From assembly GCF_024498175.1 (NCBI RefSeq), contig NZ_CP101823.1, positions 930,001-994,000 on the forward strand: a stretch of 64,000 nucleotides of DNA, read 5' to 3'. A program made the position numbers and the translations under genes. The DNA is from Haloplanus salinarum (GTDB lineage Archaea > Halobacteriota > Halobacteria > Halobacteriales > Haloferacaceae). Of the stretch, positions 1-64,000 are shown in pieces. Numbering within the stretch: the stretch's first letter is position 1; each line of letters opens with the position of its first letter. The notes beneath the pieces were generated by a model that was not told where the DNA came from, did no database searches, and saw only the letters and a program-made list of their open reading frames with translations.

Positions 1-2
1 AC

Positions 3-383
3 GAGACGTTCTTCAGCCCGCGTCACGACCCCGACATCTACCCGCCCCACGACCGCATCCAGCCGATCCTGCAGTTCGCGGAGCGCGACGTGTGGGACGC
101 CTTCTGGAACTACGTCGTCCCCGACACCGTCGAGGACTTCCCGAACGAGGGTTACGTGCCCCAGAGCGCCGAGGACCTCCCGAACGGCCTCACGCAGGCC
201 GACATCCCGGTCAGCCCCAAGTACTTCGCCGGCTTCCGCTCGCTCGGGAGCGAGGTCAGCACCGAGAAGTCCGACGAGGAGCCCGCCTGGCTCCAGGACA
301 TCGAGAACACGACCGAACGCGCCGGCCGCGCTCAGGACAAGGAGGACCTCATGGAGCGCCTCCGCGACCTGGGCTACATGTAG
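3..383 (+). CDS. PAPS reductase family protein, 3' part
   Basis: The reading frame is open from the first bases of the window and ends in TAG, so the start lies upstream. About 126 residues remain. The visible part has a proline/histidine-rich stretch around IYPPHDRIQPILQF, then ERDVWDAFW. This resembles the C-terminal half of adenylylsulfate/PAPS reductase-like PP-loop proteins, where such a segment follows the nucleotide-binding domain. It ends in an acidic, helix-forming tail. The PP-loop itself would be upstream and cannot be checked, so the family call rests on resemblance of this half only. It may act in sulfate assimilation or another PP-loop reaction. Confidence 0.55.
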   Translation, partial: ETFFSPRHDPDIYPPHDRIQPILQFAERDVWDAFWNYVVPDTVEDFPNEGYVPQSAEDLPNGLTQADIPVSPKYFAGFRSLGSEVSTEKSDEEPAWLQDIENTTERAGRAQDKEDLMERLRDLGYM

Positions 384-477
384 CGCGTATCGCCGTCCAT
401 AGCGGGGCGGGCCGTCTCCGCACGGCGTGGCCCGCTCGATAGGTACGATACGAGCTATCTCGGCCGACGAACCGCAG

Positions 478-485
478 TTTCTAAC
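478..485 (+). promoter_or_regulatory. TATA-like box of dph6
   Basis: The AT-rich octamer tttctaac is centred about 28 bases before the ATG at 510. This is the usual spacing for a leaderless haloarchaeal transcript. Confidence 0.4.
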
Positions 486-509
486 CGCACTCCCCGTATA
501 GCATCCCCA

Positions 510-1232
510 ATGACCGAGCAGTGGGCGAGTCTCTTCTCCGGCGGCAAGGACTCCTCGTGGGCGCTGTATCGCGCGCTCGAGGACGGGCTGAACGTGACGC
601 GACTGGTGACCGTCCACCCCGGCGAGGACTCCTACATGTACCACGTGCCGGCGACCGACCTCGCCGCACTCGCGGCCGAGAGCATCGGCATCGACCTGCT
701 CGAAGTCGATCCGGGCGACCTCGGCGCCGCGGCCGCCACCGACGCGGGCGCGCAGGGCGACGCCGAACTCGAACCGCTGGAGGCGGCGCTCCGGGAGTTG
801 GCCGAGCGGGAGGGGCTGTCGGGCGTCACCGCCGGCGCCGTCGAGAGCGAGTTCCAGACGAGTCGCATCGAGGCCATGTGTGAGCGGCTGGGGATCGACC
901 TGTTCGCGCCGCTCTGGCAGCGGGATCCGGTCGCACTCGGCGAGGCGATGATCGACGCCGGCTTCGAGATACTGATCGTCCAAGTGGCCGCCGGCGGGCT
1001 GGACGAATCCTGGCTCGGTCGCCGCCTCGATGCCGACACCCTCGACGACCTCGTCGCGCTCGAAGCGTCACACGGCGTCCATCCCCTCGGTGAAGGCGGC
1101 GAGTTCGAGACGCTCGTGACCGACGGGCCACATATGGACCGACCGATCGAACTGTCGTGGGAGCCGGTGTGGGAGGGGACCCGCGGCCACGTGCGGATCA
1201 CGGACGCTCGTCTCGGTCCCGGGGAACGTTGA
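510..1232 (+). CDS. dph6: Dph6-type diphthine-ammonia ligase (PP-loop ATPase)
   Basis: This 240-residue protein has the PP-loop SGGKDS at residues 10-15, directly after a hydrophobic strand, as in N-type ATP pyrophosphatases. It has the length and layout of the Dph6/MJ0570 family, which carries out the last, ATP-dependent amidation of diphthine to diphthamide on elongation factor 2. A cytoplasmic role in translation is therefore expected. The start at 510 fits a TATA-like box about 28 bases upstream. No partner gene of diphthamide synthesis (dph2, dph5) lies next to it. A related ATPase of unknown substrate is the main alternative. Confidence 0.8.
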   Translation: MTEQWASLFSGGKDSSWALYRALEDGLNVTRLVTVHPGEDSYMYHVPATDLAALAAESIGIDLLEVDPGDLGAAAATDAGAQGDAELEPLEAALRELAEREGLSGVTAGAVESEFQTSRIEAMCERLGIDLFAPLWQRDPVALGEAMIDAGFEILIVQVAAGGLDESWLGRRLDADTLDDLVALEASHGVHPLGEGGEFETLVTDGPHMDRPIELSWEPVWEGTRGHVRITDARLGPGER

Positions 1233-1258
1233 TAGCCTCGGGCGACGTATGGTGACCG

Positions 1259-1738
1259 ATGTCCGTGCCCTCTCGGGGAGTGTCGCCCGTGGTGGGCGTC
1301 GCCCTCATGGTGGCGCTTGTCGTTTTGCTGGCGCTGGTCTTCGCGACGCTCGCGTTCGGGATCGACATGCCGAGCGACCCCCACCCACAGTACAGCTACC
1401 GGACCGCGTACGTCGCCGACGGCGAGGGGAACACGAACGACCGCCCGTTCGTGAACCTCACCCTCTCGGGTGGCCGTATCGAGGTCGGCGAGGACTTCTA
1501 CATCGTCGACAGCGACGGCAACGAGGTCCGATGGGACGCCGTCTGGACCACGTCGGGGCCGCTGACAGCCGGCGACCACGCCCACATCGACGGCTACGGG
1601 AGCGACGACGCGCTCAACCGCGCCTGCGAGGGTGAGGTGTACCGCTTCGTCCACCGTCCCAACGCCGAGGAGAGCGCCGTCCTGGCCACGATCCGGATCG
1701 AGCGGCAGGCGGTCGGGTCCGCCGCCGACCACTGCTGA
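1259..1738 (+). CDS. Archaeal type IV pilin
   Basis: A short N-terminus (MSVPSRG) is followed by VSPVVGVALMVALVVLLA, the typical class III signal and H-domain of haloarchaeal adhesion pilins. The prepilin peptidase PibD would cut after Gly7. The hydrophobic helix would form the pilus core and the remaining ~130 residues a globular, acidic, beta-rich surface domain. One CxxxxxxC-type pair does not form a recognisable motif. The gene stands alone, with no pilB/pilC assembly genes nearby, so it probably supplies a subunit or a minor pilin assembled by machinery encoded elsewhere. An archaellin is unlikely because of the sequence of the H-domain and the isolation of the gene. Confidence 0.8.
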   Translation: MSVPSRGVSPVVGVALMVALVVLLALVFATLAFGIDMPSDPHPQYSYRTAYVADGEGNTNDRPFVNLTLSGGRIEVGEDFYIVDSDGNEVRWDAVWTTSGPLTAGDHAHIDGYGSDDALNRACEGEVYRFVHRPNAEESAVLATIRIERQAVGSAADHC

Positions 1739-1748
1739 CGGCCGGGAG

Positions 1749-2726
1749 TCAGTCCCCGTCCGCGCCGTTCGTCATCGTCGAGTGCGCGCCGATGAGCGCG
1801 TCGGCCAGGTCCAGGTTCTCGACCCGGGTCTCCTCGTCGATGATCGACCCGCGGACGTCGGCGTTGCGGATGGTCGCGTCGGGGAAGACGACGGTGCGTT
1901 CGAGCGTCGAGTCGACGACTTCCGCCCCCGCCATCACGTGGACGTCGCCGCGGAGCCGGGAGTCCTCGACGGACGCCGTCGGGTGGACGCGGTCGTCGCC
2001 GTCGAGGTGCCAGGCGACCGCGTCGAGGTAGCTCTCGGGGGTGCCGATGTCGAACCACGCGCCGTCGAAGGTGAAGGCGTGGACCGCCTGTCGGGCCTGC
2101 ATCCACTGGATGAACCAGCCCGGTTCGTCGGGGTTCTCCCCTGCGTCCAGGTACTCCTCGAACAGCGGGAGGTCGTCGGCGGGGAAGGCATAGCAGGCGA
2201 TGGAGACGAGCGTGCTCTTGGGGTCGTCGGGTTTCTCCTGGAAGTCGACGACGCGGTCGCCGTCGAGGTCGACCAACCCGTACGATCGAGCCCGTTCCTT
2301 CGATCCCACGTCGTAGGCCGCGAGTGCGGGCGTCTCCTTGGCCTCGAAGAAGTCGACGAACGCCGCGATATCGAAACTGATGAGATTGTCGCCGGCGACG
2401 ACGATCAGGTCCTCCTCGACGCCCTCGCGGTCGATGAGTTGGGCGAGCGCGCCCACGACGCCGAACTTCTCGTCCTCGGCCGTCGTCTCCTCGACGGAGA
2501 GTGTCGGTTTCTCGAACTCGCTGTCGGCCAAGTAGGATTCGAAGTCGGCGGCGAAGCGCTCGTTGGTGCTGACGAACACCTCGGAGATGCGGTCGTCCGC
2601 CTCGAGGTCCGCAAAGACGGTGTCGATGACCGTCGACTCACCGACGGGCAGGAACATCTTCGGCCGATGCTTGGTGATCGGCCAGAGCCGCGTCGCGTAG
2701 CCGCCCGCCAGGACGATGGCCTTCAT
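1749..2726 (-). CDS. Sugar-phosphate nucleotidyltransferase
   Basis: This 325-residue protein begins with the nucleotidyltransferase signature LAGGYATRLWPITKHRPK (residues 7-24), which holds the G-rich loop and the catalytic Arg. The next ~220 residues fit a Rossmann-like NTP-transferase domain, with VVAGDNLISFD matching the metal-binding Asp region. The last ~80 residues contain hexapeptide-like turns (for example HPTASV, GDVHVM, VVFPDA), indicating a left-handed beta-helix. It would make an NDP-sugar from a sugar 1-phosphate for surface glycans or protein glycosylation (AglF-like). The exact sugar and nucleotide cannot be read. No glycosyltransferase lies beside it. It is divergent from the HTH/zinc-ribbon gene. 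Confidence 0.82.
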   Translation of the reverse strand: MKAIVLAGGYATRLWPITKHRPKMFLPVGESTVIDTVFADLEADDRISEVFVSTNERFAADFESYLADSEFEKPTLSVEETTAEDEKFGVVGALAQLIDREGVEEDLIVVAGDNLISFDIAAFVDFFEAKETPALAAYDVGSKERARSYGLVDLDGDRVVDFQEKPDDPKSTLVSIACYAFPADDLPLFEEYLDAGENPDEPGWFIQWMQARQAVHAFTFDGAWFDIGTPESYLDAVAWHLDGDDRVHPTASVEDSRLRGDVHVMAGAEVVDSTLERTVVFPDATIRNADVRGSIIDEETRVENLDLADALIGAHSTMTNGADGD

Positions 2727-2766
2727 ACGGGGTTCGACTGACTACAGTGGCAAGTTTGTTTTGTAT

Positions 2767-2778
2767 CGTGGCGCCACG
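2767..2778. promoter_or_regulatory. 12-bp perfect palindrome in divergent promoter region
   Basis: The sequence CGTGGCGCCACG lies between the divergent starts of the sugar nucleotidyltransferase (2726) and the HTH/zinc-ribbon regulator (2819). It could be an operator for the neighbouring regulator. In GC-rich DNA a palindrome of this length can also arise by chance. Confidence 0.3.
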
Positions 2779-2818
2779 TCGCGGAAAGGGCTTTGCCGAC
2801 CACGCGCGAACGGGGCGT

Positions 2819-3106
2819 ATGGAGTCGACGACCCGCGAACGCATCGCGGCCGACCTCCGGGACGGGGCTGCGACGGCGAGCGACCTCTCGGCCCGCCACG
2901 GCACCGCCCGGTCGACCGTCTACGACCACCTGCGACACGTCTCCCGGTCGCTCCCCGACGACGAGCGGTTGCTCGTCTCCCCGCCGACCTGCCGGGACTG
3001 TGGCTTCGACGGCTTCGACGACCGGATCAACCACCCCTCGAACTGCCCGGAGTGCCGCAGCGAGAGCGTCGACGAACCCGCCTTCCGGATCGACCGTAGC
3101 GGTTGA
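2819..3106 (+). CDS. Small HTH regulator with C-terminal zinc ribbon
   Basis: This 95-residue protein has an N-terminal winged-helix-like segment (residues 5-45, including ATASDLSARHGTARSTVYDH). It is followed by a short zinc ribbon with Cys58-x2-Cys61 and Cys76-x2-Cys79. The layout is that of archaeal predicted transcriptional regulators with an HTH and a Zn-binding tail (COG3357-like). I chose the ATG at 2819 over upstream in-frame codons because the HTH begins right after it. The upstream extension also has no typical acidic haloarchaeal composition. The target is unknown. The divergent nucleotidyltransferase and the palindrome between them make local or self-regulation possible. Confidence 0.75.
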   Translation: MESTTRERIAADLRDGAATASDLSARHGTARSTVYDHLRHVSRSLPDDERLLVSPPTCRDCGFDGFDDRINHPSNCPECRSESVDEPAFRIDRSG

Positions 3107-3163
3107 CCCCCCCTTCGCACGGCCGATCGCACGCGGTCCCCGCGACCGCTCGTGCGACGAATT

Positions 3164-4717
3164 TCACGCGGTACTATCGGTGAGGTGGCAGGCGCTCTCG
3201 CGGAGCGGCCCGAACGTCTCGTACAGTTCGTCGGCGGCGTCGCCGGCCCGGCCGGCGAGGAGGGCGTCGACCGCCGCCCCGACCGCCCGCTCGGCGTCCG
3301 AATCCGAGAGTGGTTCGGGCAGACGGAAGGCCGTCCGCACCGCGAGGCGGTCGATGCCGCCCTCCCGGTCGGCCCCCTCGCCACACCGCTCGCGCACCCG
3401 CTCGGTCACCGCCTCGGCCGGCTCGTCGACGAGCGTCGCCACCCACACCCGGAACTCCTTGATCGCCTGCCACTCCGCCGCCGCCAGGTCCGTGTCGGTC
3501 GGCACGAGTTCGGGCCGTTCCCGGCGACAGACCGTCGGGAAGGCCTCGGCAAGTCGGTCGGCGGCCGTCCCGACGTCGCCGTCGACGATCCGGTCGAGCG
3601 CTTCCGACACGGCCGCCTCGGCGTCCGGATCGGACAGTTCCGCGGGGACGTCGAACTCCTCGCGGACCGCGGCCCGGACCGCCGCCGGGTCGGCCCTCGC
3701 GGGGTCGTCGTCCGCGGCGGCGTACCTCCGGACCGCCTCGACGTCGATGGCCGCCGACTCGGCGCGGAGCCGGAGGTTCAGCACCGCCCGCCAGGCAGCG
3801 TCGGTGAGGTCGTACGCCTCGTCGGGGATGACCTCGGGACAGCGGGTGTGGAACCGACACCCCGGCGGCGGATCCGAGGGGCTCGGCACGTCGCCGCTGA
3901 GGCCCGTCCCCCGGTCTCGTTGCCGCGGGTCGGCGACCGGCGTCGACGCCAGCAGCGCCCGGGTGTAGGGATGTTGGGGGTCCTCGAACAGCGCCTCGGT
4001 CGGCGCCGTCTCGACGATTTCGCCGAGATACATCACGGCCACGCGGTCGCACACCTCGCGGACGACGCCCATGTCGTGGCTGATGACGAGGATGGCGAGG
4101 CCGAAGGCCGCCTGTAACTCCTCGATCAGGTCGAGGATGTCCGCCTGCACGCTCACGTCGAGCGCGCTCACGGGTTCGTCGGCGACGATCAGGTCGGGGT
4201 TGATGACCAAGGCCCGCGCCAGGCCGATCCGCTGTTTCTGCCCGCCCGAGAACTCGTGGGGGTAGCGGTCCATGTCGGCGGCGTCGAGCCCGACGCGTTC
4301 GAGCAGGTCGGCGACGATCCGCCGGCGCCGCTCCCGGTCGCGCATCCCGTGGACCCGGAGGGGTTCGGCCACCGACTCCCCGATGCTCATCCGCGGGTCG
4401 AAACTCGACGTCGGGTCCTGAAACACCATCTGGGCGCGGCGCCGGAACCGCTTGAGCGCCGCGTCGTCGAACGCGGTCACGTCCTCGCCGTCGAAGACGA
4501 CGTGGCCGTCCGTCGGCTCCTCCAGTCGGAGCGCCGCCGTCGCCGCCGTCGACTTCCCACAGCCGGACTCGCCGACCAGTCCCAGCGTCTCGCCGCGGTC
4601 GACGGTGAAGCTCACGCCGTCGACGGCGCGGACCCGCCCGACCTCGTTCCGGAGCACGCCCTCCGTGATGGGGTAATGTTTGGTCAACCCCTCGACGTCG
4701 AGCAGCGGGCGGGTCAT
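3164..4717 (-). CDS. dppF: Dipeptide/oligopeptide ABC importer ATPase (DppF-type) with duplicated C-terminal domain
   Basis: This 517-residue ATPase has Walker A GESGCGKST (49-57), Q-loop Gln100, signature SGGQKQR (157-163), Walker B LIVADEP (176-182) and H-loop His214. It ends its canonical part with the oligopeptide-transporter tail GCRFHTRCP (286-294). Relatives are usually about 320-350 residues. Here some 200 residues follow as two related units, about 308-404 and 414-512. Each has an early Trp, a PAEL/PEPL-SD-DAE block, an 'AAD-L-E-F' block and a Cys near its end. The ATG at 4717 overlaps the stop of the upstream ATPase gene by 4 bases, so it is the last gene of the importer operon. It powers uptake together with DppD. 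Confidence 0.88.
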   Translation of the reverse strand: MTRPLLDVEGLTKHYPITEGVLRNEVGRVRAVDGVSFTVDRGETLGLVGESGCGKSTAATAALRLEEPTDGHVVFDGEDVTAFDDAALKRFRRRAQMVFQDPTSSFDPRMSIGESVAEPLRVHGMRDRERRRRIVADLLERVGLDAADMDRYPHEFSGGQKQRIGLARALVINPDLIVADEPVSALDVSVQADILDLIEELQAAFGLAILVISHDMGVVREVCDRVAVMYLGEIVETAPTEALFEDPQHPYTRALLASTPVADPRQRDRGTGLSGDVPSPSDPPPGCRFHTRCPEVIPDEAYDLTDAAWRAVLNLRLRAESAAIDVEAVRRYAAADDDPARADPAAVRAAVREEFDVPAELSDPDAEAAVSEALDRIVDGDVGTAADRLAEAFPTVCRRERPELVPTDTDLAAAEWQAIKEFRVWVATLVDEPAEAVTERVRERCGEGADREGGIDRLAVRTAFRLPEPLSDSDAERAVGAAVDALLAGRAGDAADELYETFGPLRESACHLTDSTA

Positions 4718-5874
4718 CGGTCTTCCTCCCCGTCGGCGCTGGTATCGGTGTCGTCGCGCTCCTCCCCGAAGGGCTCGGCGTGGATCGTCCGGTCGGTCGG
4801 CGGGGTGCCGACCGCGCCCGGACCGGGGCCGTCGGCGTCCGCGGGTTCGTCGTCCCCGGACGCGGGAGACCCCCGATCCCGAACCACCGACGGGTCGCCG
4901 CCGGGTTCGTAGTGGACACACGAGACGACGTGGTCGTCGTCGCCGTCGACCGCGCAGTCGGGGGGCTGTTCACCCTCCCGGCAGGCGTCGACGGCGTACT
5001 CGCATCGCGGGTGGAACCGACACCCCGCGGGCGGGTCGATCGGCGACGGGAGGCGGCCACCGATCGAGGCGGCGCCGTCGCCACGCCCCGGCAGGCAGTC
5101 GAGGAGCGCGCGGGTGTAGGGATGCGAGGGTCGCTCGAACACGTCGAAGACGCCGCCGCGTTCCATCACCTTGCCGGCGTACATGACGACCACGCGGTCG
5201 GCCACCTCGGCCACGACGCCGAGGTCGTGGGTGATCAGCAGGACGCTCATGTCGAACTCCGTCTGCAGGTCGTCGAGCAGGGAGAGGATCTGGTTCTGGA
5301 TCGTCACGTCGAGGGCGGTCGTCGGCTCGTCGGCGATCAGCAGGTCGGGGTTCGTCGCCAGCGCCATCGCGATGGCGACCCGCTGTTTCATGCCGCCGGA
5401 GAACTCGTGGGGGTAGTCCTCGAACCGTCGGGTCGCCTCGGGGATGCCGACCCGATCCAGGAGGTCGACCGCCCGCTCGCGGGCGGCCTCCCGCGTGACG
5501 TCCTCGTGAAGCTGGATCGCTTCGACGATCTGCCAGCCCACCGTGTAGACCGGGTTGAGCGCGCCCTGCGGGTTCTGGAACACGTGGGCGATGCGGTCGC
5601 CGCGGAGCGAACGGAGCGTCTCGTCGTCGAGGGTCGTGAGGTCCCGGCCGTCGAAGACGATCTCGCCGCCCGCGATCTCGCCGGGCGGCGTCCGGAGCAG
5701 GCGCGTGATCGACTCGCCGGTGACCGTCTTCCCGCTCCCCGACTCGCCGACGATGCAGACGGTCTCGCCGCGCCCGACGTCGAAGCTCACGCCGTCGACG
5801 GCGCGGACGAGGCCGTCGTCGGTGTGGAAGACGGTGCGCAGATCGCGGATCGAGAGCAGTGGTTCGCCGGTCAT
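4714..5874 (-). CDS. dppD: Dipeptide/oligopeptide ABC importer ATPase (DppD-type)
   Basis: This 386-residue ATPase has Walker A GESGSGKT (43-50), signature SGGMKQR, Walker [13 protein letters not shown] and the OppD/DppD C-terminal tail. The tail has four spaced cysteines starting at GCRFHPRC, a pattern that in this family can bind an Fe-S cluster. The last ~50 residues are acidic and low in complexity. It is the fourth gene of the A-B-C-D-F importer operon, abutting dppC and overlapping dppF by four bases. It pairs with DppF to hydrolyse ATP for peptide or related solute uptake. The substrate (peptides, nickel or glutathione) cannot be told from this subunit. Confidence 0.9.
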
Positions 5875-7041
5875 CTATGTCTCCTGTCGCGGGTCGAGCG
5901 CGTCGCGCAGCGCGTCGCCCATGAAGTTGAACGCGAGGATGGTGGTAAAGAGGAACACCCCGGGGAACGTCGACACCCACCAAGCAGAGGAGAGGTCGCC
6001 CCGCCCGGTGGCGATCACCTGGCCCCACGAGGGGACGGTGGGGTCGCCCAGCGAGAGGAAGGAGAGCGACGCCTCGAAGAGGATGAACCCGGGGATCAGC
6101 AGCGTCGCCGCGGTGATGACGCTGTTCGAGACGTTGGGGACGAGGTGGCGCCGGATGACATAGAGCGTTCCCGCGCCGGCGCTCCGGGCGGCCGTGATGT
6201 ACTCCTCCTCGGCCCGCTGGAGGGCCTCGGAACGGACCAGCCGCGCGATGGATCCCCAGCCCGTCAGCCCGAAGATGACGATGAACATGAACAGGCTCCC
6301 GCCGAAGAGGTAGGTGAGCAGGAGATAGAGGAAGAAGGCGGGGAAGACGAGTTGCACGTCGACGTAGCGCATCAGCAGTTCGTCGACCAGCCCGCCCCCG
6401 TAGGCCGCGACGGTGCCGACGGTCGTCCCGATGGTCACCACCAGGAGCGTGGAGATCAGCCCGACCTTCATGCTGACCTGCATCCCGTAGACGACGAGCA
6501 CGAGGATGTCCTTGCCGTCGCCGGTCGTGCCGAGCGGGTGAGCCATCGTCCCCCGGCAACGCCCCTCGACGACGGGCCCGACGCAGTCGACCGGCACCGC
6601 GGCGTCGACGCTCGTGAAGACTGGCGGCTGGTAGGCCTGCTCGACCGCCAGTACCGGCTTCTCCAGGAAGAGCGGCCCGATCACGCCGATCAGGAAGACG
6701 ACGACCAGATAGACGAGGCTCGCGATGGCCATGCGGTTCTTGCGGAACTCCCGCCAGTAGTAGGCGGTCAGCCGGCGGTTGTCGTAGAGCGGGACGACGA
6801 CGTAGAGCAGGAGCGCAAGCAGCGTCGACACGAACAGCCAGTCGAGTTGCGTGACGTTCCACTCCACCGGGACGGTGATCGTGGCGCGGTCCGGTGGCAG
6901 GATCGCGTAGTCGTAGACGAAAGCACAGATCAGCCCGATGACGGTCGCGAGCGCCCACCGATCCCGCCGCGAGAGGGTGGAGAGCCGGCTCCCCGTCTCC
7001 TCCCAGTCGACCGATTCGAAGGTGTCGGGCTCCCCTGCCAT
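5875..7041 (-). CDS. dppC: Dipeptide/oligopeptide ABC importer permease (DppC-type)
   Basis: This 388-residue permease carries the family core: a FRKNRMAIASL segment before its first core membrane helix, then HPLGTTGDGKDI. The ABC-permease EAA loop (EEEYITAARSAGAG) lies around residues 265-290. The C-terminus is the usual MGDALRDALDPR. About 95 residues precede the core and appear to hold two additional hydrophobic helices (about 29-55 and 67-86). Bacterial DppC lacks these. The ATG overlaps the stop of dppB by one base. It forms the membrane channel with DppB. Confidence 0.9.
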   Translation of the reverse strand: MAGEPDTFESVDWEETGSRLSTLSRRDRWALATVIGLICAFVYDYAILPPDRATITVPVEWNVTQLDWLFVSTLLALLLYVVVPLYDNRRLTAYYWREFRKNRMAIASLVYLVVVFLIGVIGPLFLEKPVLAVEQAYQPPVFTSVDAAVPVDCVGPVVEGRCRGTMAHPLGTTGDGKDILVLVVYGMQVSMKVGLISTLLVVTIGTTVGTVAAYGGGLVDELLMRYVDVQLVFPAFFLYLLLTYLFGGSLFMFIVIFGLTGWGSIARLVRSEALQRAEEEYITAARSAGAGTLYVIRRHLVPNVSNSVITAATLLIPGFILFEASLSFLSLGDPTVPSWGQVIATGRGDLSSAWWVSTFPGVFLFTTILAFNFMGDALRDALDPRQET

Positions 7042-8015
7042 CAGCGATCACCGTAATCGATCCGCGGGTCCAACACGGTGTAGGCCACGTCCTGGACGAG
7101 GTTGCCGACGACCGAGACGAACGTGAAGATGAGCGTCGTCCCGAGCACCAGCGACGTGTCCTGTGCGATGATCGCGTTGTACGACAGTTGGCCCAGTCCG
7201 GGGATGCCGAAGACCACCTCGACGAGATAGGAGGCCGCGAGGAAGATGCCGAGGATGTCGCCGACGAGGATGGTCATCAGCGGCACCGCCGCCGGCCGCA
7301 GGATGTGACGGGTGAGGATGCGGTAGCCGTCCGCGCCCTTCGATTTGGCCGTCTTGACGAACTCCGCTTCGACGTACTCCAGCGCCTCGGCCCGGGAGTA
7401 GCGCATCACGCCCGCGATGGTCCCCGTCACCAGGACGACGACCGGGAGGACGAGTTGGCGGACCATCCCGAGGCTGAAAAAGGGGATGTCGGAGTCGAAC
7501 ACGACCGGGAACCAGCCGAGTTGCACCCCGAAGATCAACAGGAGGATGATGCCGAACCAGAAGTTGGGGATGGCGTAGCCGAAGAAGGCGAAGAAGGTGG
7601 CGGCGTAGTCGGTTTTCGTGTACTGGTTGGTCGCCGAGTAGAGGCCGATCGAGAGCCCCAACAGGATCGAGAGGATCGTCGTCGGCACCGAGTAGATGGC
7701 CGTGTACGGCAGGGCCGCGACGATGGCGTCCGTGACGGGTTGCGAGCGACTCTCCGACCACCCCCAGTTGAGCGTCACCATGTTGATCATATACTCCCGG
7801 TACCGGACCCACGGGGATCGATCCAGGCCGCGCCGAGCCTCGAAGGCCTCTTCGGCCGCCTCCGCGGAGCCGCCGCTGGCGGCGGCCTGGAACTGCATCT
7901 GCTCGGCCGCCGGGTTCGGCGTGATGGCGAGCAACCCCCACGTGATCGAGAGGATGAGATAGGTCGCGACGACCGCCCACAACACCCGCCGGACCACGTA
8001 CCAGCGCATGCTCAC
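7041..8015 (-). CDS. dppB: Dipeptide/oligopeptide ABC importer permease (DppB-type)
   Basis: This 324-residue polytopic protein opens with a helix typical of DppB (YVVRRVLWAVVATYLILS). It has a long extracytoplasmic loop, then IPNFWFGIILLLIF and the EAA loop EFVKTAKSKGAD. It ends in the usual YTVLDPRIDYG motif. It is the second gene of the operon, 19 bases behind the binding-protein gene. With DppC it makes the heterodimeric translocation pore. Confidence 0.9.
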   Translation of the reverse strand: MSMRWYVVRRVLWAVVATYLILSITWGLLAITPNPAAEQMQFQAAASGGSAEAAEEAFEARRGLDRSPWVRYREYMINMVTLNWGWSESRSQPVTDAIVAALPYTAIYSVPTTILSILLGLSIGLYSATNQYTKTDYAATFFAFFGYAIPNFWFGIILLLIFGVQLGWFPVVFDSDIPFFSLGMVRQLVLPVVVLVTGTIAGVMRYSRAEALEYVEAEFVKTAKSKGADGYRILTRHILRPAAVPLMTILVGDILGIFLAASYLVEVVFGIPGLGQLSYNAIIAQDTSLVLGTTLIFTFVSVVGNLVQDVAYTVLDPRIDYGDR

Positions 8016-8034
8016 CGGTTCGGTCGCCCCCCGA

Positions 8035-9903
8035 TCACGCGAAGTACCACGTCTGGGAGTCCCAGCCGGTGTTGAACTCCTCCCCGTACCCCCTGACGTC
8101 CTCGGCGTAGCCGGTCACGCTGGACGGCATGGCGAGGAAGCCGAAGGGCTGTTCCTCGCTGATGAGGCCGAACGCCTCGCCGAAGAGTTCGCGGCGTCGC
8201 TCCTCGTCCGTCGTCGCCGACGCCTCCTCGTACAGCGCCGAGATGTCCTCCTCCGGGTAGTAGCCGTAGTAGTTGATGCCGCCCCGCGGCTCGAAGAAGC
8301 CCTTGCTGGAGGCCGGCGTGAAGGGGTACGTGTTGAACTGGAGGTTGATGGACATATCCCACGGCTCGGCGCTGGTGGCCACGTCGCGGGGGCCGCCGTT
8401 GAACACGCCCGCGGTCCACTCGGGGTCGGTCCCCTCGGGGGCGGACGTCTGGACGTAGTTGCTCTGGAACGTCGACGACGAGACGGCCTCGGGTTGGACG
8501 TCGATACCGGCGTTCTCCCCGAACTCCTGGGCGACGAACTCCGCGATGGTCCCCTCCGTCGGCTGGCCGGAGTCGTAGTAGATGGAGAGGGTGACCTGTT
8601 CGCCGTCGCCGTCGACGAGGCGCTCGCCGTCGTAGGCGTATTCGGTGTCCGAAAGCGCCGATTCGAGCCGGGTGCGCGTCGCCTCCGGCCCGTATCGGTC
8701 GCCGACGCCGAACTCCTCGACCCGACTGTCGTCGTACCACTCCGACCACTTCGGCTGCATCGTCTGGGCCACGTCCGCGTACCCCCGGAGGACGTTCTGG
8801 ACGACGCTCTCCTTGTTCACGGCGAAGCCGAGCGCCCGCCGGACCGCCTTCGAGCGGAACGGCTCCCACCCGTTGGCTCGCATGTTGTAGACGATCATGC
8901 GGAGGAACGGCTGGGACGTGACGTTGACGTCGACGTTCGGCAGGTTCTCGAAGCGGTTGGCCTTATCCGGCGGGATGCCCGACGAATCGACCTCTCCGGA
9001 CTCCAGCGCGCCGAGACGCGTGCTCTCCTCGCTGATGACCCGAGTCGTCTGCTGGTCGAAGTACGGCGCCTCCGCGAACCGGTCCGGGACGTCCTCGGCC
9101 TCCCGGAGGTAGTAGTCCTCGTTGCGGGTGACGGTGTACCGTGCGGACCGTTCCCAGGAGTCGTACGTGTAGGGACCGAGGTTGCCGGTGTACGCGAGCG
9201 TGTTGAGTTCCTCGTCCTGCTGGAGCCCTTCGGCGTCCCGATCCTCGACGTACTTCTCGAGGATACCCCGGGGAATGCACTGCTGGCGCCACAGGATCGG
9301 TTTGAACGGCAGTGAGGGGTCGACCTCGAACAGCCGGATCTCGAAGGTGCGTTCGCCCGTCTGCTCGACGGGGATGGGCTCTCGCTCCCCCGACTCGGGG
9401 TTCGTCCGGAACCAGTCGTTGGCGTTGGGATACCCGCTCCAGTTGGGTCGGGCCTGGAAGACGTTCTCGATCATGTAGACCCAGTCGTCGGCGGTCATCT
9501 GCCCGTAGCCCGCCCCCCACTCCAGGTTGTCGCGGAGCTCGATCTCGTAGACCCGCCCGTCGTCGGTGGAGTAATCGCCCCAGAGGGGGAAGATCTCCCG
9601 GTTCGGTTTGATCGCCCAAATACCATCGAGCGTGGCGGTGACGAACGATCCGGAGGTGGCGTCGGCGATGGTCAGCCAGTTGAGCGACTGCGCGTCGACG
9701 CTCGACGCGGAGACGTAGGTCCCGCCGACGCTTCGCGAGGCGCTCCCCGTGGTCGTCCCGTCGTCGCCATCGCCGTTCCCCGAACAACCAGCGAGCCCGA
9801 CGGCGCCCGCCGCCCCGAGCAGTTTCAACACGTCGCGGCGTCCCCGACGGCCCCGACGCTCCGCCGTATCCGAAGTTCCTCGGCGGTCGTTACCAGACGG
9901 CAT
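8035..9903 (-). CDS. dppA: ABC importer substrate-binding lipoprotein (DppA/SBP family 5)
   Basis: This 622-residue protein has a twin-arginine signal (RRDVLK, residues 22-27), a hydrophobic stretch, and lipobox LAGC with Cys40. It is thus exported folded by Tat and anchored by a lipid, as is common in haloarchaea. An acidic linker (GNGDGDDGTT) is followed by the extracellular solute-binding family 5 fold. The motif VRRALGFAVNKESVV corresponds to the conserved '..R.A....DR..I' helix of this family. It is the first gene of the five-gene importer operon. Family 5 proteins bind peptides, nickel chelates or sugars; the ligand is not determinable here. Confidence 0.9.
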   Translation of the reverse strand: MPSGNDRRGTSDTAERRGRRGRRDVLKLLGAAGAVGLAGCSGNGDGDDGTTTGSASRSVGGTYVSASSVDAQSLNWLTIADATSGSFVTATLDGIWAIKPNREIFPLWGDYSTDDGRVYEIELRDNLEWGAGYGQMTADDWVYMIENVFQARPNWSGYPNANDWFRTNPESGEREPIPVEQTGERTFEIRLFEVDPSLPFKPILWRQQCIPRGILEKYVEDRDAEGLQQDEELNTLAYTGNLGPYTYDSWERSARYTVTRNEDYYLREAEDVPDRFAEAPYFDQQTTRVISEESTRLGALESGEVDSSGIPPDKANRFENLPNVDVNVTSQPFLRMIVYNMRANGWEPFRSKAVRRALGFAVNKESVVQNVLRGYADVAQTMQPKWSEWYDDSRVEEFGVGDRYGPEATRTRLESALSDTEYAYDGERLVDGDGEQVTLSIYYDSGQPTEGTIAEFVAQEFGENAGIDVQPEAVSSSTFQSNYVQTSAPEGTDPEWTAGVFNGGPRDVATSAEPWDMSINLQFNTYPFTPASSKGFFEPRGGINYYGYYPEEDISALYEEASATTDEERRRELFGEAFGLISEEQPFGFLAMPSSVTGYAEDVRGYGEEFNTGWDSQTWYFA

Positions 9904-9969
9904 ACCTGTTGGAAACGGCGGTGCGCACTAATACCCATCGGTCGGGAGAGAATCGCACGACCCCGCCGG

Positions 9970-10536
9970 TTACCCGTCGCCGTGGGCGTCGACGATGATG
10001 ACCTCGCCGTCCTCGACGGTGACGTTGATCAGCGTCTTGACGCTGTAGCCCGCGTCGTCCAGGTCGTTCGGCCCGGCCTTCTTGATCACCGCGACGACGT
10101 CGATCACCTCGGCGCCGATGTGTTCGAGGGCGTCGAGGATCGCCTTCATCGTCCCGCCCGTCGAGAGCACGTCGTCGAGGACGAGGACCCGGTCGCCCGC
10201 CTCCACGTCGTTGATGTACATCTCGCTCTCCGAGTAGCCGGTCTGGGCCGACAGCGACACCTCGCCGTCGAGGCCGTACTGCCGTTTCCGGATCACGACC
10301 AGCGGGATGTCGGTCATCAGCGAGACGGCGGTCGAGATGTGGATGCCCATCGCCGCCGGGGTGACGATCTTGTCGATGTCCTCCAGGTCGGCCTTCCGGA
10401 TGATCTTGATGACGATTTCGCGCAGGAGTTCGGGGCGGAGCATCGGAACGCCATCGCTGACGGGGTGGACGAAATACTCGTAGTCCCCTTTTTCGATGAT
10501 CGGCGCGTCGAGAAGCGACTGCCGCAACTGGTCCAT
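9970..10536 (-). CDS. hpt: Purine phosphoribosyltransferase (hypoxanthine/guanine type)
   Basis: This 188-residue enzyme has the PRPP-binding loop [14 protein letters not shown] at residues 117-130 with the paired acidic residues. It has an upstream [11 protein letters not shown] segment and the overall length of archaeal HGPRTase-like proteins, which resemble adenine phosphoribosyltransferases. It would salvage hypoxanthine/guanine to IMP/GMP with PRPP, complementing the de novo purine genes 2-6 kb downstream. A TATA-like box is centred 26 bases before the ATG, so the message is likely leaderless. Adenine specificity cannot be excluded from sequence alone. Confidence 0.82.
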
Positions 10537-10558
10537 GCCGACCGTATCGAACGTCGAG

Positions 10559-10565
10559 AATAAAA
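10559..10565 (-). promoter_or_regulatory. TATA-like box of hpt
   Basis: Read on the minus strand the box is ttttatt, centred 26 bases before the hpt ATG at 10536. It is one of the clearest leaderless-type promoters in the window. Confidence 0.5.
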
Positions 10566-10659
10566 GCTGGCGGTTCCGGGAGCGACCGTCACCGTCGTCG
10601 ACAGGTCGCGCGCTCCTGTGGGGGAGAATCGCCGCGATGCGGCGGGAGCGGCCCGCCGA

Positions 10660-11223
10660 TCACTCCGAGATGAACTCGTTGTCGCGCCAGTTGACGCCGT
10701 TTTTCTCGGCCTGGGACTGGCTGGGGTTCTCGACGACTTCGACCGAGGCGGGACGCTTCTCGCCCTCCACGATGCGTGTCGCCTTGAGTTCGTCCTCCTC
10801 CTCGACGATAGCCGTCAGCGTCCCCTTCTCGGACATGCGGGCGATGTCCCGCAACACGAGGAACATGGGGTACTGGAGCGCGGTGTTCTGGAGCACCGTC
10901 TCGCGGTCACCCTTGAAGCAGGCGAACTCGACGAGTTCCGAAGGGATCTCCTCCTCCTCTTCCTGCCACGGGCCGCCCGCACGCGGCGGTTCCTCCTCGT
11001 AGACCCGCGTCTCGGTGACGCTGGCTTTGAGCTGGGCGGTCGGCGTGTACTTACTCAGGTTCTCGTCCTCGGCGACGGCCTTCAGGATGAGCGTGTTGTT
11101 TCGTCGAGTGAGCGTTACGTCCTCGATTTCGGGGGGTAGTTCCGGATCCCCCTCGAAGTAGTCCTGTACGTCTTCGAGTGGCAGTTCGAGCGTCGAATGG
11201 AGTCGATATACGCGGCCTGACAT
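10660..11223 (-). CDS. Conserved haloarchaeal protein of unknown function
   Basis: This 187-residue, strongly acidic protein has no membrane segment or signal peptide. It begins MSGRVYRLHSTLELPLEDV, has a central run EEEEEIPSELVEF, and a helix QYPMFLVLRDIARMSEKG. The tail is acidic and polar. I do not recognise a catalytic motif. The codon use and composition match its neighbours, so it is a real gene rather than a shadow. It sits alone between hpt and the glutaredoxin gene on the same strand, with 107-123 base gaps, so no operon link is implied. Possible TATA-like bases lie near 11284-11291, which would give a short leader. Confidence 0.7.
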   Translation of the reverse strand: MSGRVYRLHSTLELPLEDVQDYFEGDPELPPEIEDVTLTRRNNTLILKAVAEDENLSKYTPTAQLKASVTETRVYEEEPPRAGGPWQEEEEEIPSELVEFACFKGDRETVLQNTALQYPMFLVLRDIARMSEKGTLTAIVEEEDELKATRIVEGEKRPASVEVVENPSQSQAEKNGVNWRDNEFISE

Positions 11224-11330
11224 AGTTTGTTCTCGGCGAGGGTAGCGCCACTACGCCCGTCTACGGGGACGTAGGGCCCGTGTGCTTATATGACCTGCTG
11301 TTCCCGTTGCGCGGCGGACACGACGCCCCG

Positions 11331-11675
11331 TCACTCGCCGGCGAGGGTCGCCTCGAGTTCGCCCCGCTCGTCGAGTTCCGCGAGCACGTCGCTCCCGCCG
11401 ACGAACTCCCCCTCGACGAAGGTCTGTGGCGTCGTCTCCCACCCGCTGTGGGATTCGAGGGCCTCGCGGAACTCCGGGAGCGCGGGCAACACGTCCACCG
11501 TCTCGAAGTCGTCGACGTACTGGTCGATCAGTTCGAGCGCCCGCTTGGAGTAGCCACACTGTGGCATCAGCCGGTTGCCCTTCATGAACAGCACCACGTC
11601 GTTCTCCTCGATGACCGTGTCGACACGCGACTGTACGTCCTCGGAGTCGAGGTCGCTCCCGGGTTGGAACGTCAT
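11331..11675 (-). CDS. Monothiol glutaredoxin
   Basis: This 114-residue protein has a single active-site cysteine in PQCGYS (Cys40), the monothiol Grx motif (CGFS type). It also has a TTPQTF cis-proline segment at 81-86 and the GGSDVL glutathione-binding motif at 93-98. Monothiol glutaredoxins of this class carry or deliver Fe-S clusters rather than reduce disulfides, although haloarchaea use gamma-glutamylcysteine instead of glutathione. The ATG at 11675 was chosen because a TATA-like box (11698-11703) sits about 25 bases upstream and the fold begins right after it. The longer upstream frame has atypical composition. Confidence 0.85.
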   Translation of the reverse strand: MTFQPGSDLDSEDVQSRVDTVIEENDVVLFMKGNRLMPQCGYSKRALELIDQYVDDFETVDVLPALPEFREALESHSGWETTPQTFVEGEFVGGSDVLAELDERGELEATLAGE

Positions 11676-11697
11676 ATCGTTACGTACGGTGCCGCGG

Positions 11698-11703
11698 GTA
11701 AAA
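11698..11703 (-). promoter_or_regulatory. TATA-like box of the glutaredoxin gene
   Basis: The minus-strand hexamer ttttac is centred about 25 bases before the ATG at 11675. It supports that start over the longer open frame. Confidence 0.45.
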
Positions 11704-11797
11704 GGGGTTGCGCAAGCAGGCCTGACGCCGGTCGCACCGTTCGAAACCCCCGGGACACCCGACTGGACGCACACGTCTCGGGTGGCCCGCATGCCCG

Positions 11798-13174
11798 CTA
11801 CTCCTCGGCGAGCGTCGCCCCCAGCCCCGTGTAGCCAGCCGGTGTCAGCGCCCGGAGTTCCTCGCGCACCGACTCGTCGACGTCCAAGTCGTCGAACAGC
11901 GCCCGGAAGTCCGCGAGCGTCACCCGCTCGCCCCGCGTGAGTTCCTTCACCCGCTCGTAGGCCTCGGTGTCGCCCTCGCGACGGAGGATCGTCTGGACCG
12001 CCTCGCCGATGATTTCGGGAGTCGCCTCCAGTTCCTCCGCCATCACCCGCTCGTTCGGGACGACTTTCCGGAGACCGGTTTCGGTCTTGCGATACCCGAT
12101 GAGACAGTGAGCGAGCGCCGCACCCACGTTGCGCTTGACCGTCGAGTCCGAGAGGTCCCGCTGGAGGCGGGAAGTGGTGACGTAGTCCGCGAGGAAGGTC
12201 AGGTCCGCGTTGGCCTTCGAGAGGTTGCCCTCGCTGTTCTCGAAGTCGATCGGGTTCACCTTGTGCGGCATCGTCGACGACCCCGTCTCGCCCGCGACGG
12301 CCTCCTGCCCGAGGTATCGGTCGGAGACGTAGAGCCAGGCGTCCCGATCCAGGTCGAGGAGGACGTTGTTGACGCCGCGGAGGGCGTCGAACAGCGCCGC
12401 GAGGTCGTCACAGGGGTTGACCTGCGTCGCCAGGGGCGTATGCTCCAGGCCGAGGTCCGTGACGAACTCCCGGGCGAACGCCCGCCAGTCCACGTCCGGA
12501 TAGGCGGCGACGTGGGCGGCGTAGGCGCCCGAGGCACCGGCGAGCTTGCCCGAGAGGTCGGCGGCGGCCCCCCGTACCCGTCCCATCGCCCGGCCGAGGC
12601 GGGCGGCGTACACCGCCATCTCCTTGCCGAAGGTGGTCGGCGTCGCAGGCTGGCCGTGGGTCCGGGCGAGCATCGGCGTCTCGGCGTACTCCCGAGCCAT
12701 CGCCGTCAACTCCTCGCGCACGTCCGACAGGGCCGTGAGGAGGACGGACTCGATGGCCGGTTTCACCAACAGACGGTGTGCGAGGTTGTTCACGTCCTCG
12801 CTGGTCAGGCCGAAGTGGATCCAGGGGTGGAGCGACTCGTCGGTGCGGGTCCGGAGGAAGTACTCCACGGCCTTGACGTCGTGATTGGTCGCGGCGTAGC
12901 CCTCGGCGCCTTCGGTCTCCAGGCGCTTGATTAGCCGCGCGTCCGCGGCGTCGAACGACTCGTAACAGTCCCGGAGGGCCGCCCGGTCGTCGACGGTCAG
13001 CGGCGTCGCGTCGAGGTCGGCGAGCGCGAGCAGGTATTCGACTTCCACGCGCACTCGTGCCCGCATGAGCGCTGACTCGCTCGCGTACGGGACGAGGGGT
13101 TCGGTGTACCCCGCGTAGCGCCCGTCGAGCGGCGAGACGGCCGCGAGCGGGTCGCTCCGTGGCAGATCGGTCAT
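11798..13174 (-). CDS. purB: Adenylosuccinate lyase
   Basis: This 458-residue lyase has the fumarase/aspartase superfamily signature SSTMPHKVNPIDFEN near residue 295, with the catalytic flexible loop. The motif ARTHGQPATPTTFGKE is present and the N-terminus is PLAAVSPLDGRYAGYTEPL, diagnostic of PurB. It acts twice in purine synthesis: cleaving SAICAR to AICAR and adenylosuccinate to AMP. The ATG at 13174 is preceded by gcttttgc at about 27 bases. It is divergent from the purN/AICAR-transformylase fusion gene, so the two purine genes share a 92-base promoter region. Confidence 0.95.
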   Translation of the reverse strand: MTDLPRSDPLAAVSPLDGRYAGYTEPLVPYASESALMRARVRVEVEYLLALADLDATPLTVDDRAALRDCYESFDAADARLIKRLETEGAEGYAATNHDVKAVEYFLRTRTDESLHPWIHFGLTSEDVNNLAHRLLVKPAIESVLLTALSDVREELTAMAREYAETPMLARTHGQPATPTTFGKEMAVYAARLGRAMGRVRGAAADLSGKLAGASGAYAAHVAAYPDVDWRAFAREFVTDLGLEHTPLATQVNPCDDLAALFDALRGVNNVLLDLDRDAWLYVSDRYLGQEAVAGETGSSTMPHKVNPIDFENSEGNLSKANADLTFLADYVTTSRLQRDLSDSTVKRNVGAALAHCLIGYRKTETGLRKVVPNERVMAEELEATPEIIGEAVQTILRREGDTEAYERVKELTRGERVTLADFRALFDDLDVDESVREELRALTPAGYTGLGATLAEE

Positions 13175-13197
13175 GCTCGGGACTGTCCGTGGGCGAC

Positions 13198-13242
13198 GCA
13201 AAAGCGTACCGGTCCCCCGCCCGAGGAGTCGCAACTGTTTTT
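13198..13242. promoter_or_regulatory. Divergent purB / purN-H promoter region
   Basis: The purB box (minus-strand gcttttgc, 13198-13205) is centred about 27 bases before its ATG at 13174. For the plus-strand gene, ttttt at 13238-13242 is centred 27 bases before the ATG at 13267. The two transcripts would start within about 90 bases of each other, allowing joint control. Confidence 0.45.
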
Positions 13243-13266
13243 CCCACGCGCGGGCCTCCCTCGACT

Positions 13267-14844
13267 ATGCTCCGAATCGCGGGTCTCGCGGGTAATCGCG
13301 GACGCAACCTGATGCACATCGCGGATCTGTCCCCGGGCGGCGCCGAGTTGGCGGTCGTCTGTACGGACGACGGGTCGGCACCGGTCCTGTCCTCGGCCGC
13401 CGACCGGGGGATTCCGACCGAGGTGGTCGAACGCGGCGACGACGAGTCGCGGGCGGACCACGAGTCGCGGCTCCGCGCCCGTCTCGACGACTACGAGGTC
13501 GACCTGGTCTGCATGGACGGCTACATGCGCGTCCTCTCGGCGGACCTGCTCGACGACCTGCCGACGACGCTCAACGTACACCCGTCGCTCCTCCCCGCCT
13601 TCCGCGGCGAGGACGCCCACGAACAGGCGCTCGCGGCGGGGGTCCGCACGACCGGCTGTACCGTCCACGTCGCCACCGAGGAGCTCGACGCCGGCCCCAT
13701 CGTCACTCAGGAGGCAGTGCCGGTCCACGAGGGCGACGACGCCGAGACGCTGAAACGGCGGGTCCTCCACGAGGCGGAGTTCAAGGCCTATCCCCGCGCA
13801 GTCGAGTGGTTCGCCGAGGACCGTATCACCGTCGACGACGACGGCGTCACCGTCGAGGGGGACGAGGCGGGGCAGTTCCCGGCCCGCCGTGTCGTTTCCG
13901 ACGACCGGCGACGGACGTTGCGCTACGGCGAGAACCCTCATCAGGACGCCGCCCTCTACGCCGACGTCGCGAGCGACGAGGCGAGCGTCGTCCACGCCGC
14001 GCAGTTGAACGAGGGCGCCAAGGCGCTGTCGTACAACAACTACAACGACGCCGACGCCGCCCTCGATCTGATCCGGGAGTTCGACGAGCCCGCGGCCGCG
14101 GTCATCAAACACACCAACCCGGCGGGGTGTGCGACCGCCGACTCGCTCGCGACGGCCTACGAGGACGCCCTCGCGACCGACGCCATGAGCGCCTTCGGCG
14201 GCATCGTCGCTCTCAACCGCCCCTGTGACGCCGCCACCGCCGACGCCATCGTCGAGTCGTTCAAGGAAGTCGTCGTCGCGCCCGGCTACACCGACGGCGC
14301 CCTCGACGTCCTGAGCGAGAAGGAGGACCTCCGGGTGCTCGACGTCGGATCGCTCGGTGACCGGACGACCACGCTGTCGGAGAAGCCCCTGACCGGCGGG
14401 CGTCTGGTCCAGGAGCGCGACGACTGGGCACCGACCCGCGCGGACCTGGAGGTGGTCACCGAGCGCGACCCGACGGACGACGAAATCGAGACCATGCTCT
14501 TCGCGTGGCGGACCCTCAAACACGTCAAGTCGAACGCGATTCTCTTCGCCGCGGGAACCGAGACGGTGGGCATCGGCATGGGGCAGGTCAGCCGGGTCGA
14601 CGCCGTGCGGCTGGCGGCGATGAAGGCCGACGAACACGCCGAGGGGAAGGACGCTGCGGGCGCGGTGATGGCCTCCGATGCCTTCTTCCCGTTCCCCGAC
14701 GGCCTCGAGGAGGCCGCCGAAGCGGGAGTCGAGGCCGTCATCCAGCCCGGCGGGTCCGTCAACGACGACGACGTCGTCGCAGCCGCCGACGAACACGACA
14801 TGGCGATGGCGTTCACCGGAAAGCGGTGCTTCAGGCACGACTGA
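13267..14844 (+). CDS. purH: Fused GAR formyltransferase (PurN) and AICAR transformylase (PurH C-terminal domain)
   Basis: The 525-residue protein joins two formyl-transfer steps of purine synthesis. Residues 1 to ~195 are a PurN-like domain with catalytic triad candidates Asn103, His105 (TLNVHPSLLPAF) and Asp141 (ELDAGPI). From ~207 on is the AICAR transformylase domain, with RYGENPHQ (219-226) and the KHTNPAGC motif holding the catalytic Lys281-His282 pair. The IMP cyclohydrolase domain that normally precedes it in bacterial PurH is absent. IMP closure must therefore come from another enzyme such as archaeal PurO, not seen here. The ATG at 13267 starts the PurN fold directly and has a T-rich box 27 bases upstream. 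It is divergent from purB. Confidence 0.9.
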   Translation: MLRIAGLAGNRGRNLMHIADLSPGGAELAVVCTDDGSAPVLSSAADRGIPTEVVERGDDESRADHESRLRARLDDYEVDLVCMDGYMRVLSADLLDDLPTTLNVHPSLLPAFRGEDAHEQALAAGVRTTGCTVHVATEELDAGPIVTQEAVPVHEGDDAETLKRRVLHEAEFKAYPRAVEWFAEDRITVDDDGVTVEGDEAGQFPARRVVSDDRRRTLRYGENPHQDAALYADVASDEASVVHAAQLNEGAKALSYNNYNDADAALDLIREFDEPAAAVIKHTNPAGCATADSLATAYEDALATDAMSAFGGIVALNRPCDAATADAIVESFKEVVVAPGYTDGALDVLSEKEDLRVLDVGSLGDRTTTLSEKPLTGGRLVQERDDWAPTRADLEVVTERDPTDDEIETMLFAWRTLKHVKSNAILFAAGTETVGIGMGQVSRVDAVRLAAMKADEHAEGKDAAGAVMASDAFFPFPDGLEEAAEAGVEAVIQPGGSVNDDDVVAAADEHDMAMAFTGKRCFRHD

Positions 14845-14958
14845 AAGGACTGGCTGAAGCTCGTGGCAGGAACGAAGTGAGTGACGCGGTGTTTCGGCCA
14901 CGACCGACGGGTGCCCCACGCTCGGCGCGCGAACGGACCTGCAGTCCGTGTGACAACG

Positions 14959-14964
14959 TTTAAG
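14959..14964 (+). promoter_or_regulatory. TATA-like box of purK
   Basis: The hexamer tttaag is centred about 28 bases before the purK ATG at 14989. The 144-base gap after the fusion gene therefore contains its own promoter. Confidence 0.4.
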
Positions 14965-14988
14965 CGCGGCTCGGAACCACGGCTAGCC

Positions 14989-16152
14989 ATGTCGATAACC
15001 GTTCCCGGCCCGACGCTGGGCGTCGTCGGCGGCGGCCAGTTGGGCCGCATGCTCGCCGAGGCGGCCGCGCCGCTCGGCGTCGAGACGATCGTCCTCGATC
15101 CGACGCCGGACTGCCCGGCCGCGCCCGTCGCGCGCGACCAGATCGTCGGCGACTTCGACGACCCCGAGGCGATCGGTCGGCTGGCCGAGCGCACGGACGC
15201 GTTGACTTACGAGATCGAACTCGCCGATCCGGACCACCTCGCGACCGCGAGCGCCGAGGCCGGCGTACCGGTCCACCCGACGCCCGAGACCCTCCGGACC
15301 ATCCAGGACAAGTTCGCCGAAAAGGAGATGCTGAGCGGGGCGGGCATCCCCGTTCCCGCCTACCGTCGTGTCGACTCCGTGGCCGACTTGGAGGCGGCCG
15401 TCGAGGAGTTCGGCGGCGTGATGCTGAAGGCCCGCCACGGCGGCTACGACGGCCGCGGCAACCTGCCGGTTCGCTCCGTCGACGAGGCCGAGGCCGCGAT
15501 CCGCGAGGTGGGGGCGAGCGACGAGCCAGACGCGCTCGCCGAGACGCTCGTCGACTTCGAGCGCGAACTCTCCGTGATCGGCGTCCAGGGCGACGGCGAG
15601 GTGCGGACGTTCCCGGTCGGTGAGAACGTCCACGAGACGGAGATCCTGCGCGAGACGGTCGTTCCCGCGCGCACGAGAGACGCGGTCGCGGAGCGAGCCC
15701 AGGCCGTCGCCCGCGACGTGCTGGACGCCCTCGACGGCCGCGGCGTCTTCGGGATCGAACTGTTCGAGACGGACGGGGAGATCCTGGTAAACGAGATCGC
15801 GCCCCGGCCGCACAACTCGGGGCACTGGAGCATCGAGGGCGCGGTCGCCTCGCAGTTCGAACAGCACGCCCGTGCGGTGCTCGGGTGGCCGCTGGGGTCG
15901 ACCCGGCAGCGGGCCCCGACGGTGAGCGCGAACGTCCTTGGCACCGTCGACGCGGAGCGGGTGGCCGAACTCGACGGCGTCGAGGCTGTCCTCGAAAGCG
16001 AGGCGGCCCACCTGCACTGGTACGGCAAGGAACAGGTGCGTCCGCTCCGGAAGATGGGTCACGTGACCGTCACCGACGAGGACGGCGACGCGGCCCTCGG
16101 CGACCTGCTCGCATCGGCACGCGAACTGCGCGACGACCTCTCCTTCCGATGA
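14989..16152 (+). CDS. purK: N5-carboxyaminoimidazole ribonucleotide synthetase
   Basis: This 387-residue ATP-grasp enzyme starts with a nucleotide-binding motif (GVVGGGQLGRMLAEAA). It contains the biotin-carboxylase-like segment KARHGGYDGRGN and a C-terminal metal and substrate site in NEIAPRPHNSGHWSIEGA, typical of PurK. It carboxylates AIR with bicarbonate and ATP to N5-CAIR, which PurE then converts. The ATG at 14989 is supported by a TATA-like box 28 bases upstream. The longer open frame has no sensible N-terminus. Its stop overlaps the purE ATG by four bases, so the two enzymes are translationally coupled. Confidence 0.95.
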   Translation: MSITVPGPTLGVVGGGQLGRMLAEAAAPLGVETIVLDPTPDCPAAPVARDQIVGDFDDPEAIGRLAERTDALTYEIELADPDHLATASAEAGVPVHPTPETLRTIQDKFAEKEMLSGAGIPVPAYRRVDSVADLEAAVEEFGGVMLKARHGGYDGRGNLPVRSVDEAEAAIREVGASDEPDALAETLVDFERELSVIGVQGDGEVRTFPVGENVHETEILRETVVPARTRDAVAERAQAVARDVLDALDGRGVFGIELFETDGEILVNEIAPRPHNSGHWSIEGAVASQFEQHARAVLGWPLGSTRQRAPTVSANVLGTVDAERVAELDGVEAVLESEAAHLHWYGKEQVRPLRKMGHVTVTDEDGDAALGDLLASARELRDDLSFR

Positions 16153-16763
16153 CCGGAATCGACGACATCATCGACGACCTGCACGCACAGGCGGACGACG
16201 ACCGACCACCCGCGGCGACCCCCGAGGTCGGGATCGTCATGGGGTCGGACTCGGATCTCGACACCATGGCGGGCGCCTACGACGCCCTCCGCGAACTCGG
16301 GTTCGCGGAACAGACCGACTACGACGACCCGCCCGAGGCCCGATTCACCTTCGAGAGCTACGTCGTCTCCGCACACCGCACGCCGGATCTGATGTACGCC
16401 TACGGCGAGACGGCCGCCGACCGCGGCCTCGACGTGATAATCGCGGGCGCGGGCGGGAAGTCCGCGGACCTGCCGAACATGACCGCCTCCATCGCGTATC
16501 CCCTGCCGGTGATCGGCGTGCCGGTCCAGGAGAAGTCGGTGGACTCGGTGATCGGGATGCCGACGGGCGCGCCCATCGTCGCCGTCGACGCCGGCAAGTC
16601 CTACAACGCGGCGCTGTCGGCGGTCCAGATCCTGGCGCGCGAACACGCGGAACTGGTCGAGCGACTCGAAGTCGAACACGACGACCTGCGATCCGGCGTG
16701 GCCGACGTCTCGCGGGACCTCCACGATCTGGGGATCGACGGGTTCCGGCGTCGCCACGAGTAG
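16149..16763 (+). CDS. purE: N5-CAIR mutase
   Basis: This 204-residue protein has the PurE motifs GSDSDLDTM, SAHRTPDLM and IAGAGGKSADLPNM, which bind the phosphate and the aminoimidazole carboxylate. It isomerises N5-CAIR to CAIR, the step after PurK. The N-terminus carries about 25 extra acidic residues before the core, and a helical tail follows it. ATG at 16149 overlaps the purK stop in an ATGA arrangement, which fixes the start. It is the last gene of the purine block before the nuo operon. Confidence 0.95.
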   Translation: MTGIDDIIDDLHAQADDDRPPAATPEVGIVMGSDSDLDTMAGAYDALRELGFAEQTDYDDPPEARFTFESYVVSAHRTPDLMYAYGETAADRGLDVIIAGAGGKSADLPNMTASIAYPLPVIGVPVQEKSVDSVIGMPTGAPIVAVDAGKSYNAALSAVQILAREHAELVERLEVEHDDLRSGVADVSRDLHDLGIDGFRRRHE

Positions 16764-16769
16764 TCCGAC

Positions 16770-16811
16770 GTGGCCGGCGCGACAGGGCGTGAAACGCCCG
16801 TATTCGGCCAC
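16770..16811 (+). terminator. Nested stem-loop after purE (possible terminator or RNA element)
   Basis: An inner stem GGGCGT/ACGCCC with a three-base loop (16785-16799) is enclosed by an outer stem GTGGCCG/CGGCCAC (16770-16776 with 16805-16811). It begins six bases after the purE stop. There is no long T-run after it, so termination is plausible but not established. Confidence 0.35.
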
Positions 16812-16833
16812 CAAACCGGCTGCAGGCACCGAA

Positions 16834-16854
16834 AAGCGTAAATCAACGCTTATG
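16834..16854 (+). promoter_or_regulatory. nuo operon promoter with inverted repeat
   Basis: An inverted repeat AAGCGT-N6-ACGCTT (16834-16851) runs into cttatg (16849-16854), a TATA-like box. The box is centred about 26 bases before an ATG at 16878. The repeat would place a dimeric regulator over the TFB/TBP site of the operon. Confidence 0.45.
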
Positions 16855-16877
16855 GGGGAGCACTCCTAACTCCCGAG

Positions 16878-16898
16878 ATGACAGGAATCAAGGTATGA
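16878..16898 (+). CDS. Micro-ORF in the nuoA leader
   Basis: ATG ACA GGA ATC AAG GTA TGA would encode a six-residue peptide (MTGIKV). Its stop overlaps the nuoA ATG in an ATGA arrangement, and its own ATG falls at the predicted transcription start. It could serve to load ribosomes onto nuoA by termination-reinitiation, or it could be an accident of a short leader. No protein-level evidence is possible at this length. Confidence 0.3.
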   Translation: MTGIKV

Positions 16899-17308
16899 AT
16901 CAGTGGATAGCAATCGGTGCGCTCGGTCTCGTCGGCGTCGGCATACCCATCGGGATGATGGTCGTGTCGGCGCTCCTGCGGCCGAGCGTGTCCGAACAGG
17001 GAAAGACCGTCATCTACGAGAGCGGCGAGGTGCCGACGGGGACGGCACACGTCCAGTTCAACATCCAGTACTACATGGTCGCGCTGTTGTTCGTCGTCTT
17101 CGACGTCGAAACCGTCCTGATCTTCCCGTGGACGATGATCTATCGCTCCGCGCTGGAGCAGGGCGCGACGCTCGGCCAGATCCTCGCACCCATGCTGGTG
17201 TTCATCGGCATCCTCGTCGTCGGGCTCGTCTGGGCCTGGCGCAACGGTGCGGTCGAGTGGGTCAAGAGTCCGCGCGCGAACCGTGCGAAAACGGAGCGTC
17301 AATCATGA
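16895..17308 (+). CDS. nuoA: NADH-quinone-oxidoreductase-type Complex I subunit A
   Basis: This 137-residue membrane protein has three hydrophobic helices (about 4-27, 60-83 and 95-115). The conserved acidic motif FDVETVLIFPW (69-79) is characteristic of NuoA/ND3, as is the loop YESGEVPTG. It is part of the proton-pumping membrane arm at the quinone-site junction. It is the first gene of an eleven-gene operon and its stop overlaps the nuoB start by four bases. Confidence 0.93.
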   Translation: MNQWIAIGALGLVGVGIPIGMMVVSALLRPSVSEQGKTVIYESGEVPTGTAHVQFNIQYYMVALLFVVFDVETVLIFPWTMIYRSALEQGATLGQILAPMLVFIGILVVGLVWAWRNGAVEWVKSPRANRAKTERQS

Positions 17309-18012
17309 GTAGCGAACAAGAACGATTCGTCACCGACACGAGCCAGGTAGGGAGCGACACCCGCGACGCCCGCATCGGGGCGTCGGGAACCGACAACCGA
17401 TTCAACTCGAAACTCCGGGAGGCGTTCGGCTCCTCGCCGTTCATCCTCACGAAGTTCGATCGGTTCATGGAGTGGGTCCGGGGCTCCTCCATGTTCATGC
17501 TACAGTTCGGCATCGCCTGCTGTAGCATCGAGATGATGCACACCTACGCGGTCAAACACGACCTCGATCGCTTCGGGGCCGGCGTCCCGCGTGCGTCGCC
17601 GCGACAGGCCGACGTGATCATCGTCCCGGGGACCATCGTCTCGAAGTTCGCCCCGCGGATGAAGCGCGTCTACGACCAGATGCCCGAACCCAAGTTCGTC
17701 GTCGGCATGGGGTCGTGTACCATCTCCGGCGGCCCGTTCCAGGAGGGGTACAACGTCGTCAAAGGCGCCGAGGAAGTCATTCCGGTCGACATCCACGTCC
17801 CCGGCTGTCCGCCCCGACCGGAGGCGCTGATCTACGGCGTCGCCAAACTGCAGGAGCGGATCGCGAACGGGGAGAGTTCGCCGGTCACGGTCAAGCCGTA
17901 CGAACTCGAACAGTTCGGCGACCTCGACCAGGACGAAGTGGTCGACAAACTCGCCAAGGAAATCGACGAGGACGACCTCGTCATGCGGTACAACTGGGCT
18001 GACTCGCCATGA
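17305..18012 (+). CDS. nuoB: Complex I subunit B (cluster N2 protein)
   Basis: This 235-residue protein has the ligands of the terminal 4Fe-4S cluster N2: the tandem Cys72-Cys73 (GIACCSIEMM), Cys138 (GMGSCTISGG) and Cys168 (HVPGCPPRPE). About 45 N-terminal residues, acidic and polar, precede the core. It hands electrons to quinone together with the D domain of the next protein. ATG at 17305 overlaps the nuoA stop in ATGA, which fixes the start. The end overlaps nuoCD by four bases. Confidence 0.95.
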   Translation: MSSEQERFVTDTSQVGSDTRDARIGASGTDNRFNSKLREAFGSSPFILTKFDRFMEWVRGSSMFMLQFGIACCSIEMMHTYAVKHDLDRFGAGVPRASPRQADVIIVPGTIVSKFAPRMKRVYDQMPEPKFVVGMGSCTISGGPFQEGYNVVKGAEEVIPVDIHVPGCPPRPEALIYGVAKLQERIANGESSPVTVKPYELEQFGDLDQDEVVDKLAKEIDEDDLVMRYNWADSP

Positions 18013-19670
18013 GCCTGGAAGAATCCACCCCGGACACGGTCGAAACGGCCGTGACGACGGCCGAGGAGATCGAGGACCTGCTCGGCGATCTGGTCCTCGA
18101 CCGGGACGACCACCTCAACGCGCCGGGCTTCGTGGTCCGACCGGACGAGGTGCAGGACACCCTCTTCCGACTGCGCGACGAGGCCGGGTTCGATCACCTC
18201 TCCTGTGTCACCGCACAGGAGTACGAGGACCGCTACGAGTCCATCTACCACCTCAAGAAGTACGACGACCCCACCGACGAGGTGAGCGTCGTCGTCCCGA
18301 CGCCGACCGACGACCCCGTGAGCGAGTCGGCGGAACCCGTCTACCGCACCGCCGACTGGCACGAACGCGAGGCCTACGACCTGGTCGGCATCGAGTACGA
18401 CGACCACCCGGACCTCCGTCGCATCCTCCTGCCCGAGACGTGGCAGGGCCACCCGCTCTCCCGGGACTACGACCAGGATCGGCCCCAGGTCGTCCCCCTG
18501 CGGGAGCACGCCAACCCGCTCCAGGAGGACCACGAGGGCGAGGACGACACGATGTTCCTCAACATCGGTCCCCACCACCCGGCGACCCACGGCGTCCTCC
18601 ACCTCAAGACCGTCCTCGACGGCGAACAGGTGGTCGACGTGGAGTCCGACATCGGCTACCTCCACCGGTGTGAGGAGCAGATCTGTCAGCAGGGCACCTA
18701 CCGCTACCAGATCATGCCCTACCCCGACCGGTGGGACTACATCTCGGCGGGGCTGCTCAACGAGTGGGCCTACGCCCGCGTCGCGGAGGACCTCGCGGAC
18801 ATCGAAGTGCCCGAGTACGCGCAAGTCATCCGGACGATGGGCGCCGAACTCTGTCGGATCGCGGCGCACATGCTCGCGGTCGGTACCTTCGCGCTCGACG
18901 TCTACGGCGACTTCACCGCCATCTTCATGTACGCCGTCCGGGACCGCGAGAAGGTCCAGAACATCCTCGAAGAGCTGACGGGCCAGCGGCTCATGTTCAA
19001 CTACTTCCGGCTCGGCGGGGTCGTCTGGGACCTGCCCGAACCCCGCGAGGACTTCTTCGAGATGATCCGGGACTTCCTCGACGACCTGCCGGAGGCCCTC
19101 GAGGAGTACCACGACATGATCTCGGCCAACGAGATCCTGCAGGTCCGCACCGTCGACACGGGCGTCCTGCCCCCGGAGGTCGCCAAGAGCTACGGGGCCA
19201 CGGGGCCGGTTGCTCGGGGGTCGGGCGTCGACTACGATCTGCGCCGCGACGACCCGTACGGCTACTACGACGAACTCGACTGGGACGTCGCCGTCGAGGA
19301 CGGCTGTGACAACTACAGCCGCCTCCTCGTCCGACTCCGCGAAGTCGAGGAGTCCGCGAAGATCATCGAACAGTGCGTCGACCTGCTCGAGGACTGGCCC
19401 GAGGACGACCGAACGATCCAGTCGAACGTTCCGCGGACCATCCGCCCGGACGACGACGCCGAAATCTACCGCGCCGTCGAGGGTGCGAAAGGCGAACTCG
19501 GCATCTACGTCCGCGCGGACGGCACCGAGAAGCCGGCCCGGTTCAAGATCCGGAGCCCCTGCTTCTCGAACCTCCAGACGCTCCCGGAGATGTCGAACGG
19601 CGAGTACATCCCCGACCTGATCGCGTCGCTCGGTAGCCTCGACATCGTGCTCGGCGAGGTGGATCGCTGA
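18009..19670 (+). CDS. nuoCD: Complex I fused subunit C/D
   Basis: The 553-residue protein fuses the 30-kDa and 49-kDa subunits. The C part has its signature region in WHEREAYDLVGIEYDDHPD (117-135) and ends near SRDY (151-154). The D part starts at about 180 with GPHHPATHGV (187-196), the quinone-site loop, and closes with DIVLGEVDR. Fusion of C and D is known in several bacteria and in haloarchaea. It forms the quinone-reducing chamber with NuoB. Start and stop overlap nuoB and nuoH by four and one bases. Confidence 0.95.
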   Translation: MSLEESTPDTVETAVTTAEEIEDLLGDLVLDRDDHLNAPGFVVRPDEVQDTLFRLRDEAGFDHLSCVTAQEYEDRYESIYHLKKYDDPTDEVSVVVPTPTDDPVSESAEPVYRTADWHEREAYDLVGIEYDDHPDLRRILLPETWQGHPLSRDYDQDRPQVVPLREHANPLQEDHEGEDDTMFLNIGPHHPATHGVLHLKTVLDGEQVVDVESDIGYLHRCEEQICQQGTYRYQIMPYPDRWDYISAGLLNEWAYARVAEDLADIEVPEYAQVIRTMGAELCRIAAHMLAVGTFALDVYGDFTAIFMYAVRDREKVQNILEELTGQRLMFNYFRLGGVVWDLPEPREDFFEMIRDFLDDLPEALEEYHDMISANEILQVRTVDTGVLPPEVAKSYGATGPVARGSGVDYDLRRDDPYGYYDELDWDVAVEDGCDNYSRLLVRLREVEESAKIIEQCVDLLEDWPEDDRTIQSNVPRTIRPDDDAEIYRAVEGAKGELGIYVRADGTEKPARFKIRSPCFSNLQTLPEMSNGEYIPDLIASLGSLDIVLGEVDR

Positions 19671-20794
19671 TGGACGGGTTGCTCCTCCAGTCGGGGACGA
19701 CCACCCCGACCGGGACCGCGAACGCGACGGCCAACGCGTCGGCCGGCGGACCGGTGACGACGCTCCCCGAGACGATATCGGGTGCGCTCGGCCTCTCGGG
19801 GACGCTCGGCGACGTGGTCGGCGGACTGCTCGGCGCCTTCCTCATCGCCAACATCATGCTCGGCATGACGGCGCTGGCCGGCCCGTGGGCCAAGCGGAAG
19901 ATCACGGCCGCCTTCACCGACCGGATCGCGGTCAACCGGATCGGCCCCTTCGGCCTGCTGATCATCGTCGCCGACGCGGTGCGCCTGCTCTCGAAGGAGC
20001 TGATCGTGCCGGACGGCGTCGACCGCCCGGCCTGGGACCTCGCACCGATCATCCTGCCGTTCTCGGCGCTGCTCGGCTTCGCGGTGATCCCGCTGGGGAG
20101 CGGCCTGCAGTTGGCCGACCCCGAGACCGGGATCGTCTTCGCGTTCGCCGCGGCGTCCATCGCGTCGCTCGGCCTCGTCATGGCTGGCTACGCCTCCAAC
20201 AACAAGTACTCGCTGCTGGGTGCCCTGCGCTCTATCGCCCAGAACCTCGCCTACGAGATCCCGCTGGTCGTCACGGCGGCGTCGGTCATCATCTTCGCCG
20301 GCACCTTCCAGACCAGCGAGATCGTCGCGGCCCAGACGGAGACGCTCGTGACTATCGCCGGCGTCGCGATTCCGGGCTGGTACGCGTTCGTCAACCCCTT
20401 CGCGTTCGTGCTGTTCGTGGTGGCGAACCTCGCCGAGATCGGCCGGAACCCCTTCGACATCCCGGAGGCGCCGACCGAGATCGTCGCCGGGTACCAGACC
20501 GAGTACTCTAGCGTCTACTTCGTGTTGTTCTACCTCGGGGAGTTCATCCACATCTTCCTCGGCGGCGCGCTGATCGCCGTCCTGTTCCTCGGCGGCCCGG
20601 CAGGCCCGGTCCTGCCCGGGTTCGTCTGGATGGTCATCAAGATGTGGGCGTTCTTCCTGTTCACGCAGTGGGCCCGTTCGGCGGTCCCACGCGTGCGAAT
20701 CGACCAGTTGATCGAGATTGGCTGGAAGGGGATGCTCGTGCTCTCCTTCGCCAACCTCGTGCTCACGGCAATCCTCGTGGGAGTGATCGCGTAA
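19670..20794 (+). CDS. nuoH: Complex I subunit H
   Basis: This 374-residue polytopic protein has about eight to nine hydrophobic helices. The conserved cytoplasmic loop EIGRNPFDIPEAPTEIVAGY (around 256-276) is the hallmark of NuoH/ND1 at the quinone tunnel. About 35 Thr/Ala-rich residues precede the first helix. Its ATG overlaps the nuoCD stop by one base (TGATG) and its stop overlaps the nuoI start by one base (TAATG). It connects the peripheral arm to the membrane arm. Confidence 0.95.
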   Translation: MDGLLLQSGTTTPTGTANATANASAGGPVTTLPETISGALGLSGTLGDVVGGLLGAFLIANIMLGMTALAGPWAKRKITAAFTDRIAVNRIGPFGLLIIVADAVRLLSKELIVPDGVDRPAWDLAPIILPFSALLGFAVIPLGSGLQLADPETGIVFAFAAASIASLGLVMAGYASNNKYSLLGALRSIAQNLAYEIPLVVTAASVIIFAGTFQTSEIVAAQTETLVTIAGVAIPGWYAFVNPFAFVLFVVANLAEIGRNPFDIPEAPTEIVAGYQTEYSSVYFVLFYLGEFIHIFLGGALIAVLFLGGPAGPVLPGFVWMVIKMWAFFLFTQWARSAVPRVRIDQLIEIGWKGMLVLSFANLVLTAILVGVIA

Positions 20795-21255
20795 TGATTG
20801 GAATCCTCAAAGGCATGGCGACGACGATGAAACACGCGCTGGACGGCGAGACGTTCACCGTCGAGTATCCCGACGTGGCGCCGGAGGTGAGCCCGCGGTT
20901 CCGCGGCGTCCACAAGTTCAGCCAGGAGCGGTGTATCTGGTGTCGGCAATGCGAGAACGTCTGTCCGAACGACACGATCCAGATCGTGCAGGACGACCAG
21001 CGCAACGGCGAACAGTACAACCTCCACATCGGCCAGTGTATCTACTGCCGGCTCTGTGAGGAGGTGTGTCCGACGGACGCCATCCTGCTCACGCAGAACT
21101 TCGAGTTCACGGCCGACACCAAGGACGACTTCGTCTACAACAAGGAACAGTTGAAGAACGTCCCCTGGTACAAGGGGATCGACCCGCTCGAATCCCGGAA
21201 CCCCGACCGGGGAGCGTGGATCGGCGAGGGTGACGGGGAGATCGACTACCAGTAA
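20794..21255 (+). CDS. nuoI: Complex I subunit I (two 4Fe-4S ferredoxin)
   Basis: This 153-residue protein carries two complete CxxCxxCxxxCP motifs: Cys47/50/53/57 and Cys82/85/88/92. These are clusters N6a and N6b, which pass electrons toward NuoB. The ATG at 20794 overlaps the nuoH stop (TAATG) and is favoured over upstream frames. A 77-base gap separates it from nuoJ1, the largest gap in the operon. Since NuoE/F/G are absent here, its electron donor in this organism is unlikely to be NADH via the classical module. Confidence 0.95.
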   Translation: MIGILKGMATTMKHALDGETFTVEYPDVAPEVSPRFRGVHKFSQERCIWCRQCENVCPNDTIQIVQDDQRNGEQYNLHIGQCIYCRLCEEVCPTDAILLTQNFEFTADTKDDFVYNKEQLKNVPWYKGIDPLESRNPDRGAWIGEGDGEIDYQ

Positions 21256-21332
21256 GGCTCCGGACGGCCGCGCCGTGTGGGCGCTGGATCGTCTCGAAAC
21301 GTTCAAAGGAATACCTCAAGCAAATTCAAGCA

Positions 21333-21605
21333 ATGGTGTATGAAACGATTGCGTTCGCGCTGTTCTCCCTGGTAACGCTGGGGTGCAGCCTGGGCGTCGT
21401 CCTCGTCGAGGACGTGTGGCACTCCGCACTCCTCCTCGGTGGCGCCCTGTTGAGCGTCGCGGTCCACTACGTGATGTTACAGGCGGAGTTTCTGGCCGCC
21501 ATGCAGATCCTCGTCTACGTGGGCGGGGTTCTGATCCTCATCACGTTCGCCGTGATGCTCACGAAATCGACAGCGGAACAGCCCTCGGAGGTGAGCGAGG
21601 CGTGA
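21333..21605 (+). CDS. nuoJ1: Complex I subunit J, N-terminal part
   Basis: This 90-residue hydrophobic protein matches the first helices of NuoJ/ND6, including the YVGGVLILITFAVML segment (the pi-bulge helix of ND6). The C-terminal half of NuoJ is encoded by the next, overlapping gene, so J is split in two here. The gene follows the widest gap of the operon (77 bases), but no convincing separate promoter is visible. Its stop overlaps the GTG start of nuoJ2 by four bases. Confidence 0.9.
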   Translation: MVYETIAFALFSLVTLGCSLGVVLVEDVWHSALLLGGALLSVAVHYVMLQAEFLAAMQILVYVGGVLILITFAVMLTKSTAEQPSEVSEA

Positions 21606-22003
21606 CGACGAAGCCGAAACTGCGGGTCGGGTCGCATCTGCTGCCCGGTCTGGCGGCCGTCGCGCTCTTTGTCGTCATCGCCGTCGCCGTCCTCCGGGCC
21701 TCGTTCGGCGACCCGCAAGGGTTCCCGTCGGACGGAAGCATCACCGCCAGCATCGGCTACGCGATGTTCAACCTCGACATGGGGGCGGTCCCCGGCGAGG
21801 GCTTTCTCGTGAGCCTCATCGTCATCGCCGTCGCGCTGGACGCGGCCCTCGACGGGTCGCTCCTGCTGGCGAAACGCGAGCAGGACGGCAGCGCCGTCGC
21901 GCTCCTGGCCGACGGCGGCCGGCGGGTCCGCGACCGACTGACCGACGGCGACGGGGCGGACGTCGCCGATGCCGACGACGACGTCGAGGGAGGTGACCGC
22001 TGA
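21602..22003 (+). CDS. nuoJ2: Complex I subunit J, C-terminal part
   Basis: This 133-residue protein starts with GTG inside the nuoJ1 stop (GTGA overlap). It has one hydrophobic helix at about 14-32, another near 64-84, and an acidic tail of about 45 residues. Position and helices fit the remaining part of NuoJ/ND6. The helix around GEGFLVSLIVIAVALDAALDG is the recognisable piece. Its last base overlaps the nuoK ATG. The GGAGGTGA Shine-Dalgarno sequence for nuoK lies inside its 3' end. Confidence 0.8.
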   Translation: MTTKPKLRVGSHLLPGLAAVALFVVIAVAVLRASFGDPQGFPSDGSITASIGYAMFNLDMGAVPGEGFLVSLIVIAVALDAALDGSLLLAKREQDGSAVALLADGGRRVRDRLTDGDGADVADADDDVEGGDR

Positions 22004-22305
22004 TGGTACCTGTCCAGTGGTACCTCCTGCTGGCGACGGCCGTGTTCTGCATCGGCCTGTTCGGCATCCTGACCCGGAAGAACGCCCTACTCTTCCTGAT
22101 GTCGGTCGAGCTCATGCTGAACGCCGCCAACATCAACCTCGTCGCCTTCTCGGCGTACTGGGGCAACGTCACCGGGCAGACGTTCAGCCTGTTCACGATG
22201 GCCCTGGCCGCCGCCGAGGTGGCGGTCGGCATCGGGATCATCCTCGTGCTGTATCGCAACTTCGACGACGTGGACGTGACGCTCGCACGGGAGATGAGGT
22301 GGTAA
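22003..22305 (+). CDS. nuoK: Complex I subunit K
   Basis: This 100-residue protein with three helices contains the two buried glutamates of the NuoK/ND4L proton path, Glu36 (SVELMLNAANINLV) and Glu72 (AAAEVAVGIGI). Length and order are standard. A perfect GGAGGTGA sits about six bases before the ATG, within nuoJ2, so internal translation initiation in the operon appears to use Shine-Dalgarno pairing. Confidence 0.95.
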   Translation: MVPVQWYLLLATAVFCIGLFGILTRKNALLFLMSVELMLNAANINLVAFSAYWGNVTGQTFSLFTMALAAAEVAVGIGIILVLYRNFDDVDVTLAREMRW

Positions 22306-22306
22306 G

Positions 22307-24328
22307 ATGGTCGGAGCGTTCGACTACGCGCCAGCCATCGTCCTCCTCCCCTTCCTCTCCTTCCTCGTGGCGCTCGCGGGGGGCAAGTACCTCCCCAAGG
22401 GCGGCGCGTTCGGCGGCATCGCCGCCACCGCGGGGTCGCTCGTGCTGTCGGCGTGGGTCTTCCTGACCGTCAGCGCGGGCAACGCCTACAACGAGACGCT
22501 CTACACGTGGGTCGCGGGCGCTGGCGAGGGGACGACCCGACTCACCTTCGGCCTCCTGCTCGACCCGCTCGCGGCGATGATGCTGCTCATCGTCTCGCTG
22601 GTCGCGCTCCTGGTCCACGTGTTCAGCCTCGGGTACATGAACGACGAGGGCGAGACCGGACTCCCGCGGTACTACGCCGGCCTCGGTCTCTTCACCGCCT
22701 CCATGCTCGGGTTCGTCGTCGCCGACAACCTGCTGATGGCGTTCATGTTCTTCGAGCTGGTCGGCCTCTGTTCGTACCTCCTGATCGGCTTCTGGTTCCG
22801 GGAGGACGGCCCGCCGAGCGCCGCGAAGAAGGCGTTCCTGGTCACCCGCTTCGGTGACTACTTCTTCCTCGTGGGCGTGGTCGCCGTCTTCGCCACCTTC
22901 GGCACCGCGAAGTTCGCGGGCGAGGGGGCGTTCCCGGTCCTCGCCGAGGAGGCCCTCAACGGGGGCGCCGAGGTCGCCACCTTCGGGTTCGCGCCCGAGA
23001 CGTGGTTCACGATCCTCGGCCTGTTGATCCTCGGCGGCGTCATCGGGAAATCCGCGCAGTTCCCGCTGCACACGTGGCTCCCGGACGCCATGGAGGGTCC
23101 GACCCCCGTCTCCGCGCTCATCCACGCCGCGACGATGGTCGCGGCCGGCGTCTACCTCGTCGCGCGGATGTACGGGTTCTACGCGCTCTCGCCGACGGCG
23201 CTCGGCATCGTCGCGCTGGTCGGCGGCTTCACCGCCCTCTTCGCCGCGACGATGGGCGTCGTCAAGCGGGAGATCAAGCAGGTGCTCGCTTACTCCACCA
23301 TCTCGCAGTACGGCTACATGATGCTGGGGCTCGGCGCCGGCGGCTACGTGGCCGCGACTTTCCACCTGCTGACCCACGCCTTCTTCAAGGCGCTCCTCTT
23401 CCTGGGCGCCGGGGCGGTCATCATCGCCATGCACCACGACGAGGACATGTGGAACATGGGCGGCCTCAAGGATCGGATGCCCGTCACCTACTACACCTTC
23501 CTCTCCGGATCGCTGGCGCTCGCGGGCATCGTCCCCTTCGCCGGCTTCTGGTCGAAGGACGAGGTGCTGTACGAGGCGCTCGTCCACGGCCTCGGCGGCT
23601 CGCCGCTCCTCCTCGCGGGCTACGCGATGGGGCTGGTGGCCGTCTTCTTCACCGGGTTCTACACCTTCCGGATGGTGTTTCTCACTTTCCACGGCGACCC
23701 GCGAACCGACATCGCCCGCGACCCCCACGGCGTGCGCTGGAACGTGAAGGGGCCGCTGGTGGTCCTCGGGATCCTCGCGGCCACCGTCGGGTTCGTCAAC
23801 ATGGTGCCGGTACAGGACCTGACGGGGATCCACCTCGAATTCCTGCACGACTGGCTGGCCCACGGCGAACTCTCGGCGCTCACCAGCGAACACTACGGCG
23901 AACTCCTCCACGACTACGCGGGCTACACGTCCGCGGACGTGGCGTCGTACGTGGCCGGTGCGGTGTCGCTCGCGCTCGCGCTCGCCGGTGCCGGCCTCGC
24001 GCACGTCCTCTACAACGTGCCGGAGCCCACGGAGCACACGGCGAAGCTGGGCGCGGTGAAGGACCTCTGGTACAACAACTACTACCAGGACGAGTACCAG
24101 ATCTGGCTCGCGGAGTCGTTCGTCCTGCCGCTCGCGCGGCTGGCCGACAAGTTCGATCAGGGCGTCGTCGACGGCGTCGTGAACGGCGTCTCTAGCGTGA
24201 GCCTCTTCGCCGGGAGCCGCATCCGGCGGATCCAGACCGGCGTCGTGAGCAACTACGCCGCACTCCTCACCCTCGGGTTGACGGCGTTGCTTGTGGTCTT
24301 CGGGGTTCTCGGAGGGTGGTTCGTATGA
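22307..24328 (+). CDS. nuoL: Complex I antiporter-like subunit L
   Basis: This 673-residue polytopic protein has the Mrp/NuoL signature HTWLPDAMEGPTPVSALIH (about residue 255 on) and the Lys/His-bearing helix KREIKQVLAYSTISQYGY (about 322). Its long C-terminus would form the lateral helix over NuoM and NuoN. It is one of three proton-pumping antiporter-like subunits. One base separates it from nuoK, and its stop overlaps the nuoM ATG by four bases. Confidence 0.95.
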   Translation: MVGAFDYAPAIVLLPFLSFLVALAGGKYLPKGGAFGGIAATAGSLVLSAWVFLTVSAGNAYNETLYTWVAGAGEGTTRLTFGLLLDPLAAMMLLIVSLVALLVHVFSLGYMNDEGETGLPRYYAGLGLFTASMLGFVVADNLLMAFMFFELVGLCSYLLIGFWFREDGPPSAAKKAFLVTRFGDYFFLVGVVAVFATFGTAKFAGEGAFPVLAEEALNGGAEVATFGFAPETWFTILGLLILGGVIGKSAQFPLHTWLPDAMEGPTPVSALIHAATMVAAGVYLVARMYGFYALSPTALGIVALVGGFTALFAATMGVVKREIKQVLAYSTISQYGYMMLGLGAGGYVAATFHLLTHAFFKALLFLGAGAVIIAMHHDEDMWNMGGLKDRMPVTYYTFLSGSLALAGIVPFAGFWSKDEVLYEALVHGLGGSPLLLAGYAMGLVAVFFTGFYTFRMVFLTFHGDPRTDIARDPHGVRWNVKGPLVVLGILAATVGFVNMVPVQDLTGIHLEFLHDWLAHGELSALTSEHYGELLHDYAGYTSADVASYVAGAVSLALALAGAGLAHVLYNVPEPTEHTAKLGAVKDLWYNNYYQDEYQIWLAESFVLPLARLADKFDQGVVDGVVNGVSSVSLFAGSRIRRIQTGVVSNYAALLTLGLTALLVVFGVLGGWFV

Positions 24329-25857
24329 TAATCGAAGCGCTGATCGCCATCACGTTCGTCGCCTCGATGGCCGTGTTGCTGGCCCCGGACGAGTGGGCCG
24401 GTCGCCTCGCGGCGGCGCTGAGCCTGCTCCCCATCGTGGGGAGTCTCTACATGTGGAGTCGATTCGACGCGACGGGCAACGCCCTCACCGGCGGTGACCC
24501 CGCGTTCGAGACGACCGTCCAGTGGCTGGAACTGGGCGGCTACACGCTCAACTGGCACGTCGGCGTCGACGGCATCGGCCTGCCACTGGTCGTGTTGACG
24601 ACGGTCCTGACGACCCTCGCCATCGTGAGCGCCTGGGCCTCCATCGACGACCGCCAGTCGCAGTTCTACGGACTGATGCTGTTCATGGAGGCGAACCTGC
24701 TTGGCGTCTTTACGGCGCTCGATTTCTTCGTCTGGTTCGTCTTCTGGGAGGCCGTCCTCCTGCCGATGTACTTCCTCATCGGCGTCTGGGGCGGCCCGCG
24801 GCGGAAGTACGCCGCGATCAAGTTCTTCGTCTACACCAACATCGCGTCGCTCGCGATGTTCATCGGCTTCATCGCCCTGGTGTTCGGCCTCGGCGACTCG
24901 GTGTCGTCGCTCGACATGCCGGCCATCGCCGGGGCGTTGCGGGCGGGCGAACTCGGCTCGCTGTTCGGCATCCCCGCCGCGACCCTGCGGAGCGTCGCCT
25001 TCGTGGCGATGTTCCTCGGCTTCGCGGTGAAAGTGCCCATCGTCCCCTTCCACACGTGGCTGCCGGACGCCCACGTCGAGGCGCCGTCGCCGGTGTCGGT
25101 GATGCTGGCCGGCGTCCTCCTGAAGATGGGGACCTACGCCCTGCTTCGGTTCAACTTCACCATGCTGCCGGAGACGGCGACGCAGTTCGCGGTTCCCATC
25201 GCCCTGATCGCCGTGATCAGCGTCATCTACGGCGCGATGCTGGCGCTGGCCCAACAGGACCTCAAGCGCATCGTCGCCTACTCGTCCGTGTCGTCGATGG
25301 GCTACGTCATCCTCGGACTGATCGCCTACACGACCTACGGGGTCGGCGGGGCGACCTTCCAGATGATCGCCCACGGCCTCATCTCGGGGCTGATGTTCAT
25401 GTCGGTCGGCGTCATGTACAACACGACCCACACCAGGATGGTCGGCGACATGTCCGGGATGGCCGACCGGATGCCGGTCACCGCCGGCATCTTCGTCGCC
25501 GGCGCCTTCGGCTACATGGGGCTGCCCCTGATGGCCGGCTTCGCCGGCGAGTTCTTCATCTTCAAGGGCGCGTTCGAGTCGACGGTCCACGCCGCCATGC
25601 CGCTGTTCACCGCGGCGGCCATGTTCGGCATCGTGATCGTCGCGGGCTACCTGCTGTTCGCGATGCAGCGGACGCTCTTCGGCTCGTTCCGCCTGGAGAC
25701 CGACTACGAGGTCGGCCCGGCTCCGCTCAGCGAGACGGCACCCCTCGCGGTGTTGCTCGTGACTATCATCGTCCTCGGGGTCGCTCCCGACCTCTTCTTC
25801 GGGATGATCCAGGACGCGGTCGATCCCCTCCTCGAGTTCGGAGGTGACCTCTCGTGA
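24325..25857 (+). CDS. nuoM: Complex I antiporter-like subunit M
   Basis: This 510-residue polytopic protein has HTWLPDAHVEAPSPVSVML around residue 242 and LKRIVAYSSVSSMGYV around 312. Both are typical of NuoM/ND4, with the buried lysines and glutamates of the proton channel. ATG at 24325 lies in the nuoL stop (ATGA), which I prefer over an in-frame GTG nine bases earlier. The 3' end contains a perfect GGAGGTGA for the next gene. Confidence 0.95.
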   Translation: MIIEALIAITFVASMAVLLAPDEWAGRLAAALSLLPIVGSLYMWSRFDATGNALTGGDPAFETTVQWLELGGYTLNWHVGVDGIGLPLVVLTTVLTTLAIVSAWASIDDRQSQFYGLMLFMEANLLGVFTALDFFVWFVFWEAVLLPMYFLIGVWGGPRRKYAAIKFFVYTNIASLAMFIGFIALVFGLGDSVSSLDMPAIAGALRAGELGSLFGIPAATLRSVAFVAMFLGFAVKVPIVPFHTWLPDAHVEAPSPVSVMLAGVLLKMGTYALLRFNFTMLPETATQFAVPIALIAVISVIYGAMLALAQQDLKRIVAYSSVSSMGYVILGLIAYTTYGVGGATFQMIAHGLISGLMFMSVGVMYNTTHTRMVGDMSGMADRMPVTAGIFVAGAFGYMGLPLMAGFAGEFFIFKGAFESTVHAAMPLFTAAAMFGIVIVAGYLLFAMQRTLFGSFRLETDYEVGPAPLSETAPLAVLLVTIIVLGVAPDLFFGMIQDAVDPLLEFGGDLS

Positions 25858-27359
25858 CACCACTACAGATCCAGTTGCCGACCTGGGCGGCCGTCGCCCC
25901 GACGCTGCTGCTCGGGCTGACGGCGCTCGTCCTGCTGCTCGTCGACAGTATCGACCCCGACTCGACGCGACCGACCGCGCTCGCGGGCGTCGCGACGTTC
26001 GGGAGCCTCGCCGCGCTCGCCGTCGCCGGCTGGTACCTGCTCGCGGGGACCGGCCAGCAGGGCGGCGCCATCGAACTCTACGGCGGCTCCGTCGTCGTCG
26101 ACGGCCTGAGCCTGTTCTTCACGGTCGTCGTCTCCAGCGTCGTCGCCATGGTGTCGCTGGCGAGCTACGACTACCTGCGTGACCGCACCTACCAGGCGGA
26201 GTTCTATTCCCTGGTCATGCTGGCGGCCACGGGCATGAGCCTCATGGCCTCCTCGGGATCGCTGGCGACGGTCTTCGTCAGCCTCGAACTCGCCTCGCTA
26301 CCGTCCTACGCCCTCGTCGCCTTCCTCAAGAAGAACCGGGGGAGCGTCGAGGCGGGGCTGAAGTACTTCCTCGTGGGCGCCGTCTCCTCGGCGGTGCTCG
26401 CGTTCGGCATCTCGCTCGTGTACGCGGTCACGGGGTCGCTCCTGCTTTCCGACGTCGCGAGCGCCATCGGCTCCGCCGGTGACCTGGTCGGCGTCGCCGG
26501 CGTGGGTGTCGTGATGATCGCCGGCGGCTTCGCGTTCAAGACCGCCTCGGTGCCCTTCCACTTCTGGGCGCCGGAGGCCTACGAAGGCGCGCCCGCACCG
26601 ATCAGCGCCTTCCTGTCGTCGGCCTCGAAGGCGGCCGGCTTCGCCGTCGCCTTCCGCGTGTTCGCGGTGGCCTTCCCCATCGACGCGGTCGTGCCGATGG
26701 GCATCGACTGGCCCCTGCTCTTTGCCGTCCTCGCCGTCGTCACGATGACGCTCGGCAACTTCGCGGCGGCGACCCAGGAGAACGTCAAGCGGATGCTGGC
26801 GTACTCCTCGGTCGGTCACGCGGGCTACGCGCTCATCGGCCTCGCCGCCCTCTCGGGCAGCGGCCCCAACGGCAACGTGATGGGCGCCAGCATGGCCCAC
26901 CTGCTCGTCTACGGCTTCATGAACACGGGCGCGTTCCTGTTCATCGCCATGGTCGAACACTGGGAGATCGGTCGCACCTTCGAGGACTACAACGGGCTGG
27001 CGACCCGGGCTCCCGTCGCCTGCCTGGCGATGACGGTGTTCATGTTCTCGCTCGCGGGGCTCCCGCCCTTCGGCGGCTTCCTCTCGAAGTACGCCCTCTT
27101 CTACGAGGCGATCCAGGGTGGCTTCTGGTGGCTCGCCGCCGTCGGCGCGATCAACAGCGCGCTGTCGCTGTTCTACTACTCCCGCGTGGTGAAGGCGATG
27201 TGGATCGAGGACCCGACCGGCGGGTTCGACCTCGGCGCGACGCCGCTCGGACTCTACGCCGCGGTGATGGTCGCCGCGGTCGGGACGCTCCTGCTGTTGC
27301 CGGCGTTCGGCCCCGTCGTCGAGACGGCACAGAGTGCCGCCACGGCGCTGTTCGCGTAG
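25854..27359 (+). CDS. nuoN: Complex I antiporter-like subunit N
   Basis: This 501-residue polytopic protein has HFWAPEAYEGAPAPISAFLS near residue 235 and VKRMLAYSSVGHAGYALIG near 310, as in NuoN/ND2. It starts with GTG inside the nuoM stop, six bases after GGAGGTGA. It is the last gene of the operon. Its stop abuts the stop of the convergent gene, leaving no room for a terminator between them. Confidence 0.95.
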   Translation: MTPLQIQLPTWAAVAPTLLLGLTALVLLLVDSIDPDSTRPTALAGVATFGSLAALAVAGWYLLAGTGQQGGAIELYGGSVVVDGLSLFFTVVVSSVVAMVSLASYDYLRDRTYQAEFYSLVMLAATGMSLMASSGSLATVFVSLELASLPSYALVAFLKKNRGSVEAGLKYFLVGAVSSAVLAFGISLVYAVTGSLLLSDVASAIGSAGDLVGVAGVGVVMIAGGFAFKTASVPFHFWAPEAYEGAPAPISAFLSSASKAAGFAVAFRVFAVAFPIDAVVPMGIDWPLLFAVLAVVTMTLGNFAAATQENVKRMLAYSSVGHAGYALIGLAALSGSGPNGNVMGASMAHLLVYGFMNTGAFLFIAMVEHWEIGRTFEDYNGLATRAPVACLAMTVFMFSLAGLPPFGGFLSKYALFYEAIQGGFWWLAAVGAINSALSLFYYSRVVKAMWIEDPTGGFDLGATPLGLYAAVMVAAVGTLLLLPAFGPVVETAQSAATALFA

Positions 27360-27734
27360 TCAGAGCGTCGACCCGATCGCCTCCGTCACTTCCTTCGACC
27401 GCCGCACGGTGATGCCGTCGGTCGTCACGAACACGCCGTGATCCTCGTCGATGACGCGTGTCACGTACCCGTTTTCGAACACCCGCAAGGTGTACTGATA
27501 CTCGCCGAGTTCGGTGCCGTCGTAGGCCGTCTGGGCTCGAAACCCCGCGGCCTCGTGTTCGACCCACCCCGTGAGGTCGGCCTCCGCCTCCAGATCCGAG
27601 CGCAGGTAGATCTGCTCGTATTCGTCCGGCGTGAAGTAGACGATGCTCCGGAGGCTGTCGCCGACCGTCGTCCGACAGGCGCTCACCAGTTGCTCTCCGA
27701 GCGACGGATCGACGAGGTCACGGTGCTCGCTCAT
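27360..27734 (-). CDS. Conserved haloarchaeal protein of unknown function
   Basis: This acidic soluble protein of 124 residues has an N-terminal helical half and a beta-rich C-terminal half around EYQYTLRVFENGYVTRV. It has no catalytic or binding motif that I recognise. ATG at 27734 was chosen because the protein core starts right there and a palindromic GAGTTAACTC (27760-27769) with TATA character lies about 30 bases upstream. It is convergent with and directly abuts nuoN, and is divergent from the DHH phosphoesterase gene. Codon use is normal for the window. Confidence 0.7.
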   Translation of the reverse strand: MSEHRDLVDPSLGEQLVSACRTTVGDSLRSIVYFTPDEYEQIYLRSDLEAEADLTGWVEHEAAGFRAQTAYDGTELGEYQYTLRVFENGYVTRVIDEDHGVFVTTDGITVRRSKEVTEAIGSTL

Positions 27735-27759
27735 GGTGCATGGTATCACGCCACACATA

Positions 27760-27769
27760 GAGTTAACTC
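27760..27769. promoter_or_regulatory. AT-centred palindrome in divergent promoter
   Basis: GAGTTAACTC is a perfect 10-bp palindrome about 30 bases upstream of the minus-strand ATG at 27734. It likely contains that gene's TATA-like box. For the plus-strand DHH gene a separate ttttga box lies near 27794, about 27 bases before its ATG. Confidence 0.35.
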
Positions 27770-27821
27770 CATCGCCGACGCGTGACGGTAGGGTTTTGAG
27801 TTCCCGGGGATACCGACGACC

Positions 27822-29282
27822 ATGGTCAGGCGGCTGGTACTCGGCTGTGGTCACGCCGGCGAGACGGTCGCCGGCGTCGTCTCGACGTGGGGCGGATCCC
27901 TCCGCGTGGTCGTGCCTGCGGGCCACGAGGTGAGGGAGTTCGAGGCTGGCGCGGAGGTGATCCGCGGCGATCCGGCCGACCCCGGTACCTACCCCGAGGC
28001 GGCGGACGTGGTGCTCGTCCTCGGCGACGACCCGGCCCACAACGTGGCCACGGCGGAGCAGGCGCGAGCGTCGTTTCCCGACGCCCTGCTCGTGGCGTCG
28101 ACGGCCGGAGGTGACGTCGGCGACCGGCTGAGGACCGTCGCGGACCGCGTCGTCGACACCCAGGCGGTCGTCGCCGATTACCTCCTGGAGACGGCGACTG
28201 GCGACGGCGGCGAGCGAGTGTGGCGGCTCCTGAACGTCCTCCGGGGAATCGACGGCCGACTGGCGGTCGTGATGCACGAAAACCCGGATCCGGACGCCAT
28301 CGCGTCGGCTCTCGCCCTCGCGGACATCGCCCGGTCGGTCGGCGTCGAGGGCGACGCCTGTTACTACGGCGACATCTCACACCAGGAGAACCGGGCGCTA
28401 GTGAACCTGCTGGAACTCGACTTGTGCAACCTCGGTCCCGGCGATGATATCGGCGAGTACGCGGCCGTGGCGCTGGTCGATCACTCCCGGCCAGGGGTCA
28501 ACGACGGCCTCGACCCCGACACCCCCGTCGACATCGTCGTGGATCACCACCCCCCACGGGGCCCCGTCACGGCCCGGTTCGTGGACCTGCGAAGCGACGT
28601 CGGGGCGACGAGTACGCTCCTCGCGGAGTATCTGGACCGTCTGGGCATGGATCCGAGCCGCGAGGTGGCGACCGCCCTCCTGTACGGCATCCGGATCGAC
28701 ACCCGGGAGTTCACCCGCGAGGCCGTCGAGGCGGACTTCGAGGCGGCGGCTTTCCTCCACGCTCACGTGGACGCGTCGGTCCTCGAACGGGTCGAGTCGC
28801 CGAGTATGAATCCGGAGGTGCTGGCGACGCTGGCCGCGGCGATCCGAAACCGGGACGTCAGGGACGACGTGCTCACGACGGGCGTCGGTCGCATCCGGGA
28901 CCGTGACGCCCTGGCGCAGGCCGCGGACAAACTCCTCGACATGGAGGGGATCCGTGTCACCGTCGTCTACGGGTTCATGGACGAGACGGTGTACGTCTCC
29001 GGTCGCACCCGCGGGACGGACGTCGACCTCGGGGAGGTCCTGCGGGACGCCCTGGGCGCCATCGGGAGCGCGGGCGGGCACGCCGACATGGCCGGGGCAC
29101 AGATCCCGCTGGGGATCCTCGGTGCGGTCGACGACGATTCGACCGCCTCGCTGGCCGACGTCGTCGACGACGTAGTCGCCGAGCGGATCTTCGAGGTTCT
29201 GGAGGATCCCCCGAACGCGCCGGGAGGCGACCCGTCGACCGCCGAGGCCGTCTTCGAGTTTCCGCTGTCCGACGACGGGTAG
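27822..29282 (+). CDS. DHH-family phosphoesterase with N-terminal TrkA-N-like domain
   Basis: This 486-residue protein has three parts. Residues 1-~130 form a Rossmann-type domain starting LVLGCGHAGETVAG (TrkA-N-like). Then comes a DHH domain with NPDPDAIASA (154-163), VALVDHSRPG and the VDHHPP motif near 238-243 that gives the family its name. Last is a DHHA1 domain with GSAGGHADMAGAQIP around 415. Such proteins are RecJ/NrnA/GdpP-like phosphodiesterases acting on short oligonucleotides or cyclic dinucleotides. The Rossmann domain suggests control by a bound nucleotide. The start is preceded by a TATA-like box about 27 bases upstream. The substrate is undetermined. Confidence 0.85.
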   Translation: MVRRLVLGCGHAGETVAGVVSTWGGSLRVVVPAGHEVREFEAGAEVIRGDPADPGTYPEAADVVLVLGDDPAHNVATAEQARASFPDALLVASTAGGDVGDRLRTVADRVVDTQAVVADYLLETATGDGGERVWRLLNVLRGIDGRLAVVMHENPDPDAIASALALADIARSVGVEGDACYYGDISHQENRALVNLLELDLCNLGPGDDIGEYAAVALVDHSRPGVNDGLDPDTPVDIVVDHHPPRGPVTARFVDLRSDVGATSTLLAEYLDRLGMDPSREVATALLYGIRIDTREFTREAVEADFEAAAFLHAHVDASVLERVESPSMNPEVLATLAAAIRNRDVRDDVLTTGVGRIRDRDALAQAADKLLDMEGIRVTVVYGFMDETVYVSGRTRGTDVDLGEVLRDALGAIGSAGGHADMAGAQIPLGILGAVDDDSTASLADVVDDVVAERIFEVLEDPPNAPGGDPSTAEAVFEFPLSDDG

Positions 29283-29340
29283 GAGCCCGAACGGCCCGCG
29301 ACGACCACCCTTTTGAGAGTCGGCCGCGTACGTCGGAGCG

Positions 29341-30147
29341 ATGGCCGACAACGCGACCGTCGAGGAGTACATGACACAGGACGTGGCCACCGTCGACCCA
29401 GACGACTCCGTCTCCGAGGTGTCGCGGCGCATCGTCGAGAGCGACGGTCACACCGGCTTCCCGGTGACAGACGGCCGGCAGGTCGAGGGGTTCGTCAGTG
29501 CCCGCGACCTGCTGTTGGCCGACGACGAGGCGCTGGTGTTCACCGTGATGTCCGAGGACCTCGTGGTCGCCCACCCCGACATGAAGGTCAACGACGCCGC
29601 ACGGGTGATCCTCCGCTCCGGCATCCAGAAACTCCCGGTCGTCGACGACGCGGGCAAACTCGTCGGCATCATCTCGAACACGGACGTGATCCGCAGTCAG
29701 ATCGAGCGGGTGACGCCCAAGAAGGTCGACAAGCTCCTCCATACCTTGGAGGAGATTCACGACATCGAGGCCGCGGAGGAGCGCCGCAGCGTCGAGTTGG
29801 CCGAGCTGACGCCGACGCAGGGACGGGTGTACGCCGACGAGTTGCAGGGCCGGAGCTACGAACTCGAACACGGACTGGCCGAACCGCTGGTCGTTATCGA
29901 CAACGATGGCACGCTCCTGCTCGCGGACGGCCACCACCGGGTCATGGCCGCCAACAGGCTCGACATCGAGGAGATGGACGCCTACGTGATCGTCGTCGAC
30001 GAGGACGGCGGTGCCGATCTCGAACTCGGGATGCAGCGGACCGCGGAGAAGGAGGGCCTCGCCTCCATCGAGGACATCGACGTCGTCGACTACGCGCGAC
30101 ACCCGCTGATCGAGACGACCGAGCGACTCCAGGAGGAGCGACGCTAG
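29341..30147 (+). CDS. CBS-pair protein with ParB/Srx-fold C-terminal domain
   Basis: This 268-residue soluble protein has two CBS motifs (about 8-60 and 68-122). A helical linker leads to a ParB/sulfiredoxin-like domain (about 148-222) with the box LLADGHHRVMAAN, where DGHHR is at 196-200. The CBS pair normally binds adenosyl nucleotides. The ParB/Srx fold occurs in partition proteins, but here the HTH and DNA-binding parts of ParB are missing, so a small-molecule enzyme is more likely. One known option is an archaeal free-serine kinase (SerK-like). That is inference. Its stop shares CTAG with the convergent membrane-protein gene. Confidence 0.8.
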   Translation: MADNATVEEYMTQDVATVDPDDSVSEVSRRIVESDGHTGFPVTDGRQVEGFVSARDLLLADDEALVFTVMSEDLVVAHPDMKVNDAARVILRSGIQKLPVVDDAGKLVGIISNTDVIRSQIERVTPKKVDKLLHTLEEIHDIEAAEERRSVELAELTPTQGRVYADELQGRSYELEHGLAEPLVVIDNDGTLLLADGHHRVMAANRLDIEEMDAYVIVVDEDGGADLELGMQRTAEKEGLASIEDIDVVDYARHPLIETTERLQEERR

Positions 30148-31361
30148 GCCACCGACGTGACTCCGTGTCGTGACGCGGCCTCTCGACCGTCGGCGCCCGC
30201 CGGGCGCCCGGGCGGATCCGGATCGTCGTCATCGCCGTCCCCACCGACTTCTTGGCTGTCGTCGTCGTCATCGCCGTCCCCACCGACTTCTTGGCCGTCG
30301 TCGTCATCGCCGTCCCCACCGACTTCTTGGCCGTCGTCGTCATCGCCGTCCCCACCGACTTCTTGGCCGTCGTCGTCCCCGTCCGGCCGGTCGACGCCGA
30401 CTAGGTCGAGTTCGGGGACCAACATCCCGAGCACCGACAACGAGTAGTAGCGGACGAACACGAGCGCGGGCACCTGGAGGAGCAGGCTGACGACGATCAA
30501 CGAAAGGACGAACAGCAGTACCAGCGGGACCACGACGACGGCACCGACGTGGGCCGCGCCGGCCGCGGCGATGGCGAGATAGAGGGCTCCGCCGACGACC
30601 ACGAACGGGATGGCCAACGCGATGGCGACGAGGAGGGTCGCGATGGAGACGACGAGGCCGACGGCGATTCCGAGGACGAACTTGGCGACCAGATAGAGGC
30701 CGACCTGCTTCCACTCGGCGCGTAGGGTCGGCCAGAGTCGACGCCAGCCGTCGAGGACGCCCCGATCCTCGGTCAGCATCGTCGGCACCACGAAGTCGGT
30801 CGTCAGGCCGAGGATAACGCTCGTGACGAGGCCGACGACGAGGAGGACCAGAAGGAGGGGGACCACGAGGACGAACAGCGCCGCCGAGAGGCCGATCCCA
30901 CCGACGAACACGGCCAGAATCGGGACGGCGATCAACAGGAGGGTGCCGAGGCCGACGGCGATCCGGAACCCGAACAGGCGCAGGCCGGGGCAGAACTCCT
31001 CGGCGAACGGGTCGCGGATCGACACCGAACGGTCGCGAAGGGCGCGCACGAGGACGAACTCCATCACGGCGCCGACCAGGTTCCACAGGAGGACGAGTGC
31101 GAGGACGAGCGCGACGATGCCGGCGATCAGTACCGCCGTCGACCCCAGATCCGGCAGCGACGGCGACGGCATCTCCGACATGCCACCGCCCGAGGAGAGG
31201 TTCGTGTTCGCGTTCCCGCCGGTCGGGACGCCGCCACCGACGCCGACGAAGAGCGTGATCACCGCCAGCCGGAGCCACACCCCTCGATCCAACGGACGGA
31301 GGAGGTCTTCGGTCGCTTCACGGGCGGCCGACAGGGCGGCGAAGGCGTACCAGGAGGGCAT
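30144..31361 (-). CDS. Polytopic haloarchaeal membrane protein with acidic repeat tail
   Basis: This protein has 405 residues. After a short N-terminus there are about six to seven hydrophobic segments (roughly 25-40, 70-95, 120-180, 220-285), resembling the DUF-type 'stage II'/glycerophosphoryl-diester-phosphodiesterase membrane domain family. I do not assign a function. The C-terminal ~85 residues are hydrophilic and carry four copies of a 12-residue unit (DGQEVGGDGDDD type) encoded by a 36-bp tandem repeat. ATG at 31361 is supported by gtattttt centred about 29 bases upstream; an in-frame TTG further upstream would lie inside that box. The stop overlaps the convergent CBS-ParB gene. Confidence 0.75.
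   Translation of the reverse strand: MPSWYAFAALSAAREATEDLLRPLDRGVWLRLAVITLFVGVGGGVPTGGNANTNLSSGGGMSEMPSPSLPDLGSTAVLIAGIVALVLALVLLWNLVGAVMEFVLVRALRDRSVSIRDPFAEEFCPGLRLFGFRIAVGLGTLLLIAVPILAVFVGGIGLSAALFVLVVPLLLVLLVVGLVTSVILGLTTDFVVPTMLTEDRGVLDGWRRLWPTLRAEWKQVGLYLVAKFVLGIAVGLVVSIATLLVAIALAIPFVVVGGALYLAIAAAGAAHVGAVVVVPLVLLFVLSLIVVSLLLQVPALVFVRYYSLSVLGMLVPELDLVGVDRPDGDDDGQEVGGDGDDDDGQEVGGDGDDDDGQEVGGDGDDDDDSQEVGGDGDDDDPDPPGRPAGADGREAASRHGVTSVA
30230..30376. repeat. 36-bp tandem repeat (four units) in coding sequence
   Basis: Four direct copies begin at 30230, 30269, 30305 and 30341 with catcgccgtccccaccgact at the head of each. The first copy is 39 bp, with one additional gtc and a single c-to-t change. 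The others are 36 bp and nearly identical. All lengths are multiples of three, so copy number can change without a frameshift. Confidence 0.9.
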
Positions 31362-31384
31362 ACGTACGACCCCGCAGTCACGTG

Positions 31385-31394
31385 CCAAAAATAC
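31385..31394 (-). promoter_or_regulatory. TATA-like box of the repeat-tailed membrane protein gene
   Basis: Minus-strand gtatttttgg is centred about 29 bases before the ATG at 31361. Confidence 0.45.
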
Positions 31395-31465
31395 AGGGGG
31401 TCACCCGCAGCACCGGAAACACGGCCGGCGACGCGTCTTTGTCGACGGGGTGAAAACGGGCGGCC

Positions 31466-32560
31466 ATGACGCCGTTCGAACGCCGGACCCGGCGGGTCCA
31501 GTCCCGACTCGACGACGACGACCTCCTCGCCCTCTCGCCCGGGCGGAGTCTGTACTACCTGAGCGGCGTCGACGCCGACCCGAGCGACCGCCTCACGCTC
31601 CTCCTGGTTCCCGGCGAGGGTGATCCGACGTTCGTGGTGCCGGCCCTGGAGGCCGACGGAATCCGGGCGGCCACGTGGGTCGCGGACGTGCGGCCATGGC
31701 GCGACGGGACGGGGCCGGATCGCGTCCTCGATCCGCTCTTCGAGAGCCTGTCGCCGTCCCGCGTGTTCCTCGCGGACCGGATGTGGGCGACCGTCTCGCT
31801 CGACCTCCGCGAACGACTGCCCGGGGCCCGCTTCGACCTCGCGAGCGAAGTGTTGACCCCGCTCCGCCGGCGGAAGGACGACCGGGAACTCGACGCCCTC
31901 CGTGCGGCCGCCGAGGCGGCGGACGCGACGATGCGGGACGTGCGCGCCCTCGGCGCCGACGCGGTGGGACGGACGGAGGCCGACCTCGCGTCGTTCGTCG
32001 CGGAGCGACTGGAGAGCCACGGCGGCACGGGCGTCGCCTTCGAGACCATCGTCGCCGCGGGGGCGAACGGCGCCGACCCGCACCACGCGAGCGGCGACCG
32101 GGTGATCGGCGCCGGCGACCCCGTCGTCCTCGATTTCGGGACGCGCGTCGACGGCTACGTGAGCGACCAGACGCGGACCGTCGTCTTCGACGGCGACCCG
32201 CCCGCGGCGTTCGCGGACGTTCACTCGGTCGTCCGGGAGGCAGGGGTCGCGGCGGTCGAGGCCGTCGAACCCGGTGCCGTCACGGGGGCGGTCGACCGCG
32301 CCGCCCGGTCGGTGATCGAGTCGGCGGGCTACGGTGAACGGTTCGTTCACCGGACGGGCCACGGCGTCGGCCTCGACGTCCACGAGGCGCCGGACGTCGT
32401 CGCCGGCGGCGAGGTGACACTCGAACCCGGGATGGTCTTCAGCGTCGAACCCGGGATCTACCTCCCGGATCGCTTCGGCGTCCGGATCGAGGATCTGGTC
32501 GTCGTCACCGAGGATGGCTGCGAGCGACTCAACCGGACGAATCGCGGCTGGCGGTGCTAG
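31466..32560 (+). CDS. pepQ: M24 family metallopeptidase (Xaa-Pro dipeptidase type)
   Basis: This 364-residue enzyme has a creatinase-like N-terminal domain (about 1-130) and a pita-bread C-terminal domain. Both metal aspartates are seen in LDFGTRVDGYVSDQTRTV (about 222-240). The metal His is in HRTGHGVGLDVHE (about 294), with glutamates in SVEPGIYLP and RIEDLV. It would hydrolyse Xaa-Pro dipeptides in the cytoplasm, possibly processing what the upstream importer delivers, though no operon link exists. The stop shares CTAG with the convergent gene. An aminopeptidase P activity is the alternative. Confidence 0.85.
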   Translation: MTPFERRTRRVQSRLDDDDLLALSPGRSLYYLSGVDADPSDRLTLLLVPGEGDPTFVVPALEADGIRAATWVADVRPWRDGTGPDRVLDPLFESLSPSRVFLADRMWATVSLDLRERLPGARFDLASEVLTPLRRRKDDRELDALRAAAEAADATMRDVRALGADAVGRTEADLASFVAERLESHGGTGVAFETIVAAGANGADPHHASGDRVIGAGDPVVLDFGTRVDGYVSDQTRTVVFDGDPPAAFADVHSVVREAGVAAVEAVEPGAVTGAVDRAARSVIESAGYGERFVHRTGHGVGLDVHEAPDVVAGGEVTLEPGMVFSVEPGIYLPDRFGVRIEDLVVVTEDGCERLNRTNRGWRC

Positions 32561-33618
32561 TCCGCCCCGAGCAACGCGTCGACGTCGGCGTGGTCGGTCA
32601 GCAGGTCGTCCATCACCTCGACGGTGTGTTCGTCGCGGGTCCGCCCGCCGTGGACCACCTCCTCGGCGCGTTCGAGCGTGGTGAGGGTGTCCCCCGAACA
32701 GAGCAGGATGGGGACCCCCTTCTCCGCCGCGGTGCCGAGGACGGTCGTGGGGGGCCGACGCCCGCCGGTCAGCACCAGACACCTGATCCCCGGCGCTTCG
32801 AGCGCCGCGGTGTGGATGTCGGTGCGGTCGCCGCCGGTGACGACCGCGGCGTCTTTCGTCCGGCGGAAGAACCGCAGCGCCGACTCGCCGCTCATCGCGC
32901 CGACCAGAAATCGCTCGACGAGGCCGTCGGTCGGGACGTCGGTGAGTAGTTCGGCGCCGAGTTCGTCCGCCAGGTCGCCGACGGTGACGCCGGCCAGTTC
33001 CGCCTCGCGGGGCAACACACCGAGCACCGGGATCCCCCGCTCTTCCAGGAACGGCGCGACGAGGGTTTCGACCTCGTCGTAGGCGGCGTCGGCGACCCGG
33101 TTGAAGAGGACGCCCGTGAGGCGGTCACCGATCTGCCGGGCGGCCGCCAGGACCTCGTCGACGTCCGCGGGCGTCCCGTACTCCGCGATCAACACGACGT
33201 CGGCGTCGAGGAGGTCGGCCACGTCGGGGTCGGTGAGGTCGACGACGCCGCCGGTCGTCAGGTGGCCGCCGCCCTCGACGACCGTCAGGTCGCGGCCCGC
33301 CGAGACGGCCTCGAAGCCCTCGCGGACGCGCTCGCGGAGTTCGTCCGGTCGCTCCCGGCCCTCCATCGCGCTCCGGACGAACGTCGGCGAGTAGACGATG
33401 GGCTCCATCTCGTGCATCTCGTCGTCGGTGTCGAGGAGTTCGCGCGCCAGCATCGGATCGCGGTCCAGCGTCTTGCCGACCTGGCTCTGGAGGCGCGTAC
33501 CCTTCGGTTTCATGTAGCCGACGCTTCGCCCCCGGGCCTGTGCCTGGCGGCCGAGCGCGACGGCGACGGCCGTCTTGCCTGTGCTCTCTCCGGTCGCGGT
33601 GACGAGTAGGGTGGTCAT
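32557..33618 (-). CDS. BioD-like P-loop protein with DRTGG domain
   Basis: This 353-residue protein starts MTTLLVTATGESTGKTAVAV, with a P-loop of the dethiobiotin-synthetase type (GESTGKT, residues 8-14). The N-terminal ~210 residues resemble the BioD-like region found before phosphotransacetylase in some bacteria. The remainder, beginning near FLVGAMSGESALRFF, is a DRTGG domain, recognised here by GGDRTDIHTAALE. No phosphate acetyltransferase catalytic domain follows. The ATG overlaps the stop of the ADP-forming acyl-CoA synthetase by four bases, so a regulatory or accessory role for that enzyme is suggested. This is inference. Confidence 0.8.
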   Translation of the reverse strand: MTTLLVTATGESTGKTAVAVALGRQAQARGRSVGYMKPKGTRLQSQVGKTLDRDPMLARELLDTDDEMHEMEPIVYSPTFVRSAMEGRERPDELRERVREGFEAVSAGRDLTVVEGGGHLTTGGVVDLTDPDVADLLDADVVLIAEYGTPADVDEVLAAARQIGDRLTGVLFNRVADAAYDEVETLVAPFLEERGIPVLGVLPREAELAGVTVGDLADELGAELLTDVPTDGLVERFLVGAMSGESALRFFRRTKDAAVVTGGDRTDIHTAALEAPGIRCLVLTGGRRPPTTVLGTAAEKGVPILLCSGDTLTTLERAEEVVHGGRTRDEHTVEVMDDLLTDHADVDALLGAD

Positions 33619-35705
33619 AGGGTGTCTGGATCGAGGGTCAGTCTGAGGTCGACCGCCTGCACGCCGTCGGGGCGAGCCACCAGCGGGTTCACGTCGAGTT
33701 CGAGGATGGCCGGGAAGTCGGTGACGAGCTGCGAGAGGCGGGCCAGCGCCTCCGTGACGGCCGGCTCGTCCACGGGGTCGCGTCCCCGGGCGCCGGACAG
33801 GAGCGGGGCGGCCTGGATCTCGTCGAGCATCGCCCGCGCCTCCGACTCGGCGAGCGGCGCGAGACGGAGGGCGGTGTCCTCCATCACCTCGACGAAGACG
33901 CCGCCGAGGCCGAAGAGAACGAGCGGCCCGAACTGCGGATCGCGGTTCGTCCCGGCGATGGTTTCGACACCCGACTCCGTCTCCACCATCTCCTGGACCT
34001 GGACGCCGAGGATCGTCGCGTCGGGTTGGTAGTTCCGCGCCCGGGTGACCAGGTCCTCGAAGGCGTCGTACACGTCCTCGTGGGCGACGCCGACCTTCAC
34101 GCCGCCGATGTCGGACTTGTGGAGGATATCGGGGCTCACGATCTTCATGACGACCGGGTCGCCGATCCGCTCGGCGACCGCGAGGGCGTCGACCGGCGAG
34201 TCGACCACCTCGCCCGCGGGCGTCGGGATGCCGTAGGCGTCGAGCAGCGGCATGGCCTCGACGCCGAGTCGCGTCGCCCCCCGCTCGCCGGCCCGTTCGA
34301 GGACGTCCCTGGCCGCCTCCCGGTCCACGTCGTAGGTCGTCGGCTCGGCTCGCTCCCGCTCGCGGATCTCGCGGTACCGCGAGAGGGTGCCGAGGCTTCC
34401 GACCGCCCGGGCAGGGTCGAAGTAGTTCGGGATCCCCGCCGCGTCGAGGGCGTCCTCGGCCGACCGGGCGCGCTCGCCGCCCATCAGACACGTCGTCACG
34501 GGGACGCCGTGCCGGGCTTGGAGGTCGGCTACGTCCGCTGCCAGGTCGCCGTAGTCGAGCGTCGCGGTGGGGGCGGCGATGACGACGGCCGACCCCACGG
34601 CGTCGTCGTCGAGGACGGCGTCGACGGCCGCACACAGTCGCTCGTTGTCGGCGTCGCCGATGACGTCCACCGGGTTGTAGACGTTCGCCCCCTCGGGCAG
34701 GCGGTCGCGGAGCCGCTCCAGCGTGTCGTTCCCGAACTCCGCGAGGGACAGGGGCGCGTCGCCGACGGCGTCCGTCGCCATCACGCCCGGCCCGCCGGCG
34801 TTGGTGACGACGGCCACCCCGTCGGTCTCCGGGACGGGTTGTCCGGCGAGGACGCGCGCGGCGTCGAAGAGTTCCTGGACGGTGTCGACGCGGACGACTC
34901 CCGCCTCCCGGAAGCCGGCCGCGGCCGCCCGGTCCTGCCCCGCCATCGCCCCCGTATGCGAGGAGGCGGCCTGAGCCCCCGCCTCGGTCCGCCCCGACTT
35001 GACGACCACGACGGGCGTCTCGGGGGTCACCTCGCGGGCCACCTCGACGAACCGGCGACCGTCCTCGACGCTCTCCAGGTAGCCGACGATGACGTCCGTT
35101 CCCTCGTCGTCCCCCCACGAGGCCACGAAGTCCGCCTCGTCGAGGACGGCCTTGTTGCCGAGCGACACCACGTCCTTGAAGCCGACGCCGTGGTCGGCCG
35201 CCCAGTCGAGGACCGCGGTGACGAAGGCCCCCGACTGGCTCAGGAACGATATCGAGCCGGCAGGCGCCGCCCGCGGGGCGAACGTGGCGTTGAGACCGAC
35301 CGGCGTGCCGATGACCCCGAGGGAGTTCGGCCCGACGACGTTCAGGTCGTATTCGTCGGCGAGCGCGATCAGGTCGCGTTCGCGGGCGGCGCCCTCGCCA
35401 CCCGCCTCGCCGAACCCCGCCGAGATGACGACGACGTGTCGGATGCCCGCCTCGCCGGCCTCGCGAACGACGTCGAGCACCGCGGACGCCGGCACCGCCA
35501 CCACGGCCAAGTCGGCGTCGGTGTCGCCGACCCGGTCCCTCGCCGGTAAGCCACACACCGTCTCGTAGTTCGGGTTGACGGGAACCACCTCGCCGTCGAA
35601 ATCGGCGAGGTTCTCGACGAGCGCGCGCCCGACCGATCCCGGACGCTCCGTCGCGCCGACGACGGCGACACGATCCGGCGCAAACAACGGGGACAGTCCT
35701 CCCAT
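33615..35705 (-). CDS. acd: ADP-forming acetate/acyl-CoA ligase, fused alpha-beta
   Basis: This 696-residue protein opens with a CoA-binding Rossmann domain (VAVVGATERPGSVGRALVEN). It continues with two succinyl-CoA-synthetase-like flavodoxin domains (alpha part, to about 460). It ends with an ATP-grasp domain (beta part, DPVVMKIVSPDILHKSDIGG near 500 and ELDVNPLVA near 675). This is the single-chain ACD of haloarchaea. It conserves energy by acetyl-CoA + ADP + Pi to acetate + ATP + CoA. A minus-strand box near 35731-35736 is centred about 29 bases before the ATG. It is co-transcribed with the BioD/DRTGG gene. Substrate preference among acyl-CoAs is open. Confidence 0.9.
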   Translation of the reverse strand: MGGLSPLFAPDRVAVVGATERPGSVGRALVENLADFDGEVVPVNPNYETVCGLPARDRVGDTDADLAVVAVPASAVLDVVREAGEAGIRHVVVISAGFGEAGGEGAARERDLIALADEYDLNVVGPNSLGVIGTPVGLNATFAPRAAPAGSISFLSQSGAFVTAVLDWAADHGVGFKDVVSLGNKAVLDEADFVASWGDDEGTDVIVGYLESVEDGRRFVEVAREVTPETPVVVVKSGRTEAGAQAASSHTGAMAGQDRAAAAGFREAGVVRVDTVQELFDAARVLAGQPVPETDGVAVVTNAGGPGVMATDAVGDAPLSLAEFGNDTLERLRDRLPEGANVYNPVDVIGDADNERLCAAVDAVLDDDAVGSAVVIAAPTATLDYGDLAADVADLQARHGVPVTTCLMGGERARSAEDALDAAGIPNYFDPARAVGSLGTLSRYREIRERERAEPTTYDVDREAARDVLERAGERGATRLGVEAMPLLDAYGIPTPAGEVVDSPVDALAVAERIGDPVVMKIVSPDILHKSDIGGVKVGVAHEDVYDAFEDLVTRARNYQPDATILGVQVQEMVETESGVETIAGTNRDPQFGPLVLFGLGGVFVEVMEDTALRLAPLAESEARAMLDEIQAAPLLSGARGRDPVDEPAVTEALARLSQLVTDFPAILELDVNPLVARPDGVQAVDLRLTLDPDTL

Positions 35706-35770
35706 CGGGTGACGGTATCACCGGCCGTCGCATAAGTTCGGGGGGCGGTTCCCGCCGGTTTAGGCCGGCC

Positions 35771-35797
35771 AAATATATCAGGATCGTGATAATATTT
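35771..35797. promoter_or_regulatory. AT-rich imperfect palindrome (likely operator) at the ZIP promoter
   Basis: The arms AAATATATCA and TGATAATATTT flank GGATCG; with one bulged base they are inverted repeats. The right arm includes the probable TATA box aatattta, centred about 31 bases before the ZIP ATG at 35826. The site thus overlaps the core promoter, as expected for a repressor of the DtxR/SirR or similar metal-sensing kind. The regulator identity is inference. Confidence 0.5.
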
Positions 35798-35825
35798 ATG
35801 GCCGTCGGCGACCTGTCGTCGGACG

Positions 35826-36638
35826 ATGGCACTGCTAGCGAACGTCGTATTCGTCTTCCTCGCCGGCCTAGTGACTGCCCTGGCCACCGGTCTCGGAGCG
35901 ATTCCCTTCTTCCTGGTCGAGGAGGTGAGCGACCGGTGGAACGTGGCGCTGTGGGGACTCGCCTCGGGGATCATGGTTTCGGCCTCGATGTTCGGCCTGA
36001 TCTTCGAGGGCCTGTCGGCCGCGGACTCGCCGCTCGAGATCGTCCCCGGGTTGATCGCGGGGGTCGTGCTCGTCGTCGTCGCCCACGAAGTGATCGAGAG
36101 TTACGAGGTGAGCCCCCGGCAGTACGCGGAGGCCGACTTCCGGAAGCTACTGCTCATTCTGGGGGTGCTGACCGTCCACAGTTTCCCCGAGGGTGTCGCC
36201 GTCGGCGTCTCCTTCGCCGACCTGGGGCTACGGCAGGCCGCCGGGACGACGCTCGGCCTGTTCGGCGTTGCCGTCCCGCTGCTTGCCGTGTTCATGACCG
36301 TCGCCATCTCGATCCACAACGTCCCCGAGGGTGTCGCCATCTCCATTCCCCTCCGGACGCTCGGCGTCTCGGAGTGGAAGATGGTGTGGTGGGCCGTCTT
36401 CTCCAGTCTCCCCCAGCCGATCGGCGCGGTGATCGCGTTCCTGTTCGTCCGGATCGCCCGGGAGTTCCTGCCCATGGGCTTTGGCTTCGCCGCCGGCGCG
36501 ATGATCTACCTCGTCGTCACGGAGTTCGTCCCCGAAGCGCTGGAGATCGGCGCGGACCTGCCCGGTGGCGGGCGACGCGAACTCGTCGCCGGCGTCGTCG
36601 TCGGCGTCCTCGCGATGCTGCCGCTCCTGATCGTCTAG
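35826..36638 (+). CDS. ZIP family divalent metal transporter
   Basis: This 270-residue protein has eight hydrophobic helices and the two ZIP signature motifs: VHSFPEGVAVG (117-127) and SIHNVPEGVAIS (162-173). Their His and Glu residues form the binuclear metal site. The histidine-rich cytoplasmic loop of eukaryotic ZIPs is replaced by a short polar loop. It would import Zn2+, Fe2+ or Mn2+ into the cell. It stands alone behind a palindromic AT-rich promoter and is divergent from acd. Its stop shares CTAG with the convergent small gene. Confidence 0.9.
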   Translation: MALLANVVFVFLAGLVTALATGLGAIPFFLVEEVSDRWNVALWGLASGIMVSASMFGLIFEGLSAADSPLEIVPGLIAGVVLVVVAHEVIESYEVSPRQYAEADFRKLLLILGVLTVHSFPEGVAVGVSFADLGLRQAAGTTLGLFGVAVPLLAVFMTVAISIHNVPEGVAISIPLRTLGVSEWKMVWWAVFSSLPQPIGAVIAFLFVRIAREFLPMGFGFAAGAMIYLVVTEFVPEALEIGADLPGGGRRELVAGVVVGVLAMLPLLIV

Positions 36639-36919
36639 TGGCTGTGGCCCGTCGCCTCCTCGAAGGTCATGCCGAACCGCTCCTCGAAGAGCGCCTCGGC
36701 CTTCTCGTTGATCGCTTCGAGGTCGGCGGGCACCTCGCCCTCCGCGTGGTGGACGATGGCGTGGGAGCGCTGGACGAAAGAGAGCAGCGCGATCTCGGCG
36801 ACGACGGTCGTCGGCGCCTCGCCCTGCTCGGCGAGGGTGTCGACCAGCCCTTCCGGCAGTTCGAGTTCGTCCGTGTCCCCGTCCGGCCCTTCGATTGTGT
36901 AGGTCTCGGTGTCGACCAT
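36635..36919 (-). CDS. Small conserved haloarchaeal protein of unknown function
   Basis: This 94-residue acidic soluble protein has a hydrophobic helix in TVVAEIALLSFVQRSHAIVHH, a helical ending and a C-terminal GHSH that could bind metal. I see no known motif. A TATA-like cttatacc lies about 28 bases upstream of its ATG. It overlaps the ZIP transporter gene tail to tail. The histidines and the neighbour could hint at a metal link, but this is weak. Codon use is typical of the window. Confidence 0.7.
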   Translation of the reverse strand: MVDTETYTIEGPDGDTDELELPEGLVDTLAEQGEAPTTVVAEIALLSFVQRSHAIVHHAEGEVPADLEAINEKAEALFEERFGMTFEEATGHSH

Positions 36920-36970
36920 GGCGCTACTGGGAGCCGGTGGTATAAGGGCGTGTGGGACTCGGGACGCCGT

Positions 36971-38047
36971 TCAGTCGTCGCCCTCGGCGGCCGCCGGCGC
37001 CTCGCTTTCGGCGGCCGCCCGCTCGCGATCCAGGTCCTCGAGGTAGCCGTCGGCGTCGATGGCGGCCTTACAGCCCATGCCGCCCGCGGTGATCGCCTGC
37101 TGGTAGTGGTAATCGACGACGTCGCCCGCGCCGAACAGGCCGGGGACGCCCGTCGCCGTCTGGCCGGCGCCGTCGCCGCCGGCCGTTTCGAGGTACCCCT
37201 CGTCGTCCATCTCGACGTCCAGTCCCTCCAAGTAGTCGGTGTTCGGCGTGTGGCCGATGGCGTAGAAGACGGCGCCGGCGTCGAAGGCGAACTCCTCGGT
37301 CTCGGGGTCGTCGAGTTTCCCCGTCGGGTGGCCCTCGGGGTGATGGACCATCGTCACGTGGTCGACGCCCTCCGCCTGGGTGCCGTGGAGTTCGGTAACC
37401 TCCGTGTTCAGCTTGAGTTCGATGTCGCCGTCCTCGACGTGTTCCATCACGCGGTCGATCCAGTAGTCCTCGGCGCGGAACTCCTCGCGCCGGTGGACCA
37501 GATGGACCGTCGACGCGAACTTCGTCAGGAAGACGGCCTCCTCGCAGGCGGCGTCGCCGCCGCCGACGACGACGATCTCCTCGTCGCGGAAGAAGGCGCC
37601 GTCGCAGGTGGCACACGTCGACAGCCCGTAACCCATGAGTTCGTCCTCGCCCGGGATGCCGAGGGTCCGTGCGCTCGCCCCCGAGGCGGCGATGACGGCG
37701 TCGGCCGTGTACTCGTCGCCGCTCGACAACGTGACGTGGAAGGTGTGCCCCGGGCCGGGGTCGTCGACCACGTCGACCGACTCGATCACGCCGTTTTCGA
37801 CCTCGGCGCCGAACTTGCGCGCCTGCTCTTTCATGTCGCTGACCAGTTCGGGTCCGCTGATCCCCTCCGGGAACCCCGGATAGTTGTCGACGTCGGTCGT
37901 CAGCGTCAACTGGCCGCCGGGCTCGTCACCCTCGAACACCAGCGGCTCGTTGTTCGACCGGCCGGCGTAGATGGCGGCGGTGAGTCCCGCGATTCCGCTT
38001 CCGGCGATGATGAGACGCCGGTGGTCGGCGCCGTCGGGGTCGCTCAT
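36971..38047 (-). CDS. trxB: Thioredoxin reductase
   Basis: This 358-residue flavoprotein has FAD motif GSGIAG (16-21), redox-active CATC (Cys145 and Cys148), NADPH-site motif GGGDAACEEA and the C-terminal FAD motif GLFGAGDV. These are all in the order of low-Mr thioredoxin reductases. A ~20-residue acidic and Ala-rich tail extends beyond the fold. The ATG at 38047 has ctaaatg about 27 bases upstream, and the longer open frame is excluded on composition. It regenerates reduced thioredoxin in the cytoplasm. No trx gene is adjacent. Confidence 0.92.
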   Translation of the reverse strand: MSDPDGADHRRLIIAGSGIAGLTAAIYAGRSNNEPLVFEGDEPGGQLTLTTDVDNYPGFPEGISGPELVSDMKEQARKFGAEVENGVIESVDVVDDPGPGHTFHVTLSSGDEYTADAVIAASGASARTLGIPGEDELMGYGLSTCATCDGAFFRDEEIVVVGGGDAACEEAVFLTKFASTVHLVHRREEFRAEDYWIDRVMEHVEDGDIELKLNTEVTELHGTQAEGVDHVTMVHHPEGHPTGKLDDPETEEFAFDAGAVFYAIGHTPNTDYLEGLDVEMDDEGYLETAGGDGAGQTATGVPGLFGAGDVVDYHYQQAITAGGMGCKAAIDADGYLEDLDRERAAAESEAPAAAEGDD

Positions 38048-38070
38048 ACACGTCGTTGGTCGGTGGGACC

Positions 38071-38128
38071 CATTTAGCTTGTGTTGTCGTGCGGTGCGGC
38101 GCTCGACCGCTGCCGGCGGTTTCTTGTC
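38071..38128. promoter_or_regulatory. Divergent trxB / DUF357 promoter region
   Basis: For trxB the minus-strand box gctaaatg (38071-38078) is centred about 27 bases before its ATG at 38047. For the plus-strand DUF357 gene the box ggtttcttg (about 38120-38128) is centred about 27 bases before the ATG at 38151. Confidence 0.4.
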
Positions 38129-38150
38129 GCCGCCGCTCCCATCCGCGTCC

Positions 38151-38435
38151 ATGCCCGCCGACCTCCAGGAGAAGACCGACCGCTACGAGCGGATGCTCGC
38201 CGACGCGCTCGACGAGGCCGAGACGCGTCCGCCCGCCGACACGCCCCTCGGCACCGCCGCCGCCGAGTGTCGGGAGATGGCCGCCTCCTACCTCGACGAC
38301 GGCCGGCACTTCCGCGAGGACGACGACCCCGTGAACGCGCTCGCCGCGTTCTCCTACGGCTATGGGTGGCTCGACGCCGGGGTCCGGATGGGGCTCTTTG
38401 CCGTTCCCGCGGGGACGGAGCTGTTCACCGTCTGA
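38151..38435 (+). CDS. DUF357 family protein
   Basis: This 94-residue helical protein is of the archaeal DUF357 type: an N-terminal helix (LQEKTDRYERMLADALDEAE), a central helix around ECREMAASYLDDGRHF, and the recognisable ALAAFSYGYGWLDAGVRMG at about 65-83. The family is widespread in archaea, and its biochemical function is not known to me. The ATG at 38151 begins the conserved region directly. It is divergent from trxB and convergent with cysS, with 28 bases between stops. Confidence 0.85.
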   Translation: MPADLQEKTDRYERMLADALDEAETRPPADTPLGTAAAECREMAASYLDDGRHFREDDDPVNALAAFSYGYGWLDAGVRMGLFAVPAGTELFTV

Positions 38436-38463
38436 ACCGTTCTTGCCCACGTCGTCGGTCGGC

Positions 38464-39945
38464 TCAGTACCGGTACGTCGTCCCCTCGGTCCCGTCCTCC
38501 ACCGTGACGCCGAGTGCCTCCAGGTCGTCCCGGAGTTCGTCCGCCCGCTCGTAGTTGCCGGCGTCGCGTTCGGCCTCGCGCACGTCGAGGACGAGTTCGA
38601 TCAGGTCGTCCGCGAGGCGGGCCTCGCCCTCGCTCCCGCCGCCGAAGTCGAGGCCCAACACGTCGCCGCCCAGTTCCTCGAACGCTTCGATCGCTCGCCG
38701 CAGGCCGACGTAGTCGTACGTCTCCCGGCTGTCGACGTGGCGGTTGACCGCCGTCGCGAGTTCCAGGAGGGCGGCCGTCGCCTCGCGCACCCCGAAGTCG
38801 TCGTTCATCGCCGCGGTGAACTCCTCGCGCGTTTCTTCGACGGCGGACCGTAGGTCCATATCCTCGACTTTCGTCCGGGCGTCGACGCCGTCGCAGGCGT
38901 CGACCGCCGCCTCGTGGGCCCGGTCGAGGCGCTCCCAGTTTTCCGCGGCCTCGGCCATCGCCGCCTCGCTGAACGTCTGTTTCGACCCGTAGTTGGTTGA
39001 GCAGTAGAACGTCCGGATGACGTTCGGGCCGAACTCCGCCAGGGCGTCGGTGACGTAGAAGTAGTTGCCGAGGCTGGAGCTCATCTTCTCGCCCGCCGTC
39101 TCCAGCAGGCCGGTGTGGAGCCAGTACCGGGCGAACTGCTCGCCAGTCGCCGCCTCGCTCTGGGCGATTTCGTTCTCGTGGTGGGGGAAGACCAGGTCGT
39201 GGCCGCCGACGTGGATGTCGATGGTGTCGTCGAGGTGGGTCGTGCTCATCGCCGAGCACTCGACGTGCCAGCCGGGCCGACCCTCGCCCCAAGGGGAGTC
39301 CCACGTCTCGCCCGTCGGCGGATGGTCGCCGAGCGGCCGGTCGTCGTTCCGGTGTTCGGCCACGTCGCTCGGCGAGACGCCGCCGGCCTTCCAGAGCGCG
39401 AAGTCAGCGGGGTGGCGCTTCTCGCTTCGCTCGTCCGGGTCGCCCTGGGACTCCATCTCCTCCAACCGCTGGTTCGAGAGTTTGCCGTAGTCCTCGAAGG
39501 CGGTCACGTCGAAGTAGACCGATCCGTCGGCCTCGTAGGCGTAGCCGCGGTCGATCAGGGTCTCCACCAGGTCGATGATCTCGGGGACGTGCTCCGAGAC
39601 ACGGGGATACACCGTCGCCCGCTTCAGGTTCAGACCGCGCATGTCCTCGATGATGGAGGCGATGAACCCTTCGGCGACGTCGAGTTCCGACGCGCCGAGA
39701 TCGTCCTCGCCGACCCGCGCGACGATCTTCTCGTTCACGTCGGTGAAGTTCTCCACGTGGCGCACCTCGTACCCCAGGTGCGAGAGCCATCGGTGCATCA
39801 CGTCGGCGTGGGTCCACACCCGTGCGTGGCCGAGGTGCGCGTCGTCCGAGACCGTCAGCCCACAGACGTACAACAGGACTTCCTCGCCCGCTGGCTCGAA
39901 CTCCTCGCGGTCGCTGGTCAGCGTGTTGGTCACGGACAGCGTCAT
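38464..39945 (-). CDS. cysS: Cysteinyl-tRNA synthetase
   Basis: This 493-residue class I synthetase has the zinc Cys in LYVCGLTV, the HIGH-type motif HLGH in DDAHLGHARVW, the second zinc region WHVECSAMS, and GEKMSSSLGN near residue 287 (KMSKS motif). It charges tRNA-Cys. Length and domain order are normal, including the helical anticodon-binding part near the end. A box caaatatta centred about 28 bases upstream indicates a leaderless message. It is divergent from the MFS transporter. Confidence 0.95.
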   Translation of the reverse strand: MTLSVTNTLTSDREEFEPAGEEVLLYVCGLTVSDDAHLGHARVWTHADVMHRWLSHLGYEVRHVENFTDVNEKIVARVGEDDLGASELDVAEGFIASIIEDMRGLNLKRATVYPRVSEHVPEIIDLVETLIDRGYAYEADGSVYFDVTAFEDYGKLSNQRLEEMESQGDPDERSEKRHPADFALWKAGGVSPSDVAEHRNDDRPLGDHPPTGETWDSPWGEGRPGWHVECSAMSTTHLDDTIDIHVGGHDLVFPHHENEIAQSEAATGEQFARYWLHTGLLETAGEKMSSSLGNYFYVTDALAEFGPNVIRTFYCSTNYGSKQTFSEAAMAEAAENWERLDRAHEAAVDACDGVDARTKVEDMDLRSAVEETREEFTAAMNDDFGVREATAALLELATAVNRHVDSRETYDYVGLRRAIEAFEELGGDVLGLDFGGGSEGEARLADDLIELVLDVREAERDAGNYERADELRDDLEALGVTVEDGTEGTTYRY

Positions 39946-39967
39946 TGGCGGGGATTCCGGGCCGAGG

Positions 39968-40089
39968 CATTAATATTTGAAGAAAGCCCGCCGTCGGCGG
40001 CCGTCGGCGACGCGAACGGCCCCACGTCCCGACGGGCCCACGGTGTCCGAACGGGAGCGAGGACGACCCCGTCGGGTGACGTTTTAATT
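39968..40089. promoter_or_regulatory. Divergent cysS / MFS promoter region
   Basis: The cysS box (minus-strand aatattaatg, about 39968-39977) is centred 27-28 bases before the ATG at 39945. The MFS box gttttaatt (40081-40089) is centred 28 bases before the GTG at 40113, supporting that unusual start. The 90 bases between the boxes show no further clear element. Confidence 0.5.
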
Positions 40090-40112
40090 GGGTCATCCGC
40101 GTATCGGCGCCC

Positions 40113-41366
40113 GTGGACGACAACGATCGCTCCATCGTCGGGTTCGTCATGGTCGGCCACGCGATGGTGCACACCTACGAGATGTCCATCCCGATCCTGA
40201 TGACGGTGTGGTTGTCGCAGTTCTCGACCACGACGGCGGTACTCGGCGTCGCCGCCGCCGTCGGGTACGGGCTGTTCGGGATCGGCGCGTTACCGGGCGG
40301 GCTGCTGGTCGACCGCTTCGGATCGCGGGTGTTGATCAGCGCCTGTCTGGCCGGTATGGGCGTCTCGTTCCTCCTGTTGGGTCTCGCACCCGGTGTCATC
40401 GGCGTGACGGCCGCACTGGCGGTCTGGGGGGCCGCCGCGAGCGTCTATCACCCCGCGGGACTGACGCTCATCAGCAACGGCGTCGAGGAACGCGGGAGGG
40501 GGTTCGCCTATCACGGCATGGCCGGGAACGTCGGCATCGCCGGTGGGCCGCTGGTGACCGCCCTCCTGTTGCTCGCGTTCGACTGGCGGCTCGTGGTGTT
40601 GCTCCTCGCCGTGCCGGCCTTGCTCGCCACGCTCGCCGGCCTCTCCATCGAGTTCGACCCCGCCGCGGCCATCGAGGCGACGGACGGCGGCTCCCGACGG
40701 CGGTCGCCCGACTCGCTCGGCGAGTTCGCCGGGGAGACACGCCGACTGTTCACGCTCGGCTTCCTGTTGATCTTCGTGATCGTCGGCTTCAACGGCCTCT
40801 ACTACCGGGGCGTGCTCACGTTCCTCCCGGAGTTCCTCGGCGACTTCCTGACGGCGGCCGTCGGCGACGTCCGACCCGGCATCTTCGATCCCGGGAGCCC
40901 GATGGCGGCGGAGTTCGACCTCGCCCAGTACCTCTATGCCGGCCTGTTGACCGTCGGGATCGGCGGCCAGTATCTCGGGGGCCGGCTCACGGAGTCGACC
41001 GAACCGGATCGGGCCCTGATATTCGTCCTCGTCACCCTCACCGTCGTCGCACTGGGATTCGTCCCCGCGGCGGAGACGGGACTCCCGGGGCTCCTGCTCG
41101 CCAGCTTCGCCCTCGGGTTCGCGCTGTTCGCCACGCAACCGCTCACGCAGGCGACCGTCGCCAAGTACTCCGTCCCGGAGGCGAGGGGGCTCTCCTTCGG
41201 CTACACCTACCTCGCCATCTTCGGCGTCGGGGCCCTCGGTGCGGCCATCGTCGGGACCGTCCTCACGTACGCGTCCGTCTCCGTCGTCTTCGTCGTCCTC
41301 GCGGCGTTCTCGACGACGGGGACGTGCCTCGCGCTGGCGCTCGTACGGGCCGGTCGAGTGCCGTAG
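40113..41366 (+). CDS. Major facilitator superfamily transporter
   Basis: This 417-residue protein has about twelve hydrophobic helices. The MFS loop motif between helices 2 and 3 reads GGLLVDRFGSRV (about 58-69), and a long cytoplasmic loop follows helix 6. It starts with GTG, chosen because a strong TATA-like box lies 28 bases upstream and no ATG fits before the first helix. The substrate is unknown. The early HAMVHTYEMSIPI segment, with its histidines and Glu in helix 1, resembles fosmidomycin-resistance-like MFS proteins. It is not in an obvious operon. Confidence 0.8.
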   Translation: MDDNDRSIVGFVMVGHAMVHTYEMSIPILMTVWLSQFSTTTAVLGVAAAVGYGLFGIGALPGGLLVDRFGSRVLISACLAGMGVSFLLLGLAPGVIGVTAALAVWGAAASVYHPAGLTLISNGVEERGRGFAYHGMAGNVGIAGGPLVTALLLLAFDWRLVVLLLAVPALLATLAGLSIEFDPAAAIEATDGGSRRRSPDSLGEFAGETRRLFTLGFLLIFVIVGFNGLYYRGVLTFLPEFLGDFLTAAVGDVRPGIFDPGSPMAAEFDLAQYLYAGLLTVGIGGQYLGGRLTESTEPDRALIFVLVTLTVVALGFVPAAETGLPGLLLASFALGFALFATQPLTQATVAKYSVPEARGLSFGYTYLAIFGVGALGAAIVGTVLTYASVSVVFVVLAAFSTTGTCLALALVRAGRVP

Positions 41367-41469
41367 GGGTCAGGGCCGACCGACACCGCGGAGGAGCCGA
41401 CGCGTCGGTGTCCCGCCCCGCGACGCGCCACCCAGCGTTTTACCGCCCGGTCACGAACTACGGACACAG

Positions 41470-42333
41470 ATGTCCACGGACGAGTTCGACCTCAGCGAAC
41501 CGGAACTGACCGCCGACGACCTCCTCGTTCTCGACGACGAGCGGTTCACCGACGGGGACGTCGCCGTGGTGACGGGGGCGGCGTCGGGCATCGGCCGCGC
41601 CACGGCCGTCGCCCTCGCGGCGAACGGGTTGACGGTCGTCGGGGCCGACGTCGACGAGGGCGGACTCGACGGCACCGTCGACCTCGCCGCCGACGTGGGC
41701 GCCGCGGGCGAGGTCCTGCCGGTGCCTACCGACCTCACCGACGACGGGGACGTGGCCGCGATGGTCGACGCCGCGGCCGAGCGGGGCGACCTGCGCTACG
41801 TCGCCAACGTCGCGGGGATGCAACACATCGCCTCGCTCCCCGAGTTCCCGATGGAGAAGTACGACCAACTGCTCGACGTGATGCTCCGGGCCCCGTTCCT
41901 GACCGCGAAACTCGCGATGCCGCACATCCGCGCGACCGACGATGGCGTCGGTGCCATCGGCAACATGTCCTCGGTTCACGGGCGATACGCCACGCAGGAC
42001 AAGGCCGCGTACATCACGGCCAAACACGGGCTGAACGGACTGACTCGCGCCATCGCCGCGGAGGGAGAGGGTACCCTGCGGGGCTTCTCGGTGAGCGTCG
42101 GCTACGTCCTGACGCCCCTGATGGTGAACCAGATCGAGGACACGGCCGCGGAGCGGGGCATCTCCGAACGGGAGGTCGTCGAGGACGTAATGCTGGGTCA
42201 GGCCCGCTCGACGGAGATGATGACGCCCGCCGAAGTCGCGAACCTCTTCGTCTTCGGGTTCTCGAGCCACGCCAGCCACCTCAACGGCGGCGACATGCTC
42301 CACGACGGCGGCTACTCGACGACCTACGAGTGA
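41470..42333 (+). CDS. Short-chain dehydrogenase/reductase, 3-hydroxybutyrate-dehydrogenase-like
   Basis: This 287-residue SDR has an N-terminal acidic extension of about 30 residues before the NAD(P) motif TGAASGIGRAT. The active site is in GNMSSVHGRYATQDKAAY with ITAKHG following, giving the catalytic Ser, Tyr and Lys. The pattern of Ser-x-x-His-Gly and Ala-Lys-His-Gly recalls D-3-hydroxybutyrate dehydrogenases. ATG at 41470 has gttttacc about 30 bases upstream. The natural substrate is not proven; polyhydroxybutyrate or ketone metabolism is possible. Confidence 0.75.
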   Translation: MSTDEFDLSEPELTADDLLVLDDERFTDGDVAVVTGAASGIGRATAVALAANGLTVVGADVDEGGLDGTVDLAADVGAAGEVLPVPTDLTDDGDVAAMVDAAAERGDLRYVANVAGMQHIASLPEFPMEKYDQLLDVMLRAPFLTAKLAMPHIRATDDGVGAIGNMSSVHGRYATQDKAAYITAKHGLNGLTRAIAAEGEGTLRGFSVSVGYVLTPLMVNQIEDTAAERGISEREVVEDVMLGQARSTEMMTPAEVANLFVFGFSSHASHLNGGDMLHDGGYSTTYE

Positions 42334-42366
42334 GCGAGCGTCGCAACGCTGGAGCGAATCAAAGTC

Positions 42367-42396
42367 CGTATATTGGGGTCGGCGTCTAGAGGAGGG
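42367..42396 (+). promoter_or_regulatory. Promoter and Shine-Dalgarno region of proC
   Basis: gtatatt (42367-42373) is a TATA-like box. A GGAGGG (42391-42396) lies six bases before the proC ATG at 42403. A short leadered message is possible for the proline operon. Confidence 0.4.
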
Positions 42397-42402
42397 TACG
42401 AT

Positions 42403-43182
42403 ATGACTACCGTGAGCGTCATCGGGTGTGGCCACATGGGCGGAGCCCTGGTGAAGGGGCTCTCCCGTGTCGACACCCACAGGGTGACCGCGTGTGATCT
42501 GGACACGGACGCCCTCGAAGCGATGGAGCCGTACTGTGCGGAGACGACGACGGACGTCGCGAGCGCGACGGCCGACGCGGACGTGGTGTTCGTCGCGGTG
42601 AAACCGGAGGTGGTGGGCCCCGTCCTCGCCGATCTCGATCTCTCCCCCGACCAGACGCTCGTCACCATCGCCGCCGGCGTCCCGCGGGCGTTCGTCGCCG
42701 GCCACACCGACGCGACGGTAGTCCGACTCATGCCCAACCTCGCCGCGGAGACGGGCACCATGGCCGCGGCGGTGAGTTGGGACGCTCCCGACGCGGACGT
42801 CCGTGCGGTCCTCGACGACCTCGGCGAGTTCGTCGTGATCGACGAGGACCTGATGGACGTGGCGACGGCACTCAACGGGAGCGGCCCGGCGTTCGTCTAC
42901 TACCTCATCAAGTCGATGCAGGAAGGTGCCGTCGCCGGGGGGATGGACGCCGATGACGCCCGGACGCTCGCGGCACAGACGTTCAAGGGCGCCGCCGAGA
43001 CGGTCCTTCGCTCGGAGGAGTCCCTCGACGACCTGATCGACGCCGTCGCGACCGAGGGCGGCACCACCATCGAGGGCATGGAGGTGCTGTGGGACAGCGA
43101 CGTCGACGTCGCCGTCGGCGACGCCCTGCACGCGGCGGCCGACCGCTCCCGGGAACTGTCCGGTGGATTCGACGATGAATGA
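42403..43182 (+). CDS. proC: Pyrroline-5-carboxylate reductase
   Basis: This 259-residue enzyme has the nucleotide-binding motif [11 protein letters not shown] at its start and [13 protein letters not shown]. The C-terminal [17 protein letters not shown] and [11 protein letters not shown] segments hold the P5C site. It catalyses the last step of proline synthesis. ATG at 42403 follows a GGAGGG at a spacing of six. It is the first gene of proC-proB-proA, overlapping proB by eight bases. Confidence 0.93.
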
Positions 43183-44014
43183 GGTCGTCGAGGCGGCGAC
43201 CGTCGAGCGGGCGCGGCGGCTCGCGGCAGAGGCCGGGCGCGTGGTCGTCAAGGCCGGGACGAACTCGCTGACCGACGACGAGTCCAACCTCGACGACACG
43301 AAACTCGACAAACTCGTCGACGACATCGAGGACCTGCTCGCCCGCGGCAAGGAGGTCATCCTCGTCTCGTCGGGCGCCATCGGCGCCGGCATGGGCCGGA
43401 TCGACTACCCCTCCGAGACGGTCGAGGAGTCACAGGCGCTTTCGACGGTCGGCCAGAGCCACCTGATGCGGCGCTACACGGAGAGCTTCGAGCGCTACGA
43501 CCGGACGGTCGCTCAGATCCTCCTGACCGATCACGACTTGGAGGACCCCGAGCGGTTCACCAACTTCCGGAACACCATCGAGACGCTACTCGACTGGGGC
43601 GTCGTCCCGATCATCAACGAGAACGACGCCGTCGCGACGGAGGAGATTCGGATCGGCGACAACGACATGCTCTCCTCCTCGGTCGCCATCGGCGTCGACG
43701 TGGACCTGTTGGTGACGCTCACCGACGTCGACGGCGTCTACACCGGCAACCCGAAGGACGACCCCGACGCGGAGCGCATCGAAGCCGTCGGCCGTAACTA
43801 CGGCCGCGTTCAGGAGCTCGTCGCCGGCGGTTCGAGCGACGGAATCGGCTTCGGCGGCATCCGGACGAAGGTGGAGGGCGCACGGGATGCGAGCGAACAC
43901 GGCATCCCGGCGATCATCGCCGGGTCGGCCGAGCCGGACGTGCTCGAACGAATCGCTACTGGCAAATCCGTGGGCACCGTATTCGTCCCCGTGAACGGAG
44001 TCATCGATGACTGA
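43175..44014 (+). CDS. proB: Glutamate 5-kinase
   Basis: This 279-residue amino-acid kinase has [14 protein letters not shown] near its start, the phosphate-binding loop [20 protein letters not shown] and [12 protein letters not shown]. These are the motifs of ProB. The C-terminal PUA domain of many bacterial enzymes is missing, which fits the shorter type. It phosphorylates glutamate, the committed step to proline. The ATG at 43175 overlaps proC by eight bases and is preferred over an in-frame GTG twelve bases earlier. The end overlaps proA by eight bases. Confidence 0.93.
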
Positions 44015-45350
44015 GCAAGCCAAATCCACCGAAGAGAAGGTCGCAGAGGCAGGGACCGCCGCGCTGGAGCTGGCGAACGTCGACGACGGGACGCGGAGCG
44101 CCGCCCTGCGGAACGTCGCCGACGCCATCGACGCGAACCACGAGCGCATCCTCGAGGCCAACGCGAAGGACGTCGCGGCGGCGGAGGAACTGCTCGAAGC
44201 CGGGGAGTACAGCCAGGCGCTCGTCGACCGGCTCGACCTCTCGGCGTCGAAGCTCGACGACATCGCCGAGATGGTTCGCAGTGTCGCCGACCAGGAGGAT
44301 CCCCTGGGCAGGACGCTGGAGGCCCGACGGCTGGACGAGGACCTCGAACTCTACAAGGTCGGCGTTCCCATCGGCGTCATCGGCACCGTCTTCGAGTCCC
44401 GGCCCGACGCCCTGGTGCAGATCGCTGCGCTCAGCCTCAAGTCCGGCAACGCCGTCATCCTGAAGGGCGGGAGCGAGGCCAGCCACTCCAACCGCGTCCT
44501 GTACGAACTCATCGTCGAGGCGACGGCCGACGTGCCCGACGGCTGGGCACAGCTCATCGAAGCGCGGGAGGACGTCACGACGCTCCTCGGGATGGACGAT
44601 TCCGTCGACCTGCTCATGCCCCGGGGGAGCTCCGAGTTCGTCAGCTACATCCAGGACAACACGAGCATCCCCGTCCTCGGCCACACCGAGGGCGTGTGTC
44701 ACGTCTTCGTCGACCGCGCGGCCGACCTGGGGATGGCCGCGGACGTCGCCTTCGACGCGAAGGTGCAGTACCCCGCCGTGTGCAACGCCGTCGAGACGCT
44801 GCTGGTCCACGAGGCCGTCGCCGACGAGTTCCTGCCCGCGATGGTCGAGCGCTACCGCGAGGCGGGCGTCACCCTCCGTGGCGACGCCGCGACCCGCGAG
44901 GTCGTCGACGTCGACCCCGCGACCGACGCGGACTGGTCGACCGAGTACGGCGACCTCGAACTCTCGATCAAGGTCGTCGACTCCCTCGCGGCCGCCGTCG
45001 ATCACGTCAACGCCTTCGGCTCGAAGCACACGGAATCCATCGTGAGCGAGGACGCCGACCGCGCGGGGACCTTCATGCGCGGCGTCGACGCCGCGAGCGT
45101 CTTCCACAACGCCTCGACCCGGTTCGCGGACGGCTACCGATTCGGCCTCGGCGCCGAGGTGGGCATCAGTACGGGCAAGATCCACGCCCGCGGCCCCGTC
45201 GGCCTCGAAGGACTCACCACCTACAAGTACCACCTCGAAGGCGACGGGCAACTGGTCGCCACCTACAGCGGCGAGAACGCGAAACCCTACCGCCACGAGG
45301 AGTTCGACGGGGCGTGGACCCCCGGCCACCTGTCGGACGCCGACGAGTGA
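44007..45350 (+). CDS. proA: Gamma-glutamyl phosphate reductase
   Basis: This 447-residue aldehyde-dehydrogenase-fold enzyme has its catalytic Cys in [15 protein letters not shown] around residue 260. It also has [19 protein letters not shown] and the ProA-specific ending [19 protein letters not shown]. It reduces gamma-glutamyl phosphate to glutamate semialdehyde, between ProB and ProC. The 8-base overlap with proB suggests that the two enzymes, which channel an unstable intermediate, are translated together. Confidence 0.95.
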
Positions 45351-45402
45351 GGGCCACGATACCCCTAGCGTCCGATCGCGGTCACCAAACCGTCGGGCCC
45401 GA

Positions 45403-46107
45403 CTAGGGGAGCAGATCGTCGAGCACGTCCGCGATCCGGTCACGCTGCAGGTAGGCGGCGACGGCGACGACGGTGACGACGACGAACAGGAGTCCGGCCC
45501 GACGGAGTTCGCCGGTCGCCACGAGGTCGCCGAGGACGTTGGCGAGGAAGAAGGCGGGTGCCCGGCCCACGACGGCGACGACGACGAGTTTCCGGAGGGG
45601 GATCGTCGTCAGGCCGCCGACGAAACAGAGCGCGTCGTCGGGCAGCCCGGGGATCAGAAAGAGGACGAACAGGGCGGGGAGGCCACGCCGTTCGACCAGG
45701 TCGTCGAACCGCTCCAGCACCGCCGCGCTCACGACCCGTTCGACGTAGCCGCGTCCGAACCGGCGTGACAGCCAGAAGGCGATCGTACTGCCCAGGCCGA
45801 TGCCGATCACGTTGAACAGCGTCCCCCACCACGGTCCGAAGAGGTAGCCGGCGACGACCGCGAGCACCTGGCCGGGGATCGGTGCCAACACGACCTGGAG
45901 GGTCTGGAGGAGGATCAGGACGACGGGTGCCAACACCCCGAACCCGGCGACGAACGCCCGTAGCGCCGCGACGTCGGTCACGATCCACAGTCGGTCGCGA
46001 ACGAGGACCGTCGCGGCCACGAAAACGAGGCCGGCGACGAGGAAATGAACGAGGGCACGCCGGCGTGCCCGTTTCGAGGCGAATACCTTCACGGCCGGGC
46101 ACCCCAC
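45403..46107 (-). CDS. TVP38/TMEM64 (VTT/DedA-like) membrane protein
   Basis: This 234-residue protein has about five to six hydrophobic segments. The conserved VTT core around PIPGQVLAVVAGYLFGPWWG (residues ~76-95) with GIGLGSTIAFWLSRRFG is present. A second reentrant-like segment is LFLIPGLPDDALCFVGGL. The family includes membrane proteins linked to lipid scrambling or flipping, and their archaeal role is unknown. The start is either GTG at 46107 or a second GTG at 46092 just before the positively charged segment. Neither has a clear promoter. It follows the hydroxyacid dehydrogenase gene on the same strand after 70 bases. Confidence 0.8.
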   Translation of the reverse strand: MGCPAVKVFASKRARRRALVHFLVAGLVFVAATVLVRDRLWIVTDVAALRAFVAGFGVLAPVVLILLQTLQVVLAPIPGQVLAVVAGYLFGPWWGTLFNVIGIGLGSTIAFWLSRRFGRGYVERVVSAAVLERFDDLVERRGLPALFVLFLIPGLPDDALCFVGGLTTIPLRKLVVVAVVGRAPAFFLANVLGDLVATGELRRAGLLFVVVTVVAVAAYLQRDRIADVLDDLLP

Positions 46108-46177
46108 GAGCGGTGGCGGCGACGCTCCCTCCGCGCCCGCGCGGTCGGGTCGGCGCGTGTCCGCCCTCGATGATCGC

Positions 46178-47143
46178 TCACTCCGTCCCGTCGACGTCGT
46201 TTACGGGGTTTCGGGGTGTGTCGCCCTGCAGGATGCCGAGCACGTCCTCGGCGACCGTCCGTCGCATGGTCGCCATCGACTCCTCGGAGTACCACGCGAC
46301 GTGGGGCGTGTAGACGACCGACTCGTGGTCGATCGGCGGGATCGAGTCCGGCGGCTCCTCGGGCAACACGTCCAGGCCCGCTCCCGCGATCTCCCCCGCC
46401 TCGACCGCCTCGCCGAGCGCGTCGATGTCGACCAGCGGGCCCCGGGCAGTGTTGATCAGGATCGCGTCCTCGCGCATCCGCTCGAACGCCGCCGCGTCGA
46501 TGAGGTGGTGTGTCTCCTCGGTGAGCGGGGCGTGGACCGACACGTACTTCGAGCGCTCCAGCAGGGCGTCGAGGTCGACCTTCTCGGCGTTTGCGGCCTC
46601 GACATCCGCGGCGTCGACGTATGGGTCGTAGACGAGGACGTCGAGGTCGAACCCGGCGACGAGTTCCCGCAGGCGACGCGGGAGCTTGCCGAAGCCGACG
46701 AGGCCGAGCGTCGACCCGGTGAGGCGGTGGATCGGCTTGCCGCCGGTCCAGTCCCACTCCCCGCCCTTGATCGTCCGGTCGTAACTCGGGACCTTGCGGA
46801 TGCAGGAGAGCAGGAGCGCGAGCGCGTGGGTCGGCACCTCCTCGATACAGTAGTCCGGGACGTTCACCACCGGGACGTCGTGCTCGGTCGCGGCGTCGAG
46901 GTCGATGGAGTCGACGCCGATCCCGTACCGGCCGACGGCCTGGAGATCGAGCGCCTCGAACACCGCCTCGGTGACCTCCGCGTACTGTACCAACAGGGCG
47001 TCGGCGCCCGCCGCGGCCTCGATCACCTCTTCGGGGGTCCGGGCGTACTCGCCCCGGAGGTCGGCGTCGGCGGCCTCGATGACCGAGCGTTCGATCGACA
47101 GGTCGGGGAAGTCGTAGTCGGTGACGACGATCCGATGAGTCAT
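46178..47143 (-). CDS. D-2-hydroxyacid dehydrogenase family protein (CtBP-like)
   Basis: This 321-residue protein has the catalytic residues of the family: Arg before GIGVD, Glu in LDVLPEEPP and His in YTPHVAWYS, plus NTARGPLVD. The dinucleotide motif reads VGFGKLPRRL, with the third glycine replaced by proline. This is unusual and may alter NAD binding. Length matches D-isomer 2-hydroxyacid dehydrogenases. The substrate cannot be named (glyoxylate, hydroxypyruvate or phosphoglycerate are family options). A box gtttatgtg centred about 28 bases before the ATG supports the start. Confidence 0.8.
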   Translation of the reverse strand: MTHRIVVTDYDFPDLSIERSVIEAADADLRGEYARTPEEVIEAAAGADALLVQYAEVTEAVFEALDLQAVGRYGIGVDSIDLDAATEHDVPVVNVPDYCIEEVPTHALALLLSCIRKVPSYDRTIKGGEWDWTGGKPIHRLTGSTLGLVGFGKLPRRLRELVAGFDLDVLVYDPYVDAADVEAANAEKVDLDALLERSKYVSVHAPLTEETHHLIDAAAFERMREDAILINTARGPLVDIDALGEAVEAGEIAGAGLDVLPEEPPDSIPPIDHESVVYTPHVAWYSEESMATMRRTVAEDVLGILQGDTPRNPVNDVDGTE

Positions 47144-47241
47144 CGTTCGGCGTGGGTCGCGGTACCCACATAAACGTCCCGCCGTCGGCGTCGTACGTGG
47201 TGTGACGAACTCCCAAACCGGTTAGTGCCCCGGCGCCACCG

Positions 47242-47454
47242 TCACTCGTCGGTCGTATCGACCCCGAGGGCGGCGTTCAGCCCACAGAAACAGGTCACTG
47301 CGTTGACCGCGAAACCGAGCGCGCCCGCCGCGGCGAGTAGGCCAGTCGTTCGCTTGCCCCGTTCGAGCGCCGCGATGGCGACGACGGTGAGGACGGCCGC
47401 GAGGGCCGTCCGCACGAGTCGGTCGCGTCCGCCCACGTTCTTCTCGATGCGCAT
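47242..47454 (-). CDS. Small membrane protein of DUF2892 type
   Basis: This 70-residue protein starts MRIEKNVGGRDRLVRTALAA, the usual N-terminal motif of DUF2892 (a conserved Arg-rich amphipathic turn followed by a helix). Two hydrophobic helices follow. A Cys-x-Cys-Gly near the end (TCFCGLNAALG) matches the family's C-x-L/I-x pattern. The ATG at 47454 is chosen because the family motif starts at it. The function is unknown; relatives are fused to rhodanese domains. It stands between two larger genes with gaps of under 100 bases. Confidence 0.75.
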   Translation of the reverse strand: MRIEKNVGGRDRLVRTALAAVLTVVAIAALERGKRTTGLLAAAGALGFAVNAVTCFCGLNAALGVDTTDE

Positions 47455-47539
47455 ACCCGACGGTGGGGCCGACGGCGCATGAACGTTCGGCCCCACGGCC
47501 ACCGTCACCTACTCGGGGGCCGGTCCGCTACGTCGGAGC

Positions 47540-48058
47540 ATGTCACACCGCGACCGCGTCGTGATCCTCGGTGGGACGTTCACCCCGATCCACAACGGAC
47601 ACCGGGCGCTCCTGCATCACGCGTTCCGGACGGCCAGCCACGACGGCGCGGGCGACGGCCACGTCGTCGTTGGACTCACGTCGCCCGAACTCGCGACCGA
47701 GACACGGAGCGATCCGGCCCACGCGGATCGACTCGGGGCCTGGACCGACCGCCGTGACGCCCTCGAGGAAGAACTCGACCGGATCGGAGGGGCGTATCCG
47801 GCGTCCTGCGAGATCATCCGTCTCGAGGACCCGGCCGGCCCGGCGGCGAGTCGGGAGGACGCCGACGCCCTCGTCACGTCGCCGGAGGCCACGGCTCAGC
47901 GGCGGGCTCACGGGATCAACGAGCGTCGCCTCGACGCCGGGCTGTCGCCCCTCGAGATCCACACCCCGCCGTTCATCGTCGACGAGGAGGGCAACCGGAT
48001 CAGCAGCACCCGCATCCGGAACGGCGAGATCGACGTCCACGGCCGTCTGCTGGAGTGA
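47540..48058 (+). CDS. coaD: Archaeal phosphopantetheine adenylyltransferase
   Basis: This 172-residue nucleotidyltransferase has GGTFTPIHNGHRALL (11-25), in which the HxGH-type motif reads HNGH. The C-terminal ISSTRIRNGEID matches the second motif (I-S-S-T-R). These fit the archaeal PPAT, which forms dephospho-CoA from phosphopantetheine and ATP. CoA demand is consistent with three CoA-ligase genes in this window. It is convergent with the regulator gene, with only four bases between stops. Confidence 0.88.
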   Translation: MSHRDRVVILGGTFTPIHNGHRALLHHAFRTASHDGAGDGHVVVGLTSPELATETRSDPAHADRLGAWTDRRDALEEELDRIGGAYPASCEIIRLEDPAGPAASREDADALVTSPEATAQRRAHGINERRLDAGLSPLEIHTPPFIVDEEGNRISSTRIRNGEIDVHGRLLE

Positions 48059-48062
48059 CCGG

Positions 48063-49037
48063 TCACGTCGCCCCGTCGCCCTCGGAGTTTGCCGCGGCGC
48101 CGGCGATCAGGTCGGCCGCCCGTTCGACCGCATCGACCGCGCTCTCCCCGAGGACGTAGGTGATGGGTTCGATGCCGAACGCGCCCTCGTGGTAGAGGAC
48201 GCGGGGGACGCCCGAGGCGAACAGGTCGCCAAGCCGGGCGCGACGGTCCGCGTACTCGGCGTCGAACTCGACGGCGTCGATCGGTTCTGGCACGGCCGCG
48301 AGGAGGTCGTCGCTCGTCGCCAGGTTGATCGCCCCCCGGATCGAGGGGTCGGCGGCCGTGGCGGCGAGCACCGTCGTCGCGACGTGCTGTGAGGCGCCGA
48401 ACTCCGGGTTCGCGGGGACGTTGATGCCGCCGCGCATCGCGTGGAGCCGCCCGGGGACGGCCGCCACGTCGGTCTCGTCGGCCGCGTCCGGGAGCGCCAT
48501 CGCCACGTTCGTCCCGACGTTCGGCACGTGGGCCGCCGCGTCCGGCGTGTTGGCGAAGCGTCTGACCGCCCGGCGGACGTTCGAGAGGATCTCGCGTTCG
48601 GCCTGGAGGGCCCGGTCGCGGCCCCGAACACAGAGATCACACCCCATTCCCGCCAGCGCGGGCATCTCCTCCTCGTGGATGGCACAGATGGGCCCCCGGT
48701 CCTCGAACTCGCGGACGAGTTCCATGAGTTCCGCCAGCGCCTCGTAGTCGTCCATCCGACCCGTGTCGAAGCCCTCGGCGATCCGCTCGATCGTCGCCCG
48801 CATCCGCGGATCGTCGACGAACCGCTCCTCGCCGCCCCCCTCGCCGGCGAGATACTGGCTCACCGCCGCCTGGGAGACGCCGAGTCGGTCGGCGATCTCC
48901 CGCTGTGCGAACCCGCGGTCCGCGAGTTCGGCCGCCAGCATCGACCGAACCGTCGGCAGGAAGCGATCGACGACGATCTCGCTCGGTAACTGCACCGTCA
49001 CGGTTCCACCGCCCGTGTCCCGCGTTCCATACCACAT
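48063..49037 (-). CDS. HTH regulator with C-terminal ThiN (thiamine-phosphate synthase-like) domain
   Basis: This 325-residue protein has an N-terminal helix-turn-helix (about 36-64: FAQREIADRLGVSQAAVSQY), a middle segment with Cys118, Cys133 and Cys136 (CDLC), and a ThiN-type domain from ~160 to 320. ThiN domains either synthesise thiamine phosphate or, when joined to an HTH, sense it. Proteins of this plan (ThiR) regulate thiamine genes in archaea. The ATG at 49037 is one option. A GTG at 49001 is another, because a TATA-like sequence at 49054-49060 would put transcription start at about 49031. No thiamine genes are adjacent. Confidence 0.8.
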   Translation of the reverse strand: MWYGTRDTGGGTVTVQLPSEIVVDRFLPTVRSMLAAELADRGFAQREIADRLGVSQAAVSQYLAGEGGGEERFVDDPRMRATIERIAEGFDTGRMDDYEALAELMELVREFEDRGPICAIHEEEMPALAGMGCDLCVRGRDRALQAEREILSNVRRAVRRFANTPDAAAHVPNVGTNVAMALPDAADETDVAAVPGRLHAMRGGINVPANPEFGASQHVATTVLAATAADPSIRGAINLATSDDLLAAVPEPIDAVEFDAEYADRRARLGDLFASGVPRVLYHEGAFGIEPITYVLGESAVDAVERAADLIAGAAANSEGDGAT

Positions 49038-49053
49038 CCTCGTGGGCGGCTGG

Positions 49054-49060
49054 TTTATAT
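49054..49060. promoter_or_regulatory. TATA-like sequence between the ThiN regulator and JAMM genes
   Basis: tttatat is the only AT-rich site in the 78-base divergent region. On the minus strand it fits a start of transcription near 49031, which favours the GTG at 49001 for the regulator or a very short distance to ATG 49037. On the plus strand it would give a leader of about 35 bases for the JAMM gene. Confidence 0.35.
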
Positions 49061-49115
49061 GCTGGTGGACGGTCGTGCCCGGAATCCTTAGGGGCGAACG
49101 GCACCGAGTCGGGGT

Positions 49116-49685
49116 ATGCGCCTGTTCCGGTCGAGCGAACTCCTCGGCATCGCGCGGGAGACGCTGGATTTCGTCCGCGAGGCCAGCGAGGAGAGCCACC
49201 CCGACGAGTACATGGGCTTTCTCCGCGCCGAGGACGCCCGGAAACTCGGTCTCGAACGCTCGGGACAGGTGATCACCGACGTACTGGTCATCCCCGGCAC
49301 CACCTCCAACCCAGTCAGCGCGACGGTGAAAACGAGCATGAAGCCGAACGACGTCCAGTCGGTCGGCTCGGTCCACTCCCACCCGAACGGCGTCCTGCGG
49401 CCGAGTTCGGCTGATCTGAGCACCTTCGGCCAGGGCGACGTCCACATCATCGTCGGCGCGCCGTACGGTCCCGACGACTGGCGCGCCTTCGACAACCGTG
49501 GCGACCCGACGACACTGGACGTCCTCGACGTCGACCTCCCAGAGGAGCGCTTTTTCGATTTCACGCAGGCGGACATCGACGCCGAACTGCTCGACGAGGG
49601 GCGACGGCGGGGTGTCGTCCCGCCGGAGGAACAGGGACTCGAACGTGACGACGACGACGGCGGGTTCCTCTCCTGGCTCCGGTGA
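49116..49685 (+). CDS. JAMM/MPN+ metalloprotease (desampylase-like)
   Basis: This 189-residue protein has a full JAMM zinc site: Glu31 (PDEYMGFL), His87 and His89 (VHSHPNG), Ser97 and Asp100 (RPSSAD). Archaeal MPN+ enzymes of this kind remove small ubiquitin-like modifiers (SAMPs) from proteins or their precursors. The domain ends at about 150. The remaining ~40 residues are acidic and end in the hydrophobic GGFLSWLR. That tail is unlike the minimal desampylase, so another isopeptidase or a CysO-type peptidase role is possible. No SAMP or E1-like gene lies nearby. Confidence 0.85.
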   Translation: MRLFRSSELLGIARETLDFVREASEESHPDEYMGFLRAEDARKLGLERSGQVITDVLVIPGTTSNPVSATVKTSMKPNDVQSVGSVHSHPNGVLRPSSADLSTFGQGDVHIIVGAPYGPDDWRAFDNRGDPTTLDVLDVDLPEERFFDFTQADIDAELLDEGRRRGVVPPEEQGLERDDDDGGFLSWLR

Positions 49686-49693
49686 CCGCTCGG

Positions 49694-50578
49694 CTAACGG
49701 CGGGAGTCCGGCGGTCCGTCGGCGTCCTCGTCGTCACCCTCCGTTCGTTCCCGTGCGGCCTCCACGGTTTCCCGGGCCGTCTCCTCTATCTGTTCGGAGG
49801 CGTCGACGGCGTAGGCCTCCAGATCCCCGATGTCGACGAGGTCCGCGGCCTCCAATCGCCGGTTGACGCGGTCGAACATCCCTTCGCTGAACTCGTACTC
49901 GCTCCCGGACCGCTGGCCGGTGGCGACGCCGCTGGTGACGATGGACTGGATACCCTCCTCGACGGTCAGGTCCACGTCGTGGACGCGGTCCGCGGAGACG
50001 TGGAGGACGTACCCACCCATCACGGGGTTGGGTGCGAGCGGGAGAAAGACGGTGACCATCCCCTCCGCCTCCGGCGTCGCCTCCCGAACGACCTCGGGGG
50101 TCTCGGCGGTCAGGAAGGCGACGGCGTAGGACCCCTCGGTGGGGAACTCGACCAGTTTCACCTCCCGGAAGCTGTCGGTGTCGCTGTCGAGGAGGAGACC
50201 GCTCATCTCGTCGATGCTGCGGTACAGCGAGCCGACGCCGGGGATGCGGGAGACGAGCGTATCGAAGAGGGCGCCGAACCCGGTGCGATCGGGGCGGCGC
50301 TCGGCGACGACGCCGATACAGAAGATCAGGGCAGCCAGCGTCACCACGGCGAGGAGTTTGAGCGTCACCTCGGAGGCCGGTTGGATGCCGGTGACCCGGG
50401 AGACGAGTTCGACGATCGGATCGAGTTGCTGTGAGACGAAATCGACGACCACGCCGAGGACGAGGAGGGTGACGATCAGCGGGAGCGTCACAGCGGTACC
50501 GGTGACGAAGGCCTGCCTGGCGAACCCTCGCAGCCCGTCGTACTCCTCGACCCCGTCGATATCGAGGGAGCGATCCAT
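49694..50578 (-). CDS. DUF502 family membrane protein
   Basis: This 294-residue protein has two hydrophobic helices near residues 26-50 and 70-93. Typical DUF502 features follow: the RIPGVGSLYRSIDEM segment and a beta-rich soluble part with LVEFPTEGSYAVAFLT and FLPLAPNPVMGGYVLHV. The C-terminal ~90 residues are acidic and helical. The family is common in bacteria and haloarchaea, and its function is unknown to me. A box gttttga centred about 27 bases before ATG 50578 supports the start. It is divergent from the acyl-CoA ligase gene. Confidence 0.85.
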   Translation of the reverse strand: MDRSLDIDGVEEYDGLRGFARQAFVTGTAVTLPLIVTLLVLGVVVDFVSQQLDPIVELVSRVTGIQPASEVTLKLLAVVTLAALIFCIGVVAERRPDRTGFGALFDTLVSRIPGVGSLYRSIDEMSGLLLDSDTDSFREVKLVEFPTEGSYAVAFLTAETPEVVREATPEAEGMVTVFLPLAPNPVMGGYVLHVSADRVHDVDLTVEEGIQSIVTSGVATGQRSGSEYEFSEGMFDRVNRRLEAADLVDIGDLEAYAVDASEQIEETARETVEAARERTEGDDEDADGPPDSRR

Positions 50579-50601
50579 GTGCCCACATCGAGGGGCCGGG
50601 T

Positions 50602-50629
50602 CAAAACGTTCCGGACGACAGACTTTAGC
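50602..50629. promoter_or_regulatory. Divergent DUF502 / acyl-CoA ligase promoter region
   Basis: The minus-strand box (gttttg, 50602-50607) is about 27 bases from the DUF502 ATG. The plus-strand box ctttagc (50623-50629) is about 26 bases from the ligase ATG at 50652. The two boxes lie within 30 bases, so the two transcripts probably compete or are co-regulated. Confidence 0.45.
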
Positions 50630-50651
50630 CGACGCTGTCGGAGGCTACCGT

Positions 50652-52271
50652 ATGACCGGACAGACGCTCCGTCCGTTCCTGACGCGGGCGGCGACGCTGT
50701 ACCCCGACCGGGCGGTCGTCGCGCGGACGGGAGCCGGGGAGACCCGAGACACGTACGCGGGCTACGCCGACCGCGTGCGCCGACTGGCGAGCGCCCTGCG
50801 CGCGGCGGGGATCGGCCGCGGCGACCGCGTCGCGACCCTCTGTTGGAACCACGGCAGGCATTTCGAGGCCTACTTCGCGGTGCCCGCTCTCGGCGCGCAA
50901 CTGCACACGATCAACCCGCTGCTCCCGGCCGACGACGTGCGACGGATCGTCGCGGAGGCGGCGGACCGTCTCCTGTTGGTCGACCCCTCGCTGACCGACG
51001 CGCTCCGTGCGGCCTACGACCCCGACGCCTTCGAGAGCGTCGAACGGGTCGTCGTCGTCGGATCGACGGAGCCGGACCTCCCCCTTCCGACGACGGGGTT
51101 CTCCGAGTTCGTCGCCGCCCACGACGCGGACGGCGACCTGCCGGCCCTCGACGGCGACGACCCCGCCGGCCTGTGTTACTCCTCGGGGACGACCGGCGAT
51201 CCGAAGGGGGTCGAGTACACCCAGCGGATGCTCTGGAGTCACACCATGGCGATCATGACGCCGATGGGGTTGGATATCGCCGACTCGGACGTCGTCATGC
51301 CCGTCGTCCCGATGTTCCACATCAACGCCTGGGGACTCCCCTACGCCGCGACGGCGGCGGGGGCAAAGCAGGTTTACCCCGGCCCCTCGCCCGACCCCGC
51401 GGACCTCGTCGGCCTGATCGAACGCGAGGGCGTCACGCTCACCGCCGGGGTGCCGACCGTGTGGCTCGGCGTCCTCGACTACCTGGAGGACCACGACGCC
51501 GACCTCTCGACGCTCTCCCGGGTCGTCGTCGGGGGCGCGGCGCCGCCCGAGCGGCTGATCCGTGCGTTCGACGACCGGGGCGTCGAGGTGGTCCACGGCT
51601 GGGGGATGACCGAGACGGCTCCCGTCGGCGCCGTCTCCCACCTCAAGCCCGAACTCCGCGACGCGGACTACGAGACGCGCCTGGAAAAGCGCAAGAAACA
51701 GGGCCTGATCCTCCCGGGACTGGAGTTCGAGGTGGTCGACGACGACGGCGACTCCGTCCCCCACGACGGCGAGTCGATGGGCGAACTCCGGGTGCGGGGG
51801 CCCTGGGTCGCAGAGGGGTACGTCGACGGTAACGGCGACGCCTTCGACGGCTCGTGGCTCCGCACCGGCGACGTGGTCACCGTCGACCCCGATGGGTACG
51901 TGGAACTCGTCGACCGGGCCGCGGACGTGATCAAGTCCGGCGGGGAGTGGATCTCCTCACAGGCCGTCGAGAACGCCATCATGAGCCACGGGGCGGTGAG
52001 CGAGGCGGCGGTCGTCGGCGTCCCCCACGAGCGCTGGGGGGAGCGCCCGGTCGCCTACGTCGTGGCCGACGCGGCCCGCGACGACCTGATCGCGGCCGTC
52101 TCGGCCGAGGTCCGCCGGGAGTTCCCGGACTGGTGGGTGCCCGACCGCTTCGAGTTCGTCGAGTCCATCCCCAAGACCGCGACGGGGAAGTTCGCGAAGA
52201 CGGCGCTCCGGGCGCGACACGAGGACCCGCTGGCGGGGCCGGTCGCAGCCGAACCGCCGGACAGCGCCTAA
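50652..52271 (+). CDS. AMP-forming acyl-CoA ligase (medium/long-chain type)
   Basis: This 539-residue ANL-superfamily enzyme has P-loop YSSGTTGDPKGVEYTQ, GWGMTETAPVGAVS, the hinge RTGDVVTVDPDGYVELVDRA and the catalytic Lys in PKTATGKFAKTAL near the end. The layout and length match fatty-acyl-CoA synthetases of the FadD3/AlkK type. It would activate carboxylic acids with ATP for beta-oxidation or other use. Chain length is not readable. The ATG at 50652 is supported by its box, and the longer frame upstream is a shadow. Its stop overlaps the convergent GIDE-like gene. Confidence 0.88.
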   Translation: MTGQTLRPFLTRAATLYPDRAVVARTGAGETRDTYAGYADRVRRLASALRAAGIGRGDRVATLCWNHGRHFEAYFAVPALGAQLHTINPLLPADDVRRIVAEAADRLLLVDPSLTDALRAAYDPDAFESVERVVVVGSTEPDLPLPTTGFSEFVAAHDADGDLPALDGDDPAGLCYSSGTTGDPKGVEYTQRMLWSHTMAIMTPMGLDIADSDVVMPVVPMFHINAWGLPYAATAAGAKQVYPGPSPDPADLVGLIEREGVTLTAGVPTVWLGVLDYLEDHDADLSTLSRVVVGGAAPPERLIRAFDDRGVEVVHGWGMTETAPVGAVSHLKPELRDADYETRLEKRKKQGLILPGLEFEVVDDDGDSVPHDGESMGELRVRGPWVAEGYVDGNGDAFDGSWLRTGDVVTVDPDGYVELVDRAADVIKSGGEWISSQAVENAIMSHGAVSEAAVVGVPHERWGERPVAYVVADAARDDLIAAVSAEVRREFPDWWVPDRFEFVESIPKTATGKFAKTALRARHEDPLAGPVAAEPPDSA

Positions 52272-53008
52272 CCGACGATCAGGAGGCCGGCGCCGAGCGC
52301 GGCGGCGAACACGCCGACGAGCAGTCCGGCGACCGCCGTCTTCGACAGCCGGAGGAGGGCCCGAATCGGCGAGCCGTCGACGACGAGCAGCGGGTCGAGG
52401 CGGCCGTCGACGACTCGGCCGACGACGGTCACCGACTCGCCGGGCGAGAGGCGACGTTCGGCGTACCGGCGCCTTCCGAGCGAGAGCGCGCGGGCGAGGG
52501 GGGCGAGCAACGCGGGCGGCGACCGGAACCCGGATTCCGGGCCCACCCCCGCGGTCCCGCGTTCGTAGTCGGCGATCCGGGCCGGCGGCGTCTCGCCGGC
52601 TCCGACCGTGGCGACGACGGTCGGATCGAGGGCGACGGTCCGGGACGGGGCGTCGACCGGGACCGTCGCGTGGGGGGTCCGCAGGGCGAAGGGTCGGCTC
52701 CGGGCCGGATCGTGAATCGTCACGTCGGTCGGGAGGAGGAAGCTCCCGACGCGTCGCTCCTCGACCACCGGGCGCAGGACGACGCAGTCGACGCCGCTGA
52801 ACGGCGCCTCGATCGACTCGCCCTCGGCTTCGACGGTGCCGGTGAGACGGACGAGCGCTCCCTCCGCGCCGTCGATCCGCGACACCGTCTCGGCGCGCAG
52901 GAGGGAACTCGACCGCCACACGTACCGCAGGCTGACGAGCGTGATCAGCAGGCCGACGGCGAGGAGGGCGAGACCGAAGAGGGAGGGGGTGGGGAGATCG
53001 GCGGGCAT
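52268..53008 (-). CDS. Membrane protein with GIDE-like domain
   Basis: This 246-residue protein has one N-terminal helix (about 9-27) and C-terminal hydrophobic segment(s) (about 220-244). The region between contains VRLTGTVEAEGESIEAPFSG followed by a conserved Cys (VDCVVLRP). It resembles the GIDE domain (RING-type E3 ubiquitin ligase MUL1/MAPL family), where a Cys-bearing, all-beta part lies between two helices. There is no RING finger here, so a ligase activity is not implied. The family function in archaea is unknown. It lies 18 bases after the Fe-alcohol dehydrogenase gene on the same strand and could be co-transcribed with it. Confidence 0.65.
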   Translation of the reverse strand: MPADLPTPSLFGLALLAVGLLITLVSLRYVWRSSSLLRAETVSRIDGAEGALVRLTGTVEAEGESIEAPFSGVDCVVLRPVVEERRVGSFLLPTDVTIHDPARSRPFALRTPHATVPVDAPSRTVALDPTVVATVGAGETPPARIADYERGTAGVGPESGFRSPPALLAPLARALSLGRRRYAERRLSPGESVTVVGRVVDGRLDPLLVVDGSPIRALLRLSKTAVAGLLVGVFAAALGAGLLIVG

Positions 53009-53026
53009 GTGGAGGGCTCGGTGTCG

Positions 53027-54259
53027 TCAGGAGCGGCGCGGGCTGTCCGGCGCGAGCGCGTCGTCGTAGATGGTGACGTAGAGGTCGGCGATCTCCTCGC
53101 GGGTCGGCTTCCGGGGGTTGTTGTCGGGCGACCCGGAGTCGATGGCGTCCTGTGTCATCTCGTCGACCACGTCGAGATACGCCTCGCGGGCGGGTACCTC
53201 GCCGAAGTCGTCGAGGTAGCCGGTGAGGTTCAGGTCGGCACAGAGGTCGAGCACGCCGTCGGCGGCCGCGTCGGCGGCCTGACGCGTCGAGTCGTCCGTA
53301 TCGGCGGCGTCGAGGATGCGCGCGACCTCGGCGTACTTCTCGGGTGCGGCCATCGCGGAGAAGTCGACGACGTAGGGGAGGATGAGCCCGTTCGCGAGTC
53401 CGTGGGGGATGTGGAGTTGCGCGCCGAGGGGGCGAGCGAGGCCGTGGACCAGCGCCACGGAGGCGTTGGTGAAGGCCTGTCCGGCCTGGAGTTGGCCGAC
53501 CATCACGTCGGCGCGGGCGTCGAGGTTGTCGCCGTTGGCCCACGCGACCGGCAGCGAGCGGGCGATACGTTCCATGGCCTCCTCGGCGTAGCCGTCGGGG
53601 ACGCTGTAGGACTTCACCGAGACGTAGGCCTCGATGGCGTGGGTGAGAGCGTCGATGCCCGTGAAGGCCGTGTGGCTCTTGGGGAGCGACTGCGTGAGGA
53701 CGGGATCCTCGATGGCGACGTCGGGCACGACGTTCGCGGAGACGATGAGGAACTTCGTCGACGTGGACTCGTCGCTGACGACCACCGAGCGGGTCGCCTC
53801 GCTACCCGTGCCGGCGGTGGTGTTGACCGCGATCAGCGGCGGCGTCGGGGTGGGCACGCCCTCGTAGCCGGCGCGGTCGACGCCGAAGTCGCGGATCGAC
53901 CCCTCGTTGGTCGCGAGGATGCCGACCCCCTTGCCCGTGTCGATGGAGGAGCCGCCGCCGAGGGTGACGATCATGTCACAGTCCTCGCGGTCGTAGAGCG
54001 CGTACGCGTACTCGATGTTCTCGACGGTCGGATCGGGGCGGACGTCCGTGTAGACGACGGGGTCGACGCCCGCGGCCTCCAACCCGTCGGTCACGGCGTC
54101 GCCGTGAAACTCGAAGATCTGTTCGGTGGCGACGACGAGTGCGGTGTCGCCGTACCGGGCGGCGTGACCGCCGAGGGCCTCGACCGCCCCGGCGCCGAGT
54201 TCGATCCGGCCGGGCGAGACGACCGTCCGCGTCTCGCTCGCGAGTACCGTGTCGTGCAT
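53027..54259 (-). CDS. Iron-containing alcohol dehydrogenase
   Basis: This 410-residue group III alcohol dehydrogenase has LGGGSSIDTGKGVGIL (NAD site). The metal ligands are distributed over DPVLTQSLPKSHTAFTGIDALTHA (Asp and His), VHGLARPLGAQLHIPHGLAN (two His) and the family pattern. It oxidises alcohols or reduces aldehydes with NAD(P). The exact substrate (ethanol, butanol, lactaldehyde, glycerol) is unknown. ATG at 54259 was chosen over a longer open frame because the enzyme's N-terminal strand follows directly. A box near 54292 (tataag on the minus strand) lies about 33 bases upstream. Confidence 0.88.
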   Translation of the reverse strand: MHDTVLASETRTVVSPGRIELGAGAVEALGGHAARYGDTALVVATEQIFEFHGDAVTDGLEAAGVDPVVYTDVRPDPTVENIEYAYALYDREDCDMIVTLGGGSSIDTGKGVGILATNEGSIRDFGVDRAGYEGVPTPTPPLIAVNTTAGTGSEATRSVVVSDESTSTKFLIVSANVVPDVAIEDPVLTQSLPKSHTAFTGIDALTHAIEAYVSVKSYSVPDGYAEEAMERIARSLPVAWANGDNLDARADVMVGQLQAGQAFTNASVALVHGLARPLGAQLHIPHGLANGLILPYVVDFSAMAAPEKYAEVARILDAADTDDSTRQAADAAADGVLDLCADLNLTGYLDDFGEVPAREAYLDVVDEMTQDAIDSGSPDNNPRKPTREEIADLYVTIYDDALAPDSPRRS

Positions 54260-54325
54260 GACACCCTCACGGTCGTTCGTCTCGGTCTTATACCTCGGGG
54301 TCGGTTGCCGCGGTGGCCACACCCC

Positions 54326-54997
54326 TCAGTTGCTCGGCAGGCGTGGCTGGAGGACGGAGACGAAGGCGTCCAGGTCGCGGGTCTGGTACCAGGCGGTCCC
54401 GGGGCCGGTGAACTCGAAGACCAGGCCCTCGCCGCCGAGGAGCGTCGACTTCAGGCCGCCGACGCTCCGCGTCTCGAAGTCGACCGTGTCGTCCCACGCG
54501 ACCAGGTGTTCGTTGTCGAGGACGTACGACTCGCCGGCGTCGAGGTCGAGGCGTTCGAGACCGCCGTAGGCGTCGACGAAGGCCGTGCCCGTCCCCTTCA
54601 GCGCGAGGGGCGTCAGGCTGGCCTCGCCGAGCATCGAGTTCAGCCCGCCGAGTTCGCTGTCGATGTCCACCCCGGGCGTCGCGGCGAGGAAGGCCCCGTC
54701 GGTGGTGTACAGCGTCTCGTCGTCGAGTTCGTGTTCCATCACGTCGCCGGGCGTCGACGGCGCGAGCGTCACCGTCCCCGGGCCGCCCTCGGCGACGAAC
54801 TCGTTCGCGAACATGGACTCGCCGCCGAGCATGGATTTCGCGGAACTGAGCAGGCCGTCCCGACTGGTCGACGTCTCGACGGCGACGTTCGGCGAGTGGC
54901 CGACCATCGCTCCGGGTTCCGCGACGAGGGTTTCGCCCGCGTCGAGTTCGACGGTCAGGTGTGTATACGACGGTCGGTGCGTGAATTCGGCGTTCAT
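54326..54997 (-). CDS. AIM24/TIGR00266 family protein
   Basis: This 223-residue beta-rich protein starts MNAEFTHRPSYTHLTVELD. The motif EPGAMVGHSPNVAVET and several glycine-rich turns are typical of the AIM24 (tryptophan RNA-binding-attenuator-like) fold. Mitochondrial AIM24 affects inner-membrane architecture. In prokaryotes its role is unknown. An alternative GTG three codons upstream (55006) would sit about 29 bases from the TATA-like ttatg at about 55035, so that start is equally possible. It is convergent with nothing and divergent from the flavin reductase gene. Confidence 0.82.
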   Translation of the reverse strand: MNAEFTHRPSYTHLTVELDAGETLVAEPGAMVGHSPNVAVETSTSRDGLLSSAKSMLGGESMFANEFVAEGGPGTVTLAPSTPGDVMEHELDDETLYTTDGAFLAATPGVDIDSELGGLNSMLGEASLTPLALKGTGTAFVDAYGGLERLDLDAGESYVLDNEHLVAWDDTVDFETRSVGGLKSTLLGGEGLVFEFTGPGTAWYQTRDLDAFVSVLQPRLPSN

Positions 54998-55092
54998 GGA
55001 GGGCACCTACCGTCACAGGCGTCGAAGAGGGACATAACTCTTGTCCAGCGTTTCGGCGCGAGAACCGCACCGCCCCCGATCGATCGGCCAAG

Positions 55093-55099
55093 GTTTATC
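55093..55099 (+). promoter_or_regulatory. TATA-like box of the flavin oxidoreductase gene
   Basis: gtttatc is centred 28 bases before the ATG at 55124. Confidence 0.45.
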
Positions 55100-55123
55100 C
55101 TCGCCCGCCGCGGTTGCACGGAT

Positions 55124-55747
55124 ATGCCTCAGGTCACGGTCGAATCCGTCGAGTCCGTCGGCGAGCGGACGGTCGCGCTGGAACTACGGACGCCCGACGG
55201 CTTCGACGCCGCCCCCGGCCAGTTCCTGCTGGTTCGGGCGACCGTCGACGGGGTCGAAGAAACCGGCTACTACACCCTCTCATCGCCGGACGCCGAGGGG
55301 CGTATGGAGGTAACCGTCGAGTACGTCCCCGAGGGGACGCTCGCGCCGTGGCTGGCCGAGCGGAGCCCGGGAGACACGGTAGAGATCGAGGGCCCCTTCG
55401 GCGACGTTCGCTACACCGGCGAGGGGTCGGCGGTCGTTCTCGCCGAGGGACCGGGCATCGGCCCGGCGGTGGGCATCGCCGAGCGCGCCCGGGCGGGCGA
55501 CCACGACGCGACGGTCGTCTTCTGGGGGCAGGATCCGCCCCACCGGAACCGGCTGGACGCCCTCGAGGCCGACGGCGCGACGGTCATGGTGGTCGAGTCG
55601 CTGGACGAAGCGACGGACGCCATCGCCGCCGACGACGACGCGACGGTGTACGTCTTCGGCTTCGAGTCGTTCGTCAGGGACGCCAAGACGGTGGCCGAGG
55701 CCGTCGGCATCGACGACCTCCGGGCCGAGAGCTTCGGGCCGCGGTAG
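55124..55747 (+). CDS. Small ferredoxin-reductase-like flavoprotein
   Basis: The 207-residue protein has an N-terminal FAD-binding domain with GYYTLSSPD (variant of the RxYS flavin motif) and IEGPFGDVRY. The NAD(P)-binding half begins LAEGPGIGPAVGIAERA. The protein is shorter than typical FNRs (about 230-280 residues), and the C-terminal half lacks most of the usual NADPH motif. It may use a different electron donor or partner. The ATG at 55124 has gtttatc 28 bases upstream. No iron-sulfur or heme partner is adjacent. Confidence 0.8.
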   Translation: MPQVTVESVESVGERTVALELRTPDGFDAAPGQFLLVRATVDGVEETGYYTLSSPDAEGRMEVTVEYVPEGTLAPWLAERSPGDTVEIEGPFGDVRYTGEGSAVVLAEGPGIGPAVGIAERARAGDHDATVVFWGQDPPHRNRLDALEADGATVMVVESLDEATDAIAADDDATVYVFGFESFVRDAKTVAEAVGIDDLRAESFGPR

Positions 55748-55800
55748 TCGCGCCCGGTCCGGTTCGCCCGGTCGGGGTGTGACGGCGTACGGACCGACCG

Positions 55801-57807
55801 CTACCGCGCGCTCTCGATTTCGTCCAGCGCCTCCGGGTTCTCGATGCTGCTCATGTCGCCGAGTTCCTCGCCGCGGTGGACGGCCTCGATAGCCCGGCGG
55901 ATGATCTTCCCGCTCTGGGTCTTGGGGAAGGCGTCGACGAAGCGGACCTCGCGGGGCCGGAACGGCTTGCCGAGTTCCTCGCCGACCGTCTCCCGGATCG
56001 CCTCGCGCAGGTCGTCGGACTCCGCCTCGCCGGCTTCGAGGACGGTATAGAGGACGACTGCCGTCCCGGTCGTGTCGTCGTCCGCGCCGATGGCGGCGGC
56101 CTGGTTCACCGCACCGTGTTCCATCGCGGCGCCCTCCACTTCCGCCGGACCGACCTTCCGCCCCGCGACGTTGAGGGCGTCGTCCGCGCGGCCGTGGAGG
56201 AACCAGAATCCGTCCGCGTCCTGCTGGGCCCAGTCGCCGTGGTCCCACAGGTCCGGCCAGGTGCTCCAGTACTCCTCGAGGTAGCGTTCGTCGCCGCTCC
56301 ACAGCGACTTCGTCATGCTCGGACAGGAGTCGCGCGCGACGAGGAAGCCACGCTCGTGGGCGTCGGCCACGGACTCGCCGTCGCGGTCGACGATGTCGAT
56401 GTCCATCCCCAGACCCGGGCCGCCGAGGGTGCAGGGCTTGAGCGGGCTGATCGGCATCGGCATGAGAAAGCAGCCCATGATCTCGGTCCCGCCCGAGATG
56501 TTGATAATCGGGGTGTCACCGCCGCCGACTTCCTCGTAGAACCAGAGCCACGACTCGGGGTCCCAGGGCTCGCCGGTCGACCCCAACACGCGGAGGGTAG
56601 AGAGGTCGTGGCCCTCGACCCACTCGTCGCCCCGCTTGCGGAGCGCCCGGATGGCGGTGGGGGAGATGCCGAACTGCGTGATGCCGTGGTCGTCGATCAT
56701 CCGCCAGAACCGGTCCGGCTCCGGGTGGTCCGGTGCGCCCTCGTACATGAAGACCGTGCCGCCGTGGGCGTGGGTCCCGAGCAGGGTCCACGGTCCCATC
56801 ATCCAGCCGATGTCGCTGACCCAGAAGAAGCGATCCGAGGGCTTGAGGTCCATCCCGAAGTACACCTCCTTGGCCGCCTGCAGGAGCGCGCCCGCGTGGG
56901 TGTGGACGATGCCCTTCGGCTTGCCGGTCGTCCCCGAGGAGTACAGGAGCATCGACTCCTGGCTCGCGTCGAGCGATTTCGTCTCGTAATCGTCGTCGGC
57001 CGCGCCGACCGCCTCGGTCCACCGCTCGTCCCGGTCGTCGTTCCACGGGATCGCCCCGTCGCTCGCGAGGCCGAGTCGGTCGTAGACGACGACGTGTTCG
57101 ACGTGGCCCGCCTGCTCGATGGCCTCGTCGGCTGTACCCTTCAGTCGGACGTGGTCGCCCCGGCGGTAGAAGCCGTCGCCCGTGAACAGGACCGAGGCCT
57201 CGGCGTCGTCGATACGGGTGGCCGTCGCGTCGACGCCGAACCCCGAGAACACCGGGACGGCGACGGCACCCACCTTGAGACAGCCATAGAGGATGGCGAT
57301 CACCTCCGGCACCATGGGCATGTAGAGCGCGACGGTGTCGCCCGTGCCCACGTCACGTGACTCCAGGTAGTTCGCCACGCGGTTGGCCTCGCGGTGGAGT
57401 TCGTGGTACGTGAGCTCCCGCACCTCGCCGGGTTCCCCCTCCCAGATGCAGGCGACCTTGTTGCGGGTCTCGGCGTCGGGCGCGGCGTGTCGGTCGAGGA
57501 CGTTGTGGGCGGCGTTGAGGCGCGCGCCGGGGAACCACTCGGTGAACTGCGGGCCCTCGGCGTCGTTACGGATCGCGTCGTACCCCTCGTCGAACTCGAT
57601 ACCGAGGTAGTCGACGAGTTCGTCCCAGAACCAGTCGACGCCGGAGCGTGGCTCGCCCGGGACCGTCGAGGTGGTGCGCTCGATCAACTCGTCGTAGTCG
57701 TCGATGTCGTACGTCTCCATGAAATCGTGGACGTTGGTCGACTCGACGAACTCCCGTGAGGGCCGGTGAACCACCCCGTCCGTCCGCTTTCCGCGTTCCG
57801 GATCCAT
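55801..57807 (-). CDS. Acetyl/propionyl-CoA synthetase-like AMP-forming ligase
   Basis: This 668-residue ANL enzyme of the ACS type has YSSGTTGKPKGIVHTHAG, GGTEIMGCF, HGRADDALNVAGRKVGPAEV and the catalytic Lys in PKTQSGKIIRRAI near residue 634. Its N-terminus has the ACS cap with WFPGARLNAAHNVLDRHA. It would activate short-chain acids with ATP, the AMP-forming counterpart of the ADP-forming Acd in this window. Several haloarchaeal paralogues have unclear substrates, so I give no symbol. ATG at 57807 has a TATA-like site about 27 bases upstream. Confidence 0.88.
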   Translation of the reverse strand: MDPERGKRTDGVVHRPSREFVESTNVHDFMETYDIDDYDELIERTTSTVPGEPRSGVDWFWDELVDYLGIEFDEGYDAIRNDAEGPQFTEWFPGARLNAAHNVLDRHAAPDAETRNKVACIWEGEPGEVRELTYHELHREANRVANYLESRDVGTGDTVALYMPMVPEVIAILYGCLKVGAVAVPVFSGFGVDATATRIDDAEASVLFTGDGFYRRGDHVRLKGTADEAIEQAGHVEHVVVYDRLGLASDGAIPWNDDRDERWTEAVGAADDDYETKSLDASQESMLLYSSGTTGKPKGIVHTHAGALLQAAKEVYFGMDLKPSDRFFWVSDIGWMMGPWTLLGTHAHGGTVFMYEGAPDHPEPDRFWRMIDDHGITQFGISPTAIRALRKRGDEWVEGHDLSTLRVLGSTGEPWDPESWLWFYEEVGGGDTPIINISGGTEIMGCFLMPMPISPLKPCTLGGPGLGMDIDIVDRDGESVADAHERGFLVARDSCPSMTKSLWSGDERYLEEYWSTWPDLWDHGDWAQQDADGFWFLHGRADDALNVAGRKVGPAEVEGAAMEHGAVNQAAAIGADDDTTGTAVVLYTVLEAGEAESDDLREAIRETVGEELGKPFRPREVRFVDAFPKTQSGKIIRRAIEAVHRGEELGDMSSIENPEALDEIESAR

Positions 57808-57873
57808 GGTGCGAACTCTACCATCGAACCCAATAGATGTTCGTGTCGGATGTCGGCGACTGCGACACGCCGA

Positions 57874-58665
57874 TCAGAGGAGCGCGAGCAGGTCGTCGTG
57901 AATCCGGCCGTTCGAGGCGACGAGGCCCTCGCTTCCCGGCGTCCACGGCTCGCCCGCGAGATCCGTCACCGTCCCGCCGGCGCGTTCGATCAGGTGGACG
58001 CCCGCGACGGTGTCCCACGGGTATGCCTCCGAGATGCCGACGGCGGCGTCGAGGTGACCGCCGGCGACGAGCGAGAGCGTCGTCTGGGCCGATCCGAAAC
58101 GGCGCACGTCGCCAACGTTCGGGGAGAGGGTGCCGAGAAGCGAGCCGTAGGCGCCGTCGCCCGTGTAGCGCAGCGTCGGCGCGACGAGGCTCGCCTCGAG
58201 GCCGGCCGTGTCGCTGACCGTCGCGGTGTCGCCGCCGTCGACCGGCCCGTCCGGGCGGTACGCGTCCCGAACGGCGTCCTCCGTGTCCGCGTGGTACTCG
58301 TCACCGAGCAGCGGGAGACAGTTCGCGGCGGCCACGGGGTCGCCGTCCTCGACGACGGCGACGCTCGTCGCCCACAGCGGCATGCCACGGACGTAGTTCG
58401 TCGTCCCGTCGATGGGATCGACGATCCACGCCGTCTCGCCGGACTGCAGGCGCTTGCGGCCGTCGCCCTCCTCGCCGATGACCGTCTCGTCGGGGTAGTC
58501 CTCGGCGAGCCGGTCGACGATCCGCTCCTGTGTCCGCCTGTCGGCCTCGGTGACGTAGTCGGTCGCCGACTCCTTCGTCTCGGCGTCGAGTCCGGTGCGA
58601 AACAGTTCCGTCGCGAGGGCCGCGCCGGCGCGGGCCGCGCGGACGGCCGTGGTCCGACGATCCAT
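57874..58665 (-). CDS. Inositol monophosphatase family phosphatase
   Basis: This 263-residue protein has the metal-site motifs GEEGDG, WIVDPIDGTTNYVRG (the D-P-I-D-G-T hallmark) and EAYPWDTVAGVHLIERAGG. It is a Mg2+-dependent, lithium-sensitive type phosphatase. In archaea this family acts as inositol-1-phosphatase and often as fructose-1,6-bisphosphatase, so gluconeogenesis is possible. ATG at 58665 has a box (cttatc, minus strand, 58689-58694) about 27 bases upstream. A 59-base gap separates it from the SDR gene on the same strand, and that box lies in the gap. Confidence 0.87.
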   Translation of the reverse strand: MDRRTTAVRAARAGAALATELFRTGLDAETKESATDYVTEADRRTQERIVDRLAEDYPDETVIGEEGDGRKRLQSGETAWIVDPIDGTTNYVRGMPLWATSVAVVEDGDPVAAANCLPLLGDEYHADTEDAVRDAYRPDGPVDGGDTATVSDTAGLEASLVAPTLRYTGDGAYGSLLGTLSPNVGDVRRFGSAQTTLSLVAGGHLDAAVGISEAYPWDTVAGVHLIERAGGTVTDLAGEPWTPGSEGLVASNGRIHDDLLALL

Positions 58666-58724
58666 CGCGTTGCTGTACCCGGCACGGTGATAAGAACGGT
58701 TCGGTTCCGGCGGGCGGCCGAGAG

Positions 58725-59501
58725 CTACTCGTTTCCGAACGCGTCGGCGGTGAAGCCGTCGTCGACGGTCAGAACGCTTCCCGTGGTGTAGGTGGCCGCG
58801 TCGCTGGCGAGGTAGATGGCGGCGCCGACGATCTCCTCGGGCTCGCCCATCCGGCCGTGGACCGTCCGGCGGACGATCTCCCGGTTCCGATCCGTCCCCT
58901 CGTCGTACGTCCCCGTCGTCTGCTCCGAGCGGACGAAGCCGGGCTTGATCGCGTTGACACGGATCTCGGGGCCGAGCTCCTTCGCGGCCACCCGGGTGAA
59001 CGAGTCGATCCCGCCTTTCGCCGTCGTGTACGGCACGAGGTTCGGGATCGCCGTCTGGTTCGAAATCGAGGAGATGGGGATGATCGACCCCTCGTCCATC
59101 CGCTCGGCGAACAGTTGGATCGCGCGGAAGGTTCCGTCGAGTTGGACGTCGAACACGCGCTGCCACTCCTCCTCGGTGCCGTCCGAGAGAGTCGACCGCG
59201 CGATGTAGCTCTGGGAGGTCACGAGCACGTCGACGCCGCCGAGTTCGTCGATCACGGCGTCACGCATCTCGACGATGCTCTCCCGGTCGGTCACGTCACA
59301 GGTCACCTCGACCGTCTCGGCGCCGAGGTCACGTAGGTCGGCCGCCGTCTCCGCGACCCGCTCCTCGGTCCGGCTCGTCGCTACCACGTCCGCGCCGTCG
59401 GCCGCGAAGCCACGCGCCAGCGCCCGTCCGATGCCGCTCGTGCCGCCGATGACGACCGCTCGCTTCCCTTCGACCGTCACGGGTGTGTGTTCGTAGGTCA
59501 C
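58725..59501 (-). CDS. Short-chain dehydrogenase/reductase
   Basis: This 258-residue classical SDR has GGTSGIGRALARGF (cofactor motif), CDVTDRES, and the catalytic Ser, Tyr and Lys in SSISNQTAIPNLVPYTTAKGG. The C-terminal GSVLTVDDGF is usual for the family. The long N-terminal residue run before the Rossmann strand is about 12 residues. It starts with GTG at 59501; no ATG fits. The family spans 3-oxoacyl-ACP-type reductases to sugar dehydrogenases, so the substrate is open. It is upstream of the IMPase gene on the same strand. Confidence 0.82.
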   Translation of the reverse strand: MTYEHTPVTVEGKRAVVIGGTSGIGRALARGFAADGADVVATSRTEERVAETAADLRDLGAETVEVTCDVTDRESIVEMRDAVIDELGGVDVLVTSQSYIARSTLSDGTEEEWQRVFDVQLDGTFRAIQLFAERMDEGSIIPISSISNQTAIPNLVPYTTAKGGIDSFTRVAAKELGPEIRVNAIKPGFVRSEQTTGTYDEGTDRNREIVRRTVHGRMGEPEEIVGAAIYLASDAATYTTGSVLTVDDGFTADAFGNE

Positions 59502-59642
59502 GGCAGGGCGGTCGGGGGTCGGGGACTTAGCCGTTGTCCCCGCGTCCCGGCTACCGGGACGCCAGCCCCCGGTGGGTCCGCGTTCCGATCAACTCCGTGT
59601 CAGTATCGGAAGCCTCTTTTTATATCCGCGAGTCATAGGGGT

Positions 59643-60233
59643 ATGTCCCCGAAGACCGACTCCGACGACCTGCCGCTCGTCGAGGGCGCCATCGCCGGCG
59701 CCGCCGCCTGGATCGTCGGCTACGTGCTCACGGGCCTGCTCGTCCTCGTCCGCCTCGAAGACACCGAACTGGGCGAGCTATCCAGCAACCTCGACGGCGG
59801 CGGCAACGGAATCGAGTTCGTCGGGTGGGTGTTCTTCAACAGCCACTTCGTCCAGACGGTCGTCGAGGCCGACTTCCTCGGGTTCGGCGGATCGAGCACG
59901 ACGTCGTTCGTCGGCGGTGACGGGTTCACCGCCCTGCTGTACCTGGTTCCGGTGGCACTGCTGGTCGGGGCCGGACTGGCCGTCGGCCGCGCACGGGGCG
60001 TCGACGGGACGACCGACGGCGCGGTCGCCGGTGCCCTCGTCGTCCCCCCGTATCTGGTGCTGTCGGCCGTCGGCGCCGTGCTGTTCCGCGTCTCGTCCGA
60101 GGGACTCGGCGCCAGCTTCAGCGGCCGACCCGAACTCCTGCCGGCGATCCTCCTAGCCGGGGTCGTGTTCCCGGCCGTCTTCGGCGCCATCGGTGGCATC
60201 GTCGCCGCGAACACCGGCCCCGGACGCGAGTGA
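59643..60233 (+). CDS. Conserved haloarchaeal membrane protein
   Basis: This 196-residue protein has about four hydrophobic segments (around 15-38, 95-115, 125-145, 168-188), an acidic N-terminus, and a glycine-rich, probably extracytoplasmic loop between the first two. It has no motif I recognise, so I assign no function. ATG at 59643 is preceded by a clear TATA sequence tttttatat at about 59617-59625, some 22 bases upstream. It lies between a divergent SDR gene and the BKACE gene. Confidence 0.7.
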   Translation: MSPKTDSDDLPLVEGAIAGAAAWIVGYVLTGLLVLVRLEDTELGELSSNLDGGGNGIEFVGWVFFNSHFVQTVVEADFLGFGGSSTTSFVGGDGFTALLYLVPVALLVGAGLAVGRARGVDGTTDGAVAGALVVPPYLVLSAVGAVLFRVSSEGLGASFSGRPELLPAILLAGVVFPAVFGAIGGIVAANTGPGRE

Positions 60234-60303
60234 GTGCCGCCCCGGGCGGGGCGACGGGGGTCGACCCCCTACACATATCACGGTTCCGACCATCCGCGTT
60301 CGT

Positions 60304-61239
60304 ATGCGCGAGTTCGACAAGGCAATCGTCTCCTGTGCGGTGACGGGGGCGATCCACACGCCGACCATGTCGCCACACCTCCCGATCACTGCCGAGGAGA
60401 TCGCCGACGAGGCCGTCGCGGCCGCCGAGGCCGGGGCGAGCATCGTCCACGTCCACGTCCGCGACGAGGAGACGGGCGAGCCGATCACGGATCTCGACCT
60501 GTTCCGCGAGGTCGCCGAGAGCGTCGCCGAGCGCTGTGACGCCGTCGTCCAGCCGACCACCGGCGGCGCGCCGACCATGGCGCCCACCGAACGGATCCGG
60601 GTCGTCCCCGAACTCGAACCCGAGATGGCCTCCTGTAACATGGGGTCGATCAACTTCGGCCTCTACCAGTTGGTCGAGAAGTACGACGAGTTCGAGTACG
60701 ACTGGGAAGCCGAGTACCTCGACGGCACCCGTGATCTGGTCTTCCAGAACACCTTCGAGGACCTGGAGACCATCCTCCCGGTCTTCGACGAACACGGCAC
60801 CAAACCCGAACTCGAGGTGTACGACGTCGGTCACCTCTACAACGCGAAACACCTGCTCGACCGGGGGCTGTTGCGGACGCCGCTCCACGTCCAGTTCGTC
60901 CTCGGCATCCACGGGGGGATCGGTGCGAGCGCGAAGAACCTGAACCACCTGGTCGACGTGGCCGAGGACCTCTTCGGCGACGCGTTCACCTTCTCGGTCA
61001 TCGGCGCCGGCCGCCACGAATTCCCCCTCGGCACCCAGGCCGTCTCGATGGGCGGCCACGCCAGGGTCGGTCTGGAGGACAACCTCTATCTCGAACGCGG
61101 CCGCCTCGCGGAGAGCAACGCCGAGTTGGTCGAGAAGATGGTCCGGCTCACCCGCGAGGTGGCGGGTCGGGAGGTCGCCACCCCCGCCGAGACGCGCGAG
61201 ATGCTCGGGCTGAAGGGCAAGTCGGCGACGGCGTTCTGA
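60304..61239 (+). CDS. BKACE family enzyme (beta-keto acid cleavage type)
   Basis: This 311-residue TIM-barrel protein has ASIVHVHVRDEETGEP (His49 and His51 as zinc ligands), VQPTTGGAP, HLYNAKHLLDRG and the C-terminal motif VGLEDNLYLERGRLAESN, all typical of BKACE (DUF849). The family exchanges the acyl part of a beta-keto acid with acetyl-CoA, giving acetoacetate and a new acyl-CoA. Substrates range from 3-keto-5-aminohexanoate to dehydrocarnitine. Position next to a fumarase-superfamily lyase is notable. Its ATG follows a box near 60271-60279. Confidence 0.87.
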   Translation: MREFDKAIVSCAVTGAIHTPTMSPHLPITAEEIADEAVAAAEAGASIVHVHVRDEETGEPITDLDLFREVAESVAERCDAVVQPTTGGAPTMAPTERIRVVPELEPEMASCNMGSINFGLYQLVEKYDEFEYDWEAEYLDGTRDLVFQNTFEDLETILPVFDEHGTKPELEVYDVGHLYNAKHLLDRGLLRTPLHVQFVLGIHGGIGASAKNLNHLVDVAEDLFGDAFTFSVIGAGRHEFPLGTQAVSMGGHARVGLEDNLYLERGRLAESNAELVEKMVRLTREVAGREVATPAETREMLGLKGKSATAF

Positions 61240-61290
61240 TCCCCGACGCCGGACGGAAACCCTTAGTACGGTCCTCGGACAAGCGGGGCC

Positions 61291-62547
61291 ATGCTCTGGG
61301 AGAACACCGATCACTCGGCGAGCGAGGCGACACTCCAGTACACGATGGAGCCGAAGGAGTTCGAGAACCGGTTTCTCCCGTACGACGTGTTGACGAACCT
61401 CGCCCACGTGACGATGCTGAACCGACAGGGCTTCCTGACGGACGACGAACTCGCCGAGCTACGGGCGGCGCTCACCGACCTCTACCACGAGGCACCGGCC
61501 GTCGAGGGCGAGGACGTCCACACCTTCGTCGAGGAGCGCGTGACCGAGCGCACCGAGGCGGGCAAGAAGATGCACCTCGCCCGGTCGCGCAACGATCAGG
61601 TCTTCGTCGACACCCGGCTGTTCATGAAGGACGCGACCATCGACCTCGCCGACCGGATCCTGGGGTTCGTCGAGGCCCTCGATACCTTCGCCGCCGAGAA
61701 GAACATGCTCATCCCGGGATACACCCACCAGCAACAGGCCATGCCCTCCTCGACGGGGCTGTGGGCGTCGAGCTACGCCGACGCGCTCGTCGACGACCTG
61801 CGGTCGCTGCGGGCGACCTACCGCATCGTCGACTCGAACCCGCTCGGCGCCGCCGCCTCCTACGGCACCAGCCTCGACATCGACCGCGACCTGACCACCG
61901 AGTTACTCGGGTTCTCGGGGAAACAGCACAACCCCATCTACTGCTCGAACCGCGGGAAACAGGAGCTACAGCTGCTCCAGACGCTCGATCTGGTGATGCT
62001 CGACATCCAGAAGCTCGCCGAGGACCTCATCAACTTCTCCGAGGACCAGCAGTTCTTCGAGTTGCCCGACGAGTACTGCACGGGCAGCAGCATCATGCCC
62101 CAGAAGCGCAACCCGGACATTCTGGAGCTGGCGCGGGCGAAAGCCGAGGAGGTGTCGGCGAGCAAGGAGGCGGTCCGCCGCATCATCGGCAAGCTCCCGA
62201 GCGGGTACAACCGCGACAGTCAGCAGACGAAGGGCCACCTCATCGAGAGCGTCGATACCGTACGTGCCACCGTCGACATCCTCACGCCGCTGATCGAGGA
62301 CCTGGAACTCTCCGAGGAGTTCACCGTCGACGAAGGCATCTTCGCCGCTTACACCGCGAACCGGAAAGTAGAGGAGGGGATGGCCTTCCGCGACGCCTAC
62401 CACGAGGTCAAATCGACCGAGGAGTACGAGGTCCACGACGACGTGGCCGAGCCGGTACGACAGCCGCTCGGTGACCTCCGGACGTTCTGGACCGACGAGC
62501 GCGAGGCGTTCGACCGGATGTCCGAACGGCTGCTTGACGGCGACTGA
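61291..62547 (+). CDS. Argininosuccinate-lyase-like protein of the fumarase superfamily
   Basis: This 418-residue protein has an argininosuccinate-lyase frame: an LW..-type N-terminus, HLARSRNDQVFVDTRLFM (normally HTGRSRNDQV), IPGYTHQQQAMPSS and the signature GSSIMPQKRNPDILELARAK. It is shorter than typical ASLs (about 460), and the substrate-site His-Thr is changed to His-Leu. It may use a different substrate. It lies 51 bases behind the BKACE gene with its own box near 61260-61267. True ArgH for arginine synthesis cannot be excluded. Confidence 0.8.
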   Translation: MLWENTDHSASEATLQYTMEPKEFENRFLPYDVLTNLAHVTMLNRQGFLTDDELAELRAALTDLYHEAPAVEGEDVHTFVEERVTERTEAGKKMHLARSRNDQVFVDTRLFMKDATIDLADRILGFVEALDTFAAEKNMLIPGYTHQQQAMPSSTGLWASSYADALVDDLRSLRATYRIVDSNPLGAAASYGTSLDIDRDLTTELLGFSGKQHNPIYCSNRGKQELQLLQTLDLVMLDIQKLAEDLINFSEDQQFFELPDEYCTGSSIMPQKRNPDILELARAKAEEVSASKEAVRRIIGKLPSGYNRDSQQTKGHLIESVDTVRATVDILTPLIEDLELSEEFTVDEGIFAAYTANRKVEEGMAFRDAYHEVKSTEEYEVHDDVAEPVRQPLGDLRTFWTDEREAFDRMSERLLDGD

Positions 62548-62548
62548 T

Positions 62549-62568
62549 ACGGGTTATCGTAACCGTTT
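62549..62568 (+). terminator. Possible intrinsic terminator after the lyase gene
   Basis: Just after the TGA, acgg(g)tta pairs with taaccgt around a three-base loop (62549-62566) and TTT follows. The stem has one bulge, so strength is modest. Confidence 0.35.
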
Positions 62569-62618
62569 ACCGGTGGTTCGCCGGATCATCGGTACTGACT
62601 CACGACAACCCGGACGAG

Positions 62619-62861
62619 CTACAGCGTGTGTTCGTCGTCGGACTCGTTGCGGATCGCGGGATCCTGCTGGTCGTCGACCACCTGCGTGAACAGGTCCTCG
62701 TCGGTCGTCTGGTTCGGGGAGTCGTCCGTGGTGTAAGCCGAGACGCCGAGCGAGAGCAGCTCCTCGACGGCCTGGTCCCGGTTGATGAACTCGCCCTCTT
62801 CGACGAGCTGTCTGATCTCGATGTCGACGTCGTCCGGCAACGAAATTTCCGCGGAAGGCAT
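62619..62861 (-). CDS. Ribbon-helix-helix domain protein
   Basis: The 80-residue protein starts MPSAEISLPDDVDIEIRQLVEEGEF, with a short strand, two helices and NRDQAVEELLSLGVSAY, the RHH (CopG/Arc-like) pattern. An acidic tail follows. It is likely a small DNA-binding regulator acting as a dimer; the target is unknown. ATG at 62861 has gtttttaa centred about 29 bases upstream, excluding a longer reading frame. No toxin partner gene lies next to it, so a toxin-antitoxin role has no support here. Confidence 0.78.
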   Translation of the reverse strand: MPSAEISLPDDVDIEIRQLVEEGEFINRDQAVEELLSLGVSAYTTDDSPNQTTDEDLFTQVVDDQQDPAIRNESDDEHTL

Positions 62862-62974
62862 ATCCCTCACTCGGTCGCCCTCCGTGTTAAAAACCCGGTT
62901 TCGACGGGGTCCCGCCGGCCGACACGAACACGTTCGGGGTGGAACCGAGGGACTCGGGCCCCGTATCCGCGACC

Positions 62975-64000
62975 ATGGCAGCCGTCCCCGACGACGTCGA
63001 CACGGACACCCAGCCGCCGCTCTCGATCCCGCTCCGGCATTTCGTTGTCGCGCTGGCGTTCCTGCTGGCCGGTGGGGTCGTCGGGCTCGCGGACGGGCTG
63101 GGACTGGTGACCGGCCTCGCCCGCGCCGCCCACCTCCACCTGGTGCTCGTGGGCTTCGTCTGTCTCACCATCGCGGGCGCCATGACGCAGTTCGTCCCCG
63201 TGTGGTCCGGGACGAACCTGCACTCGAATCGGCTGGCGCGGGCGCAGTTGTGGCTCCTCGCCGTCGGCCTCGGCGGCCTGGTCGTCGGTTTTCTGGGCAA
63301 CCGGCCGTCGCTCCTCCCGGCGTTCGGAACGTTCGTCCTCGCGGGGTTCTGGACCCTAGCGTACAACGTCGGGCGGACGCTCGCGACGGCCCGGCCGTTC
63401 GACGTGACCGAGGGCCACTTCGCCGCGGCGCTCGGCTTCTTCGTCGTGCTGACCCCGCTTGGTCTCCTGCTCGCCGTCGGCTTCGTCGCGCGGCCGCTCG
63501 CCGCCCTCCCGGTTACCCGCGGCGGGGTCGTCGCGGCCCACGCCACCCTCGCCGTCTTCGGCGCCGTCCTGACCACGGTCTACGGGGCACTGTACCAGCT
63601 CGTGCCCATGTTCGGTCAGACGGAGCTTCGGGGCGTCGACCACACGCTCCGGCGGGTCGAGACGGTCGCACACCCGACGGGCGTCGTCGTCCTCGCGGCC
63701 GGTCGACTCGTCGGCGCCGCGGCGCTCGCCCGCGTCGGGGCCGCCCTCCTCCTCGCCGGCACTGCGGCCTTCCTCGTCGTCCTCGTCCGCCTACTCCGCT
63801 CCGCCCGTGCCCGACGGACGCCGATGCTGACCCGGTACGCACTCCTCGCGCCGACCGGTCTCGGCTGGGTGGCCCTCGCCGCCCCGGCGTGGCTCCGCGG
63901 CCCGCTCGGGGTCGGCGTCCGGTTCGGCGCGCCGAACACCGCCCACCTGCTCGGACTCGTCTTCCTCCTCGTCCTCCTGGGGACGCTCTATCACATCGTC
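62975..64000 (+). CDS. Histidine-bearing polytopic membrane protein, 3' end cut by the window
   Basis: The open frame starts at ATG 62975 and runs off the window (342 residues visible), with about ten hydrophobic helices. Conserved-looking features are AAHLHLVLVGF (His53 and His55), VVAAHATLAVFGAVL, YGALYQLVPMFG, NTAHLLGLVF and TLYHIV at the edge. Helix-embedded histidines followed by QLVP/QFVP recall distant relatives of heme-copper oxidase subunit I or of NorB/NnrS-type membrane proteins. I cannot assign heme or copper ligands with certainty. The full length and the C-terminus are unseen. Confidence 0.7.
   Translation, partial: MAAVPDDVDTDTQPPLSIPLRHFVVALAFLLAGGVVGLADGLGLVTGLARAAHLHLVLVGFVCLTIAGAMTQFVPVWSGTNLHSNRLARAQLWLLAVGLGGLVVGFLGNRPSLLPAFGTFVLAGFWTLAYNVGRTLATARPFDVTEGHFAAALGFFVVLTPLGLLLAVGFVARPLAALPVTRGGVVAAHATLAVFGAVLTTVYGALYQLVPMFGQTELRGVDHTLRRVETVAHPTGVVVLAAGRLVGAAALARVGAALLLAGTAAFLVVLVRLLRSARARRTPMLTRYALLAPTGLGWVALAAPAWLRGPLGVGVRFGAPNTAHLLGLVFLLVLLGTLYHIV

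Follow-up and report, generated by a model that had tools for sequence, protein, structure and literature searches.

A DtxR-type box upstream of a Haloplanus salinarum ZIP transporter promoter shares its register with the iron-storage gene dpsA, pointing to possible induction of the transporter by iron instead of repression

The inverted repeat in front of the ZIP-family metal transporter gene of Haloplanus salinarum belongs to a larger conserved element, of which it forms the promoter-side portion and which also includes a palindromic box directly upstream of the repeat. This box, at positions 35759–35773 of the window (the whole 64,000 nt stretch of DNA analyzed here), is very probably a site for a DtxR-family regulator. 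Its register relative to the BRE equals that of the box at the ferritin-like gene dpsA (PF00210) and is about one helical turn off that found at iron-uptake genes, which favors an upstream DtxR-family activator over a repressor, such that iron may switch the ZIP transporter on, not off. On this basis, we lean modestly towards activation rather than repression of the ZIP gene, and consider it an even call whether a DtxR-family site and activation hold jointly. The features on which this reading is based are as follows:

35759–35773, plus strand: DtxR-type box TTTAGGCCGGCCAAA, a variant of TTTAGG-N4-CCTAAA, identified by genome motif search and by conservation among ZIP orthologues.
35771–35797, no strand assigned: inverted repeat with core TATCA-N6-TGATA, within which the unit RTMA-N6-TGAWAA is kept together with the box.
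35777–35780, plus strand: left arm of the repeat, ATCA (the RTMA step), ten bases ahead of TGATAA, from the promoter alignment.
35787–35799, plus strand: right arm TGATAA, corresponding to the BRE, followed by the TATA-like TATTTAT, ~27–39 nt ahead of the ATG, a leaderless-type spacing.
35826–36638, plus strand: ZIP-family metal transporter, 270 aa (PF02535, E = 9.1e-16; BbZIP, E = 5.6e-19).

The assignment of the transporter to the ZIP family is based on a Zip domain (PF02535) scoring above the curated cutoff and on likeness to the solved BbZIP. The window belongs to a 3.45 Mb haloarchaeal chromosome, and Haloplanus ruber is the nearest named relative found. ZIP proteins are known mostly as importers. 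Directly behind the ZIP gene, and convergent with it, lies a gene for a DUF7545 protein (window 36635–36919, minus strand), and several further Haloplanus loci have a C-terminus much like that of this protein next to their ZIP gene. We note also that, in the sections of PMC6305349 drawn on here, the Halobacterium salinarum ZIP gene OE3453R goes down with copper and up with nickel and zinc; this gene, a possible orthologue of the present one, was given no weight.

The first-pass annotation described an AT-rich inverted repeat overlapping the ZIP promoter, and such a repeat, AAATATATCAGGATCGTGATAATATTT, is indeed present at 35771–35797, where the GC content dips from ~0.68 to 0.55 and where the right arm is the BRE, with the TATA-like stretch next to it (the BRE/TATA positions used for promoter assignment follow the parts of PMC4158304 consulted). 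The repeat ends 28 nt before the ZIP ATG (35826). Its ungapped exact core, TATCA-N6-TGATA, spans 35776–35791, and pairing of the outer arms (AAATAT-ATCA vs AAATATTATCA) needs a one-base bulge. The 3.45 Mb genome holds a single exact copy of the core, with 24 further places at one mismatch. Base composition would by itself yield some 0.3 exact copies per genome (a rough hand estimate), so that the repeat taken singly is weak evidence. The excess at one mismatch (25 vs 5 in the reversed control) was set aside because the reversed control differs in word make-up. A search for the same repeat before other metal genes, as the first-pass annotation proposed, came out negative: none of the 14 sites examined among the 24 one-mismatch places stands before an evident metal gene, with 3 of the 14 near a called start and metal-gene likeness judged by eye. 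Within this genome, then, the repeat does not recur as an operator, and a stand-alone operator shared by metal genes was rejected on these grounds.

Conservation in orthologous promoters, on which the earlier interpretation also depended, was observed for the repeat in combination with the box. The unit RTMA-N6-TGAWAA is found, at ≤1 mismatch, in 48 of the 82 ZIP promoters that bear the box (vs 43 of 4100 shuffled stretches) and in just 1 of the 51 that do not, from which it follows that the dyad and the box belong together, although common descent may explain part of this co-occurrence. Among the orthologous ZIP promoters of the genus, the common block starts upstream of 35771 and runs from TTTAGG-N4-CCAAA through TATC and TGATAA to TTA. 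Furthermore, a search of 293 genomes of the order with TTTAGG-N4-CCNAA-N11..15-TGATAA gave 44 matches, and the reversed control none among the matches listed. The CCRAA type accounts for 38 of these, of which 36 could be assigned to a ZIP gene (by locus for 29 and by coordinates for 7; those in genomes G307 and G282 were left unchecked), and the remaining 6 are of the CCTAA type, at non-ZIP places where looked at.

Within the dyad, the spacing of the left arm bears on whether the repeat is simply a chance symmetry of the AT-rich BRE/TATA region, devoid of any role. This explanation would account for the right arm being the BRE/TATA itself, for the bulge needed by the outer arms, and for the single exact copy per genome, which is about the expectation from composition. 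However, when the promoters are aligned on TGATAA (possible for 35 of 55 representatives), T occupies position −9 in 31 of the 35, and ATC is found at one fixed spacing in 16 of the 35; twelve spacings were tried, and none of the others has it in more than one promoter. This fixed spacing is kept in distant genera and is tied to the box, and we consider chance symmetry highly improbable. The dyad could also be the target of a regulator of its own, a separate metal sensor (e.g., for Zn), with the box occupied by a DtxR-family protein. In line with such an arrangement, the dyad keeps its distance to the BRE unchanged when the box spacing shifts by one base, and its letters are unlike TTTAGG; yet a dyad read by a separate sensor sits poorly with its near absence from promoters lacking the box (1 of 51), with the finding that none of the 14 examined sites lies before another metal gene, and with the absence of Fur from this genome, so that we judge two regulators to be improbable.

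The box itself lies mostly outside 35771–35797, and differs at two points from the TTTAGG-N4-CCTAAA palindrome (TTTAGGCCGGCCAAAT); of the two exact copies of TTTAGGN4CCAAA in the genome, one is the ZIP box at 35759–35773. To assess its conservation, TTTAGG-N4-CCNAA or its reverse form was searched for at ≤1 mismatch, up to 130 nt from the start codon, in 133 ZIP loci, kept from 137 oriented loci after removal of L215 (a duplicate of L140) and of L216, L217, and L219 (identity <60%), with a few genomes giving two copies. The box was found in 82 of the 133 loci, compared to 10 of 2660 shuffled sequences, and in 80 of these 82 promoters the best box starts 57–72 nt upstream of the start codon. 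The most conserved columns among the 55 representative promoters are TTTAGG, CC, and AAA, with a mostly perfect distal half and a degenerate promoter-side half (CCA or CCG in 50 of the 55). Two tandem boxes ~16–28 nt apart replace the single box in the ZIP promoters L129, L132, L133, L143, L149, L154, and L172, as exemplified by TTTAGGCCGGACAAA followed by CTTAGGCCAACCAAA.

The presence of the box varies by family: it is found in 28 of 48 loci of family f1, 29 of 32 of f4, 8 of 8 of f5, 7 of 7 of f17, and 5 of 7 of f12, as well as in 3 of five single-locus families, but is rare in f7 (2 of 18) and absent from f6 (0 of 5) and f14 (0 of 3). The 51 of 133 ZIP loci with no match at ≤1 mismatch thus include whole lineages, and this distribution indicates that the box is lost, or was never gained, in these lineages.

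What the full palindrome marks elsewhere is read as an iron-type regulon. Exact TTTAGG-N4-CCTAAA occurs at 10 places in the H. salinarum genome, and at 230 places across 30 of 30 genomes (H. salinarum included), compared to 5 in the reversed control. Its neighbors, with gene starts taken from a simple ORF caller, include ferric-type Peripla_BP_2 binding proteins, a solute-binding ABC operon, a SufC-like ABC gene, glycosyl transferases, a PAS kinase, a DtxR-like gene of 145 aa, and DUF5059 proteins, one of which bears a plastocyanin-like domain; the SUF, DpsA, and iron-uptake names used here are ones we presume from Pfam families and general likeness. The box is thus found before iron-type genes both of this genome and of its relatives, and this gene content points to iron as the metal concerned, with Zn or Mn less likely. 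The earlier proposal of a DtxR-like operator appears correct in the kind of regulator, as a conserved regulatory element, very probably of the DtxR family, is present here, but not in its place, which is the palindrome at 35759–35773 and not the repeat, the latter filling the stretch from this box to the TATA region.

Some other occurrences of the box stand out by neighbor or spacing. The palindrome TTTAGGTTTGCCTAAA recurs unchanged at L102 3017–3032, L103 6373–6388, and L105 6440–6455 (positions 1044017, 1174372, and 1902439 of the H. salinarum genome). The genes near these copies code for a PAS-histidine-kinase, where the box is at −16, and a family-2 glycosyl transferase, where it is at −47, or have no Pfam match; such neighbors are unexpected beside iron genes. 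In three genomes, a CCAAA-type box lies ~240–270 nt upstream of an HbpS-like gene of the haem-degrading type (L100 5863–5878, position 912862 of the H. salinarum genome, as well as L316 and L321), a spacing much larger than at other genes.

The position of the box relative to the promoter bears on the direction of control. At the ZIP gene, the distance from the box start to the BRE is 28–32 nt in 35 of the 39 promoters of the 55 that could be scored, the best box never falls at −36 to −10 (0 of 82 box promoters), and no box of ≤1 mismatch is present at −42 to −4 (0 of 82). At dpsA, examined in 32 loci (after removal of one duplicate, L104 = L361, and with close relatives retained), a box of ≤1 mismatch is present in 18 and none in the other 14; in 15 of the 18 it starts 70–72 nt upstream, and in 15 of the 18 it lies in a box-to-BRE register of 29–31. 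Many of these dpsA boxes resemble the ZIP boxes in combining a perfect distal half with a degenerate promoter-side half. The iron-uptake promoters, in contrast, have a box starting near −20, in many cases accompanied by another near −56: the nearest box start is at −30 to −11 in 32 of 49 palindrome-bearing promoter rows (a set in which certain loci overlap and some genes are on the wrong side of the box), and the upper box is 18–21 nt ahead of the BRE in 12 of 14. The ZIP promoters thus show the dpsA-type layout, with an upstream box in the dpsA register and none near −20.

Repression is the best-known mode of action of DtxR-family proteins, and the same palindrome is borne by the iron-uptake genes of the regulon. 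In an alternative scheme, metal-loaded DtxR-family dimers would cover the box together with the RTMA-N6-TGATAA dyad, excluding TFB from the BRE, with the ZIP protein an importer expressed only under metal shortage. Such a scheme would also fit a dyad that overlaps the BRE and accompanies the box. The absence of any box near −20 in all 82 box-bearing ZIP promoters, unlike at the uptake promoters, and the agreement of the ZIP register with that of dpsA, about one turn off uptake, both argue against it, and we regard repression of this kind as possible but rather doubtful. The repression suggested by the first-pass annotation hence finds no support in the position of the box, which, like that of dpsA, lies upstream of the BRE and not near −20, and is probably the wrong sense of control.

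Activation would proceed from a composite arrangement in which the box (35759–35773) is followed by the RT(C/A)A step, which precedes the BRE by about one helical turn, and then by the BRE/TATA, the repeat taking in these last two parts. A metal-loaded DtxR-family protein, with Fe2+ as the most likely metal, would bind the box. Since the box ends ~14 nt before the BRE, an arrangement shared with dpsA, the bound regulator would aid the binding of TBP/TFB, with the dyad as the link between the box and the BRE. The ZIP gene would then be turned on along with iron storage under plentiful iron, and its product would serve either to export excess metal or to import a partner metal (Mn/Zn) needed at high iron.

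The candidates for such a regulator are the three clear DtxR-family genes of the genome, foremost among them the one behind the SUF genes; of the other two, one carries an FeoA domain, and one encodes the 145-aa protein, which matches the N-terminal repressor domain only. Two boxes are found upstream of this last gene (L104 14550–14592; 1823050–1823091 in the H. salinarum genome), which suggests that this regulator may be under the control of its own family. A Fur/Zur operator at the ZIP promoter was considered as well and rejected, as Fur (PF01475) has no match in this genome, with the control search positive in 13 of 14 genomes.

Several observations count against activation. The rule that links position to direction of control comes from a different regulator family, 51 of the 133 ZIP loci have no box, and 14 of the 32 dpsA loci have none either, while the dpsA box of H. 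salinarum itself has one mismatch and a register of 35. In addition, ZIPs are known mostly as importers, and the overlap between the dyad and the BRE would suit a repressor. We offer the wider proposal only tentatively, namely that in many haloarchaea an iron-activated ZIP gene, controlled through a DtxR box in the dpsA register, is part of the iron-surplus response, with RTMA-N6-TGATAA as a step of contact between the regulator and TFB at the BRE. If a positional code of this kind holds, with uptake genes marked by a box near −20 and one 18–21 nt before the BRE, and ZIP and dpsA genes by an upstream box only, 28–32 nt before the BRE, the sequence would reveal the direction of iron control, and the ZIP transporter, a protein usually deemed an importer, would join the iron-surplus side.

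ZIP transporters have reportedly been predicted before, by Leyn and Rodionov in 2015, as targets of archaeal DtxR-family regulators, and are said to have been read there as uptake genes under repression; the position of the present ZIP box instead matches that of an iron-storage gene. A role of position in determining the sense of control is described for archaeal TrmB regulators, for which, in the portions of PMC4158304 and PMC10817205 considered here, a motif upstream of the BRE/TATA goes with activation and one downstream or overlapping goes with repression. As in the present proposal, the position of the motif relative to the BRE/TATA decides between the two; the TrmB family and its motif are unrelated to the present box, and the likeness is one of analogy only. 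Closer at hand, the passages of PMC6978704 and PMC11349517 used here describe a network of DtxR-family iron regulators in Halobacterium (Idr1, Idr2, SirR, and TroR) and Haloferax (Idr, SirR, and TroR), with several such regulators tied to iron homeostasis. At the level of sequence, the H. salinarum genome resembles this network in having both DtxR-family genes and a palindromic box at its iron genes.
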